Below, in pieces: positions 1 to 38,638 of a stretch of DNA of 38,638 nt. The notes beneath the pieces were generated by a model. It worked only from the letters and a program-made list of their open reading frames with translations. It was not told the DNA's origin and did no database searches. Numbering within the stretch: the stretch's first letter is position 1; every line of letters begins with the position of its first letter. Both the position numbers and the translations under genes were made by a program. Source of the stretch: a virus; the IMG/VR virus record IMGVR_UViG_3300042938_000134, positions 1-38,638 of that record. One strand, given 5' to 3'.

Positions 1-182
1 ACAAAAGGCTTGCCGTGCATGAAGCGATCTGTTTAGAGAGATACAACAACATTGACAAGTCACTGCGCGATGGGGACAAGCGCATGACCAAGATTGAATA
101 CCTTTTGTATGCGGTGATCATTGCGGTCTTGTTTGGACCAGGGGTGGCTGCCGAATTTGTCAAGAAAATATTCGGGCTATGA
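1..182 (+). CDS. Small membrane protein, 5' partial (copy A of 35609-35806)
   Basis: The open frame enters from the left edge (first full codon at position 3) and ends at TGA 180-182. It equals the C-terminal 59 residues of the complete copy at 35609-35806. An N-terminal charged helix is followed by one hydrophobic segment (YLLYAVIIAVLFGPG) and a short basic tail, an arrangement loosely like XhlA-type haemolysin or holin accessory proteins. The stop overlaps the next start as ATGA, so it is translationally coupled to the lysis cassette. Exact function is not known. The truncation is the contig edge, not a mutation. Confidence 0.7.
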   Translation, partial: KRLAVHEAICLERYNNIDKSLRDGDKRMTKIEYLLYAVIIAVLFGPGVAAEFVKKIFGL

Positions 183-271
183 GAGACTGGGCCGTGGCAA
201 TCATTGCCGCGGTCTGCATCACTGTCTTTGTGATCTGGGGCAGCTTTGTCATCGTTTTGTTGTGGCCATGA
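179..271 (+). CDS. Membrane microprotein, 30 aa (copy A)
   Basis: A 30-residue frame starts at ATG 179, overlapping the preceding stop (ATGA), and ends TGA 269-271, overlapping the next start. It begins MRDWAVAII and is almost entirely one hydrophobic helix. The same frame, the same length and the same overlaps exist in the second copy at 35803-35895 with several amino-acid changes, which supports real coding. It is probably an inner-membrane peptide of the lysis cassette; holin or antiholin activity is only a guess. Confidence 0.6.
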   Translation: MRDWAVAIIAAVCITVFVIWGSFVIVLLWP

Positions 272-393
272 TCTATGCTCTGGTCCTATTAGCAGCAGCT
301 GCCGAATACAGATGCACCAGGTGGGCATGGACCGGTGATGTCTACAATCGGAGGGTTGTTTGTCTCAAATGGGAAAAGGTTGAGAAAAGATGA
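268..393 (+). CDS. Small membrane-anchored protein, 41 aa (copy A)
   Basis: I place the start at ATG 268, which overlaps the upstream stop by 4 nt; an in-frame TTG much further upstream would run through two other coding frames. The protein (MIYALVLLAAAAEYR...) has a short N-terminal hydrophobic helix and then a basic, Trp-rich tail with two Cys. The equivalent in the second copy is 35892-36020 (42 aa). It ends in ATGA with the next gene. Function unknown; part of the chain of tiny membrane proteins before the spanins and endolysin. Confidence 0.6.
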   Translation: MIYALVLLAAAAEYRCTRWAWTGDVYNRRVVCLKWEKVEKR

Positions 394-890
394 TCATCGA
401 TCCAATTAGTGCATTAGAAGGTCTGCAAAGCGCCATCAGCATGGTCAAGAAGGCCAGCAAGGTGGCCAATGATCTGGGCGGTCTTGCGCCAATGATTGGC
501 AAGATGTTTGATGCCAAGAGTGTGGCCACCAAGGCCATGCTAGAAGCCAAGAGAAGCAAAAAAGGCTCAAACATGGGAGTCGCGCTCCAGATTGAGATGG
601 CCCTAGAGCAAAGTAGAGCTTTTGAAGAAAGCCTAAAAATGCTTTTCATGCAATCTGGGAAAATAGAAGTATGGCAGAAAATCAAGGCCAGGCAAGCTGA
701 GATGGACAGAGATGATGCTAAAGAGATTGCTGCCTTAAAGTATGCAGAAAAAAAGGCCAAAGAAAAAGAGCAAGAGCAGCTAGAGATCGGTCTGGCCATT
801 GGAGGTGTGTTCTTTCTTGCCTTTTTAGTGTTTGTTGGCATCAGTGAATTGATGGACTTTTGTGCCACCACAAGAAGGTGCGGTCGGTGA
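390..890 (+). CDS. Coiled-coil protein with C-terminal membrane segment (copy A)
   Basis: 166 residues. The first ~130 are helical and highly charged, with a likely coiled coil at about residues 95-130 (KARQAEMDRDD...AEKKAKEKEQEQ). One transmembrane segment follows at about 132-152 and a short Cys-containing tail ends the protein. ATG 390 overlaps the stop of the 41-aa gene; GTG 887 of the next gene overlaps this stop. The second copy (36017-36511) is clearly homologous but visibly diverged. I do not recognise a family. A tail-anchored protein in the lysis region could modulate holin function or contact the host envelope; this is inference. Confidence 0.75.
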   Translation: MIIDPISALEGLQSAISMVKKASKVANDLGGLAPMIGKMFDAKSVATKAMLEAKRSKKGSNMGVALQIEMALEQSRAFEESLKMLFMQSGKIEVWQKIKARQAEMDRDDAKEIAALKYAEKKAKEKEQEQLEIGLAIGGVFFLAFLVFVGISELMDFCATTRRCGR

Positions 891-1042
891 ATGAGTACCA
901 GAAGACCTTTGACCTTTGCCTCAAGATATTCATCTATGGGTGTGTGGCTTTATGGCTGCTTGGTTTTCTCCGCTTTTTGCCAGATGACTTGTCGGACCGG
1001 ATCGTCAATTTACTGCTGGGCAGGATAGGATTGGGCAAATGA
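887..1042 (+). CDS. Membrane microprotein, 51 aa (copy A)
   Basis: Start chosen at GTG 887, which overlaps the upstream TGA (GTGA); an upstream ATG at 860 would sit inside the preceding gene. The product is 51 residues with one hydrophobic helix (about residues 10-27, KIFIYGCVALWLLGFL) and a charged C-terminus ending in a second weakly hydrophobic stretch. The second copy at 36508-36663 has the same GTG start and length. Stop overlaps the lipoprotein start (ATGA). Function unknown; holin-like by size and context only. Confidence 0.6.
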   Translation: MNEYQKTFDLCLKIFIYGCVALWLLGFLRFLPDDLSDRIVNLLLGRIGLGK

Positions 1043-1242
1043 GATATTTATTGTTTCTTTTACTGCTGACTGGCTGCGAAGATCGGTATCGATATAAGTG
1101 CCAGAATCCTGACCATTTCCATGCACCAGAGTGTCAGAAGCCAAAGTGCTTATTTACCCAGATGTGTCCAGAATACTTGGTCGCACCAATACTTGAAAAG
1201 AAGGTGAATGATGTCCAGCCACAAGAGGAAGCCAAAAAATGA
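1039..1242 (+). CDS. Cysteine-rich small lipoprotein, 67 aa (copy A)
   Basis: The N-terminus MRYLLFLLLLTGC is a signal peptide with a lipobox (LLTGC), predicting lipid attachment at Cys13. The mature part has five further Cys and several His and Pro. The second copy at 36660-36863 is almost identical, differing mainly near the C-terminus. It sits between two membrane proteins with 4-nt overlaps on both sides. It is not the Rz1 spanin, which is nested further downstream; its partner is unknown. Confidence 0.7.
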   Translation: MRYLLFLLLLTGCEDRYRYKCQNPDHFHAPECQKPKCLFTQMCPEYLVAPILEKKVNDVQPQEEAKK

Positions 1243-1778
1243 AACTTTCTGAAGTTAAAAGCACAGAGGAAACGATTGAGCTTCTGAAAGTTTATGGGTG
1301 GCTTTTTGCAGTGGTTGTTGTCATGCTTGTCTTTGGCTTCACAGTCTTTGCAATGCTCTATTCTGTAATTTTTGTGACCCAACCAATCAAATCAATGGCC
1401 CCGATTGACAGTGCTTTTACCAAGCTCTTGAATGACGTTGTGCTTTTATTGGTTGGAAGTATCAGCACATTGATTGGTATGTTTGCCATCAACAAAGGCG
1501 CTAAATCATTTGCTGGAAGAATGAATCCAACGCCACCCATGGGCCAGTGTGTGGGCCAACCGATGATGGGCCAGCAATACGGCTACAGCAACAATCACGG
1601 GTTTAACGCAAAGACCAACGGCATCCCAAGCCAACCATTTGGCGCCATGCCCACTTGGACCAATCCAGAACTAGACGAGTCATGGACTCCTGGTCCACCA
1701 CCAGACACGCCACCGGACCATCTTGAGGATGACCATGAGCGCATTCAACTGGCGCAGGCCAGAGAGGAGTCAGAGTAA
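1239..1778 (+). CDS. Two-helix membrane protein with Pro-rich tail (copy A)
   Basis: 179 residues. Two strong transmembrane segments (about 20-45 and 66-85) are followed by a Met/Pro/Gly/Gln-rich tail with PPMGQ-like motifs and an acidic C-terminus. Two helices plus a cytoplasmic charged tail, directly upstream of Rz/Rz1 and endolysin, make it the best holin candidate here by position, although it is longer than typical class II holins. The second copy (36860-37405) is nearly identical over the membrane half and differs by a short insertion in the Met/Gln-rich stretch. The last base of its stop codon is the first base of the Rz start (ATAATG). Confidence 0.65.
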   Translation: MKLSEVKSTEETIELLKVYGWLFAVVVVMLVFGFTVFAMLYSVIFVTQPIKSMAPIDSAFTKLLNDVVLLLVGSISTLIGMFAINKGAKSFAGRMNPTPPMGQCVGQPMMGQQYGYSNNHGFNAKTNGIPSQPFGAMPTWTNPELDESWTPGPPPDTPPDHLEDDHERIQLAQAREESE

Positions 1779-2275
1779 TGCTACCAATACCCTTACCTTG
1801 GCTCATTGTTGGTGTCTTGGTCTCATTATTCGGTACATACCGAGTGGGCCACCACTACGGGTGGCTGGAGCGCGACAATGACATGAAGATTGCCATTGCC
1901 CAAAAGAATGATGAGGCCAGAGTTACCGAGCAAAAACTTAACGAGCAATTAAATGCAAACGCAACCAAGTTACAGGAGACCACTAATGTCATCAATCAAA
2001 AGCAGTCTGCCCTTGATCGTGCTATTCGCTCTGGCAGGGTGCGCATCTCAGCCCCCAGTTGTGTTCAAGCCAGCGCAAGTGCCACCATTACCGCCCCAGA
2101 TAGCAAAGAAGCAGGAAGCCAACTTGACAGACCGGCTGACCCAGCTCCTGATGCCGAGCGAGAAACCCTCCAAGCCATTGCCGAAATAGTGGCCCAAGGT
2201 GACAGGAACACGGCCCAGCTCAATGCCTGCATTGATGCCTATAACGAAGTAAGGAGTTTGGTCAATGGTCAATAG
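1778..2275 (+). CDS. Inner-membrane spanin Rz (copy A)
   Basis: 165 residues with the layout of an i-spanin: an N-terminal signal anchor (about residues 4-21), then a long periplasmic helical region with coiled-coil character (about 30-80), and a C-terminal segment with Cys and a YNEVR motif common in Rz proteins. With its outer-membrane partner Rz1, encoded inside this gene in the +1 frame, it would fuse inner and outer membranes at the last lysis step. It overlaps the endolysin start by 11 nt. The second copy (37405-37881) shares the layout but is strongly diverged in the periplasmic part. Confidence 0.8.
   Translation: MLPIPLPWLIVGVLVSLFGTYRVGHHYGWLERDNDMKIAIAQKNDEARVTEQKLNEQLNANATKLQETTNVINQKQSALDRAIRSGRVRISAPSCVQASASATITAPDSKEAGSQLDRPADPAPDAERETLQAIAEIVAQGDRNTAQLNACIDAYNEVRSLVNGQ
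1986..2189 (+). CDS. Outer-membrane spanin lipoprotein Rz1, nested in Rz (copy A)
   Basis: A 67-residue frame lies wholly inside Rz in the +1 register. I take ATG 1986 (MSSIKSSLPLIVLFALAGC) because it gives a proper signal peptide followed by lipobox LAGC; an in-frame upstream start at 1953 would place 11 extra residues before it. The mature protein is short and Pro-rich (KPAQVPPLPPQ), the hallmark of Rz1-type o-spanins. The same nested frame with the same lipobox exists in the second copy (37616-37858), which supports genuine coding. Confidence 0.8.
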   Translation: MSSIKSSLPLIVLFALAGCASQPPVVFKPAQVPPLPPQIAKKQEANLTDRLTQLLMPSEKPSKPLPK

Positions 2276-2858
2276 TCAGCAGCTCCAACAACTGCACATT
2301 GGCCCAGAGTGGGTCGATGCGCTCAATGAGACTTTCCAGCGCTTTGACATTTCAACGCCATTGCGCCAGGCTGCCTTTATTGGCCAGTGTGGCCATGAGT
2401 GCGGTAATTTCAAGGTGCTTCAAGAGGGTCTGTCATATTCTGCTGCCGGACTGATGAAGACATGGCCCAAGCGCTTTGATGCTGAAAAGGCCCAAGCCTG
2501 TCAGCGAAATCCAAAGCTCATTGCCAATGTCGTTTACTCTAATCGCATGGGAAACAGGGATGAGGCTTCTGGGGATGGGTGGCGTTTCAAGGGAAGAGGC
2601 TGCATCCAGCTGACTGGCTCTAGCTCTTATTTTCACGCTGGCAAGGCTTTGGGTGTTGACTTCTGGGCCAACCCGGAACTGGTGGCCACACCCCAGTATG
2701 CTGCGCTGACTGCCGGATGGTTTTGGGACACTCACAAGCTCAACCAGTATGCGGATAGTCAAGACTACAAGACCATGACCAAAAAGATCAATGGCGGCTT
2801 TATTGGCCTAGATGACCGGATCAAACACATCAACCATGCACTGTCTGTCCTGACATAA
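2265..2858 (+). CDS. Endolysin, GH19 chitinase-like lysozyme (copy A)
   Basis: 197 residues of glycoside hydrolase family 19, which in phages cleaves peptidoglycan glycan strands. Visible motifs are GHECGNF (catalytic Glu45), a second candidate acidic residue at Glu100 in RDEASGDG, the conserved GRGCIQLTG (about 110-118), and KINGG..GLDDR near the C-terminus. There is no signal peptide, so release presumably depends on a holin. Start ATG 2265 is preceded by AAGGAG at good spacing inside the end of Rz. The second copy is 37871-38464. Confidence 0.9.
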   Translation: MVNSQQLQQLHIGPEWVDALNETFQRFDISTPLRQAAFIGQCGHECGNFKVLQEGLSYSAAGLMKTWPKRFDAEKAQACQRNPKLIANVVYSNRMGNRDEASGDGWRFKGRGCIQLTGSSSYFHAGKALGVDFWANPELVATPQYAALTAGWFWDTHKLNQYADSQDYKTMTKKINGGFIGLDDRIKHINHALSVLT

Positions 2859-2865
2859 TTAACCC

Positions 2866-3516
2866 ATGGCCAGCCAAACCCAACAACTTGAAAATCCAGT
2901 AGTCCCAAACCTTGGTTATCCCACCGAGGTGTATGAGCGTAGGCATTTCAATGAGAACAATGGTTCTTTGAATATTTACTTTAAAAAGGTCTCAAGTGTC
3001 TTGGGGTCTTTGTTTGGATTACGGGGTGGGCGCTTTATGAATGCGCCTCATGGGGCATTCCAAGACTCAACTGACCAAGTGGCTGCCAACACCACCACGG
3101 CCTATGCTGTCACATTTAACACGACAGACTTTAGCAATGGTGTGACAATAGCCAGCAGCAGCCGAATTACTGTGGCCGATGCCGGAATCTGGAACTTGCA
3201 GTTTTCCATTCAGTTTACAAATACGACAAATGCCTCTCAAGATGTAGATGTCTGGTTTCGGGTCAATGGCACAAATTCGGCTAACTCAAACAGCCGATTT
3301 GGCTTTGCACCTAGAAAAGGTGCTGGAGACCCGTATCACATTATTGCAGCCATGAATTACTTTTTGAGCTTAAATGCGACTGACTATGTTGAGATAATGT
3401 GGAGGCCAACCGATGTCGGTGTCTCGATTGAGCAATACCCTGCCGGAACAACCCCCACACGGCCAGCAGTCCCATCAGCCATTGTCACAATGAGCTTTGT
3501 CTCAAACATTACCTAA
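2866..3516 (+). CDS. Virion-associated protein with beta-rich C-terminal domain
   Basis: 216 residues. The first ~55 residues (RRHFNENNGSLNIYFKKVSSVLGSLFG) are conserved with the partial copy at 38471 and resemble a particle-anchoring N-terminus. The rest alternates short hydrophobic and Thr/Asn/Ser-rich strands (for example NLQFSIQFTNTT, VDVWFRVNG), suggesting a jelly-roll or C1q/TNF-like beta-sandwich. It lies between the endolysin and the tail hub gene, so a structural or host-contact role is likely. Exact family not recognised. Confidence 0.65.
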   Translation: MASQTQQLENPVVPNLGYPTEVYERRHFNENNGSLNIYFKKVSSVLGSLFGLRGGRFMNAPHGAFQDSTDQVAANTTTAYAVTFNTTDFSNGVTIASSSRITVADAGIWNLQFSIQFTNTTNASQDVDVWFRVNGTNSANSNSRFGFAPRKGAGDPYHIIAAMNYFLSLNATDYVEIMWRPTDVGVSIEQYPAGTTPTRPAVPSAIVTMSFVSNIT

Positions 3517-3524
3517 ACACTGCC

Positions 3525-5003
3525 ATGTATATACCCCTCAAACTCCCCCCAGGCATTTACAGAAACGGCACTGAGTACCAGTCAGCAGGCCGGTGGTATG
3601 ACGCAAACCTTGTGCGCTGGTACGAGAACACTTTGCGGCCCATGGGTGGCTGGAGAAAACGTGCAACTGGCCAGATGACGGGGTTGTGCCGAGGCTTTAT
3701 TACTTGGCGCGATAACAGTGCCACACGCTGGATTGCAGCAGGCACTCAGTCCAAGCTCTATGCCATGAACGAGGCTGGAACACTCAAAGACATTACCCCA
3801 ACCGGATTTACAACTGGCTTGGCCAATGCATTGTCAACGACTGGCTATGGCTATAGCACCTATGGCTCACTGGCCTATGGCACGGCAAGGCCAGACAATG
3901 GCACAAGCCAGCCGGCCACCACATGGTCCATGGATACATGGGGCGAGTATTTGGTGGCTTGCTCCAATGCCGATGGCAAGCTCTATGAATGGCAATTGGG
4001 TTTCACGACACCCACAATTGCGGCTGCTATTACCAATGCACCAACAAGCAACAAGGCTTTGCTTGTCACTGCCGAGCGAATTTTAATGGCCCTTGGTGCT
4101 GGTGGAAACCCCAGAAAAGTGCAGTGGTGCGACCAAGAGAACAATACTCTTTGGACACCGGCAGGCGACAACCTTGCAGGCGACTATGAACTTGCCACGC
4201 CTGGCACATTGATCGCTGGCAAGAGGGTCAAGGGTGTCAATCTTCTGTTTACAGATGTGGATGTCCACACGGCCCAGTATGTTGGCGCTCCATTTGTCTA
4301 TGGCTTTGAGAAGGCCGGCAGCGGCTGCGGTCTCATTTCAGCCCAAGCGGTGGCGGCCATTGACACTGCTGCCATTTGGATGAGCAAGGCAGGCTTTTGG
4401 ATTTATGACGGATATGTCAAGCCACTGCCAAGCGATGTGTCTGACTATGTCTTTGGCAATATCAACTTTAACCAGGCATCCAAGGTCTATGCGGTCCATA
4501 ACAGCAAGTTTGGTGAGATTTGGTGGTATTACCCAAGCAATGCAAGCAATGAAAATGACAGCTATGTCACTTTCAACTACAGAGAAAACCACTGGAACAT
4601 AGGCACATTGGCCAGAACTGCTGGCACTGATGCCGGAGTGTTTACCAACCCAATGGCCGTGTCCACTGATGGTTACATCTACGAGCATGAGGTCGGCTTT
4701 GCCTATGACAGCGCCAGCGTCTATGCCGAGTCTGGACCAGTCCAATTGGGCAATGGCGACAACATCATGTCAATTCGCCAAGTTGTGCCAGATGAGCAGA
4801 CACTGGGTGAGGCGGTGGTTTCATTTAAAACCAGAAACTACCCGACAGCGACTCAATCCACTTATGGACCATACACGGCAGCCAACCCGACTGATGTTCG
4901 GTTTGCAGCCCGTCAGGTCAATGTGAAGGTGACTGGTGCGGTATTGGCTGACTGGCGCATTGGGATAATGAGGCTTGATGCCATCCCCTCTGGAAAGCGA
5001 TGA
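3525..5003 (+). CDS. P22 gp10-like tail hub / packaged-DNA stabilisation protein
   Basis: 492 residues. The N-terminus (MYIPLKLPPG..RNGTEY..AGRWYDANLVRW) is characteristic of the phage stabilisation family typified by P22 gp10, which sits below the portal-adaptor and closes the head after packaging. The body has repeated short beta-strand blocks with Trp/Gly/Asp turns, consistent with a beta-propeller. ATG 3525 follows the upstream gene by 8 nt. The stop overlaps the next start (ATGA 5000). Family assignment is by recognition of the N-terminal motif and context, not by alignment. Confidence 0.7.
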   Translation: MYIPLKLPPGIYRNGTEYQSAGRWYDANLVRWYENTLRPMGGWRKRATGQMTGLCRGFITWRDNSATRWIAAGTQSKLYAMNEAGTLKDITPTGFTTGLANALSTTGYGYSTYGSLAYGTARPDNGTSQPATTWSMDTWGEYLVACSNADGKLYEWQLGFTTPTIAAAITNAPTSNKALLVTAERILMALGAGGNPRKVQWCDQENNTLWTPAGDNLAGDYELATPGTLIAGKRVKGVNLLFTDVDVHTAQYVGAPFVYGFEKAGSGCGLISAQAVAAIDTAAIWMSKAGFWIYDGYVKPLPSDVSDYVFGNINFNQASKVYAVHNSKFGEIWWYYPSNASNENDSYVTFNYRENHWNIGTLARTAGTDAGVFTNPMAVSTDGYIYEHEVGFAYDSASVYAESGPVQLGNGDNIMSIRQVVPDEQTLGEAVVSFKTRNYPTATQSTYGPYTAANPTDVRFAARQVNVKVTGAVLADWRIGIMRLDAIPSGKR

Positions 5004-5368
5004 GTGATCAAGAGCATTTGGAAAGGTTACGCCACCATGTGGAGGCGGCATTAGAATACTCTGGAGGCACACACAATTTTGATGACATTGCCGAGATGGT
5101 CCAGCGCAATCAATTGCAGCTGTGGCCAGCCAAAGACTCGGTGGTGTTAACAGAGATCATTGTCTATCCCAGGCTAAAAAATTTGCATTATTTTCTGGCT
5201 GGTGGCGACCTAGATGAACTCTCACGGATGAGACCAATGATCGAATCCTGGGGCAAATCACTTGGTTGCACCAGGGTGACTTTGGCAGGCCGAAGAGGCT
5301 GGTCAAAGACATTTTTGAAAGATGAAGGATACAGTCCACAATGGACTGTATTGGCAAAGGAGATATAG
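5000..5368 (+). CDS. GNAT acetyltransferase-like phage protein
   Basis: 122 residues. The C-terminal half (VTLAGRRGWSKTFLKDEGYS) follows the pattern of small phage GNAT-fold proteins, where a GR.GW.r.L...G motif replaces the canonical acetyl-CoA loop. Similar proteins sit next to internal virion protein genes in podoviruses. Whether it acetylates anything is unknown; the CoA-binding signature is poor, so a structural or assembly role is possible. ATG 5000 overlaps the upstream stop by 4 nt. Confidence 0.6.
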   Translation: MSDQEHLERLRHHVEAALEYSGGTHNFDDIAEMVQRNQLQLWPAKDSVVLTEIIVYPRLKNLHYFLAGGDLDELSRMRPMIESWGKSLGCTRVTLAGRRGWSKTFLKDEGYSPQWTVLAKEI

Positions 5369-5372
5369 GCAA

Positions 5373-7640
5373 ATGGCATCAGCTGGGTTGACTTGGGCGC
5401 TGAATAACGGCATGACTGCCGATCAGTATTATCAGAACATCTTTGATTTTGTTGCACAGAATCAAGGAATGTCTGACGCTGATTTGCGCTCTGCAATGGA
5501 CCAGTATGGCATCAGTTCAACTGATGTTGCTCAAGCCACTGGAACGAAGTCAGAGGCCGTTCAGCAACGCTATGAGGCCGTGCCAGTGGCAGCACCAGTG
5601 GCAGCACCAGTTGGTTTATTAGAAACACCAGTAACAGCGCCAGTGGTAGCACCAGTGGCAGAATCAATAGCAGCACCATTAGTAACAACGGGGTCAAATA
5701 TGGCATCAATAGCACTCAACTACGCGTTAAATAATGGCATGACGCAAGCGCAATATGATCAAAGAATCTTTGATTATGTTGCCCAAAACATTGCCACAAA
5801 AACACCGGCAGAATTACGCATTGAGATGGACCGACTTGGTGTCAGTCCAGACGATGTGGCCCGTGCCACTGGCGTGAGTGCTGCTGATGTCAAGGCTCAA
5901 TATGCTGAAGCATTGCCACAAACCCAAGCAGAAATGATTGCCAAGGCTGCGGCTGATAAGGAATTGGCAGGCCGTGTGGCCAAAGACACTACAGCCACTC
6001 AGGCGACCAAAGACATCTATACCCAAGCGGCTACTGTCTCTCAAGGCTTACTTGGACCAGATACGGCAGCACAAGCTAAAGCAGCGGCTGCGGCTGCTGC
6101 TTTGGCTGCCTCACAAAAAGCTGCTGCTGACAAATTGGCTGCTGATAATGCAGCAGCAGCGGCTGCTACAGCTGCTGCGGCTGCAAAAGCAAAGGCGGCA
6201 TCTGATAAGGCTGCAGCTGATGCTGCTGCCCTTGCTGCATCTAATGCAACTGCTGCGCAAAAAGCAGCAGCGGCCAAAGCGGCTGCCGATGCCAAAGCGG
6301 CATCAGACGCTGCTGCTGCTCAAGCGGCTGCTGATGCAAAGGCAGCTGCTGATGCAAAGGCTGCAACAGAAGCTGGATTGGCTGCTGCGGCTGCGGCAGC
6401 AAAGACTGCTGCTGATAAGGCTGCGGCTGACGCTGCGGCCATTGCTGCATCCAATGCAACTGCTGCCCAAAAGGCTGCGGCAGACAAGGCGGCTGCTGAT
6501 GCCTTGGCCGCATCTAATGCTGCTGCTGCAAAGGCTGCGGCTGATGCAGCTGCCAAAGCTGCGGCTGCGAAGACTACCAACACTACCACTGGCACACAAT
6601 CAGCAGCGCTTGCTTGGGCCTTGGCCAATGGTATGACACAGCAGCAGTATTATCAGAACATTTTTGATTTTTACAGGAACAACTCTGGTCTGTCTGACTC
6701 CATGTTGCGGTCTGAGATGGACCGATTGCAAATCAGCCCACAGGATGTGGCGGCTGCAACTGGTTCAAGTCTTGAAAGTGTTTTGGCACGATATAACAAC
6801 GCCAAGGCCACAACGCCAGCAGACATTGCAGCGCAGCAAAAGGCCCAAGCTGATCTGGCTGCACGCACAGCACAATGGCAGGCCCAGCAGGCAAAAAATG
6901 CTACTGATTGGGCTGCGCAGCAAAAGGCCAATGAGACTGCATGGGCTGCACAACAAGCCAAAAATGCTGCTGATTGGGCTGCGCAGCAGAAGCTGACGCA
7001 AACTGCGCAGAATGCTTATGGCGCAGCACCATTAACTCTTGGCCAGAAGTTTGGCAGCTATGAGTCAATCCCAATTGGCGCTCAATACAACCCTGCTGTG
7101 ACCCCTGGTGGCGCGTCACCCTACAGCATGGTCATGGGCCAGATGACCCCATTCCAAAACCCTTATGCCAACTTTGTGCCTGGCACATCTTTGGGTGGCT
7201 ATAACCCAAACCTATACAGCGACATTGCAACAAACAATGCAGCAGCGGCAGCGGCCAAAGCGGCTGCTGAAAATCAAGCTGCAAATACTGCATTGATGAT
7301 GACGGGTGGACCAGGTGATTCGACTGGTGACGCAGCTGCTGCAACTGCTGCTGCAACTGCTGCTGCCAATGCCGCCAATGCCGCTGCCGCTGTAACGGGT
7401 GAATCTGTCAGTGTCTCTGGTGAAACTGGCGAAAGTGTCAGTGGTATTTACAATAAAGGCGGCATTGTGGATGGGCTATTTGGTCCTAACCCACCTGGTC
7501 CTGACGATGGTGCTGGCTTGTTAGATCGTGGCGAGTATGTGATCAGGAAGTCATCAGTCAATAAGTATGGCCGTGGACTTTTGGACATGATCAATGAAGG
7601 CAAGATGCCAGCCAAGAAAATCAGATCATTATTGGATTGA
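5373..7640 (+). CDS. Large Ala-rich virion protein with a triplicated domain
   Basis: 755 residues from ATG 5373, chosen because GGAG lies about 10 nt upstream; an in-frame ATG at 5322 would overlap the previous gene. A ~65-residue module occurs three times: about residues 1-68, 109-177 and 409-478, each with a WALNNGM..YYQNIFDF-type block followed by an [IV]S..DVA.ATG segment. Between the second and third copies lies a very long Ala/Lys/Asp stretch (nt ~6040-6590), probably a continuous helix. A second low-complexity region repeats WAAQQKA units. The C-terminus (GGIVDG...PGPDDG..LLDRGEYVI) is a signature seen at the ends of many phage tail or internal virion proteins. Probably an ejection or tail-associated protein. 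Confidence 0.65.
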   Translation: MASAGLTWALNNGMTADQYYQNIFDFVAQNQGMSDADLRSAMDQYGISSTDVAQATGTKSEAVQQRYEAVPVAAPVAAPVGLLETPVTAPVVAPVAESIAAPLVTTGSNMASIALNYALNNGMTQAQYDQRIFDYVAQNIATKTPAELRIEMDRLGVSPDDVARATGVSAADVKAQYAEALPQTQAEMIAKAAADKELAGRVAKDTTATQATKDIYTQAATVSQGLLGPDTAAQAKAAAAAAALAASQKAAADKLAADNAAAAAATAAAAAKAKAASDKAAADAAALAASNATAAQKAAAAKAAADAKAASDAAAAQAAADAKAAADAKAATEAGLAAAAAAAKTAADKAAADAAAIAASNATAAQKAAADKAAADALAASNAAAAKAAADAAAKAAAAKTTNTTTGTQSAALAWALANGMTQQQYYQNIFDFYRNNSGLSDSMLRSEMDRLQISPQDVAAATGSSLESVLARYNNAKATTPADIAAQQKAQADLAARTAQWQAQQAKNATDWAAQQKANETAWAAQQAKNAADWAAQQKLTQTAQNAYGAAPLTLGQKFGSYESIPIGAQYNPAVTPGGASPYSMVMGQMTPFQNPYANFVPGTSLGGYNPNLYSDIATNNAAAAAAKAAAENQAANTALMMTGGPGDSTGDAAAATAAATAAANAANAAAAVTGESVSVSGETGESVSGIYNKGGIVDGLFGPNPPGPDDGAGLLDRGEYVIRKSSVNKYGRGLLDMINEGKMPAKKIRSLLD

Positions 7641-7651
7641 AGGGAAAGAAT

Positions 7652-8596
7652 ATGTCTAAAGGTGGAAGCACACAAACAAGCTCAACGTCTATTGATCCAC
7701 AGATCAAAGAAGCGTTTTTAGCCAATTTTCAGCAGGCCCAAGGTGTTGCCGGTGCATTGCCGATTCAGCAAATTGCTGGTCTCAATCCAATGTACCAGGC
7801 AGGCGAGGAGGCTTTGGTCAATACGGCCTTGGCTGGCCCAGGCATCACTGGCACTGACATTGCAGCCCAAATGGCCGGCTATGGCGGGTTTTATCAGCCA
7901 GCAACAATTACAGCGCAGCAGACTAATCTTGGACTTGGTCAGGGACCAGGCACGATTGGCTCTTACATGAACCCATACACCAGTGCAGTGCGCACCAACG
8001 CATTGGCTGATTTGGAGTCTGCACGCCAAGCGGCCATCAGGCAGACTGGCCAGCAGGCCATGCAAGCCAAGGCATTTGGTGGATCACGCCAAGGTGTGGC
8101 CGAGGCTTTGACTAACCAAGGGTTTGCCAAGCAGGCTGCCACATTAGGCACAACATTAAACGAGCAGGCATTCAATCAGGCCATGGCCATGCAGCAGGCT
8201 GACCTTGCGCGCAAATCAGCAGCAGACTTGGCCAACCAGCAAGCAGGCTTGCAGGGTGCGCAGTTTAGATTGGGAGCAGCTAACCAACTTGGCGGCTTGG
8301 CAGCGCAGCAGCAAGCCTTGCGTCTTGGTGGCGCTCAAGCGGTCATGGGCGCTGGCGGTGCGCGTCAGGCTCTGGAGCAGCAACAAATGGATGCAATCCG
8401 AAATGTTGGCTTGCAGCGTCTTGGTGTGGTCCAGTCTTCATTGGGTGCGCAGCCTGCAAACCTTGGAATGCAGTCGGTCACGCCCCAGTATTCAAACCCA
8501 GCAGCAGGCGCTTTAGGTGGCGCTTTGGCTGGCGGTCAAATGTTTGGAATACCTGGTGCAATTGGTGGTGGCATTCTTGGCCTTTTGGGCAGTTAA
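7652..8596 (+). CDS. Internal virion (DNA ejection) protein
   Basis: 314 residues from ATG 7652, with AGGGAAAG upstream; a TTG at 7637 is a less likely start. N-terminus MSKGGSTQTSST is followed by a Gln/Ala/Gly-rich helical region with AFGGSRQGVAE (about 137-147), a motif found in ejection-type proteins of podoviruses. The C-terminus is Gly/Ala-rich and hydrophobic (GGALAGGQMFGIPGAIGGGILGLLG), suitable for membrane insertion. First of three consecutive proteins of this character, parallel to the P22 gp7/gp20/gp16 group. Homology is inferred from composition and position. Confidence 0.65.
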   Translation: MSKGGSTQTSSTSIDPQIKEAFLANFQQAQGVAGALPIQQIAGLNPMYQAGEEALVNTALAGPGITGTDIAAQMAGYGGFYQPATITAQQTNLGLGQGPGTIGSYMNPYTSAVRTNALADLESARQAAIRQTGQQAMQAKAFGGSRQGVAEALTNQGFAKQAATLGTTLNEQAFNQAMAMQQADLARKSAADLANQQAGLQGAQFRLGAANQLGGLAAQQQALRLGGAQAVMGAGGARQALEQQQMDAIRNVGLQRLGVVQSSLGAQPANLGMQSVTPQYSNPAAGALGGALAGGQMFGIPGAIGGGILGLLGS

Positions 8597-8606
8597 GGGG
8601 TAAAAA

Positions 8607-10049
8607 ATGGCGACTCAATTTGATTTGGCATCGTTTTTCGGTGGCGGTGGTGATAACGAGATCGAGAAGCTCTTATCACCCAAGCAAAAAAGCCAATTGA
8701 CCATGCAGGCCACACTGGCCGCTGCTGCCCAATTGCTCCAAGCCGGTGGCCGTGGCCCACAACGCATTGGCCTTGGTCAAGCACTTGGATCAGCTCTGCA
8801 AGCTGGCCAAGGTGCTTATGAAAAGGGAACAACCAGTGCCGTTCAAAATTTGCTTTTGGGCCAGAAACTGCAAGAAGGTGCGCGTCTTAACGAATACCAA
8901 AAGGCTTTGCTTGGTACGCCAACAACGGCAGCGCCTGCACCATCAGCGGCTATGCAGGCCATGGCTGCACCAGTGGATCAAGTTGGTATGGGTCCATCAC
9001 CACAACGTGCTGAATTGATGACTCAAATCGAAGCAAAAGCACCACAAAGTGCTGATGAAAAACGATTTGCAGAATTGATGCGCAAGGCTGACATTGCCAA
9101 TGCATACAACCGGCCAGAAGATGCTGACAAATACTTGAATCAGGCTTACAAGATCAAGCCACCAGAAGAATTCAGCACAACGCCTAATTTTGGAATGAGT
9201 GCAACTGGCACGCCAATTTCCTATGTCTTGAGCAAGGCCGGTGGAATGCGTTTGCTTAATGTGCAGAGAAGTCCTGAGTTTAATTACACCGACACTGGTG
9301 CATTTATCAGTGTGCGTGATAAGACTACAAACAAAGAGATCGAGCAAATTCCAAAGAGCATGACTCCTGGGGAAAAAGCAAGCAATTGGATTGCCCAGCA
9401 AAATCTTGGAGTTTCACAGCAGCGTCTTGGTCTGGACCAAGCGACATTTGCCCGTGGTGCGACAGAGATCAGAGAAACCCCAGAAGGCTTTGCATACATA
9501 CCCAAAGTGCCTGGTGGTGTTGTCATGCCAGTCATGGGACCAAGTGGCCAAGTCAAAGGCATTTCTGGTGGCCAACCCACAGAGGCCCAGTCAAATGCTG
9601 CCGGATTTGCCCAGCGCATGGAATTGTCCAATAGCATTATTAACAGTTTGCCTGCTGGCTCTGCGCCAGGTGCAGGGACTCGCACTCTTGAGGCCATTCC
9701 TTTTGTGGGTGGTGCAATGGCCAGAAGTGGCCAAAGTGTTGACACCCAGAAATTTGACCAAGCAGCACAAGATTGGATTCGCGCCAAGCTGCGCAAAGAG
9801 TCTGGTGCTGCCATTGGCAAAGACGAGATGGTCCAAGAGTACAACACCTATTTTCCACAAGTTGGCGACACCCCAGAAAAACTGGCTCAAAAGGCAGAAG
9901 CAAGGCGTGTGGCCACCATTGGTATGCAAAAGGCAGCAGGCAAGGCTTATGAGCCTTACACGCCAGCACCGGCAGCAGCGGGTGTGCCAACAACTCCAAC
10001 TGCTGAAAGACGCATGATTTTCCGCAATGGCCGATTTGAATTTGAATGA
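8607..10049 (+). CDS. Internal virion (DNA ejection) protein, second
   Basis: 480 residues. N-terminus MATQFDLASFFGGGG, then a helical Gln/Ala/Leu-rich region. The C-terminal part (residues about 360-460: FDQAAQDWIRAKLRKESGAAIG..E...YN.YFPQ.GD) is a motif recurring in podovirus internal proteins. Start ATG 8607 is preceded by GGGGTAAAAA, the same leader as the tail-fibre gene at 32947. Likely injected with the DNA or forming part of the trans-envelope channel; the exact role is unproven. Confidence 0.65.
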   Translation: MATQFDLASFFGGGGDNEIEKLLSPKQKSQLTMQATLAAAAQLLQAGGRGPQRIGLGQALGSALQAGQGAYEKGTTSAVQNLLLGQKLQEGARLNEYQKALLGTPTTAAPAPSAAMQAMAAPVDQVGMGPSPQRAELMTQIEAKAPQSADEKRFAELMRKADIANAYNRPEDADKYLNQAYKIKPPEEFSTTPNFGMSATGTPISYVLSKAGGMRLLNVQRSPEFNYTDTGAFISVRDKTTNKEIEQIPKSMTPGEKASNWIAQQNLGVSQQRLGLDQATFARGATEIRETPEGFAYIPKVPGGVVMPVMGPSGQVKGISGGQPTEAQSNAAGFAQRMELSNSIINSLPAGSAPGAGTRTLEAIPFVGGAMARSGQSVDTQKFDQAAQDWIRAKLRKESGAAIGKDEMVQEYNTYFPQVGDTPEKLAQKAEARRVATIGMQKAAGKAYEPYTPAPAAAGVPTTPTAERRMIFRNGRFEFE

Positions 10050-10055
10050 GGCAGT

Positions 10056-11918
10056 ATGAAAAAAATCAACATTGAAGGCATTGGGACTTTAGAGTTTCCA
10101 GACACTGCCACTGATCAGCAAATCTCTGCCTTTATCAATTCGACTGCACCAGCAGAATTGATGAAAATTGCATCTACTCAAGCGCCAGACACATTGGGCA
10201 GGCAAGTCGGTATGGCCACTAGGCCCATGGCCCAAGCGGCATTGACTGCCGGTGGCTTGCTGCCAATGGTGGTCGATCCAATGGTCAACTTTTTTAACTT
10301 GGCTGCTGGGACAAAGATTCCAACACAAAGCCAAGCGGTTGAAAAGACATTGACAAACATTGGCTTTCCAGAGGCCAGAACGCCCCAAGAGCGAATCATT
10401 CAAGATGTGGCCACTGCCGGTTATGGCACAAGTGGTCTTGCGCGTGCTGCCGGTGAAGTGGCGCCAAAACTGCCTGGCATGGCCCGTGAGCTGGCCCAAT
10501 TCTTTGCACAAAGTCCACAGGCCCAAACCGCAGCTGCACTGACAGCATCCACTGCGGGTGGAATGCTGCGCGAAGGTGGTGCGCCTCCAGCGCTTCAAGT
10601 TGGCGGTGCAATGTTGGCCGGCATGGTCGCGCCTGGTGGTCCAACACTTTCGACAACTCAAAGAGCATTGGCCGCGCCTGGTGCAATGGTCAAACCATTT
10701 ACACAAGCAGGCCGTGAGGTCATTGTGGGCAATGTCTTGAATCGACTGGCCACAGACCCACAGCGTGCGGCACTTAATTTGCAGCAGGCCCAGCCACTTG
10801 TCCCAGGCGTGCGAGTCACGACAGCAGCTGGTGCGCGTGATCCTGGTCTTGCTGCGGCTGAGACCCCTATTCGTGCATTGGACCAGTCTGGTGCATTCCC
10901 AAGCGTTTTGTCTTCAAATCAGCAGGCTTTGCTTGAGTCATTCCGCAGACTTGGTGGCCGTGCTGGTGATGAACTTACACCAGGCTCTATTCCATACGCT
11001 GAAGCCAAACGCGACAGAATTACAGGCCCATTGCGTGAATCGGCATTTGCCAATAAGCAGGCCGTTAGCATTGAGCCAATTTCAAACGCCATTTCCGGCA
11101 TCATGTCTAACCCTGCAACGCAGCGTAAGACAGTTGATGAGGCAATGTCTTATGTCAGCGACTTGCTCAATAAGCGAGTCAACCCTGAGACTGGGACCAT
11201 TGACCCCATGGCTTTGTATGGTGTTAGAAAAGACATCACAGATGCCATGGCTGGTAAGCTGGCCGGAGAGCAATCTAATTTGCGTCTAGCCAAAGGCCAA
11301 ATGGCTGAGTTGTTGCCAGTCATTGACAATGTGATTGAGTCTGGTGCTCCAGGCTTTAAAAATTACATGACTAAATTTGAGAAGTCATCAAGCGCCATTG
11401 ACCAAATGAAAATTATGCAAGGCATTGAGGCCAAAGTCACAACGGGACAACCCAACCTGATGACGGGTGAACCGGTCTTGGCTGCTTCTGCATTGCGCAG
11501 ACAACTGGCCACCAAGGCTGAAGAGATTGGCGTTCAATTATCACCATCAGCGCAGCGCAAACTTGACAATATCATTGACGAGATCAATCGTGGTCAGGCT
11601 GCAACTGCACCAGGCGTGAAAGCCCCAGGCTCTAACACATTCCAGAACATGAGCATGGGCAATTTGATTGGTCGAGTGTTTAGCGAGTCATTGGCTGACA
11701 ACACCACACTGCGCACTATGACAAGGCCATTAGACTTTTTGTATAAATTGCCTGACCAGCAAATTCAGCAGCTGCTGGTGGAGTCAATGCTTGATCCCAA
11801 ACTGGCTGCATCCATGATGGGCAAGGCCAACATGATGAAGGTCGAGCCATTGGCCAAGTCACTGCGCAAAAAGGCTGAAGAGATGGGGTTTGGCGCTGCT
11901 ATTGGCGCACAAGAATAA
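10056..11918 (+). CDS. Internal virion (DNA ejection) protein, third
   Basis: 620 residues. The N-terminus (IEGIGTLEFPDTATDQQISAFI) has the G.leFPd.atd.qI motif common at the start of large phage internal proteins. A small-residue-rich, hydrophobic middle (AQAALTAGGLLPMVVDPMVNFF; GGMLREGGAPPALQVGGAMLAGMVAPGG) suggests membrane-active segments, as in P22 gp16-like proteins. The C-terminal half is helical. Its TAA (11916-11918) directly abuts the stop of the convergent minus-strand gene, leaving no spacer. Last gene of the rightward virion run before the strand switch. Confidence 0.65.
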   Translation: MKKINIEGIGTLEFPDTATDQQISAFINSTAPAELMKIASTQAPDTLGRQVGMATRPMAQAALTAGGLLPMVVDPMVNFFNLAAGTKIPTQSQAVEKTLTNIGFPEARTPQERIIQDVATAGYGTSGLARAAGEVAPKLPGMARELAQFFAQSPQAQTAAALTASTAGGMLREGGAPPALQVGGAMLAGMVAPGGPTLSTTQRALAAPGAMVKPFTQAGREVIVGNVLNRLATDPQRAALNLQQAQPLVPGVRVTTAAGARDPGLAAAETPIRALDQSGAFPSVLSSNQQALLESFRRLGGRAGDELTPGSIPYAEAKRDRITGPLRESAFANKQAVSIEPISNAISGIMSNPATQRKTVDEAMSYVSDLLNKRVNPETGTIDPMALYGVRKDITDAMAGKLAGEQSNLRLAKGQMAELLPVIDNVIESGAPGFKNYMTKFEKSSSAIDQMKIMQGIEAKVTTGQPNLMTGEPVLAASALRRQLATKAEEIGVQLSPSAQRKLDNIIDEINRGQAATAPGVKAPGSNTFQNMSMGNLIGRVFSESLADNTTLRTMTRPLDFLYKLPDQQIQQLLVESMLDPKLAASMMGKANMMKVEPLAKSLRKKAEEMGFGAAIGAQE

Positions 11919-12305
11919 CTAAGACCCAAAAAACGCGGCCACAAGTGGGTCGCGTTTAACGACCCGTCTTTTCTGTCTGCGTCTGGCAGCGTCAAAGTCT
12001 TTGTCGTCTGCACTCATTTTCTCGCGGTACTTTTTGATGCGCTCTGAGCCTGGCACTGGCCCAGGCGCTTCAGCGTCAATGCCATCACCCCATGACCACA
12101 GAGGCCGCCACTGGCCATTAGCGCTCACTCTGGAATACCCAGAGATGTAGACCAAGTCATGGCGGTGCAGATCAAACAGAATCCTTGCTGCACTGCGCCT
12201 GGCACAAAAGCACAGCTTGGCCAAGTCAAGGTCTGAGAGATTACTTTTCTTTTGTAGCGCTGCCTCGATGGCAGGCTCTACACGGGGCTTTAAGCCTCTG
12301 GCCAT
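11919..12305 (-). CDS. Putative winged-helix DNA-binding protein
   Basis: 128 residues. An N-terminal helical region (SNLSDLDLAKLCFCARRSAARILFDLHRHDLVYISGY, about 21-58) looks like a winged helix-turn-helix with a beta wing, followed by an Arg/Lys-rich tail (AARRRQKRRVVKRD). ATG 12305 overlaps the end of the upstream minus gene (12290). Last gene of a leftward operon; a terminator hairpin lies in its own 3' coding end. Probably a small regulator or nucleoid-type protein; no specific family recognised. Confidence 0.6.
   Translation of the reverse strand: MARGLKPRVEPAIEAALQKKSNLSDLDLAKLCFCARRSAARILFDLHRHDLVYISGYSRVSANGQWRPLWSWGDGIDAEAPGPVPGSERIKKYREKMSADDKDFDAARRRQKRRVVKRDPLVAAFFGS
11928..11957 (-). 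terminator. Intrinsic terminator of the minus-strand operon, inside a coding end
   Basis: AAACGCG (11931-11937) pairs with CGCGTTT (11951-11957), with inner CCAC (11939-11942) pairing to GTGG (11945-11948). Read on the minus strand the hairpin is followed by a T6 run (complement of A 11928-11933). It overlaps the last codons of the 11919-12305 gene, so transcription of the minus operon can end without a spacer. On the plus strand the trailing T-run is only three bases, so termination there should be weaker. Confidence 0.6.
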
Positions 12306-12469
12306 GTGCTGGTCTCCATTCGGGCTTTCAAGCGCTCCAGCATGGTCCTGACCACGAATGCACGGGCTTTGACTTCATTGGGGATTGCATGGCCAAAGAC
12401 TTCTGGGTGGAGTAAGTCTTTGACCAGGTCAAGGCAAGCCTCAAGGGCCGGTGGCAATTCATTTGTCAA
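12290..12469 (-). CDS. Hypothetical protein, TTG start
   Basis: 59 residues if started at TTG 12469, preceded by GGAG at six-base spacing and giving only an 11-nt overlap with the upstream gene. A longer reading from TTG 12496 is possible but has no comparable ribosome site. The protein is helical and charged (LEACLDLVKDLLHPEVFGHAIPNEVKARAFVVRTMLERLKARME). Codes into the start of the 11919-12305 gene (16-nt overlap). Function unknown. Confidence 0.55.
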   Translation of the reverse strand: MTNELPPALEACLDLVKDLLHPEVFGHAIPNEVKARAFVVRTMLERLKARMETSTWPEA

Positions 12470-12734
12470 GGAACTTCTCCAGCGCAGACACTTCAATGTG
12501 GTCCACCAGGCTTTGCAAGATCATGTGGGCAATGTCCACATCAGTGCCGGCAATGTATGCATTGTTGAGGGTCATGCACTCTTCAATATCTGGCTCATAG
12601 GGCGCACCATAAGAGTCCCTGTAGCCTTTTTCTTCTGGGCTGTATTCCAAGAAGCAGACCAGGTCAACGTCTTCAATGGCGCAGTCATACTGGAACAAGT
12701 CTTTGGGGCATGGGGGTGTGGCTGGGTAGTTCAT
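12459..12734 (-). CDS. Hypothetical acidic protein, 91 aa
   Basis: The start is set at ATG 12734 because it overlaps the stop of the 31-aa membrane peptide upstream as ATGA; an ATG at 12746 lies inside that peptide. Sequence MNYPATPPCPKDLFQYDC... is acidic with four Cys in the first ~55 residues and a helical C-terminus. No family recognised. Member of the leftward early-type operon. Confidence 0.55.
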   Translation of the reverse strand: MNYPATPPCPKDLFQYDCAIEDVDLVCFLEYSPEEKGYRDSYGAPYEPDIEECMTLNNAYIAGTDVDIAHMILQSLVDHIEVSALEKFLDK

Positions 12735-12826
12735 GCTGACCACCATGCCACAAGTAAAGCGGCCATGCCAACGCCAATGGCAATGGCAGTCAAATAATCA
12801 AGAAGGGTTTCGGTTTGCGGTTTCAT
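12731..12826 (-). CDS. Membrane microprotein, 31 aa
   Basis: A short frame on the minus strand starts at ATG 12826 and ends TGA 12733-12731, overlapping the next ATG by 4 nt. It reads MKPQTETLLDYLTAI... then one hydrophobic helix ending in VAWWSA. The overlap with the downstream start and the clean transmembrane helix are the evidence for coding. Function unknown. Confidence 0.5.
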   Translation of the reverse strand: MKPQTETLLDYLTAIAIGVGMAALLVAWWSA

Positions 12827-12846
12827 CGGTTTCTTTCGTTTGTGGT

Positions 12847-13326
12847 TTAAATAGCGTATTGGTCTAATGTTTTATGGCACTTTGCAATTTGCTCTTCTGC
12901 CATAAATACATATTCAGTGTGGCCATCAAAGCGGCCTAGTCTCTCTTTTGTTTGCTGATCAATATTGGTCCCAATTGCCAGCAGCTCTTTTTCAATTTTC
13001 CCAGCGTCTAAATTGACTTTTGTAAATCTAATCACTTGAAGGTCAAGCCCTGATTTGCGCGCATTGTCATAAGCGCGTTGCATGATTCGACCATCAGAGG
13101 AAATGCCAACTTTGTAAACATTCTCAAAGTCAGGGTCTAAAACTTTGGCCAAATACACAATGTTTCTTTTGTGATTTGTTTCCATGTGGGCGCTGATTCG
13201 TGTCCAAATTCCAAGTTTTCTAGCAGTAGCATAAGCACCACCATGAAAATCCTGAAAATCAACTTTTCTGGTGTACTGCTTTGCTAGCTCTTCAAGTTTC
13301 TCAACAGTCCAATTTGTGTAACTCAT
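12847..13326 (-). CDS. GIY-YIG / T5orf172-like free-standing endonuclease
   Basis: 159 residues. The N-terminal ~48 residues (LEELAKQYTRKVDF...GAYATARKLGIWTRISAHM) match a small DNA-binding-type module often fused to phage homing endonucleases. The second part has the GIY-YIG pattern: IVYLA (56-60), YKVGIS (71-76), Arg80/Arg84, a candidate catalytic Glu in AGKIEKELL (108-116), and a late GRFDGHTEYVF motif. Such proteins nick DNA and spread as homing endonucleases or act in repair. It is transcribed away from the Cro-like gene. Catalytic competence cannot be judged without alignment. Confidence 0.6.
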   Translation of the reverse strand: MSYTNWTVEKLEELAKQYTRKVDFQDFHGGAYATARKLGIWTRISAHMETNHKRNIVYLAKVLDPDFENVYKVGISSDGRIMQRAYDNARKSGLDLQVIRFTKVNLDAGKIEKELLAIGTNIDQQTKERLGRFDGHTEYVFMAEEQIAKCHKTLDQYAI

Positions 13327-13431
13327 AATTTGTCTCCGTCATCACAAACGAACTATGACAGAAATAAACTATCTGTAAACAATTATTTTTATCTGTTGTT
13401 TTTATACATAAAGCGCAATTAGAATGCGCTG
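13327..13431. promoter_or_regulatory. Divergent control region with inverted repeats
   Basis: The spacer between the leftward endonuclease and the rightward Cro-like gene. On the minus strand TTTACA (complement of 13374-13379) and CATAGT (complement of 13352-13357), 16 nt apart, form a plausible sigma70 promoter. An inverted repeat ACAGA (13358-13362) / TCTGT (13372-13376) falls in its spacer, a natural operator position. On the plus strand TATACA (13403-13408) may be a -10 element; no good -35 is visible. A perfect AGCGCA/TGCGCT inverted repeat (13412-13430) ends one base before ATG 13432. Confidence 0.45.
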
Positions 13432-13632
13432 ATGCAATCAATTCACGACATCAAAGCAAAGGCTAAGGCCAACAAGATCACCATGGCTGCCGTGTGCAAT
13501 GAGGCTGGCATCCAGCAGTCCCAAGTGAGCCGGTGGCTGTCTGGGACTGTGGAGCCATTGTGGACATCAGTCAATCAATTGCACTTGGCGCTTGAGAAAC
13601 TGATTGACCAATCACCAGTCCACTGCGACTGA
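13432..13632 (+). CDS. Cro/CI-type HTH (XRE) regulator
   Basis: 66 residues. Residues about 17-42 (ITMAAVCNEAGIQQSQVSRWLSG) form a helix-turn-helix of the XRE family, followed by a short helical end, typical of Cro-size repressors. No Shine-Dalgarno is visible and an inverted repeat abuts the start codon, which could be an operator for autoregulation or an RNA hairpin. It is transcribed divergently from the endonuclease and its last 21 nt overlap the convergent ssDNA-binding protein gene. Confidence 0.75.
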   Translation: MQSIHDIKAKAKANKITMAAVCNEAGIQQSQVSRWLSGTVEPLWTSVNQLHLALEKLIDQSPVHCD

Positions 13633-14181
13633 AGACACTGCTGGCGCAGAATCTCTGCCGGCCACCACCCCAAAGTCAGATGCAGCCGATGGCTTTGCAC
13701 CACCCAGCGAGTCACCCTTGGCCAAAAGCATGATGTTGTTGAGACCATAAGACACACCCTTATTGCCTGCTTGGTCATAAGCATAGGCATTCAGACTGAC
13801 ACGGCCATAGTCGCCAGAGACTATGTCAGCACTGCCAATGATGTCATGGCCATGGGCATCCACTGCACCAGGCTTGGCCGTGGACTTGGTGTTAAAGAAA
13901 TAATGGCCAGCGTACTCTGCGCCCAGTGGTGATCCATCGGATTTGACTTCTGTATCGCCATCACGCAAGGGATTGCGCACAGTCTTTGGAATCTTGTCAC
14001 CAAACTTGGCAGTCAATGCGGCCTTGGCTGCCGCTTTCAATTGGTTCACAGTCTCGGTGTCTGTCTTAGGGACAAGCACCTGAGTAGAAAACTCTTCTTT
14101 GCCGTTCATCTCATTTTTGCGAGCAGTTAATGCTGAGAAATAAGAGAAGCGAACTTTACCGGTTACGACACGAGTAGACAT
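13612..14181 (-). CDS. DUF2815-type ssDNA-binding protein
   Basis: 189 residues from ATG 14181 (MSTRVVTGKVRFSYF), preceded by AAAGGAT; an upstream frame extension to 14238 runs into the promoter region. The pattern STRVVTGKVRFSY...KEEFSTQVLVPKTD (N-terminus), AGHYFFNTKS (middle) and DIVSGDYGRVSLNAYAYDQAGNKGVSYGLNNIML (C-terminus) is that of DUF2815, an OB-fold ssDNA-binding family found in phage replication and recombination modules. It probably coats ssDNA for the PrimPol-helicase and nuclease encoded across the divergent promoter. Confidence 0.8.
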   Translation of the reverse strand: MSTRVVTGKVRFSYFSALTARKNEMNGKEEFSTQVLVPKTDTETVNQLKAAAKAALTAKFGDKIPKTVRNPLRDGDTEVKSDGSPLGAEYAGHYFFNTKSTAKPGAVDAHGHDIIGSADIVSGDYGRVSLNAYAYDQAGNKGVSYGLNNIMLLAKGDSLGGAKPSAASDFGVVAGRDSAPAVSSVAVDW

Positions 14182-14290
14182 TTTTGATCCTTTAAGGTTT
14201 GAGGTTTTTACGTTTCTGCGATTAAACAGAAATTGCACTTTAGCACAAATGTCAGTTAAGATGCCTGCAAGTTAAAACGAAGGAAACGAA
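14182..14290. promoter_or_regulatory. Divergent promoter region of the replication module
   Basis: Spacer between the leftward ssDNA-binding protein and the rightward helicase. Plus-strand candidate: TTGCAC (14233-14238) and TAAGAT (14257-14262), spacing 18. Minus-strand candidate: TTGTGC and TTTAAT, spacing 16, reading left from about 14247. An inverted repeat TTTCTG (14213-14218) / CAGAAA (14227-14232) overlaps the minus promoter and resembles the ACAGA/TCTGT element at 13358-13376, so both could be bound by the Cro-like protein. Promoter matches are moderate. Confidence 0.4.
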
Positions 14291-15517
14291 ATGCAACTAT
14301 TCCCCCATCAGCAGGAAGCCAAGCTCTTCTTGCTGTCTAGGCGCAGGGCCATCTTGGCCGACCAGCCCCGTGTTGGCAAGACGCTACCCACAGCAGCTGC
14401 TGCACTAGAAAACCTCCCCGCCTTGATCGTCTGCCCTGCCATTGCCAAGACAGTCTGGGAGGCAGCTTTCAGTAAGCTGGCCCCCAATGTCTCGGTCCAT
14501 GTGGTCAATGGAAAACGAGGCGCTTCAGAGGTAAATAGTGCAGATATCACCATCATCAACTATGACGTTTTGCAATATGCACAAACGGATTTGGACAGAT
14601 ATAACACTTTAGTCTTGGATGAGTGCCACAGGATTAAGAATCCAAAAGCCCAGAGAACTAAGGCCGCGATGCTGGCCATGAAGAAGATTGACCATGTCTA
14701 TGCGCTCAGTGGCACGCCCATCCCAAACAGGCCCATCGAACTGTGGCCCATCTTGCACGGCCTTGGCATCTACAGAGGCGGCTGGTATGACTTTGCAGGC
14801 CGGTACGCAAAGATGTGGTCAGCCCCATGGGGGCTAGATACATCAGGCGCGTCAAATCTGCCAGAGCTAAAAGCCATGATGCTGCCCCATGTCCTGAGAC
14901 GCAAAAAAGAAGATATTTTCAAAGACTACAAAGAGCCGCAAGTCTCTCTGATCACCTTTGATCTGGCCAATGACAAGCGAGAGCAAAGTTTTGATGCCGA
15001 TGCCTTGATGGCAAACCCTAATGCCTTGCTGGCCTTTGAGGGTCTGGCCGAGATCATGCGCGAGGCCGGTATGCGCAAGGTGCAATACGCTGCCGACTTC
15101 ATCGATGACCTCTTGCAGGCCAATGAGCCGGTGGTGGTCTTTGCGCACCATAAGGATGTGGTGGCCGAACTGGAGAAACTGTTATTTGTCCACAAACCCG
15201 TAGTCATTACGGGTGACACATCACGGGCCAAGCGCGACAAGGCCATTGCAGACTTTCAGTCTGGCCAGACCAAATGCATCATTGGCAACATTGCCGCTAT
15301 GTCCGAGGGTGTGGACCTATCGGCTGCCGACACGATTGTCTTTGTCGAATGCACTTGGTCCACCTCGGCACTGGAGCAGGCATCAAGCCGTGTGGAAAAC
15401 ATCAACAAGTCAGGCATTCCACCCGTCATCTACATTCTGACCATCAAGGCAAGCCTGGACCACAATGTCTTGGCCAAGGTCCTAAAGAAGCTCAATGTAG
15501 TTAACCAAATTATTTAA
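14291..15517 (+). CDS. SNF2-type superfamily 2 helicase
   Basis: 408 residues. Motif I DQPRVGKT (24-31), DEAH-box variant DECH (110-113), motif III SGTP (140-143) and a motif VI-like QASSRVENI near the C-terminus define an SF2 ATPase close to SNF2-related phage helicases. The middle LRRKKEDIF segment is also typical of SNF2 proteins. Probably a DNA translocase acting in replication or recombination. Starts after an AAGGAAA leader; 12 nt separate it from the PD-(D/E)XK nuclease gene, so they form one operon. Confidence 0.85.
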   Translation: MQLFPHQQEAKLFLLSRRRAILADQPRVGKTLPTAAAALENLPALIVCPAIAKTVWEAAFSKLAPNVSVHVVNGKRGASEVNSADITIINYDVLQYAQTDLDRYNTLVLDECHRIKNPKAQRTKAAMLAMKKIDHVYALSGTPIPNRPIELWPILHGLGIYRGGWYDFAGRYAKMWSAPWGLDTSGASNLPELKAMMLPHVLRRKKEDIFKDYKEPQVSLITFDLANDKREQSFDADALMANPNALLAFEGLAEIMREAGMRKVQYAADFIDDLLQANEPVVVFAHHKDVVAELEKLLFVHKPVVITGDTSRAKRDKAIADFQSGQTKCIIGNIAAMSEGVDLSAADTIVFVECTWSTSALEQASSRVENINKSGIPPVIYILTIKASLDHNVLAKVLKKLNVVNQII

Positions 15518-15529
15518 CCTGGAGAAACC

Positions 15530-16537
15530 ATGCAACATGAAACCCGAAAACACGCCCGACTCTCAGCATCCCGCACAGACAGATTCATGTCTTGCCCAGG
15601 CTCATACCGGCTTGAATCCCTCATGCCTTATGAGCCAGCCGGTGAAGCCGCTGCCATTGGCACAGCGATCCATGAACTGTCTGAGATCATTCTGCGCAAT
15701 GGTGAAGTACCAGCCGGAACTGATCCTGACCATGTGGCCATGGCCCAAGGCTATGCAGACTTTGTCAACACTCTGGTCGAGAATCCGAGGAAAAAGCTGA
15801 TCGAGGTCAACCTCGATGAAGGTTTGAAGTCTCTGCACCCAGCACTTGGTGGCACTGCTGATGCTGTTCTTGTCGATGGCAACCATCTCCATGTCATTGA
15901 TCTGAAGACTGGCCGTGTGGCCGTAGAGGCCGAAGACAACAAGCAGCTGCTGACCTATGCCCTTGGCGCCATGCGCCAGCTTAAAGCGCCAAACACCATC
16001 GAATGCACTATGCACATCTACCAGCCGCGGGTCGGCCACAGCAAGTGGACAGTGTCTGGCCTGCGTCTGGAGCTACACGGCAGGCGCTTGCAGTCAGCAG
16101 CCGAGCTGGCGCTCACAAGCGATGCACCAACCCATCCAAGCCCAGATGCCTGCCGGTACTGCAAGGCCAAGACCATTTGCCCCAGTATGCGTGAGAAGGT
16201 CCAAGAGACCGCTAGGAACGATTTCAAGCCTGACACCACTGTCACCCCTGAGATGCTCGATGACGCGGCTCTAGTGGCCGCATGGGCCGAGTCTGTGCAG
16301 TCTGCCGCCAAAGAGCAGTTGACCAGTGGCAAATCCATCCAAGGCTGGACCATGCGCATGGGCCGCAAGACAAAGTTTTGGAAAGATGAGGCGCTGGTCC
16401 AAGAAGCATTCAAAGACTTGCTTATTGCATGGGAACTTAAAAGCCCCAGTGCTGTCTCAAAACTTGGTATCGAGATATCCGAAAACCTAGTCGGTGAGAA
16501 GGTGGCTGCGGCTTCTTTGGTAAGGAGTAAAGAATAA
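15530..16537 (+). CDS. DUF2800 / RecB-like PD-(D/E)XK nuclease with Fe-S type cysteines
   Basis: 335 residues. The nuclease core is visible: GGTADAV (Asp111), VIDLKTG (Asp124, Lys126) and NKQLLTY (Gln139). Cys22 in SCPGS together with Cys208, Cys211 and Cys217 matches the split four-cysteine layout of AddB/Cas4-like Fe-S nucleases. In DUF2800 members of phage modules the enzyme is thought to act as a recombination exonuclease, often beside DUF2815. Preceded by a CTGGAGAAACC leader, and its stop overlaps the next start (TAATG). Confidence 0.8.
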   Translation: MQHETRKHARLSASRTDRFMSCPGSYRLESLMPYEPAGEAAAIGTAIHELSEIILRNGEVPAGTDPDHVAMAQGYADFVNTLVENPRKKLIEVNLDEGLKSLHPALGGTADAVLVDGNHLHVIDLKTGRVAVEAEDNKQLLTYALGAMRQLKAPNTIECTMHIYQPRVGHSKWTVSGLRLELHGRRLQSAAELALTSDAPTHPSPDACRYCKAKTICPSMREKVQETARNDFKPDTTVTPEMLDDAALVAAWAESVQSAAKEQLTSGKSIQGWTMRMGRKTKFWKDEALVQEAFKDLLIAWELKSPSAVSKLGIEISENLVGEKVAAASLVRSKE

Positions 16538-16773
16538 TGTTTTACACACAATGCAACAACTGTAATGAGCGATGGGAACTTGGAACTACAAATATTTGCT
16601 CTTGCGTAACTAATGCTTCAGCAACAATTCAAGTTGATAGATTTTCACATTTGGGGCAGCGCACATGGGTTGGGCTGACAGAGGAGGATAGGTTTGAATT
16701 GGCAAAGGCTCAATATGGCTGGGAAGATTTACTCTTTGCGGCAGAAGCCAAACTCAAAGCCAAAAACACTTAA
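16537..16773 (+). CDS. Small zinc-ribbon-like protein
   Basis: 78 residues. Cys6, Cys9, Cys21 and Cys23 at the N-terminus (CNNC, CSC) form a possible zinc-binding knuckle; the rest is a charged helical domain (TEEDRFELAKAQYGWEDLLFAAEAKLKAK). ATG 16537 shares a base with the nuclease stop. Function unknown; placement between nuclease and primase suggests a DNA-metabolism accessory. Confidence 0.6.
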   Translation: MFYTQCNNCNERWELGTTNICSCVTNASATIQVDRFSHLGQRTWVGLTEEDRFELAKAQYGWEDLLFAAEAKLKAKNT

Positions 16774-16806
16774 AGAATAGAATCCAAACCTCATGCCAAA
16801 AGAAAA

Positions 16807-16836
16807 GACCTGATAGCGCGTAAACGCTACCAGGTC
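16807..16836 (+). promoter_or_regulatory. RNA hairpin upstream of the primase-helicase gene
   Basis: GACCTG (16807-16812) pairs with CAGGTC (16831-16836) and, after one A/C mismatch, TAGCG pairs with CGCTA around the loop CGTAAA. The stem is 11 bp in the only gap in this operon and ends about 30 nt before ATG 16866. There is no T-run, so it is not a standard intrinsic terminator; mRNA processing, stability or translational control are possible. Confidence 0.4.
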
Positions 16837-16865
16837 AAAAGTTCAACTCTCATGGCAACTAACAA

Positions 16866-19043
16866 ATGAAACCCCAACTTAAAGGAATTTCAGTGACCAT
16901 CTTAACTGAAACACCCCTGCCAGATACATTCAGTCAGTCCCAGTCAGTGGCCTGCAAGATTGGCGCTGTCGCCCCAGATGCAGTCTTCTGCACCTTTGCC
17001 CTGCAAGGCTCCAAAAAAATCCCGTACAAGCGGTCTGGCCAAGGTGTGGCCCGTGATACAGACCCGACTGACCTCTACAACGCTGAAGACGTTTGGGCCA
17101 TGGAGTCATGCCCTCATGGCCAGTACCTCGGCCTAGTGCAGCAGCGCCCCATCATCAGCGCATCAGGCAACTTTCTGGTTTGCCTTGATGTGGACATGAA
17201 GCACGCAAGTGGCCCCACAAACGTGGCCATCCAGCGCATGGCCAAGTACGTCAAGCAAAACAAGATGCTGACCGAGGTCTCTGTCTCAGGCCGTGGCCGC
17301 CATGTCTTCTTATGGACCCAACCGCCCAAAGAATCTGACCAGGTGCTGCCAAAGTACAAACTGGGCGGTGGTCAGGAGCTTGAGGTATTCGGCCTGCCAA
17401 ACTCTGCCGGCAAGTCAGTGCTACTCAGTGGCAATCAATTGGTCGGTGAATTCCAAGAGGCCGTGGACCTTTATGCCTTGCTCCAAGACTGGGGCATCAT
17501 TGAGCAGCACCAGCTGCAAGAGCCAAAGCCTGCCCCACCGAGTCAATCATTTGACTTTACCCAATTAGGCTCAAGACTGGATGACAGCGACCTTGATCGC
17601 GCCATCAAGGCTTTGCACCACATTTCCCCAGACTGCGATTACAGCCAGTGGATTGAGCTGGGCCAGGCGCTGCATACAGAATTCGGAGAGGCTGGTCTTG
17701 GCCCATGGATGACATGGTCCATGGCCGGCAACAAGTATGCAGGGACCAAGGACATAGAGACCCACTGGAAGAGCTTTCACCAGGGCAAAGGTGTTGGCAT
17801 TGGCACACTCTTCAAGCATGCCAAAGATTGCGGCTGGGAGCCACCGACAAAACAAACTGAGCGAAAGTCAGCCGTTGAAGACTTTGCAGCAGTGATCAGT
17901 CAGGCCCAAGCGCCAGTGGCCCAAGATGCGCCAGAAGAGGCCAAGGGCTGGCCAGAGCGAACTCTATCCATTGGCAGCCTCAAACCCATCCGCTACATGG
18001 TCAAAGGCTTTTGGGCGCATTCCTTTATGGTCCTTGCCGGTCAGCCTGGCATTGGCAAGACCACAGCAGTCATCTCTTTATGCATGGTCATGGCCGGATT
18101 ACAGGCCAAAGATTGCGCGCTCACTGCCACCAAGAAACGCAAAACAATCATAGTGACTGAAGACAGTGACCAGGTCGAAAGGACACTCACCGGATATTCA
18201 CGCCATTATGGGATTAGTGCCAGTGAACTCTCCAATTGGTTTGTCATTATCGATGCCAAGAGAAGCCAAGTTAAAGACTTACTCATGCTTGCACATAATG
18301 TGATTCACCACACAATAGATAATGTCCGGCCATTATTAGTATTAGATACAGCCAACGCCACAATGGATATTGATAATGAGAATGACAACTCAGAGGTCGG
18401 TAGTTTCATTGCAGCCCTAAAGCAGACCATCTACATCCAGCTGGACACGCCAGTCTGCATCATCACACACACCAACAAGACCATATCCAAGGCCGACTCA
18501 GATGCCACAGCCCGTGGAGCCAGCGCATTCACTGGTGACGCGACACTGACCGGTGTGCTGTTTGAAGATGAGACCAAGACCCGATACATGCGCTTGGTAA
18601 AAACCCGATACCAGCCCAACTTCAGAGAGATCAAATTCCACTCAGATGTCTTTGCCGACACTGTCCTGGATGAAGATGGCGACATCCAGGAACAAATGGT
18701 CCTCCTGGTGGTCCCAGAGATGTCATCAGAAGAGGATCGCAGGCAAGCTGCCAACGACAGGCAGAACGACAAGCGCCAGCAGCAAGTGCAAGATGCCGCT
18801 GACGCTGCCTGCAACTTTGTCCAGTCCATTATCAACGCCAAAGGCGCTGTCATCATGCGCAGAGGCTCTGGCCGCCCATCAGTACCAAAAGAAATGCAAT
18901 CGATGCACCAGCTGGAGTGGGCTGACATCTATCAGGCCGTGCCAATGGCTGATCAAAGCTATGCGAGAAAGGCCGTCAGCAGCGCCATTTTCCAGCGCTT
19001 CTGTCAGAACCAGTCAGGCACTGGATGGGTTCAATTAAAGTAA
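16866..19043 (+). CDS. PrimPol-helicase replication protein (AEP primase, PriCT, RecA-like ATPase)
   Basis: 725 residues. N-terminal archaeo-eukaryotic-type primase: LDVD (Asp108, Asp110), SGRGRH (141-146, His146) and ELEVF (171-175). A PriCT-2-like segment follows (about 243-325, SPDCDYSQWIELGQALH...GNKY.GTKDIETHWKSF). Then a RecA/RepA-like ATPase: Walker A GQPGIGKTT (392-400), Walker B LLVLDT, and IITHTNK..RGASAFTGDA downstream, as in AAA_25/RepA helicases. One protein could make primers (perhaps also polymerise) and unwind. No separate DNA polymerase is encoded. The stop TAA is the first triplet of an iteron array. Confidence 0.85.
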   Translation: MKPQLKGISVTILTETPLPDTFSQSQSVACKIGAVAPDAVFCTFALQGSKKIPYKRSGQGVARDTDPTDLYNAEDVWAMESCPHGQYLGLVQQRPIISASGNFLVCLDVDMKHASGPTNVAIQRMAKYVKQNKMLTEVSVSGRGRHVFLWTQPPKESDQVLPKYKLGGGQELEVFGLPNSAGKSVLLSGNQLVGEFQEAVDLYALLQDWGIIEQHQLQEPKPAPPSQSFDFTQLGSRLDDSDLDRAIKALHHISPDCDYSQWIELGQALHTEFGEAGLGPWMTWSMAGNKYAGTKDIETHWKSFHQGKGVGIGTLFKHAKDCGWEPPTKQTERKSAVEDFAAVISQAQAPVAQDAPEEAKGWPERTLSIGSLKPIRYMVKGFWAHSFMVLAGQPGIGKTTAVISLCMVMAGLQAKDCALTATKKRKTIIVTEDSDQVERTLTGYSRHYGISASELSNWFVIIDAKRSQVKDLLMLAHNVIHHTIDNVRPLLVLDTANATMDIDNENDNSEVGSFIAALKQTIYIQLDTPVCIITHTNKTISKADSDATARGASAFTGDATLTGVLFEDETKTRYMRLVKTRYQPNFREIKFHSDVFADTVLDEDGDIQEQMVLLVVPEMSSEEDRRQAANDRQNDKRQQQVQDAADAACNFVQSIINAKGAVIMRRGSGRPSVPKEMQSMHQLEWADIYQAVPMADQSYARKAVSSAIFQRFCQNQSGTGWVQLK

Positions 19044-19287
19044 AGCGGTAAAGCGGTAGTAAAGCGGTAGTAAAGCGGTATACCTGTTTAGACAATGGCT
19101 GGCTCTGTTGGTATAAGTGGGGTCCTTAGACCCACTTATCCACAGGCAAGTCTGGCAAGTTTTGTGATGGTGAAAAGTAAAGCGGTAAAGCGGTAGATTT
19201 CCTTTGTCTATACCGCCTTACTTTTAACGATTTTTGGAGGTAAAGCATGGTCCAACAAGTTGAGCAGTTATCCACAGCTTATCCACA
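19041..19287. other. Candidate replication origin 1: iterons, inverted repeat, DnaA boxes
   Basis: Six direct copies of TAAAGCGGTA occur at 19041-19050, 19049-19058, 19060-19069, 19071-19080, 19178-19187 and 19186-19195, with one imperfect inverted copy at 19211-19221. Between the clusters is an inverted repeat ATAAGTGGG (19113-19121) / CCCACTTAT (19131-19139). Perfect DnaA boxes (TTATCCACA) lie at 19136-19144, 19268-19276 and 19279-19287. This follows immediately after the replication primase gene. Iteron arrays of this type bind replication initiators; which protein binds here is unknown. Confidence 0.6.
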
Positions 19288-19579
19288 TTTGTGGGATGAG
19301 AGGGTTTTTTGCCATGAATGCCAACATTCGTGCATGGTCGAGCAGCGCCAGTCCATGCCAGCAGAGCAGATGGAAAGACACCGGAAGGTCAACTCAAAAC
19401 CACTCCAGTGGATGTTTGACCAGGCAAAGGTCAAAGGTGGTTGGGCAACTGTCACATGGTCCGAACACCAGTGTGGCCAGACCGGCCTCGCGGCATTCCC
19501 AACCGATGTCAAGCACCGGTGTCATATGTTCCAGACCAAAGCCTCGGCAGTAGAATCCGAGGAATGGTGGTTGACTTAA
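19247..19579 (+). CDS. Hypothetical Cys/His-containing protein
   Basis: 110 residues from ATG 19247, with a strong GGAGGT ribosome site 9 nt upstream. Cys/His residues (CHECQHSC near residues 22-29; further Cys and His at about 74-93) suggest a metal-binding fold. Its 5' coding end contains two perfect DnaA boxes. It overlaps the VRR-NUC start by 16 nt. No family recognised. Confidence 0.6.
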   Translation: MVQQVEQLSTAYPHLWDERVFCHECQHSCMVEQRQSMPAEQMERHRKVNSKPLQWMFDQAKVKGGWATVTWSEHQCGQTGLAAFPTDVKHRCHMFQTKASAVESEEWWLT

Positions 19580-19944
19580 AACGCAAACGAAAAAGCATTG
19601 AACACATTGACCAGGTCAAAGTGGTGCAACACTTTCGAGCGTTCTATCCGGACATCATCATTGCAGCAATACCCAATGGAGGCGATAGAACGGCCTCAGA
19701 GCGCGTTAGATTGCACAGTGAAGGGGTATTGGCAGGGATGCCTGATCTGTGCGTCTTGGAGCCTAAAAACGGCTTTCATGCGTTATTTGTGGAGATGAAG
19801 ACCAAGGCCGGTGTGGTCTCAAGCAAACAAAGTGCTGTAAATTTGCAGTTAAATGCAAAAGGGTATCGAGCAGTGGTCGCCAGATCAGCTGCCGAAGCAA
19901 TCAAATCAATCGAGGAATATCTGAATGGCAACACCAAAACGTAA
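19564..19944 (+). CDS. VRR-NUC domain nuclease
   Basis: 126 residues from ATG 19564, preceded by CCGAGGA; a longer upstream reading overlaps the previous gene. The whole protein is one VRR-NUC domain: AAIPNGG (35-40), GVLAGMPDL (54-62, Asp61), FVEMKT (75-80, Glu77 and Lys79) and SSKQ (86-89, Gln89), the catalytic pattern of PD-(D/E)XK-like VRR nucleases. Stand-alone phage members probably resolve branched DNA during replication or packaging. Overlaps the small terminase gene by 20 nt. Confidence 0.85.
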   Translation: MVVDLKRKRKSIEHIDQVKVVQHFRAFYPDIIIAAIPNGGDRTASERVRLHSEGVLAGMPDLCVLEPKNGFHALFVEMKTKAGVVSSKQSAVNLQLNAKGYRAVVARSAAEAIKSIEEYLNGNTKT

Positions 19945-20443
19945 AGCACAAACACTTGCAGAAGTGGCCGACAACATTGCCGAAAGACAAATGAACCTCA
20001 GAGACAAAGCAGCCATTGCTCGGAAAGAAGCCTCTGAAGTCAACAAGAAGATTCACAAAGTTGGTGGCGAAAGTGCCATGTTAGACAGGCTCTCACAAGG
20101 AGAAACCATTCTCAGCTTGGCAAGGTCGATGGAGATAAGCCACACGGCTTTTTATGAATGGATTGAGCGAGGAGGTGCAGAACGGGCTGATGCCCTTGCG
20201 CGCGCCCGTGCGCGAGGTGGTCGAAGTTTAGCAGAGCAAACGCTGGAAATTGCAGACGCTGCCACACCTCAAGACGCACAGGTGGCCAAGCTGAGAGTGG
20301 ACACAAGGCGCTGGCTGGCCTCTAAGCAGGCTCCAGACGAGTATGGTGACAAGCAGCAGCCCCTGGTCAACATCGACCTTGGAAGCATGGCGCTCGATGC
20401 CCTGCGCAAGCGATCTGTCGTATCACTAGACGATTCTGCATAA
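19925..20443 (+). CDS. Terminase small subunit, Sf6-like
   Basis: 172 residues. A helix-turn-helix at about 58-80 (GETILSLARSMEISHTAFYEWIERGG) is followed by ARARARGGRSLAEQTLEIAD and LRVDTRRWLASKQAPDEYGDK, the pattern of Sf6/P22-type small terminases that recognise the pac region and load the large subunit. Start ATG 19925 lies inside the end of VRR-NUC. Unusually, the large subunit follows only after a ~1.2-kb gap holding an origin-like region and five tiny genes. Confidence 0.85.
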   Translation: MATPKRKAQTLAEVADNIAERQMNLRDKAAIARKEASEVNKKIHKVGGESAMLDRLSQGETILSLARSMEISHTAFYEWIERGGAERADALARARARGGRSLAEQTLEIADAATPQDAQVAKLRVDTRRWLASKQAPDEYGDKQQPLVNIDLGSMALDALRKRSVVSLDDSA

Positions 20444-20756
20444 ATGAATACCGAAGCATTCAGTCACTTTATACAACGACCATTATGTTAAGTGGATAAG
20501 TAGATATCCACAGAATTAAGTGCATCAAAGTATTACATCGACAGTTATGCACAGGAATCTGTGGATAAGGTTGGCCAAAATCCGTGGATAACCCAGCGGT
20601 GGCCGGTTGGCGGTCGGTGGCCGCGACCCCCCCTTGGCCGGCTTGGCGGGGGCGACTGTGGCGGCACTAAACAGCTACAAAAAAAATTTTTTAAAAAAGT
20701 AACAACTAACGCAAATTGTGCAAAAATGTCAACTCCACAAAACTACGGAGTAACGA
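20444..20756. other. Candidate replication origin 2 (or pac region): DnaA-box cluster with GC block and A/T block
   Basis: This 313-nt gap has no gene. It carries DnaA-box-like sites at 20491-20499 (minus), 20504-20512, 20545-20553 (TTATGCACA), 20560-20568 (minus, perfect) and 20583-20591 (minus). A strongly GC-rich stretch follows (20592-20666) with repeated GGCGG/GGCCGG words and a C7 (20627-20633) / G5 (20648-20652) hairpin. Then comes an A8T6A6 run (20679-20698) that could melt or bend. The order boxes-then-AT-block resembles bacterial origins; the position after terS would also fit a packaging site. Confidence 0.55.
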
Positions 20757-20921
20757 ATGAAAACGAAGCAAGCGACAGTCACAATCAAGGGCCAAGAGTG
20801 GATCGTCTTAGACACTGATGAGATTAAGGACAACAAGGTGTTTTGCACACTGACAAACTTAGACAGCACAATTGTCTGGCACGCATGGGTCAATATCAAC
20901 GATATAGTGGGGATAATATGA
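20757..20921 (+). CDS. Small hypothetical protein, 54 aa
   Basis: ATG 20757 is preceded by CGGAG at good spacing. The product (MKTKQATVTIKGQEWIVLD...) is 54 residues with alternating strands and a conserved-looking VWHAWVNINDI end, possibly a small beta-barrel. It ends TGA 20919-20921, overlapping the next ATG. First of a five-gene coupled train leading to the large terminase. Confidence 0.55.
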   Translation: MKTKQATVTIKGQEWIVLDTDEIKDNKVFCTLTNLDSTIVWHAWVNINDIVGII

Positions 20922-21079
20922 ATACGATAATGCTTATTAAAGTGCGGCAATTATTTAATGTCGATTATGTCCCGCGTAGTACGAATAGACATAATCAGAA
21001 GCAATATATTAAAGCGATTAGATTATTAGGTGATAAGTGGTTAACGCACCCACATAATAAAATTCAGAGAATACAGTGA
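20918..21079 (+). CDS. Small hypothetical basic protein, 53 aa
   Basis: Starts at ATG 20918, overlapping the upstream stop (ATGA); a longer in-frame reading from 20843 would cover the previous gene. Product MNTIMLIKVRQLFNVDYV... is basic with Arg/Lys/His and could bind nucleic acid. Base composition is noticeably more AT-rich than the surrounding genes. Ends TGA overlapping a GTG start. No family recognised. Confidence 0.5.
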   Translation: MNTIMLIKVRQLFNVDYVPRSTNRHNQKQYIKAIRLLGDKWLTHPHNKIQRIQ

Positions 21080-21291
21080 TTATTATTTATTTTATTATTG
21101 CGGTGAATGTTTTATTCATTGCTTGGATGGTGTGGAAGTATTTAGTGCAAAAGAAAGAAGAGCCGCCCACTGGTCCGGCCTGTGGGCTGATACTGAGGAC
21201 ATGGGTGAGTGAGCATGATTTCATTGACCGGAAATGTCCACCATGCCACCAGAACTGTGAGCAGGGCAGAACTTGTCCGGCAAGGGTATGA
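21076..21291 (+). CDS. Membrane protein with Cys-rich tail, 71 aa, GTG start
   Basis: GTG 21076 overlaps the upstream TGA. One transmembrane helix (about residues 2-22, IIIYFIIAVNVLFIAWMVW) is followed by a tail with five Cys (CPPCHQNC...C plus one earlier). The tail could bind metal. Ends overlapping the next ATG (ATGA). Function unknown. Confidence 0.55.
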   Translation: MIIIYFIIAVNVLFIAWMVWKYLVQKKEEPPTGPACGLILRTWVSEHDFIDRKCPPCHQNCEQGRTCPARV

Positions 21292-21488
21292 AGAGTAACT
21301 TTGTAAATAATCACATAAGACTTAACGGCAATGTGCATGGCCATAAATTACAGCTTTGTAATAAATGCGCTCAGAAAAAGCCGCCAGAGGGTGGGGTGGA
21401 GATGAGTGCGACCAGGTGGTTGTGTGCATCGTGCTGGACCGACAGGATCACGGGTCAGAACTTAAAGCAAGCGAGGATGGATAAATGA
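21288..21488 (+). CDS. Zinc-ribbon-like protein, 66 aa
   Basis: Start ATG 21288 overlaps the upstream stop; a TTG at 21273 is an alternative that would add five residues. Cys24/Cys27 (CNKC) and Cys46/Cys49 (CASC) make a four-cysteine zinc-ribbon pattern. Ends overlapping the next ATG by 4 nt. Function unknown; a small zinc protein beside terminase may assist packaging or regulation. Confidence 0.55.
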   Translation: MKSNFVNNHIRLNGNVHGHKLQLCNKCAQKKPPEGGVEMSATRWLCASCWTDRITGQNLKQARMDK

Positions 21489-21688
21489 CTGATTTGTTGA
21501 CTGCGCTGCATCTTTCTGTGATGTTGCTGGATTTGAAGATTCGGATGATGGAGGCGATCAATGAGGAGAGGTTTGACCTGGCGATGACGTACCACTTGCT
21601 GATACTGGTCAGGACTGATGAACTTCAAGCGCATAAGTGGGCAATGAGTCCTCGGGCATGGTCCATGTATGAGACCATTCACCCATGA
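21485..21688 (+). CDS. Small helical protein, 67 aa, upstream of TerL
   Basis: ATG 21485 and stop 21686-21688 both overlap neighbours by 4 nt. The protein is a run of amphipathic helices (LTALHLSVMLLDLKIRMMEAINEERFDLAMTYHLLILVRTDEL). It has no recognisable motif. Tight coupling to the large terminase start suggests co-production with it. Confidence 0.55.
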   Translation: MTDLLTALHLSVMLLDLKIRMMEAINEERFDLAMTYHLLILVRTDELQAHKWAMSPRAWSMYETIHP

Positions 21689-23094
21689 GTAAAGAGAATG
21701 TGTTTGCGTTGTGGGTGGAGCGATATCAGCCGGACCCTGTGCTATTTGTGCGGGAGGTGCTGGGGGTTGACCCTGACCCGTGGCAAGTGAAGTTTCTGGG
21801 GGCCATTGCCCGTGGGGATAGGAAGATAAGCGTTAGGAGTGGCCACGGGGTGGGGAAATCCACTGCAAGCAGCTGGGCCATGCTCTGGTACTTTATGACT
21901 AGAAGTCCAGTCAAGGTGGTGGTGACTGCACCGACTAGCTCTCAGCTGTATGACGCGATGTTTGCAGAGCTGAAGCGCTGGATCAATGCCATGCCTTTGC
22001 CTTTGCAGGGACTGCTGACTGTCAAGCAAGAGAGGATTGAATTCAATGCTGCACCGACTGAGATGTTTATCAGTGCCAGAACATCACGGGCCGAGCAGCC
22101 AGAGGCTTTGCAGGGAATTCACTCAGAGAACGTGATGCTGGTGGCCGATGAGGCTTCTGGTGTGCCAGAGCAAGTATTCGAGGCCGCGGCTGGCTCGATG
22201 TCTGGGCATAACGCGGTGACGCTGTTATTGGGTAATCCGGTCAGATCGAGTGGGTTTTTCTACGACACCCACACGCGCCTGGCTGATGAGTGGACCACAT
22301 TTCAAGTGGCGTGTACGGACTCGCCACGGGTATCGGATGAGTACGTCAAAGAGATGGCCATGCGCTATGGCGAGGAGAGTAACGTCTACCGGATTCGCGT
22401 GATCGGGGAGTTTCCCAAGGGTGACGATGACACTGTGATTGCCATGGACCTCTTGGAGAGTGCGGTCAATCGGGATGTCGCGCCAAGTGAGTATGCGCCC
22501 ATGCTATGGGGCTTGGATGTGGCGCGGTTTGGAAGTGATAGGTCAGCTCTGTGCAAGCGCCAGGGGAATGCGGTGACTGAGAATATCCGGACATGGAAAA
22601 ATTTAGACTTGATGCAACTGACTGGCGCGGTGGTGGCCGAGTACCAGGCGCTGCCACCGAGCCAGCAGCCGAAAGAGATATTGGTCGATTCGATTGGATT
22701 AGGTGCTGGGGTGGTGGACCGGCTCAGAGAGCTGGGCTTGCCGGCCAGAGGCATCAACGTGTCCGAGTCCCCAGCGATGGGTGGAACGTACAGGAATCTG
22801 AAGGCTGAACTTTGGTACAAGGCAAGGGCATGGCTTGAGGCCAGAGATTGCAAGATGCCAAAGGATGAGGTCTTGATCGCTGAACTGGCCACAGTGCGGT
22901 ACTCATTCACTTCAAACGGCAAGATCGCTATTGAGGGGAAAGATGAGATCAAGCGCAGAGGATTGCCAAGTCCTGACAAGGCCGATGCCTTTGTCCTGAC
23001 ATTTGCAAGTGATGCAATGGCGGGGATGTACGGCAGCACTGGCTCAAGCAAATGGTCTCAGCCCCTGCGCAGAAACTTGTCGCGGGTTGCATAA
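21685..23094 (+). CDS. Terminase large subunit
   Basis: 469 residues, the packaging ATPase and headful nuclease. Walker A GHGVGKST (53-60) and Walker B MLVADEA (151-157, Asp155/Glu156) form the motor. The C-terminal RNase H-like nuclease shows WGLDVARFGSDRS (Asp278), ILVDSIGLG (Asp335) and SPDKADAFVL (Asp431, Asp434). Length is normal for Sf6/P22-like TerL. Coupled by ATGA to the small gene before it. Confidence 0.93.
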   Translation: MSKENVFALWVERYQPDPVLFVREVLGVDPDPWQVKFLGAIARGDRKISVRSGHGVGKSTASSWAMLWYFMTRSPVKVVVTAPTSSQLYDAMFAELKRWINAMPLPLQGLLTVKQERIEFNAAPTEMFISARTSRAEQPEALQGIHSENVMLVADEASGVPEQVFEAAAGSMSGHNAVTLLLGNPVRSSGFFYDTHTRLADEWTTFQVACTDSPRVSDEYVKEMAMRYGEESNVYRIRVIGEFPKGDDDTVIAMDLLESAVNRDVAPSEYAPMLWGLDVARFGSDRSALCKRQGNAVTENIRTWKNLDLMQLTGAVVAEYQALPPSQQPKEILVDSIGLGAGVVDRLRELGLPARGINVSESPAMGGTYRNLKAELWYKARAWLEARDCKMPKDEVLIAELATVRYSFTSNGKIAIEGKDEIKRRGLPSPDKADAFVLTFASDAMAGMYGSTGSSKWSQPLRRNLSRVA

Positions 23095-23126
23095 TTCGGG
23101 TATTGACAAACCAATGGGGGAAACCT

Positions 23127-23315
23127 ATGAAGGCAATGAGTAAAGCGCAAAAGAAGGTTGGCTCTGTGATGAAAGAGTTTGGCTCTGGCAAGCTGCACAG
23201 TGGCAAGGGTGGCCCAGTGGTCAAGAATCCCAAGCAGGCGGTGGCCATTGCCATGTCTGAGGCAAAGATGCCCATGCGCGGTCAGCGCACGGCAAAGAAC
23301 AAGGCGAAAAAATAA
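23127..23315 (+). CDS. DUF6496-like small basic phage protein
   Basis: 62 residues from ATG 23127, preceded by GGGGGAAA; a longer in-frame reading starts inside terL. The pattern KKVGSVMKEFGSGKLHSGKGG..VKN.KQAVAIAMSEA is that of the small DUF6496 family, found beside terminase and portal genes in many phages. Very basic (ends TAKNKAKK). Role unknown, possibly a DNA- or capsid-associated protein. Ends one base into the next ATG. Confidence 0.7.
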   Translation: MKAMSKAQKKVGSVMKEFGSGKLHSGKGGPVVKNPKQAVAIAMSEAKMPMRGQRTAKNKAKK

Positions 23316-23794
23316 TGGCTACTTTAAAACGCACCATGGACCAGGTCATGGACAAGGAAGAGGGCGAGGACATGGAGGGTGGCGAGAACTGCCCCATGCC
23401 CACGCAAGACATTACGCTGAATCTGAAAAACCGAGCCAAGGCAATCACCAGCGCGGCCTATGGTCCTGAGAATCCCAAGCTGCCAAACGAGGCTTTTTGG
23501 CGTAAGAAGTCGGACCAGTGGGACATCAGCATTGTGGATGCCAAGAAAAGCCTGTGCGGTAACTGCGCGGCATTCAATGTGTCTGACAACATCAAGCAGT
23601 GCATTGCGCAGGGTATTGGCATGGAAGCTGACCCATGGGGAACAATCAAGTTGGCCGATCTGGGTTACTGCGAAATCTTTGACTTTAAGTGCGCAGCGAG
23701 TCGCACTTGCGATGCATGGGTGGTCGGTGGTCCGAACACTGGTGAGCAAGAGGGTGAAGAATCTGAAAACTATGAAGAGGATGAAGAATCATGA
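23315..23794 (+). CDS. Cysteine-rich HiPIP-like phage protein
   Basis: 159 residues with conserved-looking Cys81, Cys84, Cys96, Cys119, Cys126 and Cys132 (CGNCAAF, LGYCE, FKCAASRTCDAW). This layout resembles the high-potential iron-sulfur-like small proteins seen in aquatic phages near terminase and portal. Acidic N- and C-termini. Could bind an Fe-S cluster or zinc; role in the particle or host is unknown. Stop overlaps the next start (ATGA). Confidence 0.65.
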   Translation: MATLKRTMDQVMDKEEGEDMEGGENCPMPTQDITLNLKNRAKAITSAAYGPENPKLPNEAFWRKKSDQWDISIVDAKKSLCGNCAAFNVSDNIKQCIAQGIGMEADPWGTIKLADLGYCEIFDFKCAASRTCDAWVVGGPNTGEQEGEESENYEEDEES

Positions 23795-23946
23795 AACAAG
23801 GTTTGTATTCCAATATTGCAGCCAAGCGTGAGCGTATCAAGTCCGGCTCTGGCGAGAAGATGCGCAAGCCTGGTGCTAAAGGCGCTCCATCAGCTGCTGA
23901 CTTCAAAGCCGCGGCCAAGACTGCAAAGCCAGTGAAAAAGAAATGA
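23791..23946 (+). CDS. Small basic protein, 51 aa, common near phage portal genes
   Basis: ATG 23791 overlaps the upstream stop and the TGA 23944-23946 overlaps the next ATG. The product MKQGLYSNIAAKRERIKSG... with GEKMRKPGAKGAP and a Lys-rich end follows a pattern I recognise from many tailed phages, always as a tiny gene near head genes. Function unknown. Confidence 0.65.
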   Translation: MKQGLYSNIAAKRERIKSGSGEKMRKPGAKGAPSAADFKAAAKTAKPVKKK

Positions 23947-24239
23947 AGACCCCAGCTTGGCAGCGTAAAGAGGGCAAAAGCCCGTCTGGCGGCTTAAACG
24001 CCAAGGGCCGTGCCAGTGCGAAGGCCGAGGGCATGGACCTTAAAGCGCCAGTCAAAGCAGGCGACAACCCAAGGCGTGCATCATTCTTGGCACGCATGGG
24101 CAATATGCCTGGGCCTGAGATGAAGGGTGGAGAGCCGACACGGCTGCTGCTGTCATTGAAGGCATGGGGTGCAAGCTCCAAGGCAGATGCCAAGGCAAAG
24201 GCCGCGGCCATCAGTGCCAGGAACAAGGCAAAAAAATGA
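23943..24239 (+). CDS. DUF6321-like phage protein
   Basis: 98 residues. TPAWQRKEGKSPSGGLNAKGR..A..EGMDLKAPV and NPRRASFLARMGNM.GPEMKGGEPTRLLLSLKAWG match the DUF6321 pattern. Basic, Gly/Lys-rich. Both ends overlap neighbours by 4 nt, within the small-gene run between terminase and portal. Function unknown. Confidence 0.7.
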   Translation: MKTPAWQRKEGKSPSGGLNAKGRASAKAEGMDLKAPVKAGDNPRRASFLARMGNMPGPEMKGGEPTRLLLSLKAWGASSKADAKAKAAAISARNKAKK

Positions 24240-24931
24240 TCTGTCCGATTGTCATTGCCACTGTCAAGGGCCATGGGTTGGCTGTGCTGCTTGAATCCAT
24301 CAAGCAATACGCGCCAGAGTGTCCGGTCTATCTGCGCGGTCCTGAGTCGGTGATTGACAATTACCAAGCTGACTTCAAGATTTATGGCCAGCCAAGGAGC
24401 TTTGGCGAGGACTACAACGAGATCATTGAGATGGCGCTCAAGGACTGGTCATCATGCATTGTGGCCAATGACGATATTGTGCTGACACCCACCAGCGTGA
24501 AGGTGCTGATGGAAGATGTGGCCATTGTCAGGACCATGAACAGCTACAAAGCAGGGTGGGTGGCGGCAAGGTGTGACGCGGCCAGACCTTGTCAGAATGT
24601 CCGGATCACTGAGCAGCCGGAGAAGCTAAACTTCTACAAATTCCCCTCTGAGGCCCACATCAAACTGGTCCAAGAGGTCAGCCCAATCTTTGCATGGATA
24701 TCAAGTGACGCATTCGAAGAGGCAAAGTTTCCCCCTCTGAATTGGTACAGTGACGATGTGCATTGTATGGATTTGGTGAGAAAAGGCTATGGCCACTATG
24801 TGAGCGCAAGTTACGTTCACCACATTGGCTCAAACACCATTGGCTTTGACGCGCAGAAGCTCCATGATGAGGCGCTGCCATGGCTCAAAGAAAACAGGCC
24901 AGAATATGCGAGTGCCTGGTTTGATTCTTAA
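24236..24931 (+). CDS. GT-A-fold glycosyltransferase-like protein
   Basis: 231 residues from ATG 24236 (MICPIVIATVKGHG), overlapping the upstream stop; an earlier in-frame start lies inside the previous gene. A GT-A pattern is visible: N-terminal nucleotide-binding strand, IVANDDIVLTP with NDD (78-80) in place of DxD, and a late YSDDVHCMDLVRKGY..Y....YVHHIGS block typical of phage glycosyltransferase-like proteins. It may modify capsid, DNA or host surface sugars. Overlaps the methyltransferase gene by 26 nt. Confidence 0.7.
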   Translation: MICPIVIATVKGHGLAVLLESIKQYAPECPVYLRGPESVIDNYQADFKIYGQPRSFGEDYNEIIEMALKDWSSCIVANDDIVLTPTSVKVLMEDVAIVRTMNSYKAGWVAARCDAARPCQNVRITEQPEKLNFYKFPSEAHIKLVQEVSPIFAWISSDAFEEAKFPPLNWYSDDVHCMDLVRKGYGHYVSASYVHHIGSNTIGFDAQKLHDEALPWLKENRPEYASAWFDS

Positions 24932-25439
24932 TCTTGGGTCCGGCAAGGACTGGAATGCTGAGTATCTGAATGCAGATATTCAAGCCAGCAAGAATCCTGA
25001 CTGGCTGGTCGATATCAGCAAAGTGAAGTGGGGCGACACGCTAAAGACTAGGTTTGGGCAGCTGGAGATCGTGCCAGGTATGTTTGAGGCCATTGTGGCC
25101 AATGATGTGCTGGAACACATCCCCAATCTGGTCGATGCCATGACCAACTGCAAAGAGCTACTGAAGGTGGGCGGCCAGATGCGGATTCATGTGCCATATG
25201 ACTTGAGCCTTGGCGCTTGGCAAGACCCGACTCATGTCAGGGCATTCAATGAGAACTCTTGGCGGTATTACACCGATTGGCACTGGTACTTGGGGTGGCC
25301 AGATCGGTTTGAGTTGACAACACTGGAAATGCGTCTCTCAAAGGTGGGAGAAGCACTAGAATTGCCACAAGACGAAATTATCCGCACGCCAAGGGCTGTG
25401 GACTCCATGTATGTGGTTCTTACAAAGGTCAAGCCATGA
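24906..25439 (+). CDS. SAM-dependent methyltransferase (type 11-like)
   Basis: 177 residues from ATG 24906. Motif I LILNLGSGKDW (7-17) binds SAM; VANDVLEHIPN followed by LLKVGGQMRIHVPY is the usual Rossmann-fold pattern of small-molecule or sugar methyltransferases. C-terminal region contains HVRAFNENSWRYY, seen in similar phage enzymes. Its pairing with the overlapping glycosyltransferase suggests both act on one glycan. Ends in ATGA with the portal gene. Confidence 0.75.
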   Translation: MRVPGLILNLGSGKDWNAEYLNADIQASKNPDWLVDISKVKWGDTLKTRFGQLEIVPGMFEAIVANDVLEHIPNLVDAMTNCKELLKVGGQMRIHVPYDLSLGAWQDPTHVRAFNENSWRYYTDWHWYLGWPDRFELTTLEMRLSKVGEALELPQDEIIRTPRAVDSMYVVLTKVKP

Positions 25440-27649
25440 TTGAAAATATCACCGAAAATTTATCCACCGACATTGCAGCCACCGAGCCAATGGATGATGC
25501 AGAGCTGCAAGCGATCATCACGCAAGACCTGACCGATGCGGTGAGTTATGTGGACAGTGATCTGTCACCCACACGCGCCAAGGGGACTGAATACTATCGC
25601 GGTGATTTATTCGGCAATGAGGTCGAAGGCAACAGCAAGGTGGTGGCCATGGAGGTGCGGGACACTGTCTCGGCCATGCTGCCAAGCCTGATGCGTGTTT
25701 TCTTTAGTTCTGAGAATGTGGTGGAGTTTGCACCCCGTGGCCCAGAAGATGTGAAGATGGCCCAACAGGCGACCGACTACTGCAATTACATTTTCCAAAA
25801 CGACAATTCTGGGTTCTTAACGGCCTATGCAATTTTCAAGGATTCTTTGGTACGCAAATGCGGCATAGCCAAATTCTGGTGGGAGGATGAGGAGAAGGTA
25901 AGAATTGAAGAGTACACCGGCCTCGATGACCAGACGCTAGAGATGCTGATGCAAGAGCCTGGTGGTGAGGTCAAGATCATTACGTCTTACCCTGACCCTG
26001 CCATTGACGAAATGCAGATCAGCACTGTGGACCCGCTGACTGGCCAGCCAGTGATGGCGCCACCAGCCATGGTCCATGATGTGCAGATCAAGCGCATCAC
26101 AAAGGATGGCCGGATCAGGATCATGGCCGTGCCACCCGAAGAGCTGCTCTTGGACAGACGCGCCAGATCGTTTGACGATTCGACCATCATTGCCCACCGG
26201 CAAATGGCCACCATGGCTGACTTGCTGGCCATGGGCTATGACCAAGATGAGATCGAAGAGAATATGTCATCGACTGACTTGGACAGCAATGACGAGTATT
26301 TAGCGCGTCAGCCACTGTCCACGACATTTGGCACGAATGACGCTGCCAACCCGATGATGCGCAGAGTGCTGTACATCGAGGCTTATTCCCGTGTGGACTA
26401 TGATGGCGATGGCATTGCAGAGCTGCGCAAGGTCTGCTGCATGGGTGGCGGCTATAAGGTGGTGCGCAATCTGCCGGCCAGCTACATTCCCTTTGCTGAC
26501 TTTCCCTGTGACCCAGAGCCACACACAAGCCCCTTGGAGGCCATGTCAATTTTTGACATTACCCGCGACTTGCAAGAGATCAAGTCGGAAATACTCCGAA
26601 ACACGCTAGACAGTCTGGCCCAGTCAATTCACCCGCGCACTGCCGTCGTAGAAGGACAATGCAATATCGATGACGTGCTTAATAACGAAACGGGTGCGAT
26701 TATTAGAATGCGCGCGCCTGGCATGGTCCAGCCTTTGACGACCCCATTTGTGGGTCAGGCCGCATTCCCGATGATGGAATACATGGACCAGATCAGGGAA
26801 GATCGCACCGGCATGAGCAAGGCGGCCATGGGTCTGAATGCTGACGCATTGCAGTCAAGCACCAAAGCAGCTGTGAATGCAACAATTAACGCAGGCCAGA
26901 GCCGCATTGAGCTGACAGCCAGAATTCTGGCTGAAGGCATGAAAAAGCTATTCAAGGGCATTTTGTTCTTGGCCACAACGCACCAGGACAAAGCCCGAAT
27001 GGTGCGAATGCGCAATGAGTGGGTGCAGATCGATCCAAGGTTCTGGGATGTGAGCATGGATGCCAACATCAATATTGCCCTTGGCAATGGCGACACTAAT
27101 GAGAAGCTCCAAGCGCTGATGATGATCATGTCCAAGCAAGAGCAAATCTTGCAGCAGCTTGGCCCAACGAATCCCCTGGTCACGCCACAGCAGTTTAGCA
27201 ATACCCTACGCAAAATCGTAGAGTTATCTGGGTTCAAAGACTCAACGAGCTTTTTCCAGAATATCCCTGCCGACTATGTGCCACCAGCTCCACAGCAAAA
27301 GCCAAGCCCCGAAGAGGTGCTGGCCCAAGTGCAGGCTGAAAGTATCAAGGCAGATATCCAAAAGAAGGCTGCCGAGCTTGAACTCAAGCGCCAGCAAATG
27401 ATCATGGATGATGATTTAAACCGCGACAAAATGGCTCAAGATTTGTATCTCAAAAAGTATGAAATTGAGTTAAAGTACAAATCACAGATCAGTACAGCCG
27501 AAATTGATGCGGCACAGAGTATTGATCGTGAAGCAATGCGTCAGCAGGCATTGTTGGCCCAGCAGCAGGCGGCACAGTTTGTGTCCCAGCCGCAGCCACC
27601 AGCGCCTGAGATGATGCCCCCATCAACCTTTCAAGGAATGGCACAGTAA
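25436..27649 (+). CDS. Portal protein, P22/SU10-like
   Basis: 737 residues, long for a portal, as in P22-like short-tailed phages. N-terminal region has SYVDSDLSPTRAKGTEYYRGDLFG and VRDTVSAMLPSLMRVFFSSENVVEFAP, then a helix-rich body, DRTGMSKAAMGLNADAL (stem/clip region) and a long Gln/Lys helical barrel tail (about 620-720). Forms the dodecameric DNA channel. ATG 25436 is coupled to the methyltransferase stop. Confidence 0.88.
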   Translation: MIENITENLSTDIAATEPMDDAELQAIITQDLTDAVSYVDSDLSPTRAKGTEYYRGDLFGNEVEGNSKVVAMEVRDTVSAMLPSLMRVFFSSENVVEFAPRGPEDVKMAQQATDYCNYIFQNDNSGFLTAYAIFKDSLVRKCGIAKFWWEDEEKVRIEEYTGLDDQTLEMLMQEPGGEVKIITSYPDPAIDEMQISTVDPLTGQPVMAPPAMVHDVQIKRITKDGRIRIMAVPPEELLLDRRARSFDDSTIIAHRQMATMADLLAMGYDQDEIEENMSSTDLDSNDEYLARQPLSTTFGTNDAANPMMRRVLYIEAYSRVDYDGDGIAELRKVCCMGGGYKVVRNLPASYIPFADFPCDPEPHTSPLEAMSIFDITRDLQEIKSEILRNTLDSLAQSIHPRTAVVEGQCNIDDVLNNETGAIIRMRAPGMVQPLTTPFVGQAAFPMMEYMDQIREDRTGMSKAAMGLNADALQSSTKAAVNATINAGQSRIELTARILAEGMKKLFKGILFLATTHQDKARMVRMRNEWVQIDPRFWDVSMDANINIALGNGDTNEKLQALMMIMSKQEQILQQLGPTNPLVTPQQFSNTLRKIVELSGFKDSTSFFQNIPADYVPPAPQQKPSPEEVLAQVQAESIKADIQKKAAELELKRQQMIMDDDLNRDKMAQDLYLKKYEIELKYKSQISTAEIDAAQSIDREAMRQQALLAQQQAAQFVSQPQPPAPEMMPPSTFQGMAQ

Positions 27650-27913
27650 GTGACAAACGAAGACCAGGTAAATAAAGGCCGAAAGGCCAAGCAGCTGCTA
27701 GAGGATGAAACCCTCAACACTGCAATTGCAAAATTGGAAAACGACCAACTTTGGGCATTTCGATCCTCGAAACCCGAAGAGTCTGTGAAGCGAGAGACAG
27801 CGTGGTGCATGTTGCAGGCCATTGATGGCCTAAGACAAGAGTTGATCAAGATCATGGACAACGGAAAAATTGCACAGAACGCTATCGTCAAATCACAGAA
27901 AAATCTAATTTAA
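27650..27913 (+). CDS. Small conserved phage protein, GTG start
   Basis: 87 residues starting at GTG 27650, immediately after the portal TAA, with AAGGA a little far upstream. The pattern VNKGRKAKQLLEDETLNTAI..LENDQLWAFRSS...KRETAWCMLQAIDGLRQEL is one I recognise as a widespread small helical protein encoded between portal and scaffold. Possibly assembly-related; function unknown. Confidence 0.65.
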   Translation: MTNEDQVNKGRKAKQLLEDETLNTAIAKLENDQLWAFRSSKPEESVKRETAWCMLQAIDGLRQELIKIMDNGKIAQNAIVKSQKNLI

Positions 27914-27922
27914 GAAAATACT

Positions 27923-28903
27923 ATGGCAGAAACAACAGCAATGAATGTGGCCGATGCGGCCAGTGCTATCTCGGCAATGTTAGCCCCCGAACAGGGACAA
28001 GCAGAACTTGATGAGACGCAGCCAGTCGAGGAGTCCGATGAGGATTCTGAGACAGCGGCTTCTGAGGAGGATGAGTCTGGTGTGGAAGACGCGCCAGATG
28101 AAGAGACTTCAGAGGAACAGTCAGGAGAAGAGGAAGAGACCGAAGAGGGCGAACAGCCACAGACTTTCACTGTCAAAGTTGACGGCAAGGAAGTTTCTGT
28201 CACGCTAGACGAACTCCAGAAGGGCTACTCCAGAACTCAGGACTACACCCGTAAAACGCAGCAGATTGCCGAGGTGCGAAAGCAAGCCGAGGCAGAGACG
28301 TATGCAGTACGGGCCGAGCGTGAGCAATACGCTCAATTGTTGGGAGCATTGCAAGCCCAACTTCAGTCTTCAGAGCCTCAAGTCGATTTGGATCGTCTTT
28401 ATCACGAAGACCCGATTGAATGGGTGAGGCAAAAGGAAGTCATGCGTGAGAGACAAGAGAAATTCGCAGCCATTCAATCTGAACAGCAGCGACTGGCTCA
28501 AGTGTCTCAGTATGAACAGCAGCGCGCCATGGAAGCCCAACTTGCCAGCCAGCAAGAAGCTCTATTGGCAGCCTTGCCCGATTGGAAAGACCCCAAGAAG
28601 GCAAAGGCCGAAAAGGCGCTGGTGATTGAGTCTGCGAAGGCAGCAGGCTTTACCGATGAAGACTTGAAGAGCGTTTACGACCACCGACTGGTTTTACTGC
28701 TGCGCAAAGCGGCACTGTTTGACCAGATGGTAAGTAAGCGCCAAGGCATTAAGCCTGTGGTGAACAATGGCCCACGAACAGCCAAGCCTGGTGCAGCTGG
28801 TCGGGTTTCGACAACAACTGAGAGTGTGCGAGCAAAGCAGCGTCTTGCAAAAACTGGTCGCATCGATGATGCGGCTTCTGCAATTGAACATTTATTGAAA
28901 TGA
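27923..28903 (+). CDS. Scaffolding protein
   Basis: 326 residues. A very acidic N-terminus (residues 30-80 mostly Glu/Asp/Ser) leads to FTVKVDGKEVSVTLDELQKGYSRTQDYTRKTQQIAE, a motif typical of podovirus scaffold proteins, then long coiled-coil helices rich in Gln/Glu/Ala. The basic C-terminus (about 275-326) would contact the capsid shell. Location between portal and major capsid protein fits. AGGAAATT before the capsid start lies just after its stop. Confidence 0.8.
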   Translation: MAETTAMNVADAASAISAMLAPEQGQAELDETQPVEESDEDSETAASEEDESGVEDAPDEETSEEQSGEEEETEEGEQPQTFTVKVDGKEVSVTLDELQKGYSRTQDYTRKTQQIAEVRKQAEAETYAVRAEREQYAQLLGALQAQLQSSEPQVDLDRLYHEDPIEWVRQKEVMRERQEKFAAIQSEQQRLAQVSQYEQQRAMEAQLASQQEALLAALPDWKDPKKAKAEKALVIESAKAAGFTDEDLKSVYDHRLVLLLRKAALFDQMVSKRQGIKPVVNNGPRTAKPGAAGRVSTTTESVRAKQRLAKTGRIDDAASAIEHLLK

Positions 28904-28910
28904 GGAAATT

Positions 28911-30133
28911 ATGGCTATCGTAAGTAACACGTTCTTGACTTACTCTGCAAAGGGTATTCGGGAAGATTTGAGCAATATCATTACAAATATTGCGCCTTAA
29001 CTTGAGGGCCGTTGCAGAGTAATTTGCAATTGACACTAGGAGAATTGCTGGAAACCCCTAACGGATAGGCAGCCGAGGGCAATCAGCAGCCGAGCCTCAA
29101 AAGAGGAAGGTTCAACGACTAGATCGAAAGATCGTAGGACCAAGTGGTCCGAAGCACCTAGCCCCACGAAAGTGGGTGAAGATATAGTCTGATCTGCATA
29201 GAAATATGCAGTCCCGTAAGGGAGGCAAGGTTTAACGAGCCTTGTTCAACATAGATGGAAGAAACGCCTTATATGTCAAACATTGGCCGTGAAAACGTGT
29301 CCAACGCATTGTTTGAATATCAGACCGATACATTGGCCGCAGCTGCTGCCAATGCCCAGTTAGAGGGTGATGATGTTGCATCATTTGACTCTGTGACTGC
29401 TACTGTACGTTTGCAAAACTACGCACAGATTTCACGCAAGACAATCATCTTGTCAGCCACTGAAGAAGTGGTCAACAAGGCAGGCAGGCGCTCAGAATTG
29501 GCCTACCAAATCGCGAAAAGGGGCGCTGAATTACGTCGCGACCAAGAATTCGTGATGTTGAATGGTGGTATCGCTGTCGCTGGTGACTCCACTACTGCCC
29601 GTGTGACTGCTTCTTTGGGTGCGTTTATCAAGACGAACACTGACAAGCAGACCAATGGTACTGATCCATCTTATACAACGCTGCCAAACAGCGCCCGTAC
29701 TGATGGCAATGTGCGCACATTCACTGAAACCATTCTTAAGAATGTGATTCAGAAAGTGTGGACACAAGGTGGTACACCTAAGATTTTGATGTGCGGTCCT
29801 GTTAACAAGCAGCGCGTGTCAGGCTTCTCTGGTATTGCCTCAAGCCGTTTCAACATTGATGGTGGTGCAAAGCCTGCCACATTGGTCGGGGCCGTTGACA
29901 TTTATGTCAGCGATTTCGGCAATGTGCAAGTGATTGCAAACCGCTTCCAGCGTGAGCGTGATGCATGGGTGATTGATCCTGACTACGCCAAGATGACTGT
30001 GCTGCGCCCTTACCAGCAAGTCGAATTGGCCAAGACTGGCGATGCTGAAAAGCGTATGCTGATCGTGGAATGGGGCCATAAAGTTACGGCTGAAAATGCC
30101 CACGGCTTGGCTGCTGACTTGATCACTTCTTAA
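28911..30133 (+). CDS. Major capsid protein (SU10 type), interrupted by a group I intron; join(28911..28997,29258..30133)
   Basis: Exon 1 (28911-28997) encodes 29 residues, MAIVSNTFLTYSAKG... ending IAP; exon 2 begins EETPYMSNIGRENVSN. Joined they give 320 residues with the conserved N-terminus of SU10-type major head proteins (AIVSNTFLTYSAKG.REDLSN..Y/TNI.P..TP..SNIG). Neither part is complete: exon 1 is followed at once by TAA, and the 29255 ATG that opens a 292-residue frame lies in the last three bases of the intron without a ribosome site. GAGGAAATT precedes ATG 28911. The capsid protein assembles on the upstream scaffold; a strong terminator follows at 30148. Confidence 0.88.
28998..29257 (+). 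ncRNA. Self-splicing group I intron (IA-like) in the capsid gene
   Basis: 260 nt, beginning after U 28997 and ending at G 29257. P1: exon GCCU with intron U pairs to AGGGC, giving a U.G at the 5' site. P2 TTGCA/TGCAA; P3 CTAGG (29036-29040)/CCTAG (29157-29161); P4 TTGCTG (29045)/CAGCAG (29084); P5 CCCT/AGGG; P6a CCTC-AAAA-GAGG; P7 GACTA (29117)/TAGTC (29185); P7.1 GATC-GAAA-GATC; P7.2 GGACC/GGTCC; P8 CCCAC-GAAA-GTGGG; P9 CTGCATA-GAAA-TATGCAG; P9.1 TCCC-GTAA-GGGA; P9.2 CAAGG/CCTTG. The R element (GTTCAACGACTAGA) and S element (AAGATATAGTCTGA) are textbook matches. P7.1/P7.2 indicate the IA group typical of T4-like introns. No reading frame inside. Confidence 0.92.
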
Positions 30134-30147
30134 TCGAAGGTAAACGG

Positions 30148-30177
30148 AAAGGGCCAGGGAAACTTGGCCCTTTTTTT
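30148..30177 (+). terminator. Rho-independent terminator after the capsid gene
   Basis: AAAGGGCCA (30148-30156), loop GGGAAACT, TGGCCC (30165-30170) pairing into the following seven T (30171-30177). Classic stem plus T-run, 15 nt downstream of the capsid stop. It would insulate the highly expressed capsid mRNA while leaking some transcription into the tail genes. Confidence 0.9.
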
Positions 30178-30179
30178 AA

Positions 30180-30497
30180 ATGATTCACAAAAGACTATTT
30201 AGCGAAAACAAAGATCAAGGCATCAAACGCTACTGGCATGAGAATGCCGAAACTGGCGATGTGACGATCCAAACAGAACAAGATGTGACTGCCGTTATCG
30301 AGGCCAACAAGGCCATCTATAACGCTGTAGACGAGAAAGCCAACTGGACCGGTGAGTGGCACTTGGTGGCATCCATACCCGAATCCCTTTATTACAAGAT
30401 GAAGGCCGAGGGCAAGATCGATGACCAAGAATATATGAAGCGCTGGCTCAACGACTCCGACAATCAATTTTTTAGAACTCGCCCTGGGAAAGTATGA
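30180..30497 (+). CDS. Conserved phage protein downstream of capsid (head-completion candidate)
   Basis: 105 residues. The pattern RLFS.....GIKRYWHENAETGDVTIQTEQDV..VIEANKAIYN and HLVASIPESLYYKMKAEGKIDD..YMKRWLNDSDNQFFRTRPG is a familiar phage family located right after the major capsid gene. It probably has a structural role, but none is established here. The ATG follows the terminator T-run by only two bases and has no Shine-Dalgarno, so how it is translated is unclear. Confidence 0.7.
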   Translation: MIHKRLFSENKDQGIKRYWHENAETGDVTIQTEQDVTAVIEANKAIYNAVDEKANWTGEWHLVASIPESLYYKMKAEGKIDDQEYMKRWLNDSDNQFFRTRPGKV

Positions 30498-31144
30498 ACT
30501 ACATTGCTGTATGCACACCGGCCCGTGATCAGGTCCACACCAACTACACCTACTGCATGGTGAACATGGTGGCCTATCACACACTCAACACCACAGACGC
30601 TATCAGTCTGAAATTGATGCAAGGCACGATCATCCAAAACCAAAGGGCTGACCTTTGCTTGGATGCCATGAAAGAAGGCTGCACACACATTCTTTTCATT
30701 GACTCGGACATGACCTTTCCACAGGACATGGTCCAGCGGCTCTTAAAGCACGACAAAGAGATTGTGGCTGCCAACTGTGCCAGACGCAGAATGCCAACCG
30801 GCCCAACGGCCCAGAACTATGATGAGAACGGCAAGCGCCAGGCGGTCTACACCATGCCAGATTCCACTGGAATCGAAGAGGTGGGAAGCATTGGAACGGG
30901 CATAATGCTGATCAAGCGCGAGGTGTTTGAGGGCATGAGTGAGCCATGGTTTGATATGCCGTGGCAGACCACCAGAGGCTACATGGGTGAGGATGTGTTC
31001 TTTTGTAAGAAAGCTCAAGAGCTAGGCTACAAGGTCTACATCGACCATGATGTCTCAAAGGAAATTGGCCACATTGGCACTTTTGAATTTCGCCATGAAC
31101 ACACTTGGATTGTGAAAGAGGAAATGGAAAAAGAGGCCCAATAA
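30494..31144 (+). CDS. GT-A-fold glycosyltransferase-like protein, second
   Basis: 216 residues. LFIDSDMTFP carries the metal-binding DxD (Asp70, Asp72); GTGIMLIKREVFEGM and GEDVFFCKKAQELGYKVYIDHDVSKEIGHIG are typical of family-2-like phage glycosyltransferases. It lies in the head-completion cluster with 4-nt overlap upstream and shares one base with the adaptor gene. Target unknown: capsid, tail or host glycan. Confidence 0.8.
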   Translation: MNYIAVCTPARDQVHTNYTYCMVNMVAYHTLNTTDAISLKLMQGTIIQNQRADLCLDAMKEGCTHILFIDSDMTFPQDMVQRLLKHDKEIVAANCARRRMPTGPTAQNYDENGKRQAVYTMPDSTGIEEVGSIGTGIMLIKREVFEGMSEPWFDMPWQTTRGYMGEDVFFCKKAQELGYKVYIDHDVSKEIGHIGTFEFRHEHTWIVKEEMEKEAQ

Positions 31145-31767
31145 TGGCACTGACTACATACGCAGAACTGAAGACATCCATTGGCGACTGGCTTAACCGA
31201 GCCGACCTGACTGCTGTCATTCCTGACTTTATCTCTCTGGCCGAGGCACAAGTGGAACGTACACTGCGCACCAGGCAGATGATCGTCAGGGCCAATGCGT
31301 CTTTTGATGCGCAATATGGCGCTGTGCCTGCTGACTTTTTGGAGACCAAATCCCTCAAGCTCACAAGCACAAACCCCCAGACCCCACTGTCGTTTTTGAG
31401 CATTGATGCACTAGATGCTGAGATGACCAAGTACACGGCCAGTGGCAAGCCAAAATTCTTTGGCATTGTTGGTGGCCAGTTTCGCATTGTCCCAACACCT
31501 GATGCCACCTACACCACCGAGCTGACCTATTACGCAAAGTTGTCAAAGTTATCAACTAGCAACACGACTAATTGGCTTTTGACATCAAACCCCGACATTT
31601 ATCTGTATGGTGCGCTATTACAGGCTGCACCATACTTGCAAGATGATGCGAGAATCCAAGTGTGGGCGACACTCTATGAGCGAGCCTTGAATGATTCACA
31701 AACTGCCGATGATCGAAGTGCATCTTCTGGTGGTGCATTGCTGACCCGTGCGAAGACTTTTGGATAA
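31144..31767 (+). CDS. Head-tail adaptor, SU10 type
   Basis: 207 residues from ATG 31144 (MALTTYAELKTSIGDWLNR), sharing a base with the upstream stop; an earlier in-frame start lies in the previous gene. The N-terminus, FISLAEAQVERTLRTRQM and PDIYLYGALLQAAPYLQDD.R...W...YERAL are the signature of the SU10/gp4-like adaptor family that extends the portal and connects it to the tail hub. Confidence 0.83.
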   Translation: MALTTYAELKTSIGDWLNRADLTAVIPDFISLAEAQVERTLRTRQMIVRANASFDAQYGAVPADFLETKSLKLTSTNPQTPLSFLSIDALDAEMTKYTASGKPKFFGIVGGQFRIVPTPDATYTTELTYYAKLSKLSTSNTTNWLLTSNPDIYLYGALLQAAPYLQDDARIQVWATLYERALNDSQTADDRSASSGGALLTRAKTFG

Positions 31768-31775
31768 GGACTGAT

Positions 31776-32174
31776 ATGTCATCTTTTACCGACTACACCG
31801 AAAACCTAGTTTTAACTTACTTGCTGACCACAGGCTCTGTCACACGCCCCACGGCTTGGTATGTTGGCCTCTTCACGGCTGCACCCAGTGACACTGGTGG
31901 CGGCACTGAGGTGTCTGGCAGCGCCTATGCGCGAGTGGTGACTGGCACGATCACTGTCTCCGGCACAAGCCCCACAAACGCAACAAACGCAGCGGCCATC
32001 GAGTTTGCAGCTGCTAGTGGCGGTAACTGGGGATCAATTGGCTGGGCCGGCATCTTTGATGCAAGTACCAGTGGCAATCTATTAGCCTGGGCAGCGCTAT
32101 CAACTGCACGCACCATCAATGATGGCGATGTGCTGCGCATTCCAGCTGGCGACCTTGATGTCACATTGACATGA
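31776..32174 (+). CDS. Tail-associated beta-sandwich protein (Gp80-like)
   Basis: 132 residues. TDYTENLVLTYLLTTGSVTRPTAWYVGLFTAAPSDTGGGTEVSGSAYAR is a pattern found in small phage tail proteins related to the Gp80 family; the rest is Ser/Thr/Gly strands ending ...DVLRIPAGDLDVTLT. Starts 9 nt after the adaptor gene. Likely a decorating or fibre-linked tail component. Confidence 0.65.
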   Translation: MSSFTDYTENLVLTYLLTTGSVTRPTAWYVGLFTAAPSDTGGGTEVSGSAYARVVTGTITVSGTSPTNATNAAAIEFAAASGGNWGSIGWAGIFDASTSGNLLAWAALSTARTINDGDVLRIPAGDLDVTLT

Positions 32175-32175
32175 C

Positions 32176-32937
32176 ATGGCAGCCTATGGTCTTGGCCCGT
32201 ATGGACAAGGGAATTACTCCTATGGCGTAAGCCTTGGAGCAGTTACCCTTGCAGCCACCAGCACGGCTGCAATCAATGGACAGCGCGTCTGCATAGGCGC
32301 GTTTTCTGTTTCAGCCTCTAGCACAGAGACTGTCAGCGCCAATGTAGTCAAGACAGCATCATTCTCTGTTTCAGCGTCTAGCACTGCGACAGCAGCTGCA
32401 CAACGCATTGCCATTGGCGCGGCCACGGCCACAAGCGCCAGCACCATGGCCGCAAATGCGGTGCGGTATGCCATAGGTGCATCGACACTTGCGGCAAGCT
32501 CTAGCGCCAGCTTTGCGGCCATCAGGGTGGCCATTGGTGCATTCACATCAGTAGATGAAAGCGCCATGTCTGTGGCGGCCATCAGGGTCCCACTGATTCA
32601 GATTCTGATTCAAGACTTTGGCGTAATGACTGTGGCCACCAAGGTGGTGCTGCGCGGATCAGTGGTGATGGCGGCCCAGTCGGCCATGAGCATCAATGGC
32701 CAGAGAAGACAAAGCACGCCAATCAATTTCACTTGCCAGTCATCCATGACGATTGCCGGCAATCTAAAATGGGTGGCAGAGTCTGACACGGCAGAAACAT
32801 GGGATGCGATCTCTGACAATGCAGAGACCTGGACACCGATCACAGACACATCAGAAACATGGGATGCAATTGCTGACAGCAGTGAAACTTGGTCACCAAT
32901 TGCGGATAATAGCGAATCTTGGCAAATAGCCGCATAG
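32176..32937 (+). CDS. Periodic-repeat virion protein (20-residue and 10-residue repeats)
   Basis: 253 residues. After a Gly/Tyr-rich start (residues 1-20), nine successive 20-residue units run from 21 to 200, typically GA....A.S......A.R..I. From 203 to 252 come five 10-residue units of the form [SAT]D..E[TS]W..I, with Trp at 209, 219, 229, 239 and 249. Such strict periodicity suggests a stacked beta structure with an aromatic ladder at its end. Position between tail protein and fibre suggests an adhesin or fibre component. No family recognised. Confidence 0.65.
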   Translation: MAAYGLGPYGQGNYSYGVSLGAVTLAATSTAAINGQRVCIGAFSVSASSTETVSANVVKTASFSVSASSTATAAAQRIAIGAATATSASTMAANAVRYAIGASTLAASSSASFAAIRVAIGAFTSVDESAMSVAAIRVPLIQILIQDFGVMTVATKVVLRGSVVMAAQSAMSINGQRRQSTPINFTCQSSMTIAGNLKWVAESDTAETWDAISDNAETWTPITDTSETWDAIADSSETWSPIADNSESWQIAA

Positions 32938-32946
32938 GGGTAAAAA

Positions 32947-35151
32947 ATGGCAGATACAACCACAACGAATCTATTGTTGACCAAACCAGAAGTTGGAGCA
33001 TCCACTGATACCTGGGGAACGAAAGTCAATACAGACTTAGACTTGATTGACGCATTGTTTGATGCCGGCCCAGTGCTAAAGGTCGCAAAGGGTGGCACAG
33101 GCATTTCAAGTTTTGGCACTGGTGTGGCCACATTCCTTGGCACGCCATCATCAGCAAACTTGGCAGCAGCAGTTACAGGTGAGACAGGCTCTGGTGCTTT
33201 GGTCTTTGCAAACACTCCTACATTGATAGCACCTTTGCTTGGTACACCGACAAGTGGCGTATTAAGTGCCTGTACTGGCTTACCAATTAGCACTGGCGTA
33301 TCAGGTTTGGGTACTGGTATTGCTACTGCTCTAGCGGTCAATACAGGCTCATCTGGTGCGCCTGTCATCAATGGTGGTGTATTAGGTACACCCTCTAGCG
33401 GTACTGTAACTAATCTAACAGGTACAGCCTCTATCAACATCAATGGTACTGTGGGTGCTACTACTGCTACTACTGGTGCGTTTACTACGCTGTCCGCTTC
33501 TGGCGCTGTCACACTATCGGGCGCAACGGCTAATGGTGTTGCTTTTGCCAACGGCTCCAAAGTCCTGACCACTGGTTCTGCGCTGACGTTTGATGGGGCT
33601 GCATTAAACATTACGCCAGTTTCCGGCAATGCAACCAGCGTGTTGACTGGGGCGTCAACTTCAGGGGCGTGGTCAAATTACAAAAATACCACTGCGGATC
33701 ATTACGTAGGCGCAAACAACAACTCGGGCAGTTTGTTTAGTGGAATTGGCGGTGCAAACTCTTTGGTGCTTGCCGCATACGGAAATCTTCCAATTGGTTT
33801 TGGCATTAACAGCTCAGAACAAATGCGCCTCACCTCAACAGGGTTGGGTATTGGTACAAGTTCGCCTACACAGAAACTTGACGTAAATGGAAAAGCACAG
33901 TTTGCATCAAGTGGAGCTACAGGAACTGCTAATACATTAACATTTGGCGCTTCTGGTAATCAACTAACATTTAATTATGGTGGGGCTAATTATATAAACT
34001 GTTCTGGTACTGGCGCAACAATAGATATTTCGTCTAATTCTGGTACAACTTTTTCAATCAATAACAGCATAAAAGCAACACTTGACACATCAGGCAATCT
34101 AGGCTTGGGAGTTACTCCGAGTGCTTGGGTGGCGTATAAAGCATTGCAAGTTGGTTCTACAGGTGGTGCTCTTTCTTCAAGTTCTTCATCGGATTTTGAG
34201 ATTACAACAAACGCTTACTATTCAGGCGGTTGGCTATCTCAAGGTGCAGGAGTTGCTTCTAGCCGATACCGCTTATTGTCTGGAACACACGCTTGGTTTA
34301 ATGCCCCATCAGGCACAGCAGGAAATGCTATCACCTTTACTCAGGCGATGACTCTGGATGCAAGTGGGAATTTGGGTGTGGGGACTACGAGCAACCCTGA
34401 TACTGCAAGACTTCATGTATCAAAAGCTAGTGGTGAAGTTGCTAGATTCAGTTCACCTAATGGCACAAGTTCGTACATTACGCTTGGTAGAAATGATGCT
34501 ACTGGTGAAGGAATGACGCTTGGATATAGCTCAAGTACAGGCGATTGCACCATTAGCACTATTACAACCCATCCGCTAATTTTCCGCACCAACAACACCG
34601 AACGAGCCAGAATAGACTCTAGCGGTAACTTGCTGGTGGGGACTACGAGTGGTGGTAATCGAAAATTAGAAGTAGTTACTACTGGAACAAATCATGCAAT
34701 TTCTTGTTTATCAGATACTGCTGGTTACGCAACTATTGAATGTATAAATTCAGCTGCTTCTGGAACAAGAAATTTCATTGGATTTCGTGCAAGCCGAGGT
34801 GGTGCTGATGTCGGTTCAATTACTTATAACGGAACTCTAACAGCATACAACACAACATCTGATTACAGACTAAAAACTGTACATGGCGCAGTAACAGGAC
34901 ATGGTTCTCGCATTGATGCACTTGAGCCTGTTGAATACACATGGAACGCAAACGGCACACGGACTCGTGGTTTCTTGGCTCACAAATTCCAAGAAGTTTA
35001 TGCGGGTAGCGTTACTGGTGAAAAAGACGCTGTGGATGCCGATGGAAATCCTGTTTACCAAGCAATGCAAGCAAGTACTGCTGAAGTAATTGCAGACCTT
35101 GTTGCTGAAATTCAATCACTACGTCAGCGTCTTTCTGCCGCTAATCTTTAA
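32947..35151 (+). CDS. Tail fibre with C-terminal S74 intramolecular chaperone
   Basis: 734 residues. N-terminus [27 protein letters not shown] is a common phage fibre start. A Gly/Thr/Ser/Ala-rich repetitive shaft follows ([29 protein letters not shown] units). The last ~98 residues are a Peptidase_S74 / endosialidase-type chaperone: SDYRLK with candidate catalytic Ser638 and Lys642, [22 protein letters not shown] and a final coiled coil ([12 protein letters not shown]). This domain trimerises the fibre and then cleaves itself off. GGGGTAAAAA precedes the ATG. Confidence 0.88.
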
Positions 35152-35163
35152 AAGGAAAATATC

Positions 35164-35460
35164 ATGACTACTACTTGGAAAATTACCCAGACCGACTATG
35201 AAACCTCCAACGGGTTCATTATTACGGGTCACTGGACTGCAACTGCGGTTGATGGAGACTATACGGCTTCTATCTACTCCACAGCATCTTGGCAAGCAGG
35301 AACACCCACAATCCCATATTCCTCAGTTACTGAAGCTGAAGTATTGAATTGGGTATGGGAAACAGTTGATAAACAAGCCACTGAAGATGCTCTGGCGGCT
35401 AATATTGCTTTGCAGAAGAATCCTGTAACTGCTACTGGCACACCTTGGGGTCAAGCATGA
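35164..35460 (+). CDS. Small conserved tail-region protein
   Basis: 98 residues. MTTTWKITQTDYETSNGFIITGHWTATAVDG resembles a small family often found after fibre genes. Beta-rich N-terminus and helical C-terminus (VLNWVWETVDKQATEDALAANIALQKNP). Possibly a fibre assembly or attachment factor. AAAGGAAAAT precedes the ATG. Overlaps the next gene (ATGA). Confidence 0.6.
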   Translation: MTTTWKITQTDYETSNGFIITGHWTATAVDGDYTASIYSTASWQAGTPTIPYSSVTEAEVLNWVWETVDKQATEDALAANIALQKNPVTATGTPWGQA

Positions 35461-35606
35461 AATTAGAGTTAGACGTTAACGAGATTAACTTTGTATTACA
35501 AACTTTGGGGCAGTTGCCCTCGAGTAGTGGCGTGTGGCCTCTTATCGTAAAGATTAAAGAACAGGCTGAAGCGCAAGTTCCTAAAGAAGCACCAGCTGCT
35601 GAGTGA
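35457..35606 (+). CDS. Small hypothetical protein, 49 aa
   Basis: ATG 35457 overlaps the upstream TGA. Product MKLELDVNEINFVLQTLGQ... then VWPLIVKIKEQAEAQV and an acidic end. This matches the pattern of tiny helical phage proteins encoded after tail genes. TGA 35604-35606 overlaps a possible GTG start of the next gene. Confidence 0.6.
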   Translation: MKLELDVNEINFVLQTLGQLPSSSGVWPLIVKIKEQAEAQVPKEAPAAE

Positions 35607-35608
35607 TC

Positions 35609-35806
35609 ATGGATGCCGATGTTGACAAAAGGCTTGCCGTGCATGAAGCGATCTGTTTAGAGAGATACAACAACATTGACAAGTCACTGCGCGATGGGGA
35701 CAAGCGCATGACCAAGATTGAATATCTTTTGTATGCGGTAATCATTGCGGTCTTGTTTGGACCAGGTGTTGCTGCCGAATTCGTCAAGAAAATATTCGGG
35801 CTATGA
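35609..35806 (+). CDS. Small membrane protein, XhlA-like layout (copy B, complete)
   Basis: 65 residues from ATG 35609 (MDADVDKRLAVHE); a GTG at 35603, which overlaps the upstream TGA, is an equally possible start adding two residues. A charged helical N-terminus (RYNNIDKSLRDGDKRMTKIEY) is followed by one transmembrane helix and a short KKIFGL tail. The layout recalls XhlA-type haemolysin accessory proteins. Complete version of the frame truncated at the left edge. Confidence 0.65.
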   Translation: MDADVDKRLAVHEAICLERYNNIDKSLRDGDKRMTKIEYLLYAVIIAVLFGPGVAAEFVKKIFGL

Positions 35807-35895
35807 GAGACTGGGCCGTGGCAATCATTGCTGCGGCCTCACTGGTGGCCACCATCATCTGGTGCTTCACTGTCATCATTTTGTTTTGGCCATGA
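35803..35895 (+). CDS. Membrane microprotein, 30 aa (copy B)
   Basis: ATG 35803 and TGA 35893-35895 overlap their neighbours by 4 nt, exactly as in copy A (179-271). The product begins MRDWAVAIIAAASLVATII and is a single hydrophobic helix ending FWP. The middle differs from copy A (VCITVFVIWGS) while the ends are conserved, the pattern expected for a selected membrane peptide. Confidence 0.6.
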   Translation: MRDWAVAIIAAASLVATIIWCFTVIILFWP

Positions 35896-36020
35896 TTTAT
35901 GCTCTGGTCCTATTAGCGGCAGCAGCTGTCGAATACAGATGTGTCAAATGGACATGGACCGGTGATGTCTACAATCGGAGGGTTGTCTGCATCAAGTGGG
36001 AAAAGGTAGAACGGAAATGA
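35892..36020 (+). CDS. Small membrane-anchored protein, 42 aa (copy B)
   Basis: Homologue of 268-393 with one extra residue (MIYALVLLAAAAVEYR...). N-terminal hydrophobic helix, then a basic tail with two Cys and a GDVYNRRVVC core unchanged from copy A. ATG overlaps upstream and downstream stops or starts by 4 nt. Confidence 0.6.
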   Translation: MIYALVLLAAAAVEYRCVKWTWTGDVYNRRVVCIKWEKVERK

Positions 36021-36511
36021 TCGATCCAATCAGCGCATTAGAAGGTCTGCAAAGCGCCATCAGCATGGTGAAAAAGGCCAGCAAAGTGGCTAGTGATCTG
36101 GGTTCATTAGCCCCAATGCTGGGCAAAATGTTCGATGCCAAGAGCCAATGTACCAAGGCCCTGCTTGATGCTAAGAAAAACAAAGGCTCAAACATGGGTC
36201 AGGCTCTTCAGATTGAGATGGCTTTGGAGCAAGCTAGAGCGTTTGAGGAAGAGTTAAAGATGCTCTTCATGACCACAGGTAAGGTTGACGTTTGGAACAA
36301 GATTAAAGCTCGTCAAGACCAGATGGACATTGATGACGCAAGAGAACTTAGGGCTTTAGAGAGAGCAGAGAAGAAGGCTAAAGAGAAGGAAGATGAGATG
36401 AATGAGTTAGCCATGATCATTGGCGGTGTGGCTTTTGTTTTGTTCTTGGTTGGAATCGGTATCTATGAACTCATGGAGTTTTGTGATACCACTAAAAGGT
36501 GTGGTCGGTGA
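36017..36511 (+). CDS. Coiled-coil protein with C-terminal membrane segment (copy B)
   Basis: 164 residues from ATG 36017 (MIDPISALEG), overlapping the upstream stop; copy A has one extra Ile at its start. N-terminal 50 residues are well conserved with copy A; the coiled coil (about 95-130) and membrane segment (about 131-151) are diverged but keep their character. Function unknown. Confidence 0.72.
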   Translation: MIDPISALEGLQSAISMVKKASKVASDLGSLAPMLGKMFDAKSQCTKALLDAKKNKGSNMGQALQIEMALEQARAFEEELKMLFMTTGKVDVWNKIKARQDQMDIDDARELRALERAEKKAKEKEDEMNELAMIIGGVAFVLFLVGIGIYELMEFCDTTKRCGR

Positions 36512-36663
36512 ATGAGTACCAGAAGACCTTTGACCTGTGCCTCAAGATATTCGTTTACGGGTGTGTGGCATTATGGTTTCTAGGCTTCTTGAAGTTTTTG
36601 CCGGATGACCTCTCGGACCGCATCGTTAATTTACTGTTGGGCAGAGTAGGATTGGGAAAATGA
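36508..36663 (+). CDS. Membrane microprotein, 51 aa (copy B)
   Basis: GTG 36508 overlaps the preceding TGA (GTGA), as in copy A at 887. Conserved residues include NEYQKTFDLCLKIF and LPDDLSDRIVNLLLGR. One transmembrane helix. TGA overlaps the lipoprotein ATG. Conservation of start codon, length and overlaps across the two diverged copies supports coding. Confidence 0.6.
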   Translation: MNEYQKTFDLCLKIFVYGCVALWFLGFLKFLPDDLSDRIVNLLLGRVGLGK

Positions 36664-36863
36664 GATATCTATTGCTTCTTTTACTGCTGACTGGCTGCGA
36701 AGATCGTTATCGATACAAGTGCCAGAATCCTGACCATTTCCATGCACCAGAGTGTCAGAAGCCAAAGTGCTTATTTACCCAGATGTGTCCAGAATACTTG
36801 GTCGCACCCATCTTGGACAAAAAGATTGGTGATGTCCAACCACAAGAGGAAGCCAAAAAATGA
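36660..36863 (+). CDS. Cysteine-rich small lipoprotein, 67 aa (copy B)
   Basis: Signal peptide MRYLLLLLLLTGC with lipobox LLTGC at Cys13. The mature part is nearly identical to copy A for its first ~40 residues; differences fall near the C-terminus (LDKKIGDV against LEKKVNDV). Overlaps both neighbours by 4 nt. Confidence 0.7.
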   Translation: MRYLLLLLLLTGCEDRYRYKCQNPDHFHAPECQKPKCLFTQMCPEYLVAPILDKKIGDVQPQEEAKK

Positions 36864-37405
36864 AACTTTCTGAAGTTAAAAGCACAGAGGAAACGATTGA
36901 GCTTCTGAAAGTTTATGGGTGGCTTTTTGCAGTGGTTGTTGTCATGCTTGTCTTTGGCTTCACAGTGTTTGCAATGCTCTATTCTGTAATTTTTGTGACC
37001 CAACCAATCAAATCAATGGCCCCGATTGACAGCGCTTTTACCAAGCTCTTGAATGACGTTGTGCTTTTATTGGTTGGAAGTATCAGCACATTGATCGGAA
37101 TGTTTGCCATCAACAAGGGTGCTAAATCATTTGCTGGAAGAATGAATCCAACGCCACCCATGGGCCAGTGCATAGGCCAGCCCATGCAGGGCTATGGCCA
37201 GCAATACGGCTACAGCAACAATCACGGGTTTAACGCAAAGACCAACGGCATCCCATCACAGCCATTTGGTGCAATGCCCACTTGGACCAATCCAGAGCTA
37301 GACGAGTCTTGGACTCCTGGTCCACCACCAGACACGCCACCGGACCATCTTGAGGATGACCATGAGCGCATTCAACTGGCAGCTGCTAGACAGGAGGCTG
37401 AATAA
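36860..37405 (+). CDS. Two-helix membrane protein with Pro-rich tail (copy B)
   Basis: 181 residues. Membrane half identical to copy A in amino-acid sequence; the Met/Gln/Gly stretch is longer by two residues (QPMQGYGQQYG) and the C-terminus ends AAARQEAE instead of AQAREESE. Two transmembrane helices (about 20-45, 66-85). Best positional candidate for holin. The last base of its stop is the first base of the Rz start. Confidence 0.65.
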   Translation: MKLSEVKSTEETIELLKVYGWLFAVVVVMLVFGFTVFAMLYSVIFVTQPIKSMAPIDSAFTKLLNDVVLLLVGSISTLIGMFAINKGAKSFAGRMNPTPPMGQCIGQPMQGYGQQYGYSNNHGFNAKTNGIPSQPFGAMPTWTNPELDESWTPGPPPDTPPDHLEDDHERIQLAAARQEAE

Positions 37406-37881
37406 TGTTTGGAATACCACTCCCTTGGATTGCATTTGCTGTGGGCATTGCCCTGCTTGGCTCATACAAAGGCGGCTATCACTATGGATGGACAGACAGG
37501 GACAATGACATGAAGCTGGCCATTGCCCAAAAGAATGAAGAGGCCAGAGCCAAAGAGGCAGAGCTTGGCACTAAATTGATTGATCAGGAAACGAAACTCA
37601 GAAAGGCCCAAGATGATGTCAAGAAAAAACAGTCTGCTATGCATGAGCTTGCTCGCACTGGCCGGCTGCGGCTCCCAGCCCCAAGTTGTCCACAAACCAA
37701 TGCAAGTACCCCCATTGCCCTTGGAAATCCACAACCCACAGATACCACTGAAACCGAACTTGAGCGACAGACTATTGCAGCTCTTATCGACATCGCAGCC
37801 GAAGGAGACAAAGCAATCACCAAGCTCAACGCCTGCGTCAGCGCCTACGAAGAAGTAAGGAGAATTGTCAATGGTCAATAG
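37405..37881 (+). CDS. Inner-membrane spanin Rz (copy B)
   Basis: 158 residues with N-terminal signal anchor (MFGIPLPWIAFAVGIALLGSY), a coiled coil about 30-85, and C-terminal Cys and YEEVRRIVNG motif. The anchor-proximal DRDNDMK.AIAQKN.EAR block and the C-terminus match copy A; the region in between, which also encodes Rz1, is highly diverged. Overlaps the endolysin start by 11 nt. Confidence 0.8.
   Translation: MFGIPLPWIAFAVGIALLGSYKGGYHYGWTDRDNDMKLAIAQKNEEARAKEAELGTKLIDQETKLRKAQDDVKKKQSAMHELARTGRLRLPAPSCPQTNASTPIALGNPQPTDTTETELERQTIAALIDIAAEGDKAITKLNACVSAYEEVRRIVNGQ
37616..37858 (+). CDS. Outer-membrane spanin lipoprotein Rz1, nested in Rz (copy B)
   Basis: 80 residues from ATG 37616 (or 37613, one residue longer), nested in the +1 frame of Rz. 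Signal peptide SLLCMSLLALAGC with lipobox LAGC; mature part Pro-rich (MQVPPLPLEIHNPQIP) and longer than in copy A, with a Ser/Thr/Pro/Lys tail. It keeps the VPPLP core of copy A. Confidence 0.8.
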   Translation: MSRKNSLLCMSLLALAGCGSQPQVVHKPMQVPPLPLEIHNPQIPLKPNLSDRLLQLLSTSQPKETKQSPSSTPASAPTKK

Positions 37882-38464
37882 TGAGCAATTGTCTAGGCTG
37901 CACATTGGTCCAGAGTGGGTCGATGCGCTCAACGAAACATTCCAGCGCTTTGATATTTCAACGCCACTGCGCCAGGCTGCCTTTATCGGCCAGTGTGGCC
38001 ATGAGTGCGGCAATTTCAGAATCCTTGAAGAGAACTTGAACTACAGAGCAGAAGCACTGCAAAAGCTCTGGCCCAAGCGCTTTGATGCGGCCAAGGCACA
38101 GATGTGTGCCAAGAATCCCAAGCTCATTGCCAACACTGTCTACAGCAGCCGAATGGGCAACCGAGATGAGGCAAGTGGTGATGGATACAGATTTAGAGGC
38201 CGTGGGTGCATCCAGCTCACAGGGTCTGCGAACTACCACCATGCTGGCAAGGCGCTGGGTGTGGACCTGATCATGCAGCCCGAGCTGGTGGCCACACCCC
38301 AGTATGCTGCGCTGACTGCCGGATGGTTCTGGGACACCCACAAGCTCAACCAGTATGCAGACAACCAAGACTATCGGACCATGACCAAAAAGATCAATGG
38401 CGGGTTCATTGGCCTCGATGACCGCATCAAGCACATCAACCATGCCCTGTCTGTCCTGACATAA
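37871..38464 (+). CDS. Endolysin, GH19 chitinase-like lysozyme (copy B)
   Basis: 197 residues from ATG 37871, preceded by AAGGAG; a TTG two codons earlier is less likely. Catalytic GHECGNF (Glu45), Glu100 in RDEASGDG, GRGCIQLTG and KINGG..GLDDR are all retained. Compared with 2265-2858, substitutions cluster in residues about 49-82 and 105-135 and are few elsewhere. Function as for copy A. Confidence 0.9.
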   Translation: MVNSEQLSRLHIGPEWVDALNETFQRFDISTPLRQAAFIGQCGHECGNFRILEENLNYRAEALQKLWPKRFDAAKAQMCAKNPKLIANTVYSSRMGNRDEASGDGYRFRGRGCIQLTGSANYHHAGKALGVDLIMQPELVATPQYAALTAGWFWDTHKLNQYADNQDYRTMTKKINGGFIGLDDRIKHINHALSVLT

Positions 38465-38470
38465 TTAGCC

Positions 38471-38638
38471 ATGGCCACTAAGCAGCAACAATTAGAGACT
38501 CCATCGATACCGAGTCTGGGTTTCCCCCCAGAAGCGTATGAGCGCAGGCACTTGAATGAGAACAATGGTTCTTTGAATATTTACTTTAAAAAGGTCTCAA
38601 GTGTCTTGGGGTCTTTGTTTGGATTACGGGGTGGGCGC
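38471..38638 (+). CDS. Virion-associated protein, 3' partial (copy B of 2866-3516)
   Basis: 56 codons run off the right edge. The first ~27 residues (MATKQQQLETPSIPSLGFPPEAYERR) differ from copy A, after which the frame is identical in DNA to 2950-3033. This identical end is what would let an assembler or a circular genome join back to 3033, continuing into the beta-rich domain encoded to the left. Confidence 0.7.
   Translation, partial: MATKQQQLETPSIPSLGFPPEAYERRHLNENNGSLNIYFKKVSSVLGSLFGLRGGR

Follow-up and report, generated by a model that had tools for sequence, protein, structure and literature searches.

Directly downstream of the gene encoding a 725-aa primase–helicase, the genome of an uncultured podovirus carries a compact element of short iterons, a hairpin and consensus DnaA boxes (positions 19040–19287), which, judging from its sequence, is very probably the site where replication of the phage starts. 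The element lies in a 38,638-nucleotide stretch of viral DNA, the whole of IMG/VR record IMGVR_UViG_3300042938_000134, hereafter the window (Table 1). This reading is based on the anatomy of the element, its conservation in about 105 related loci, the co-inheritance of iteron type with the C-terminus of the proposed initiator (Rep), covariation within the hairpin, constraint on the DnaA boxes, GC skew and the replication domains of Rep. Counting against it are the absence of a standout AT-rich element, the shortness of the iterons (11 bp) and a C-terminal fold of Rep that has no match. The initial annotation had proposed an iteron origin of the plasmid kind that also uses host DnaA, and this is the best-supported reading, with a skew change recurrent in every relative.

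The portal and capsid proteins are of the SU10 podovirus type, in agreement with the earlier description of the virus as a podovirus. It may be lytic, as also described: a search for phage-plasmid maintenance genes covering ParA-type ATPase, resolvase and integrase found none of them in the phage genome, yet a Cro/C1-type HTH gene is present at 13432–13632. The supposed lack of a phage DNA polymerase stands for the PolA and PolB families, of which no member was found, PolC/DnaE lying outside the search, and the PrimPol domain of Rep may polymerise by itself. The neighbourhood of rep encodes a SNF2-type helicase, a PD-(D/E)XK exonuclease and an Enc34-type single-strand binding protein. The two ends of the record (1–3033 and 35625–38638) repeat each other stretch by stretch with 67–97% identity and a constant offset of about 35.6 kb, and the record is likely a genome of about 35.6 kb, circularly permuted, in whose assembly the two ends come from different population variants. 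The lysis genes are present twice, once per record end; this duplicated module was set aside as a likely product of the assembly of two population variants. The origin region is unaffected by the record-end repeat. Elsewhere in the window (5322–7640), a 772-aa, Ala-rich protein with short tandem repeats had no PHROGs match.

Pfam domains PriCT_2 and AAA_25 were detected in Rep, whose structure, predicted with moderate to low confidence, has fold matches to the NrS-1 phage primase-polymerase at the N-terminus and to RecA/Rad51/DnaB ATPases in the middle part. Its AEP motifs, DVD and SGRGRH, do not vary among relatives. Rep is a PrimPol–PriCT2–AAA_25 protein and falls outside the classical two-winged-helix Rep class, and its helicase domain is RecA/DnaB-like rather than SF3. 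The helix–strand order of the predicted C-terminus is suggestive of a winged helix; a DNA-binding fold is not confirmed there, since the C-terminal domain gave no significant PDB match by structure or by sequence and no domain in a Pfam search. Plasmid relatives were discarded, their matches being confined mostly to the PriCT-2 region.

Table 1. Proposed origin region of the phage and associated features (window coordinates)
Feature	Position	Strand	Basis
rep, 725-aa PrimPol-PriCT2-RecA-type helicase, proposed initiator	16866..19043	+	Pfam, fold matches, AEP motifs
rep codons 626-725, C-terminal domain co-inherited with iteron type, proposed iteron reader	18741..19040	+	
Iteron cluster 1, four overlapping/adjacent direct GTAAAGCGGTA (starts 19040, 19048, 19059, 19070)	19040..19080	+	repeat search, simulations
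Inverted diverged iteron TACCTGTTTAG, end of cluster 1	19081..19091	-	sequence reading; position and inversion kept in relatives
Hairpin TAAGTGGGGTC-CTTA-GACCCACTTA, one-base bulge	19114..19138	.	fold z, compensatory changes
DnaA box 1 (TTATCCACA), over hairpin 3′ arm	19136..19144	+	exact match, relatives
Iteron cluster 2, two overlapping direct copies (starts 19177, 19185)	19177..19195	+	repeat search
Inverted iteron TACCGCCTTAC, one mismatch, end of cluster 2	19211..19221	-	1-mismatch search
DnaA box 2, in ORF 19247-19579	19268..19276	+	exact match, codon-position constraint
DnaA box 3, in ORF 19247-19579	19279..19287	+	exact match, codon-position constraint
110-aa ORF, no family assigned, DnaA boxes 2 and 3 in first codons	19247..19579	+	
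Second DnaA-like box cluster, five boxes (one exact), clade A only	20491..20591	.	

The six TAAAGCGGTA repeats initially annotated in two clusters were all recovered as exact copies when the whole 38.6-kb record was searched (19041, 19049, 19060, 19071, 19178 and 19186), the first overlapping the rep stop codon (19041–19043) as had been claimed. Allowing one mismatch over the 38.6 kb added a single copy, inverted, at 19211–19220, which makes seven sites (expected 0.81; a count matched by none of 100 shuffles). Neither six copies of any 10-mer nor three exact DnaA boxes within 160 bp occurred in 150 simulated genomes (0/150 for each), and a chance repeat was thus ruled out. The repeat unit is the 11-bp GTAAAGCGGTA, with starts 8, 11 and 11 bp apart in cluster 1 and 8 bp apart in cluster 2, and each cluster is followed by an inverted copy; the one behind cluster 1, an eighth and more diverged iteron, reads TACCTGTTTAG, i.e. 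CTAAACAGGTA, and TAAACAGGTA is an iteron variant occurring in relatives. Multiple direct repeats therefore adjoin the gene of the proposed initiator, as in iteron origins. The three DnaA boxes are exact TTATCCACA sequences, as stated initially, but not every one comes after the iterons: box 1 (19136) lies between the clusters, overlapping the 3′ arm of the hairpin, and boxes 2 (19268) and 3 (19279) lie inside the next ORF. One extra exact copy was found at 20560. In the 60-bp windows sampled across the element, AT content reached at most 62%, and no clear AT-rich unwinding element was seen.

Two IMG/VR scans provided about 110 usable loci, and the layout, its offset from rep and the DnaA boxes are kept in about 105 loci of relatives, drawn from IMG/VR and a single phage record. 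In clade A, whose initiators are 72–96% identical, the offset and spacing of the element are unchanged. Clade B, with initiators about 51% identical to those of clade A and including phage record MW202879, has iterons (GTCGGAGATAC) unrelated in sequence to GTAAAGCGGTA, with the spacing and inverted copy retained: an 8-bp part, 11-bp direct copies, an inverted copy and the hairpin with DnaA boxes are followed by a second cluster with inverted copies and then another DnaA box. A further locus (L151, initiator 67% identical), from a contig that binning assigned to Acidimicrobium, shows another iteron variant and a hairpin to match; this genus was set aside as host, the genome-contig scan having given one contig, in a MAG possibly misbinned. 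Behind the PriCT-2 gene, no iteron array was found in Enterobacter phage Arya or Caulobacter phage GB2A, and none of this iteron kind in Acinetobacter phage Acjo_20. Pseudomonas stutzeri phage pAN (L154, 6659–6984) carries an unrelated iteron-like array, GTGTTGGGT, in direct and inverted copies adjoining its PriCT-2 gene, with no DnaA boxes.

Among the loci with enough sequence for counting, at least two exact TTATCCACA occur in the 300 bp after rep in 73/73 of clade A and 31/32 of clade B. After rep there are about 3 DnaA boxes per 250 bp, against 0–0.3 in almost every other bin within 5 kb; the other peak, at about +1.4 kb, is restricted to clade A. In ORF 19247–19579, the third codon positions within boxes 2 and 3 are almost frozen, whereas surrounding ones vary, and the consensus DnaA boxes are maintained by selection. 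The cluster of five DnaA-like boxes at 20491–20591, between terS and terL, is kept in clade A and absent from clade B, and is possibly an accessory element. Behind terS, both clades have a GC-rich stretch (20610–20700; CGACCCCCCC..GGGGGCGAC) with a conserved A/T tract after it, perhaps a packaging site or promoter element. MW202879 (L084) additionally encodes a serine resolvase behind terS (966–1634), which is lacking in the window. An origin served by the phage initiator alone, with the DnaA boxes as accessory sites for regulation or sequestration of host DnaA, dispensable for opening, would fit the presence of helicase and primase in the same protein, the activity of P4- and pRN1-type initiators at origins without DnaA boxes (PMC4234260), and the box-free array behind the related gene of phage pAN. 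We consider this unlikely, though with appreciable weight, since 104 of the 105 loci keep two or more exact boxes, at nearly fixed offsets and even within a reading frame.

GC skew points to the same place. Between 11 and 30 kb, cumulative skew has its minimum at 18,909, and in 1-kb windows the skew is negative before the rep stop (76/76 in clade A, 34/34 in clade B) and positive after it (66/66 and 30/30). A skew change near 19.0–19.3 kb had been set in advance as a test of the origin, and it was found, with the sign changing at the rep stop in every relative. The genes flanking the turn on both sides share one direction. At fourfold-degenerate sites in the window, genes on the left side of the element tend towards more negative values than genes on its right, with gene-to-gene variation, and the first downstream ORF (19247–19579) is still negative; because of this gene dependence and this negative ORF, we take the skew as support rather than proof.

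Within clade A, the iterons switch array-wide between GTAAAGCGGTA, GTAAACCGGTA, GTAATGCGGTA and CTAATRCGGAA, some arrays being mixed. One group of loci (R: L031, L032, L036, L038) combines the helicase domain of group G1 with the C-terminus and iterons of group G2, while G2 and G3 have helicase domains about 95% alike and differ in their iterons and in most of the C-terminus (about 40–80% identical by stretch). The corresponding trees conflict: R groups with G1 (support 0.998) and G2 with G3 (0.992) in the helicase-domain tree, whereas R groups with G2 (0.919), and R, G1 and G2 together (0.971), in the C-terminus tree. In a set of 64 sequences, the correlation of iteron distance is 0.95 with the distance between C-termini (partial 0.82) and 0.85 with that between helicase domains (partial 0.26), and there is none with the primase and PriCT-2 parts. 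Since iteron type tracks the C-terminal 100 residues of Rep in natural recombinants, these last ~100 residues are the likely reader of the iterons. As the codons for the C-terminus adjoin cluster 1, linkage may contribute to the co-inheritance. Cluster 2, used as a control, lies closer to the downstream gene; it tracks the Rep C-terminus (partial r 0.53) and not the downstream protein (−0.06), in 47 sequences because the start-site pattern missed ten loci. At the other end of rep, codons 1–350 (primase and PriCT-2, 16866–17915) mix freely among clade A groups that are well separated in the helicase part, so that the gene is a mosaic with several recombination points.

The inverted repeat that had been annotated between the iteron clusters was confirmed as a hairpin, with a DNA fold z of about −3.2 for either strand. 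Every distinct clade B sequence forms 14 pairs, and in clade A eight pairs are 99% formed; in each clade, three pairs changed on both sides, and the covariation signal was lost in slid controls. The structures were derived from the same sequences as the covariation test, which favours the percentage paired and not the double changes. Both clades retain a bulge of one or two bases, and in both the 3′ arm extends into a DnaA box. In pRN1, the essential origin element is a hairpin downstream of the replication gene; such a hairpin has been proposed for BPP-1-like phages as well, and the hairpins of RSF1010 are priming sites (PMC4234260); by analogy, a role as priming site is plausible here. A terminator was rejected, the hairpin having no U-tract and no intrinsic terminator being called there by the scan. 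The hairpin might also work as RNA, as a processing or attenuation signal of the rep message instead of a DNA priming site: it lies just 3′ of rep, and its covariation is compatible with RNA as well as single-stranded DNA. The missing U-tract and terminator call speak against this, and the arm running into a DnaA box in both clades indicates a role as DNA, which leaves the RNA reading rather improbable, if not lightly dismissed.

That the iterons are operators through which a phage regulator or initiator controls ORF 19247 and the genes beyond, with DnaA as transcription factor and the origin elsewhere, would suit the position of cluster 2, with its inverted copy, a short way ahead of the ATG at 19247 and the Cro/C1-type HTH protein encoded at 13432–13632, but is very hard to reconcile with an iteron type that tracks the primase–helicase C-terminus, a scan that found no promoter-like site at the array, a GC skew that turns at the element and a combination of array, hairpin and DnaA boxes exceeding an operator's needs. 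Autoregulation on top of origin function is possible.

We therefore hold, with high confidence, that the best explanation overall is an origin directly 3′ of its initiator gene, working by the following course, whose binding, opening and priming steps we infer. The last ~100 residues of the 725-aa protein would bind the 11-bp iterons in each cluster, a step indirectly supported by the co-inheritance of iteron type with this end; the later steps are drawn from the protein families involved. The bound initiator would join the two clusters across the ~85-bp spacer, host DnaA on the three boxes would aid duplex opening, and the RecA/DnaB-type helicase ring of the initiator itself would load onto the opened DNA. 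The first primers might be laid by the primase of the initiator or by host primase, possibly at the conserved hairpin in the manner of the RSF1010 ssi sites, and would be extended by host Pol III. More tentatively, and with somewhat less than even confidence, these podoviruses may possess a one-polypeptide starter (PrimPol, RecA-type helicase and origin reader) that co-opts host DnaA, the reader domain and iteron–hairpin array being exchanged between phages as one cassette, so that viruses would fall into groups by origin specificity, and the hairpin serving for priming.

For most uncultured phages the replication origin has yet to be mapped; here sequence alone narrowed one down to about 250 bp throughout a large group of phages. 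The natural exchanges of domains single out the C-terminus of a PrimPol–helicase as origin reader, a role so far only proposed for such proteins, and the many matched iteron/domain variants constitute a ready test set for changes of initiator specificity. The element also suggests a podovirus drawing on host DnaA.

No description of this origin was found in a search of the open-licence literature. Iteron, RSF1010, pRN1 and P4-type origins are already known, and the phage element is a new version of them, not a new kind. Like RK2 oriV, pSC101, F and P1 oriR, it has direct initiator sites near rep and consensus DnaA boxes at fixed positions. It differs in its 11-bp iterons, against the usual 17–22 bp of iteron plasmids (PMC4980987), in having no clear AT-rich unwinding element, in being carried by a podovirus, and in its PrimPol–helicase fusion in place of a two-winged-helix Rep; this initiator class sets it apart from classical iteron-plasmid Reps despite the iteron/DnaA-like working. 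The oriV of RSF1010/IncQ (RepC, RepA, RepB′) likewise combines iterons and a hairpin with a RecA-type helicase and a primase acting at the origin, a likeness by function; the phage apparently unites these functions in one polypeptide, and has one hairpin plus DnaA boxes where RSF1010 has two ssi sites. The alpha protein of P4, whose helicase is SF3, likewise unites in one polypeptide a primase, a helicase and a part that recognises the origin, and acts on short repeats. Its primase is of the Toprim type (PMC4234260), and the phage origin adds DnaA boxes. With pRN1 (ORF904) and Bordetella phage BPP-1/BIP-1, the phage shares an AEP PrimPol–helicase fusion and a presumed origin hairpin directly 3′ of its gene, a stem-loop known there from pRN1 and BPP-1-type phages (PMC4234260). 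Those systems have an SF3 helicase and no reported iteron origin (PMC4234260), whereas the phage has a RecA/DnaB-type helicase and iterons. PrimQH-type AEP proteins of mobile elements, likened here by domain order, consist of AEP, PriCT and RecA-type (RepA/DnaB) helicase followed by a C-terminal part, whose winged helix has been proposed for origin recognition (PMC5862659). Such a winged helix is not confirmed in the phage Rep, and the phage adds visible candidate cognate sites co-inherited with the C-terminus; the element apparently supplies the sites cognate to a PrimQH-like protein.

What the first reader, a model, noticed from the sequence alone, without database searches (positions are those of the whole stretch)
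28998..29257. Compact group I intron inside the major capsid gene
Seen directly: the SU10-type capsid reading frame stops after 29 codons and resumes 260 nt later in phase, and the intervening RNA folds into P1-P9.2 with canonical R and S core elements, a U.G at the 5' site and a terminal G at the 3' site. Established: IA introns with P7.1/P7.2 occur in phage genes such as T4 td and nrdB. An intron in the capsid gene of a small P22/SU10-like podovirus is uncommon, and its site between IAP and EETP lies in the most conserved N-terminal stretch of the protein.
Basis: partly seen in the sequence, partly recalled or inferred. Interest (0 to 1): 0.92.

Follow-up and report, generated by a model that had tools for sequence, protein, structure and literature searches.

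The report
Mobile group I intron in capsid gene
A small RNA that is predicted to cut itself out interrupts the main shell-protein gene of a virus of bacteria, and related viruses carry sister introns at other places in the same gene, which makes it a good place to study how such introns move without an enzyme of their own.

Summary
The finding is real. Window 28998-29257 is a 260-nt group I intron with P7.1/P7.2 and no reading frame of its own, inside an SU10-type major capsid gene. Support: Rfam RF00028 at 79.3 bits, covariation, and empty sites: 72 of 79 readable near relatives lack exactly these 260 nt.

The wider picture is more interesting. Related contigs carry introns at five places in this gene (A-E), up to three at once. 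Presence at site A is scattered as if at random on the capsid-gene tree (21 changes for 23 carriers; shuffles 18-23). Carriers share an exon flank that none of 169 empty alleles has, and near-identical pairs show short exon tracts that differ together with the intron. I read this as gain by DNA-level homing. Yet the intron encodes no endonuclease, no clear homing endonuclease was found in the window, and HNH_3 occurs in only 8 of 50 related records. One contig (L127) has the same intron at another site. Splicing is inferred, not shown. Capsid introns and multi-intron phage genes are already in print, so this is a new member of a known kind.

The parts
28911..28997 (+). Exon 1 of the major capsid gene (29 codons, ends IAP; 3' end GCGCCT)
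   Evidence: joined directly to exon 2 in 72 of 79 readable relatives
28998..29257 (+). Group I intron, 260 nt, with P7.1/P7.2 and no reading frame of its own (site A)
   Evidence: Rfam RF00028 79.3 bits; empty sites; covariation
28994..29009 (+). P1: 28994-28998 with 29005-29009; U28997.G29006 marks the 5' splice site; guide GGGC pairs with exon GCCU
   Evidence: helix 1, 100% of cells paired, both-side changes between site-A and site-C introns
29011..29030 (+). P2: 29011-29018 with 29023-29030
29036..29161 (+). P3: 29036-29040 with 29157-29161 (pseudoknotted with P7)
29046..29111 (+). P4 (29046-29051/29083-29088), P5 (29056-29059/29076-29079 with a short extension), P6 (29089-29091/29109-29111), P6a (29095-29098/29103-29106)
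29117..29189 (+). P7: 29117-29121 (GACUA) with 29185-29189 (UAGUC), invariant in 26 sequences
   Evidence: Rfam alignment
29122..29150 (+). P7.1 (29122-29125/29130-29133) and P7.2 (29137-29141/29146-29150)
   Evidence: that this pair of helices marks subgroup IA is recalled
29163..29176 (+). P8: 29163-29167 with 29172-29176
29194..29246 (+). P9 (29194-29200/29205-29211), P9.1 (29212-29215/29220-29223), P9.2 (29224-29233/29237-29246)
   Evidence: the inner pairs of P9.2 are poorly kept (11 and 18 of 26 unpaired at two pairs)
29257..29257 (+). Terminal intron G (3' splice site)
29258..30133 (+). Exon 2 of the major capsid gene (291 codons plus stop, starts EETP)
   Evidence: PF17236 E=8e-83; phrog_1328 major head protein

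Best explanation
It is a compact, endonuclease-less group I ribozyme. It folds in the capsid mRNA, pairs its guide GGGC with the last exon bases GCCU, cuts itself out with a guanosine cofactor and joins IAP to EETP, restoring a 320-residue capsid protein (inferred from anatomy and empty sites; the chemistry is established for the family, recalled). It spreads between related phages by gene conversion into intron-less capsid genes during mixed infection, copying short stretches of flanking exon with it (inferred from footprints). The cut that starts this is most likely made by an endonuclease supplied in trans, from elsewhere in the genome or by a co-infecting phage (not shown). The same gene has been colonised at four other places by related introns; those at A, C, D and E have guides that fit their sites, and the one at B is a site-A intron at a second GCCT. 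The confidence below is for a capsid-gene group I intron that splices and is mobile; for the trans-endonuclease step alone I would say 0.6.
For: Intron. Exact excision: (72 empty, 7 occupied, 1 unreadable of 80). After removal of the mapped introns, 50 of 50 carriers whose capsid match starts at residue 1 read open, 48 of them at 74% identity or more. Mobility: site-A presence needs 21 changes for 23 carriers on a 172-locus capsid tree with the flanks of sites A and B left out, shuffles mean 21.9, range 18-23. Footprints: flank CGCCT|GAAGA[AG]ACGCCTT in 25 of 25 carriers and 0 of 169 empty alleles, 16 of 210 not located; L126 against L064: 0 differences at nt 1-83, 7 at 84-108, 0 at 109-191 of the coding sequence, junction at 87/88; L097 against L127: differences at 87, 90, 96, 99, the next ones at 54 and 178. 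A precise loss would leave the flank behind; none of 169 empty alleles has it, so I infer more gains than recent precise losses. Guides fit each site by the U.G rule: A GCCU:GGGC, C ACGU:GCGU, D GGCGU:GCGCC, E GCUU:GAGC (read by eye; P1 of A and C counted).
Against: No RNA evidence of splicing. No homing endonuclease is identified: HNH_3 in 3 of 20 site-A records and 5 of 30 records without site A, GIY-YIG in 1 of 50, none in the window in either; LAGLIDADG and other HNH models were not searched in six frames. The window's only candidate, 12850-13326 (-), is weak (T5orf172 17.6 bits, cut-off 20; phrog_681 'endonuclease' E=2e-6) and absent from the other 49 records. Many records are fragments. 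Part of the carrier flank may simply be required by P1 (-4 to -1): several of the 24 nearest pairs differ there only, for example L100/L233 at -1 and L016/L005 at -4 and -1. The binned difference profile is only weakly raised at the junction. The flank motif was written after seeing carriers, so 25 of 25 is by construction; 0 of 169 is the informative half. Old loss scars could have been erased by silent changes. Capsid exons recombine, which scrambles the tree. In 15 of 74 carriers a stop remained after removal: 6 are cut short (L103, L222, L227, L230, L243, L244) and 9 are 62% identical or less, where my boundaries or starts were extrapolated and not followed up.
Confidence: 0.9

Rival explanations
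1. The intron moves mainly at RNA level: the freed intron reverse-splices into capsid mRNA at short guide matches, is copied to DNA and recombined in.
For: No endonuclease in the intron. L127 carries the site-A intron (2 differences in 260 nt from L097/L122) at another place in the same gene after GCCT, the guide target, with site A empty. Introns at A, C, D and E each fit a 4-5 nt target (read by eye).
Against: At site A and at site B the downstream exon differs over a short tract, as after DNA gene conversion (L127 against L097 and L122, 0 of 77 nt differ upstream and 10 of 62 nt just downstream of site B). The nearest relatives have G, not T, before site B; T there is found in 6 of 201 capsid genes, L127 and five at 85% identity or less to the query that fitted best, so the target would have needed a prior or later change. 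No reverse transcriptase was sought.
Confidence: 0.15
2. The intron is inherited from an ancestor and lost many times; scattered presence reflects loss.
For: Presence and absence mix on the tree; the change count cannot tell gain from loss. Site C shows some clustering (15 changes for 23 carriers, shuffles 19-23).
Against: Precise loss would leave the carrier flank; 0 of 169 site-A-empty alleles has it. L064 and L126 are identical for 83 nt on either side of the differing tract. For site C 2 of 170, and for site D 10 of 181, empty alleles carry the flank motif, so losses are possible there.
Confidence: 0.08
3. The insert is a broken or unspliced element and the capsid is made from the downstream ORF that starts at the ATG at the intron's 3' end (29255).
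For: An ORF of 292 codons starts at 29255; the site-A introns read end in ATG.
Against: Exon 1 stays intact and conserved upstream in the carriers; the core covaries; no obvious ribosome site just before 29255 (by eye).
Confidence: 0.03

Closest known systems
Mycobacteriophage LittleE major capsid intron (PMC3706429, passages read)
   Same: Probable group I intron in a major capsid gene, present in one phage and absent from close relatives; removal shown there by RT-PCR and N-terminal sequencing.
   Different: LittleE's is 819 bp with a LAGLIDADG-like reading frame, in an HK97-type capsid of a temperate siphovirus; here 260 nt, no ORF, SU10-type capsid, splicing untested.
Multi-intron genes of Bastillevirinae phages (PMC11878797, passages read)
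   Same: DNA polymerase and terminase genes there are split by one to three group I introns, most hits being to subgroup IA models.
   Different: Most of those introns (32 of 45) hold homing nucleases, and 'capsid' does not occur in that paper's main text; the capsid-gene introns measured here are 259-319 nt, too short for one.
Collaborative (trans) homing of ORF-less introns by free-standing endonucleases (review PMC3984707, passages read)
   Same: ORF-less intron moved by an endonuclease encoded outside it, with co-conversion of flanking exons.
   Different: No partner endonuclease identified here.
Vibrio phage 1.232.O capsid gene, MG592596 (L271)
   Same: Related group I intron (83.1 bits) that by eye splits the annotated capsid gene of a named phage, with an HNH gene just after the capsid stop.
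   Different: Different capsid family (Phage_capsid_3 only below cut-off), a different site, and an HNH neighbour that the window lacks.

Membership tests
Group I intron (Rfam RF00028) | Covariance-model match above the gathering score | tested here: met
   79.3 bits against 50
Group I intron (Rfam RF00028) | P3/P7 pseudoknot and P4-P6 core conserved by covariation | tested here: met
   P3 and P4 with compensatory changes; P6 and P7 invariant, hence uninformative; P7 is in the Rfam alignment
Group I intron (Rfam RF00028) | U.G pair at the 5' site and terminal G at the 3' site | tested here: met
   U28997.G29006, kept in 26 of 26 sequences; G29257
Group I intron (Rfam RF00028) | Precise removal restores the host reading frame | tested here: met
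   72 empty relatives of 79 readable join exactly there
Group I intron (Rfam RF00028) | Guanosine-dependent self-splicing | not testable with these tools
   needs RNA
Subgroup IA (P7.1/P7.2) | Two hairpins between P7 5' strand and P3 3' strand | tested here: met
   29122-29150; subgroup meaning recalled; no subgroup models on hand
Homing intron with its own endonuclease | Endonuclease ORF inside the intron | tested here: not met
   260 nt; no ORF of 60 codons or more lies wholly within it
Trans (collaborative) homing | Co-conversion of flanking exon with the intron | tested here: met
   clustered differences in near-identical pairs and the flank association; the averaged profile is weak
Trans (collaborative) homing | Identified free-standing endonuclease that cuts the empty site | tested here: inconclusive
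   HNH_3 in 8 of 50 records, not linked to intron presence; L119 and L098 have HNH genes about 0.4 and 1.0 kb downstream of the capsid gene; none found in the window; cutting not testable
SU10-type major capsid protein | PF17236 match | tested here: met
   E=8e-83 for exon 2

The most novel reading that the evidence does not exclude
The capsid gene of this phage group is a hot spot for an endonuclease-less intron family that homes site-specifically by enzymes supplied in trans by co-infecting phages, keeps re-invading alleles almost independently of phage descent, and has moved from one site of the gene to another (A to B), so that in some phages three ribozymes must all splice for one shell protein to be made.
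Probability: 0.4. Interest if true: 0.75.

Novelty: new member of a known kind. Interest (0 to 1): 0.57.

Why it matters
[quoted passage not shown] Here one short phage gene, common in the viral contigs searched, offers occupied and empty alleles at several sites, with near-identical pairs that show the footprint of single events. It also shows a blind spot in annotation: site-A introns end in ATG, so a gene caller can start the capsid gene at the intron's last codon and miss both exon 1 and the intron.

Tried and rejected
Host: one genome-contig scan gave a single distant relative (53%) in a Desulfuromonadales MAG, so the host stays unknown. Resident endonuclease: 44 window ORFs were scanned, 39 against Pfam (some of them also against PHROGs) and 5 against PHROGs only (14291, 15530 and 21685; 16537 and 27650); further short ORFs were not scanned by profile. 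Apart from the weak candidate 12850-13326 the nuclease-like hits were a VRR-NUC domain (19441-19941) and a recombination-type exonuclease family (15530-16534), which I do not count as homing endonucleases. I first read L127 as a clean insertion with native flanks and so as reverse splicing; one search showed that the downstream 62 nt differ from its nearest relatives, so that reading was withdrawn. The distance-binned co-conversion profile was not striking (0.114 against 0.089 in controls at -12..+2); single positions (-1: 0.88 against 0.24; +9: 0.67 against 0.36; but -4: 0.58 against 0.45) and the near-identical pairs are. P10 pairings of 3-4 nt can be drawn by eye but are too short to count. 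IS-linked introns (IStrons) were not pursued: a 260-nt insert has no room for a transposase gene. Literature: searches listed no report that I recognised of introns in SU10-type capsid genes or of five sites in one phage capsid gene; I saw the listings, and passages of six papers, no whole text; papers outside the held library are not covered.

Full report
Observation. The capsid frame from 28911 stops after 29 codons (IAP, then TAA) and resumes at 29258 with EETP. Exon 2 is an SU10-type major capsid protein (PF17236, E=8e-83; phrog_1328); neighbours are an SU10 portal, a scaffold and an SU10 adaptor. The 260 nt between them match Rfam group I introns at 79.3 bits, E=1e-18, the only RNA-family match above threshold in the window. 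The window record is a 38,638-base virus record in which RF00028 gives this one match.

Structure. The energy fold alone gives P1, P2, P3, P4-P6, P7.1, P7.2, P8 and three P9-type hairpins (z=-3.95); P7 was added as GACUA/UAGUC and a conflicting small helix removed. I aligned 26 introns: 16 of 28 full-length site-A/B contigs' introns and 10 of the 36 site-C rows; sites D and E were not included. 97.4% of cells pair, 35 of 78 pairs change on both sides, and sliding the partners by 1-3 columns lowers pairing to 34.5-47.9%. Limits: the structure was taken from one of the sequences; most both-side changes are the single split between site-A and site-C introns, counted many times; one of five measures (further pair types, 51 against 60.3 in shuffles) does not exceed the shuffles; P6 and P7 never vary; inner P9.2 pairs are poorly kept. 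P1 changes on both sides between A and C introns while the U.G pair stays in 26 of 26.

Empty sites. Of the 80 best IMG/VR relatives of exon 2 (a capped list), 72 have exon 1 joined directly to exon 2, 7 have exactly 260 nt at the same place, and 1 lacks upstream sequence. The eight GenBank phage relatives fetched are also uninterrupted there. This is the test that could have refuted the finding, and it did not.

More sites. An exact 27-base core pattern gave 43 IMG/VR stretches: 28 at site A, 1 (L127) elsewhere in the capsid gene, and 14 not in this capsid gene, whose genes I did not identify. Mapping the capsid protein onto the contigs and further scans showed related introns at YV|SDFG (site C, 264-267 nt), in the ELA-YQ codons (site D, up to 319 nt; a diverged one with another guide in L225 and L242) and at ML|IVEW (site E, 315 nt, three contigs). 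The 35 stretches of the site-C scan carry it at this place of a capsid gene (L228 and L236 with strongly diverged exons; L244 cut at its 5' end); the 21 stretches of the D/E scan gave 18 D and 3 E. L100 and L117 hold A, D and C together: three introns in a 320-codon gene, each matched by Rfam. In the examples that I read by eye (A, B, C, D, E and the L225 type) an in-frame stop comes within about nine codons if the RNA is not spliced. Lengths of 259-319 nt leave no room for a usual endonuclease gene. Of 231 capsid contigs counted once, 74 carry at least one intron; that set is enriched, because pattern scans supplied carriers, and 16 groups of contigs have identical coding sequences. The less biased figure is 7 of 79 for site A. 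After removal of the mapped introns 50 of 50 carriers readable from residue 1 are open; 15 of the 74, cut short or at most 62% identical, keep a stop and were not followed up; the other 9 are open but not readable from residue 1.

Movement. On a tree of 172 capsid genes with the flanks of sites A and B removed (not those of C and D), site A needs 21 changes for 23 carriers (shuffles 18-23, mean 21.9), D 9 for 9 (shuffles 7-9), C 15 for 23 (shuffles 19-23). So A and D look unrelated to capsid descent and C partly related. Carriers of A share CGCCT|GAAGA[AG]ACGCCTT in 25 of 25 against 0 of 169 empty alleles (16 of 210 not located); C 29 of 30 against 2 of 170 (11 of 211 not located); D 10 of 10 against 10 of 181 (20 of 211 not located). 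The motifs were written from carriers, so the empty-allele half is the informative one. For the single -1 T the split is 25 of 25 against 20 of 169. Near-identical pairs show the event: L126 against L064, no differences at nt 1-83, seven at 84-108, none at 109-191; L097 against L127, four differences at 87-99, neighbours at 54 and 178. Not all pairs are so clear: the 24 carriers differ from their nearest empty relative at 1 to 9 of the 30 nt around the junction, some only at -1 or -4, which P1 alone would demand, and the binned profile is only weakly raised. Since a precise loss would leave the flank, and no site-A-empty allele has it, I infer mostly gains.

Site B. L127's capsid gene has site A empty (TCGCCG|GAGGAAACTCC) and the intron between LAAAA and SNAQ, in frame. 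Its intron differs at 2 of 260 nt from those at site A in L097 and L122, the next nearest being 95.8%. Upstream of site B, L127 equals L097 and L122 over 77 nt; the 62 nt downstream differ at 10. L097 and L122 have GCC where L127 has TCC. I infer that the intron reached site B in some lineage and that L127 probably received it by conversion from that unsampled lineage. It rests on one contig. A chance misassembly would need an overlap far longer than the few bases (GCC or GCCT) that the two sites share, so I think it unlikely, but it was not tested with reads.

Enzyme. Among 50 related records HNH_3 occurs in 3 of 20 with site A and 5 of 30 without, GIY-YIG in 1; many records are fragments. 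L119 and L098 have HNH genes about 0.4 and 1.0 kb downstream of the capsid gene, as does Vibrio phage 1.232.O just after its own capsid gene. That is the kind of layout that collaborative homing would need (review passages), but the partner for the window's intron is not identified.

Known or new. Capsid introns are in print: LittleE, with Tuc2009 cited there (passages). Phage genes with up to three group I introns are in print (passages). I recognised no report of this system in searches. I file the element as a new member of a known kind; what is unusual is the density, the polymorphism and the footprints in one short structural gene.

Noticed in passing
29255-29257 (and the site-A introns read): The intron ends in ATG, so an ORF finder reports a 292-codon capsid ORF from 29255 and hides exon 1 and the intron; a truncated protein from unspliced RNA is conceivable.
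   Followed up: partly
L127, capsid gene near nt 178 of the coding sequence: Same intron as site A at a second place of the gene, with a downstream exon tract that differs from its nearest relatives.
   Followed up: yes
L271 (Vibrio phage 1.232.O, MG592596), locus 755-1715: An unannotated group I intron appears to split the annotated major capsid gene, with an HNH gene right after the capsid stop.
   Followed up: partly
L225 4370-4618 and L242 3535-3783 (-): A diverged intron at the site-D codon whose guide GGGC fits GCCT, where other site-D introns have a guide for GCGT: by eye, P1 co-variation at one site.
   Followed up: partly
window 12850-13326 (-): Weak GIY-YIG/T5orf172-like protein on the opposite strand (17.6 bits, cut-off 20; phrog_681 endonuclease E=2e-6), absent from 49 related records searched.
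   Followed up: partly
window 2265-2858 and 37865-38464: Two glycoside hydrolase family 19 (chitinase-like, perhaps lysin) genes near the two ends of the record.
   Followed up: no
L127 capsid coding nt 312-363 against L097: A second block of dense differences in a close pair, around site D though neither has an intron there.
   Followed up: no
L090, L102, L105, L112, L118, L124; L094, L095, L099, L101, L106, L107, L111; L108: Other viral contigs with sequences that share the intron core; L090, L094 and L108 were checked and match RF00028; the host genes were not identified.
   Followed up: partly
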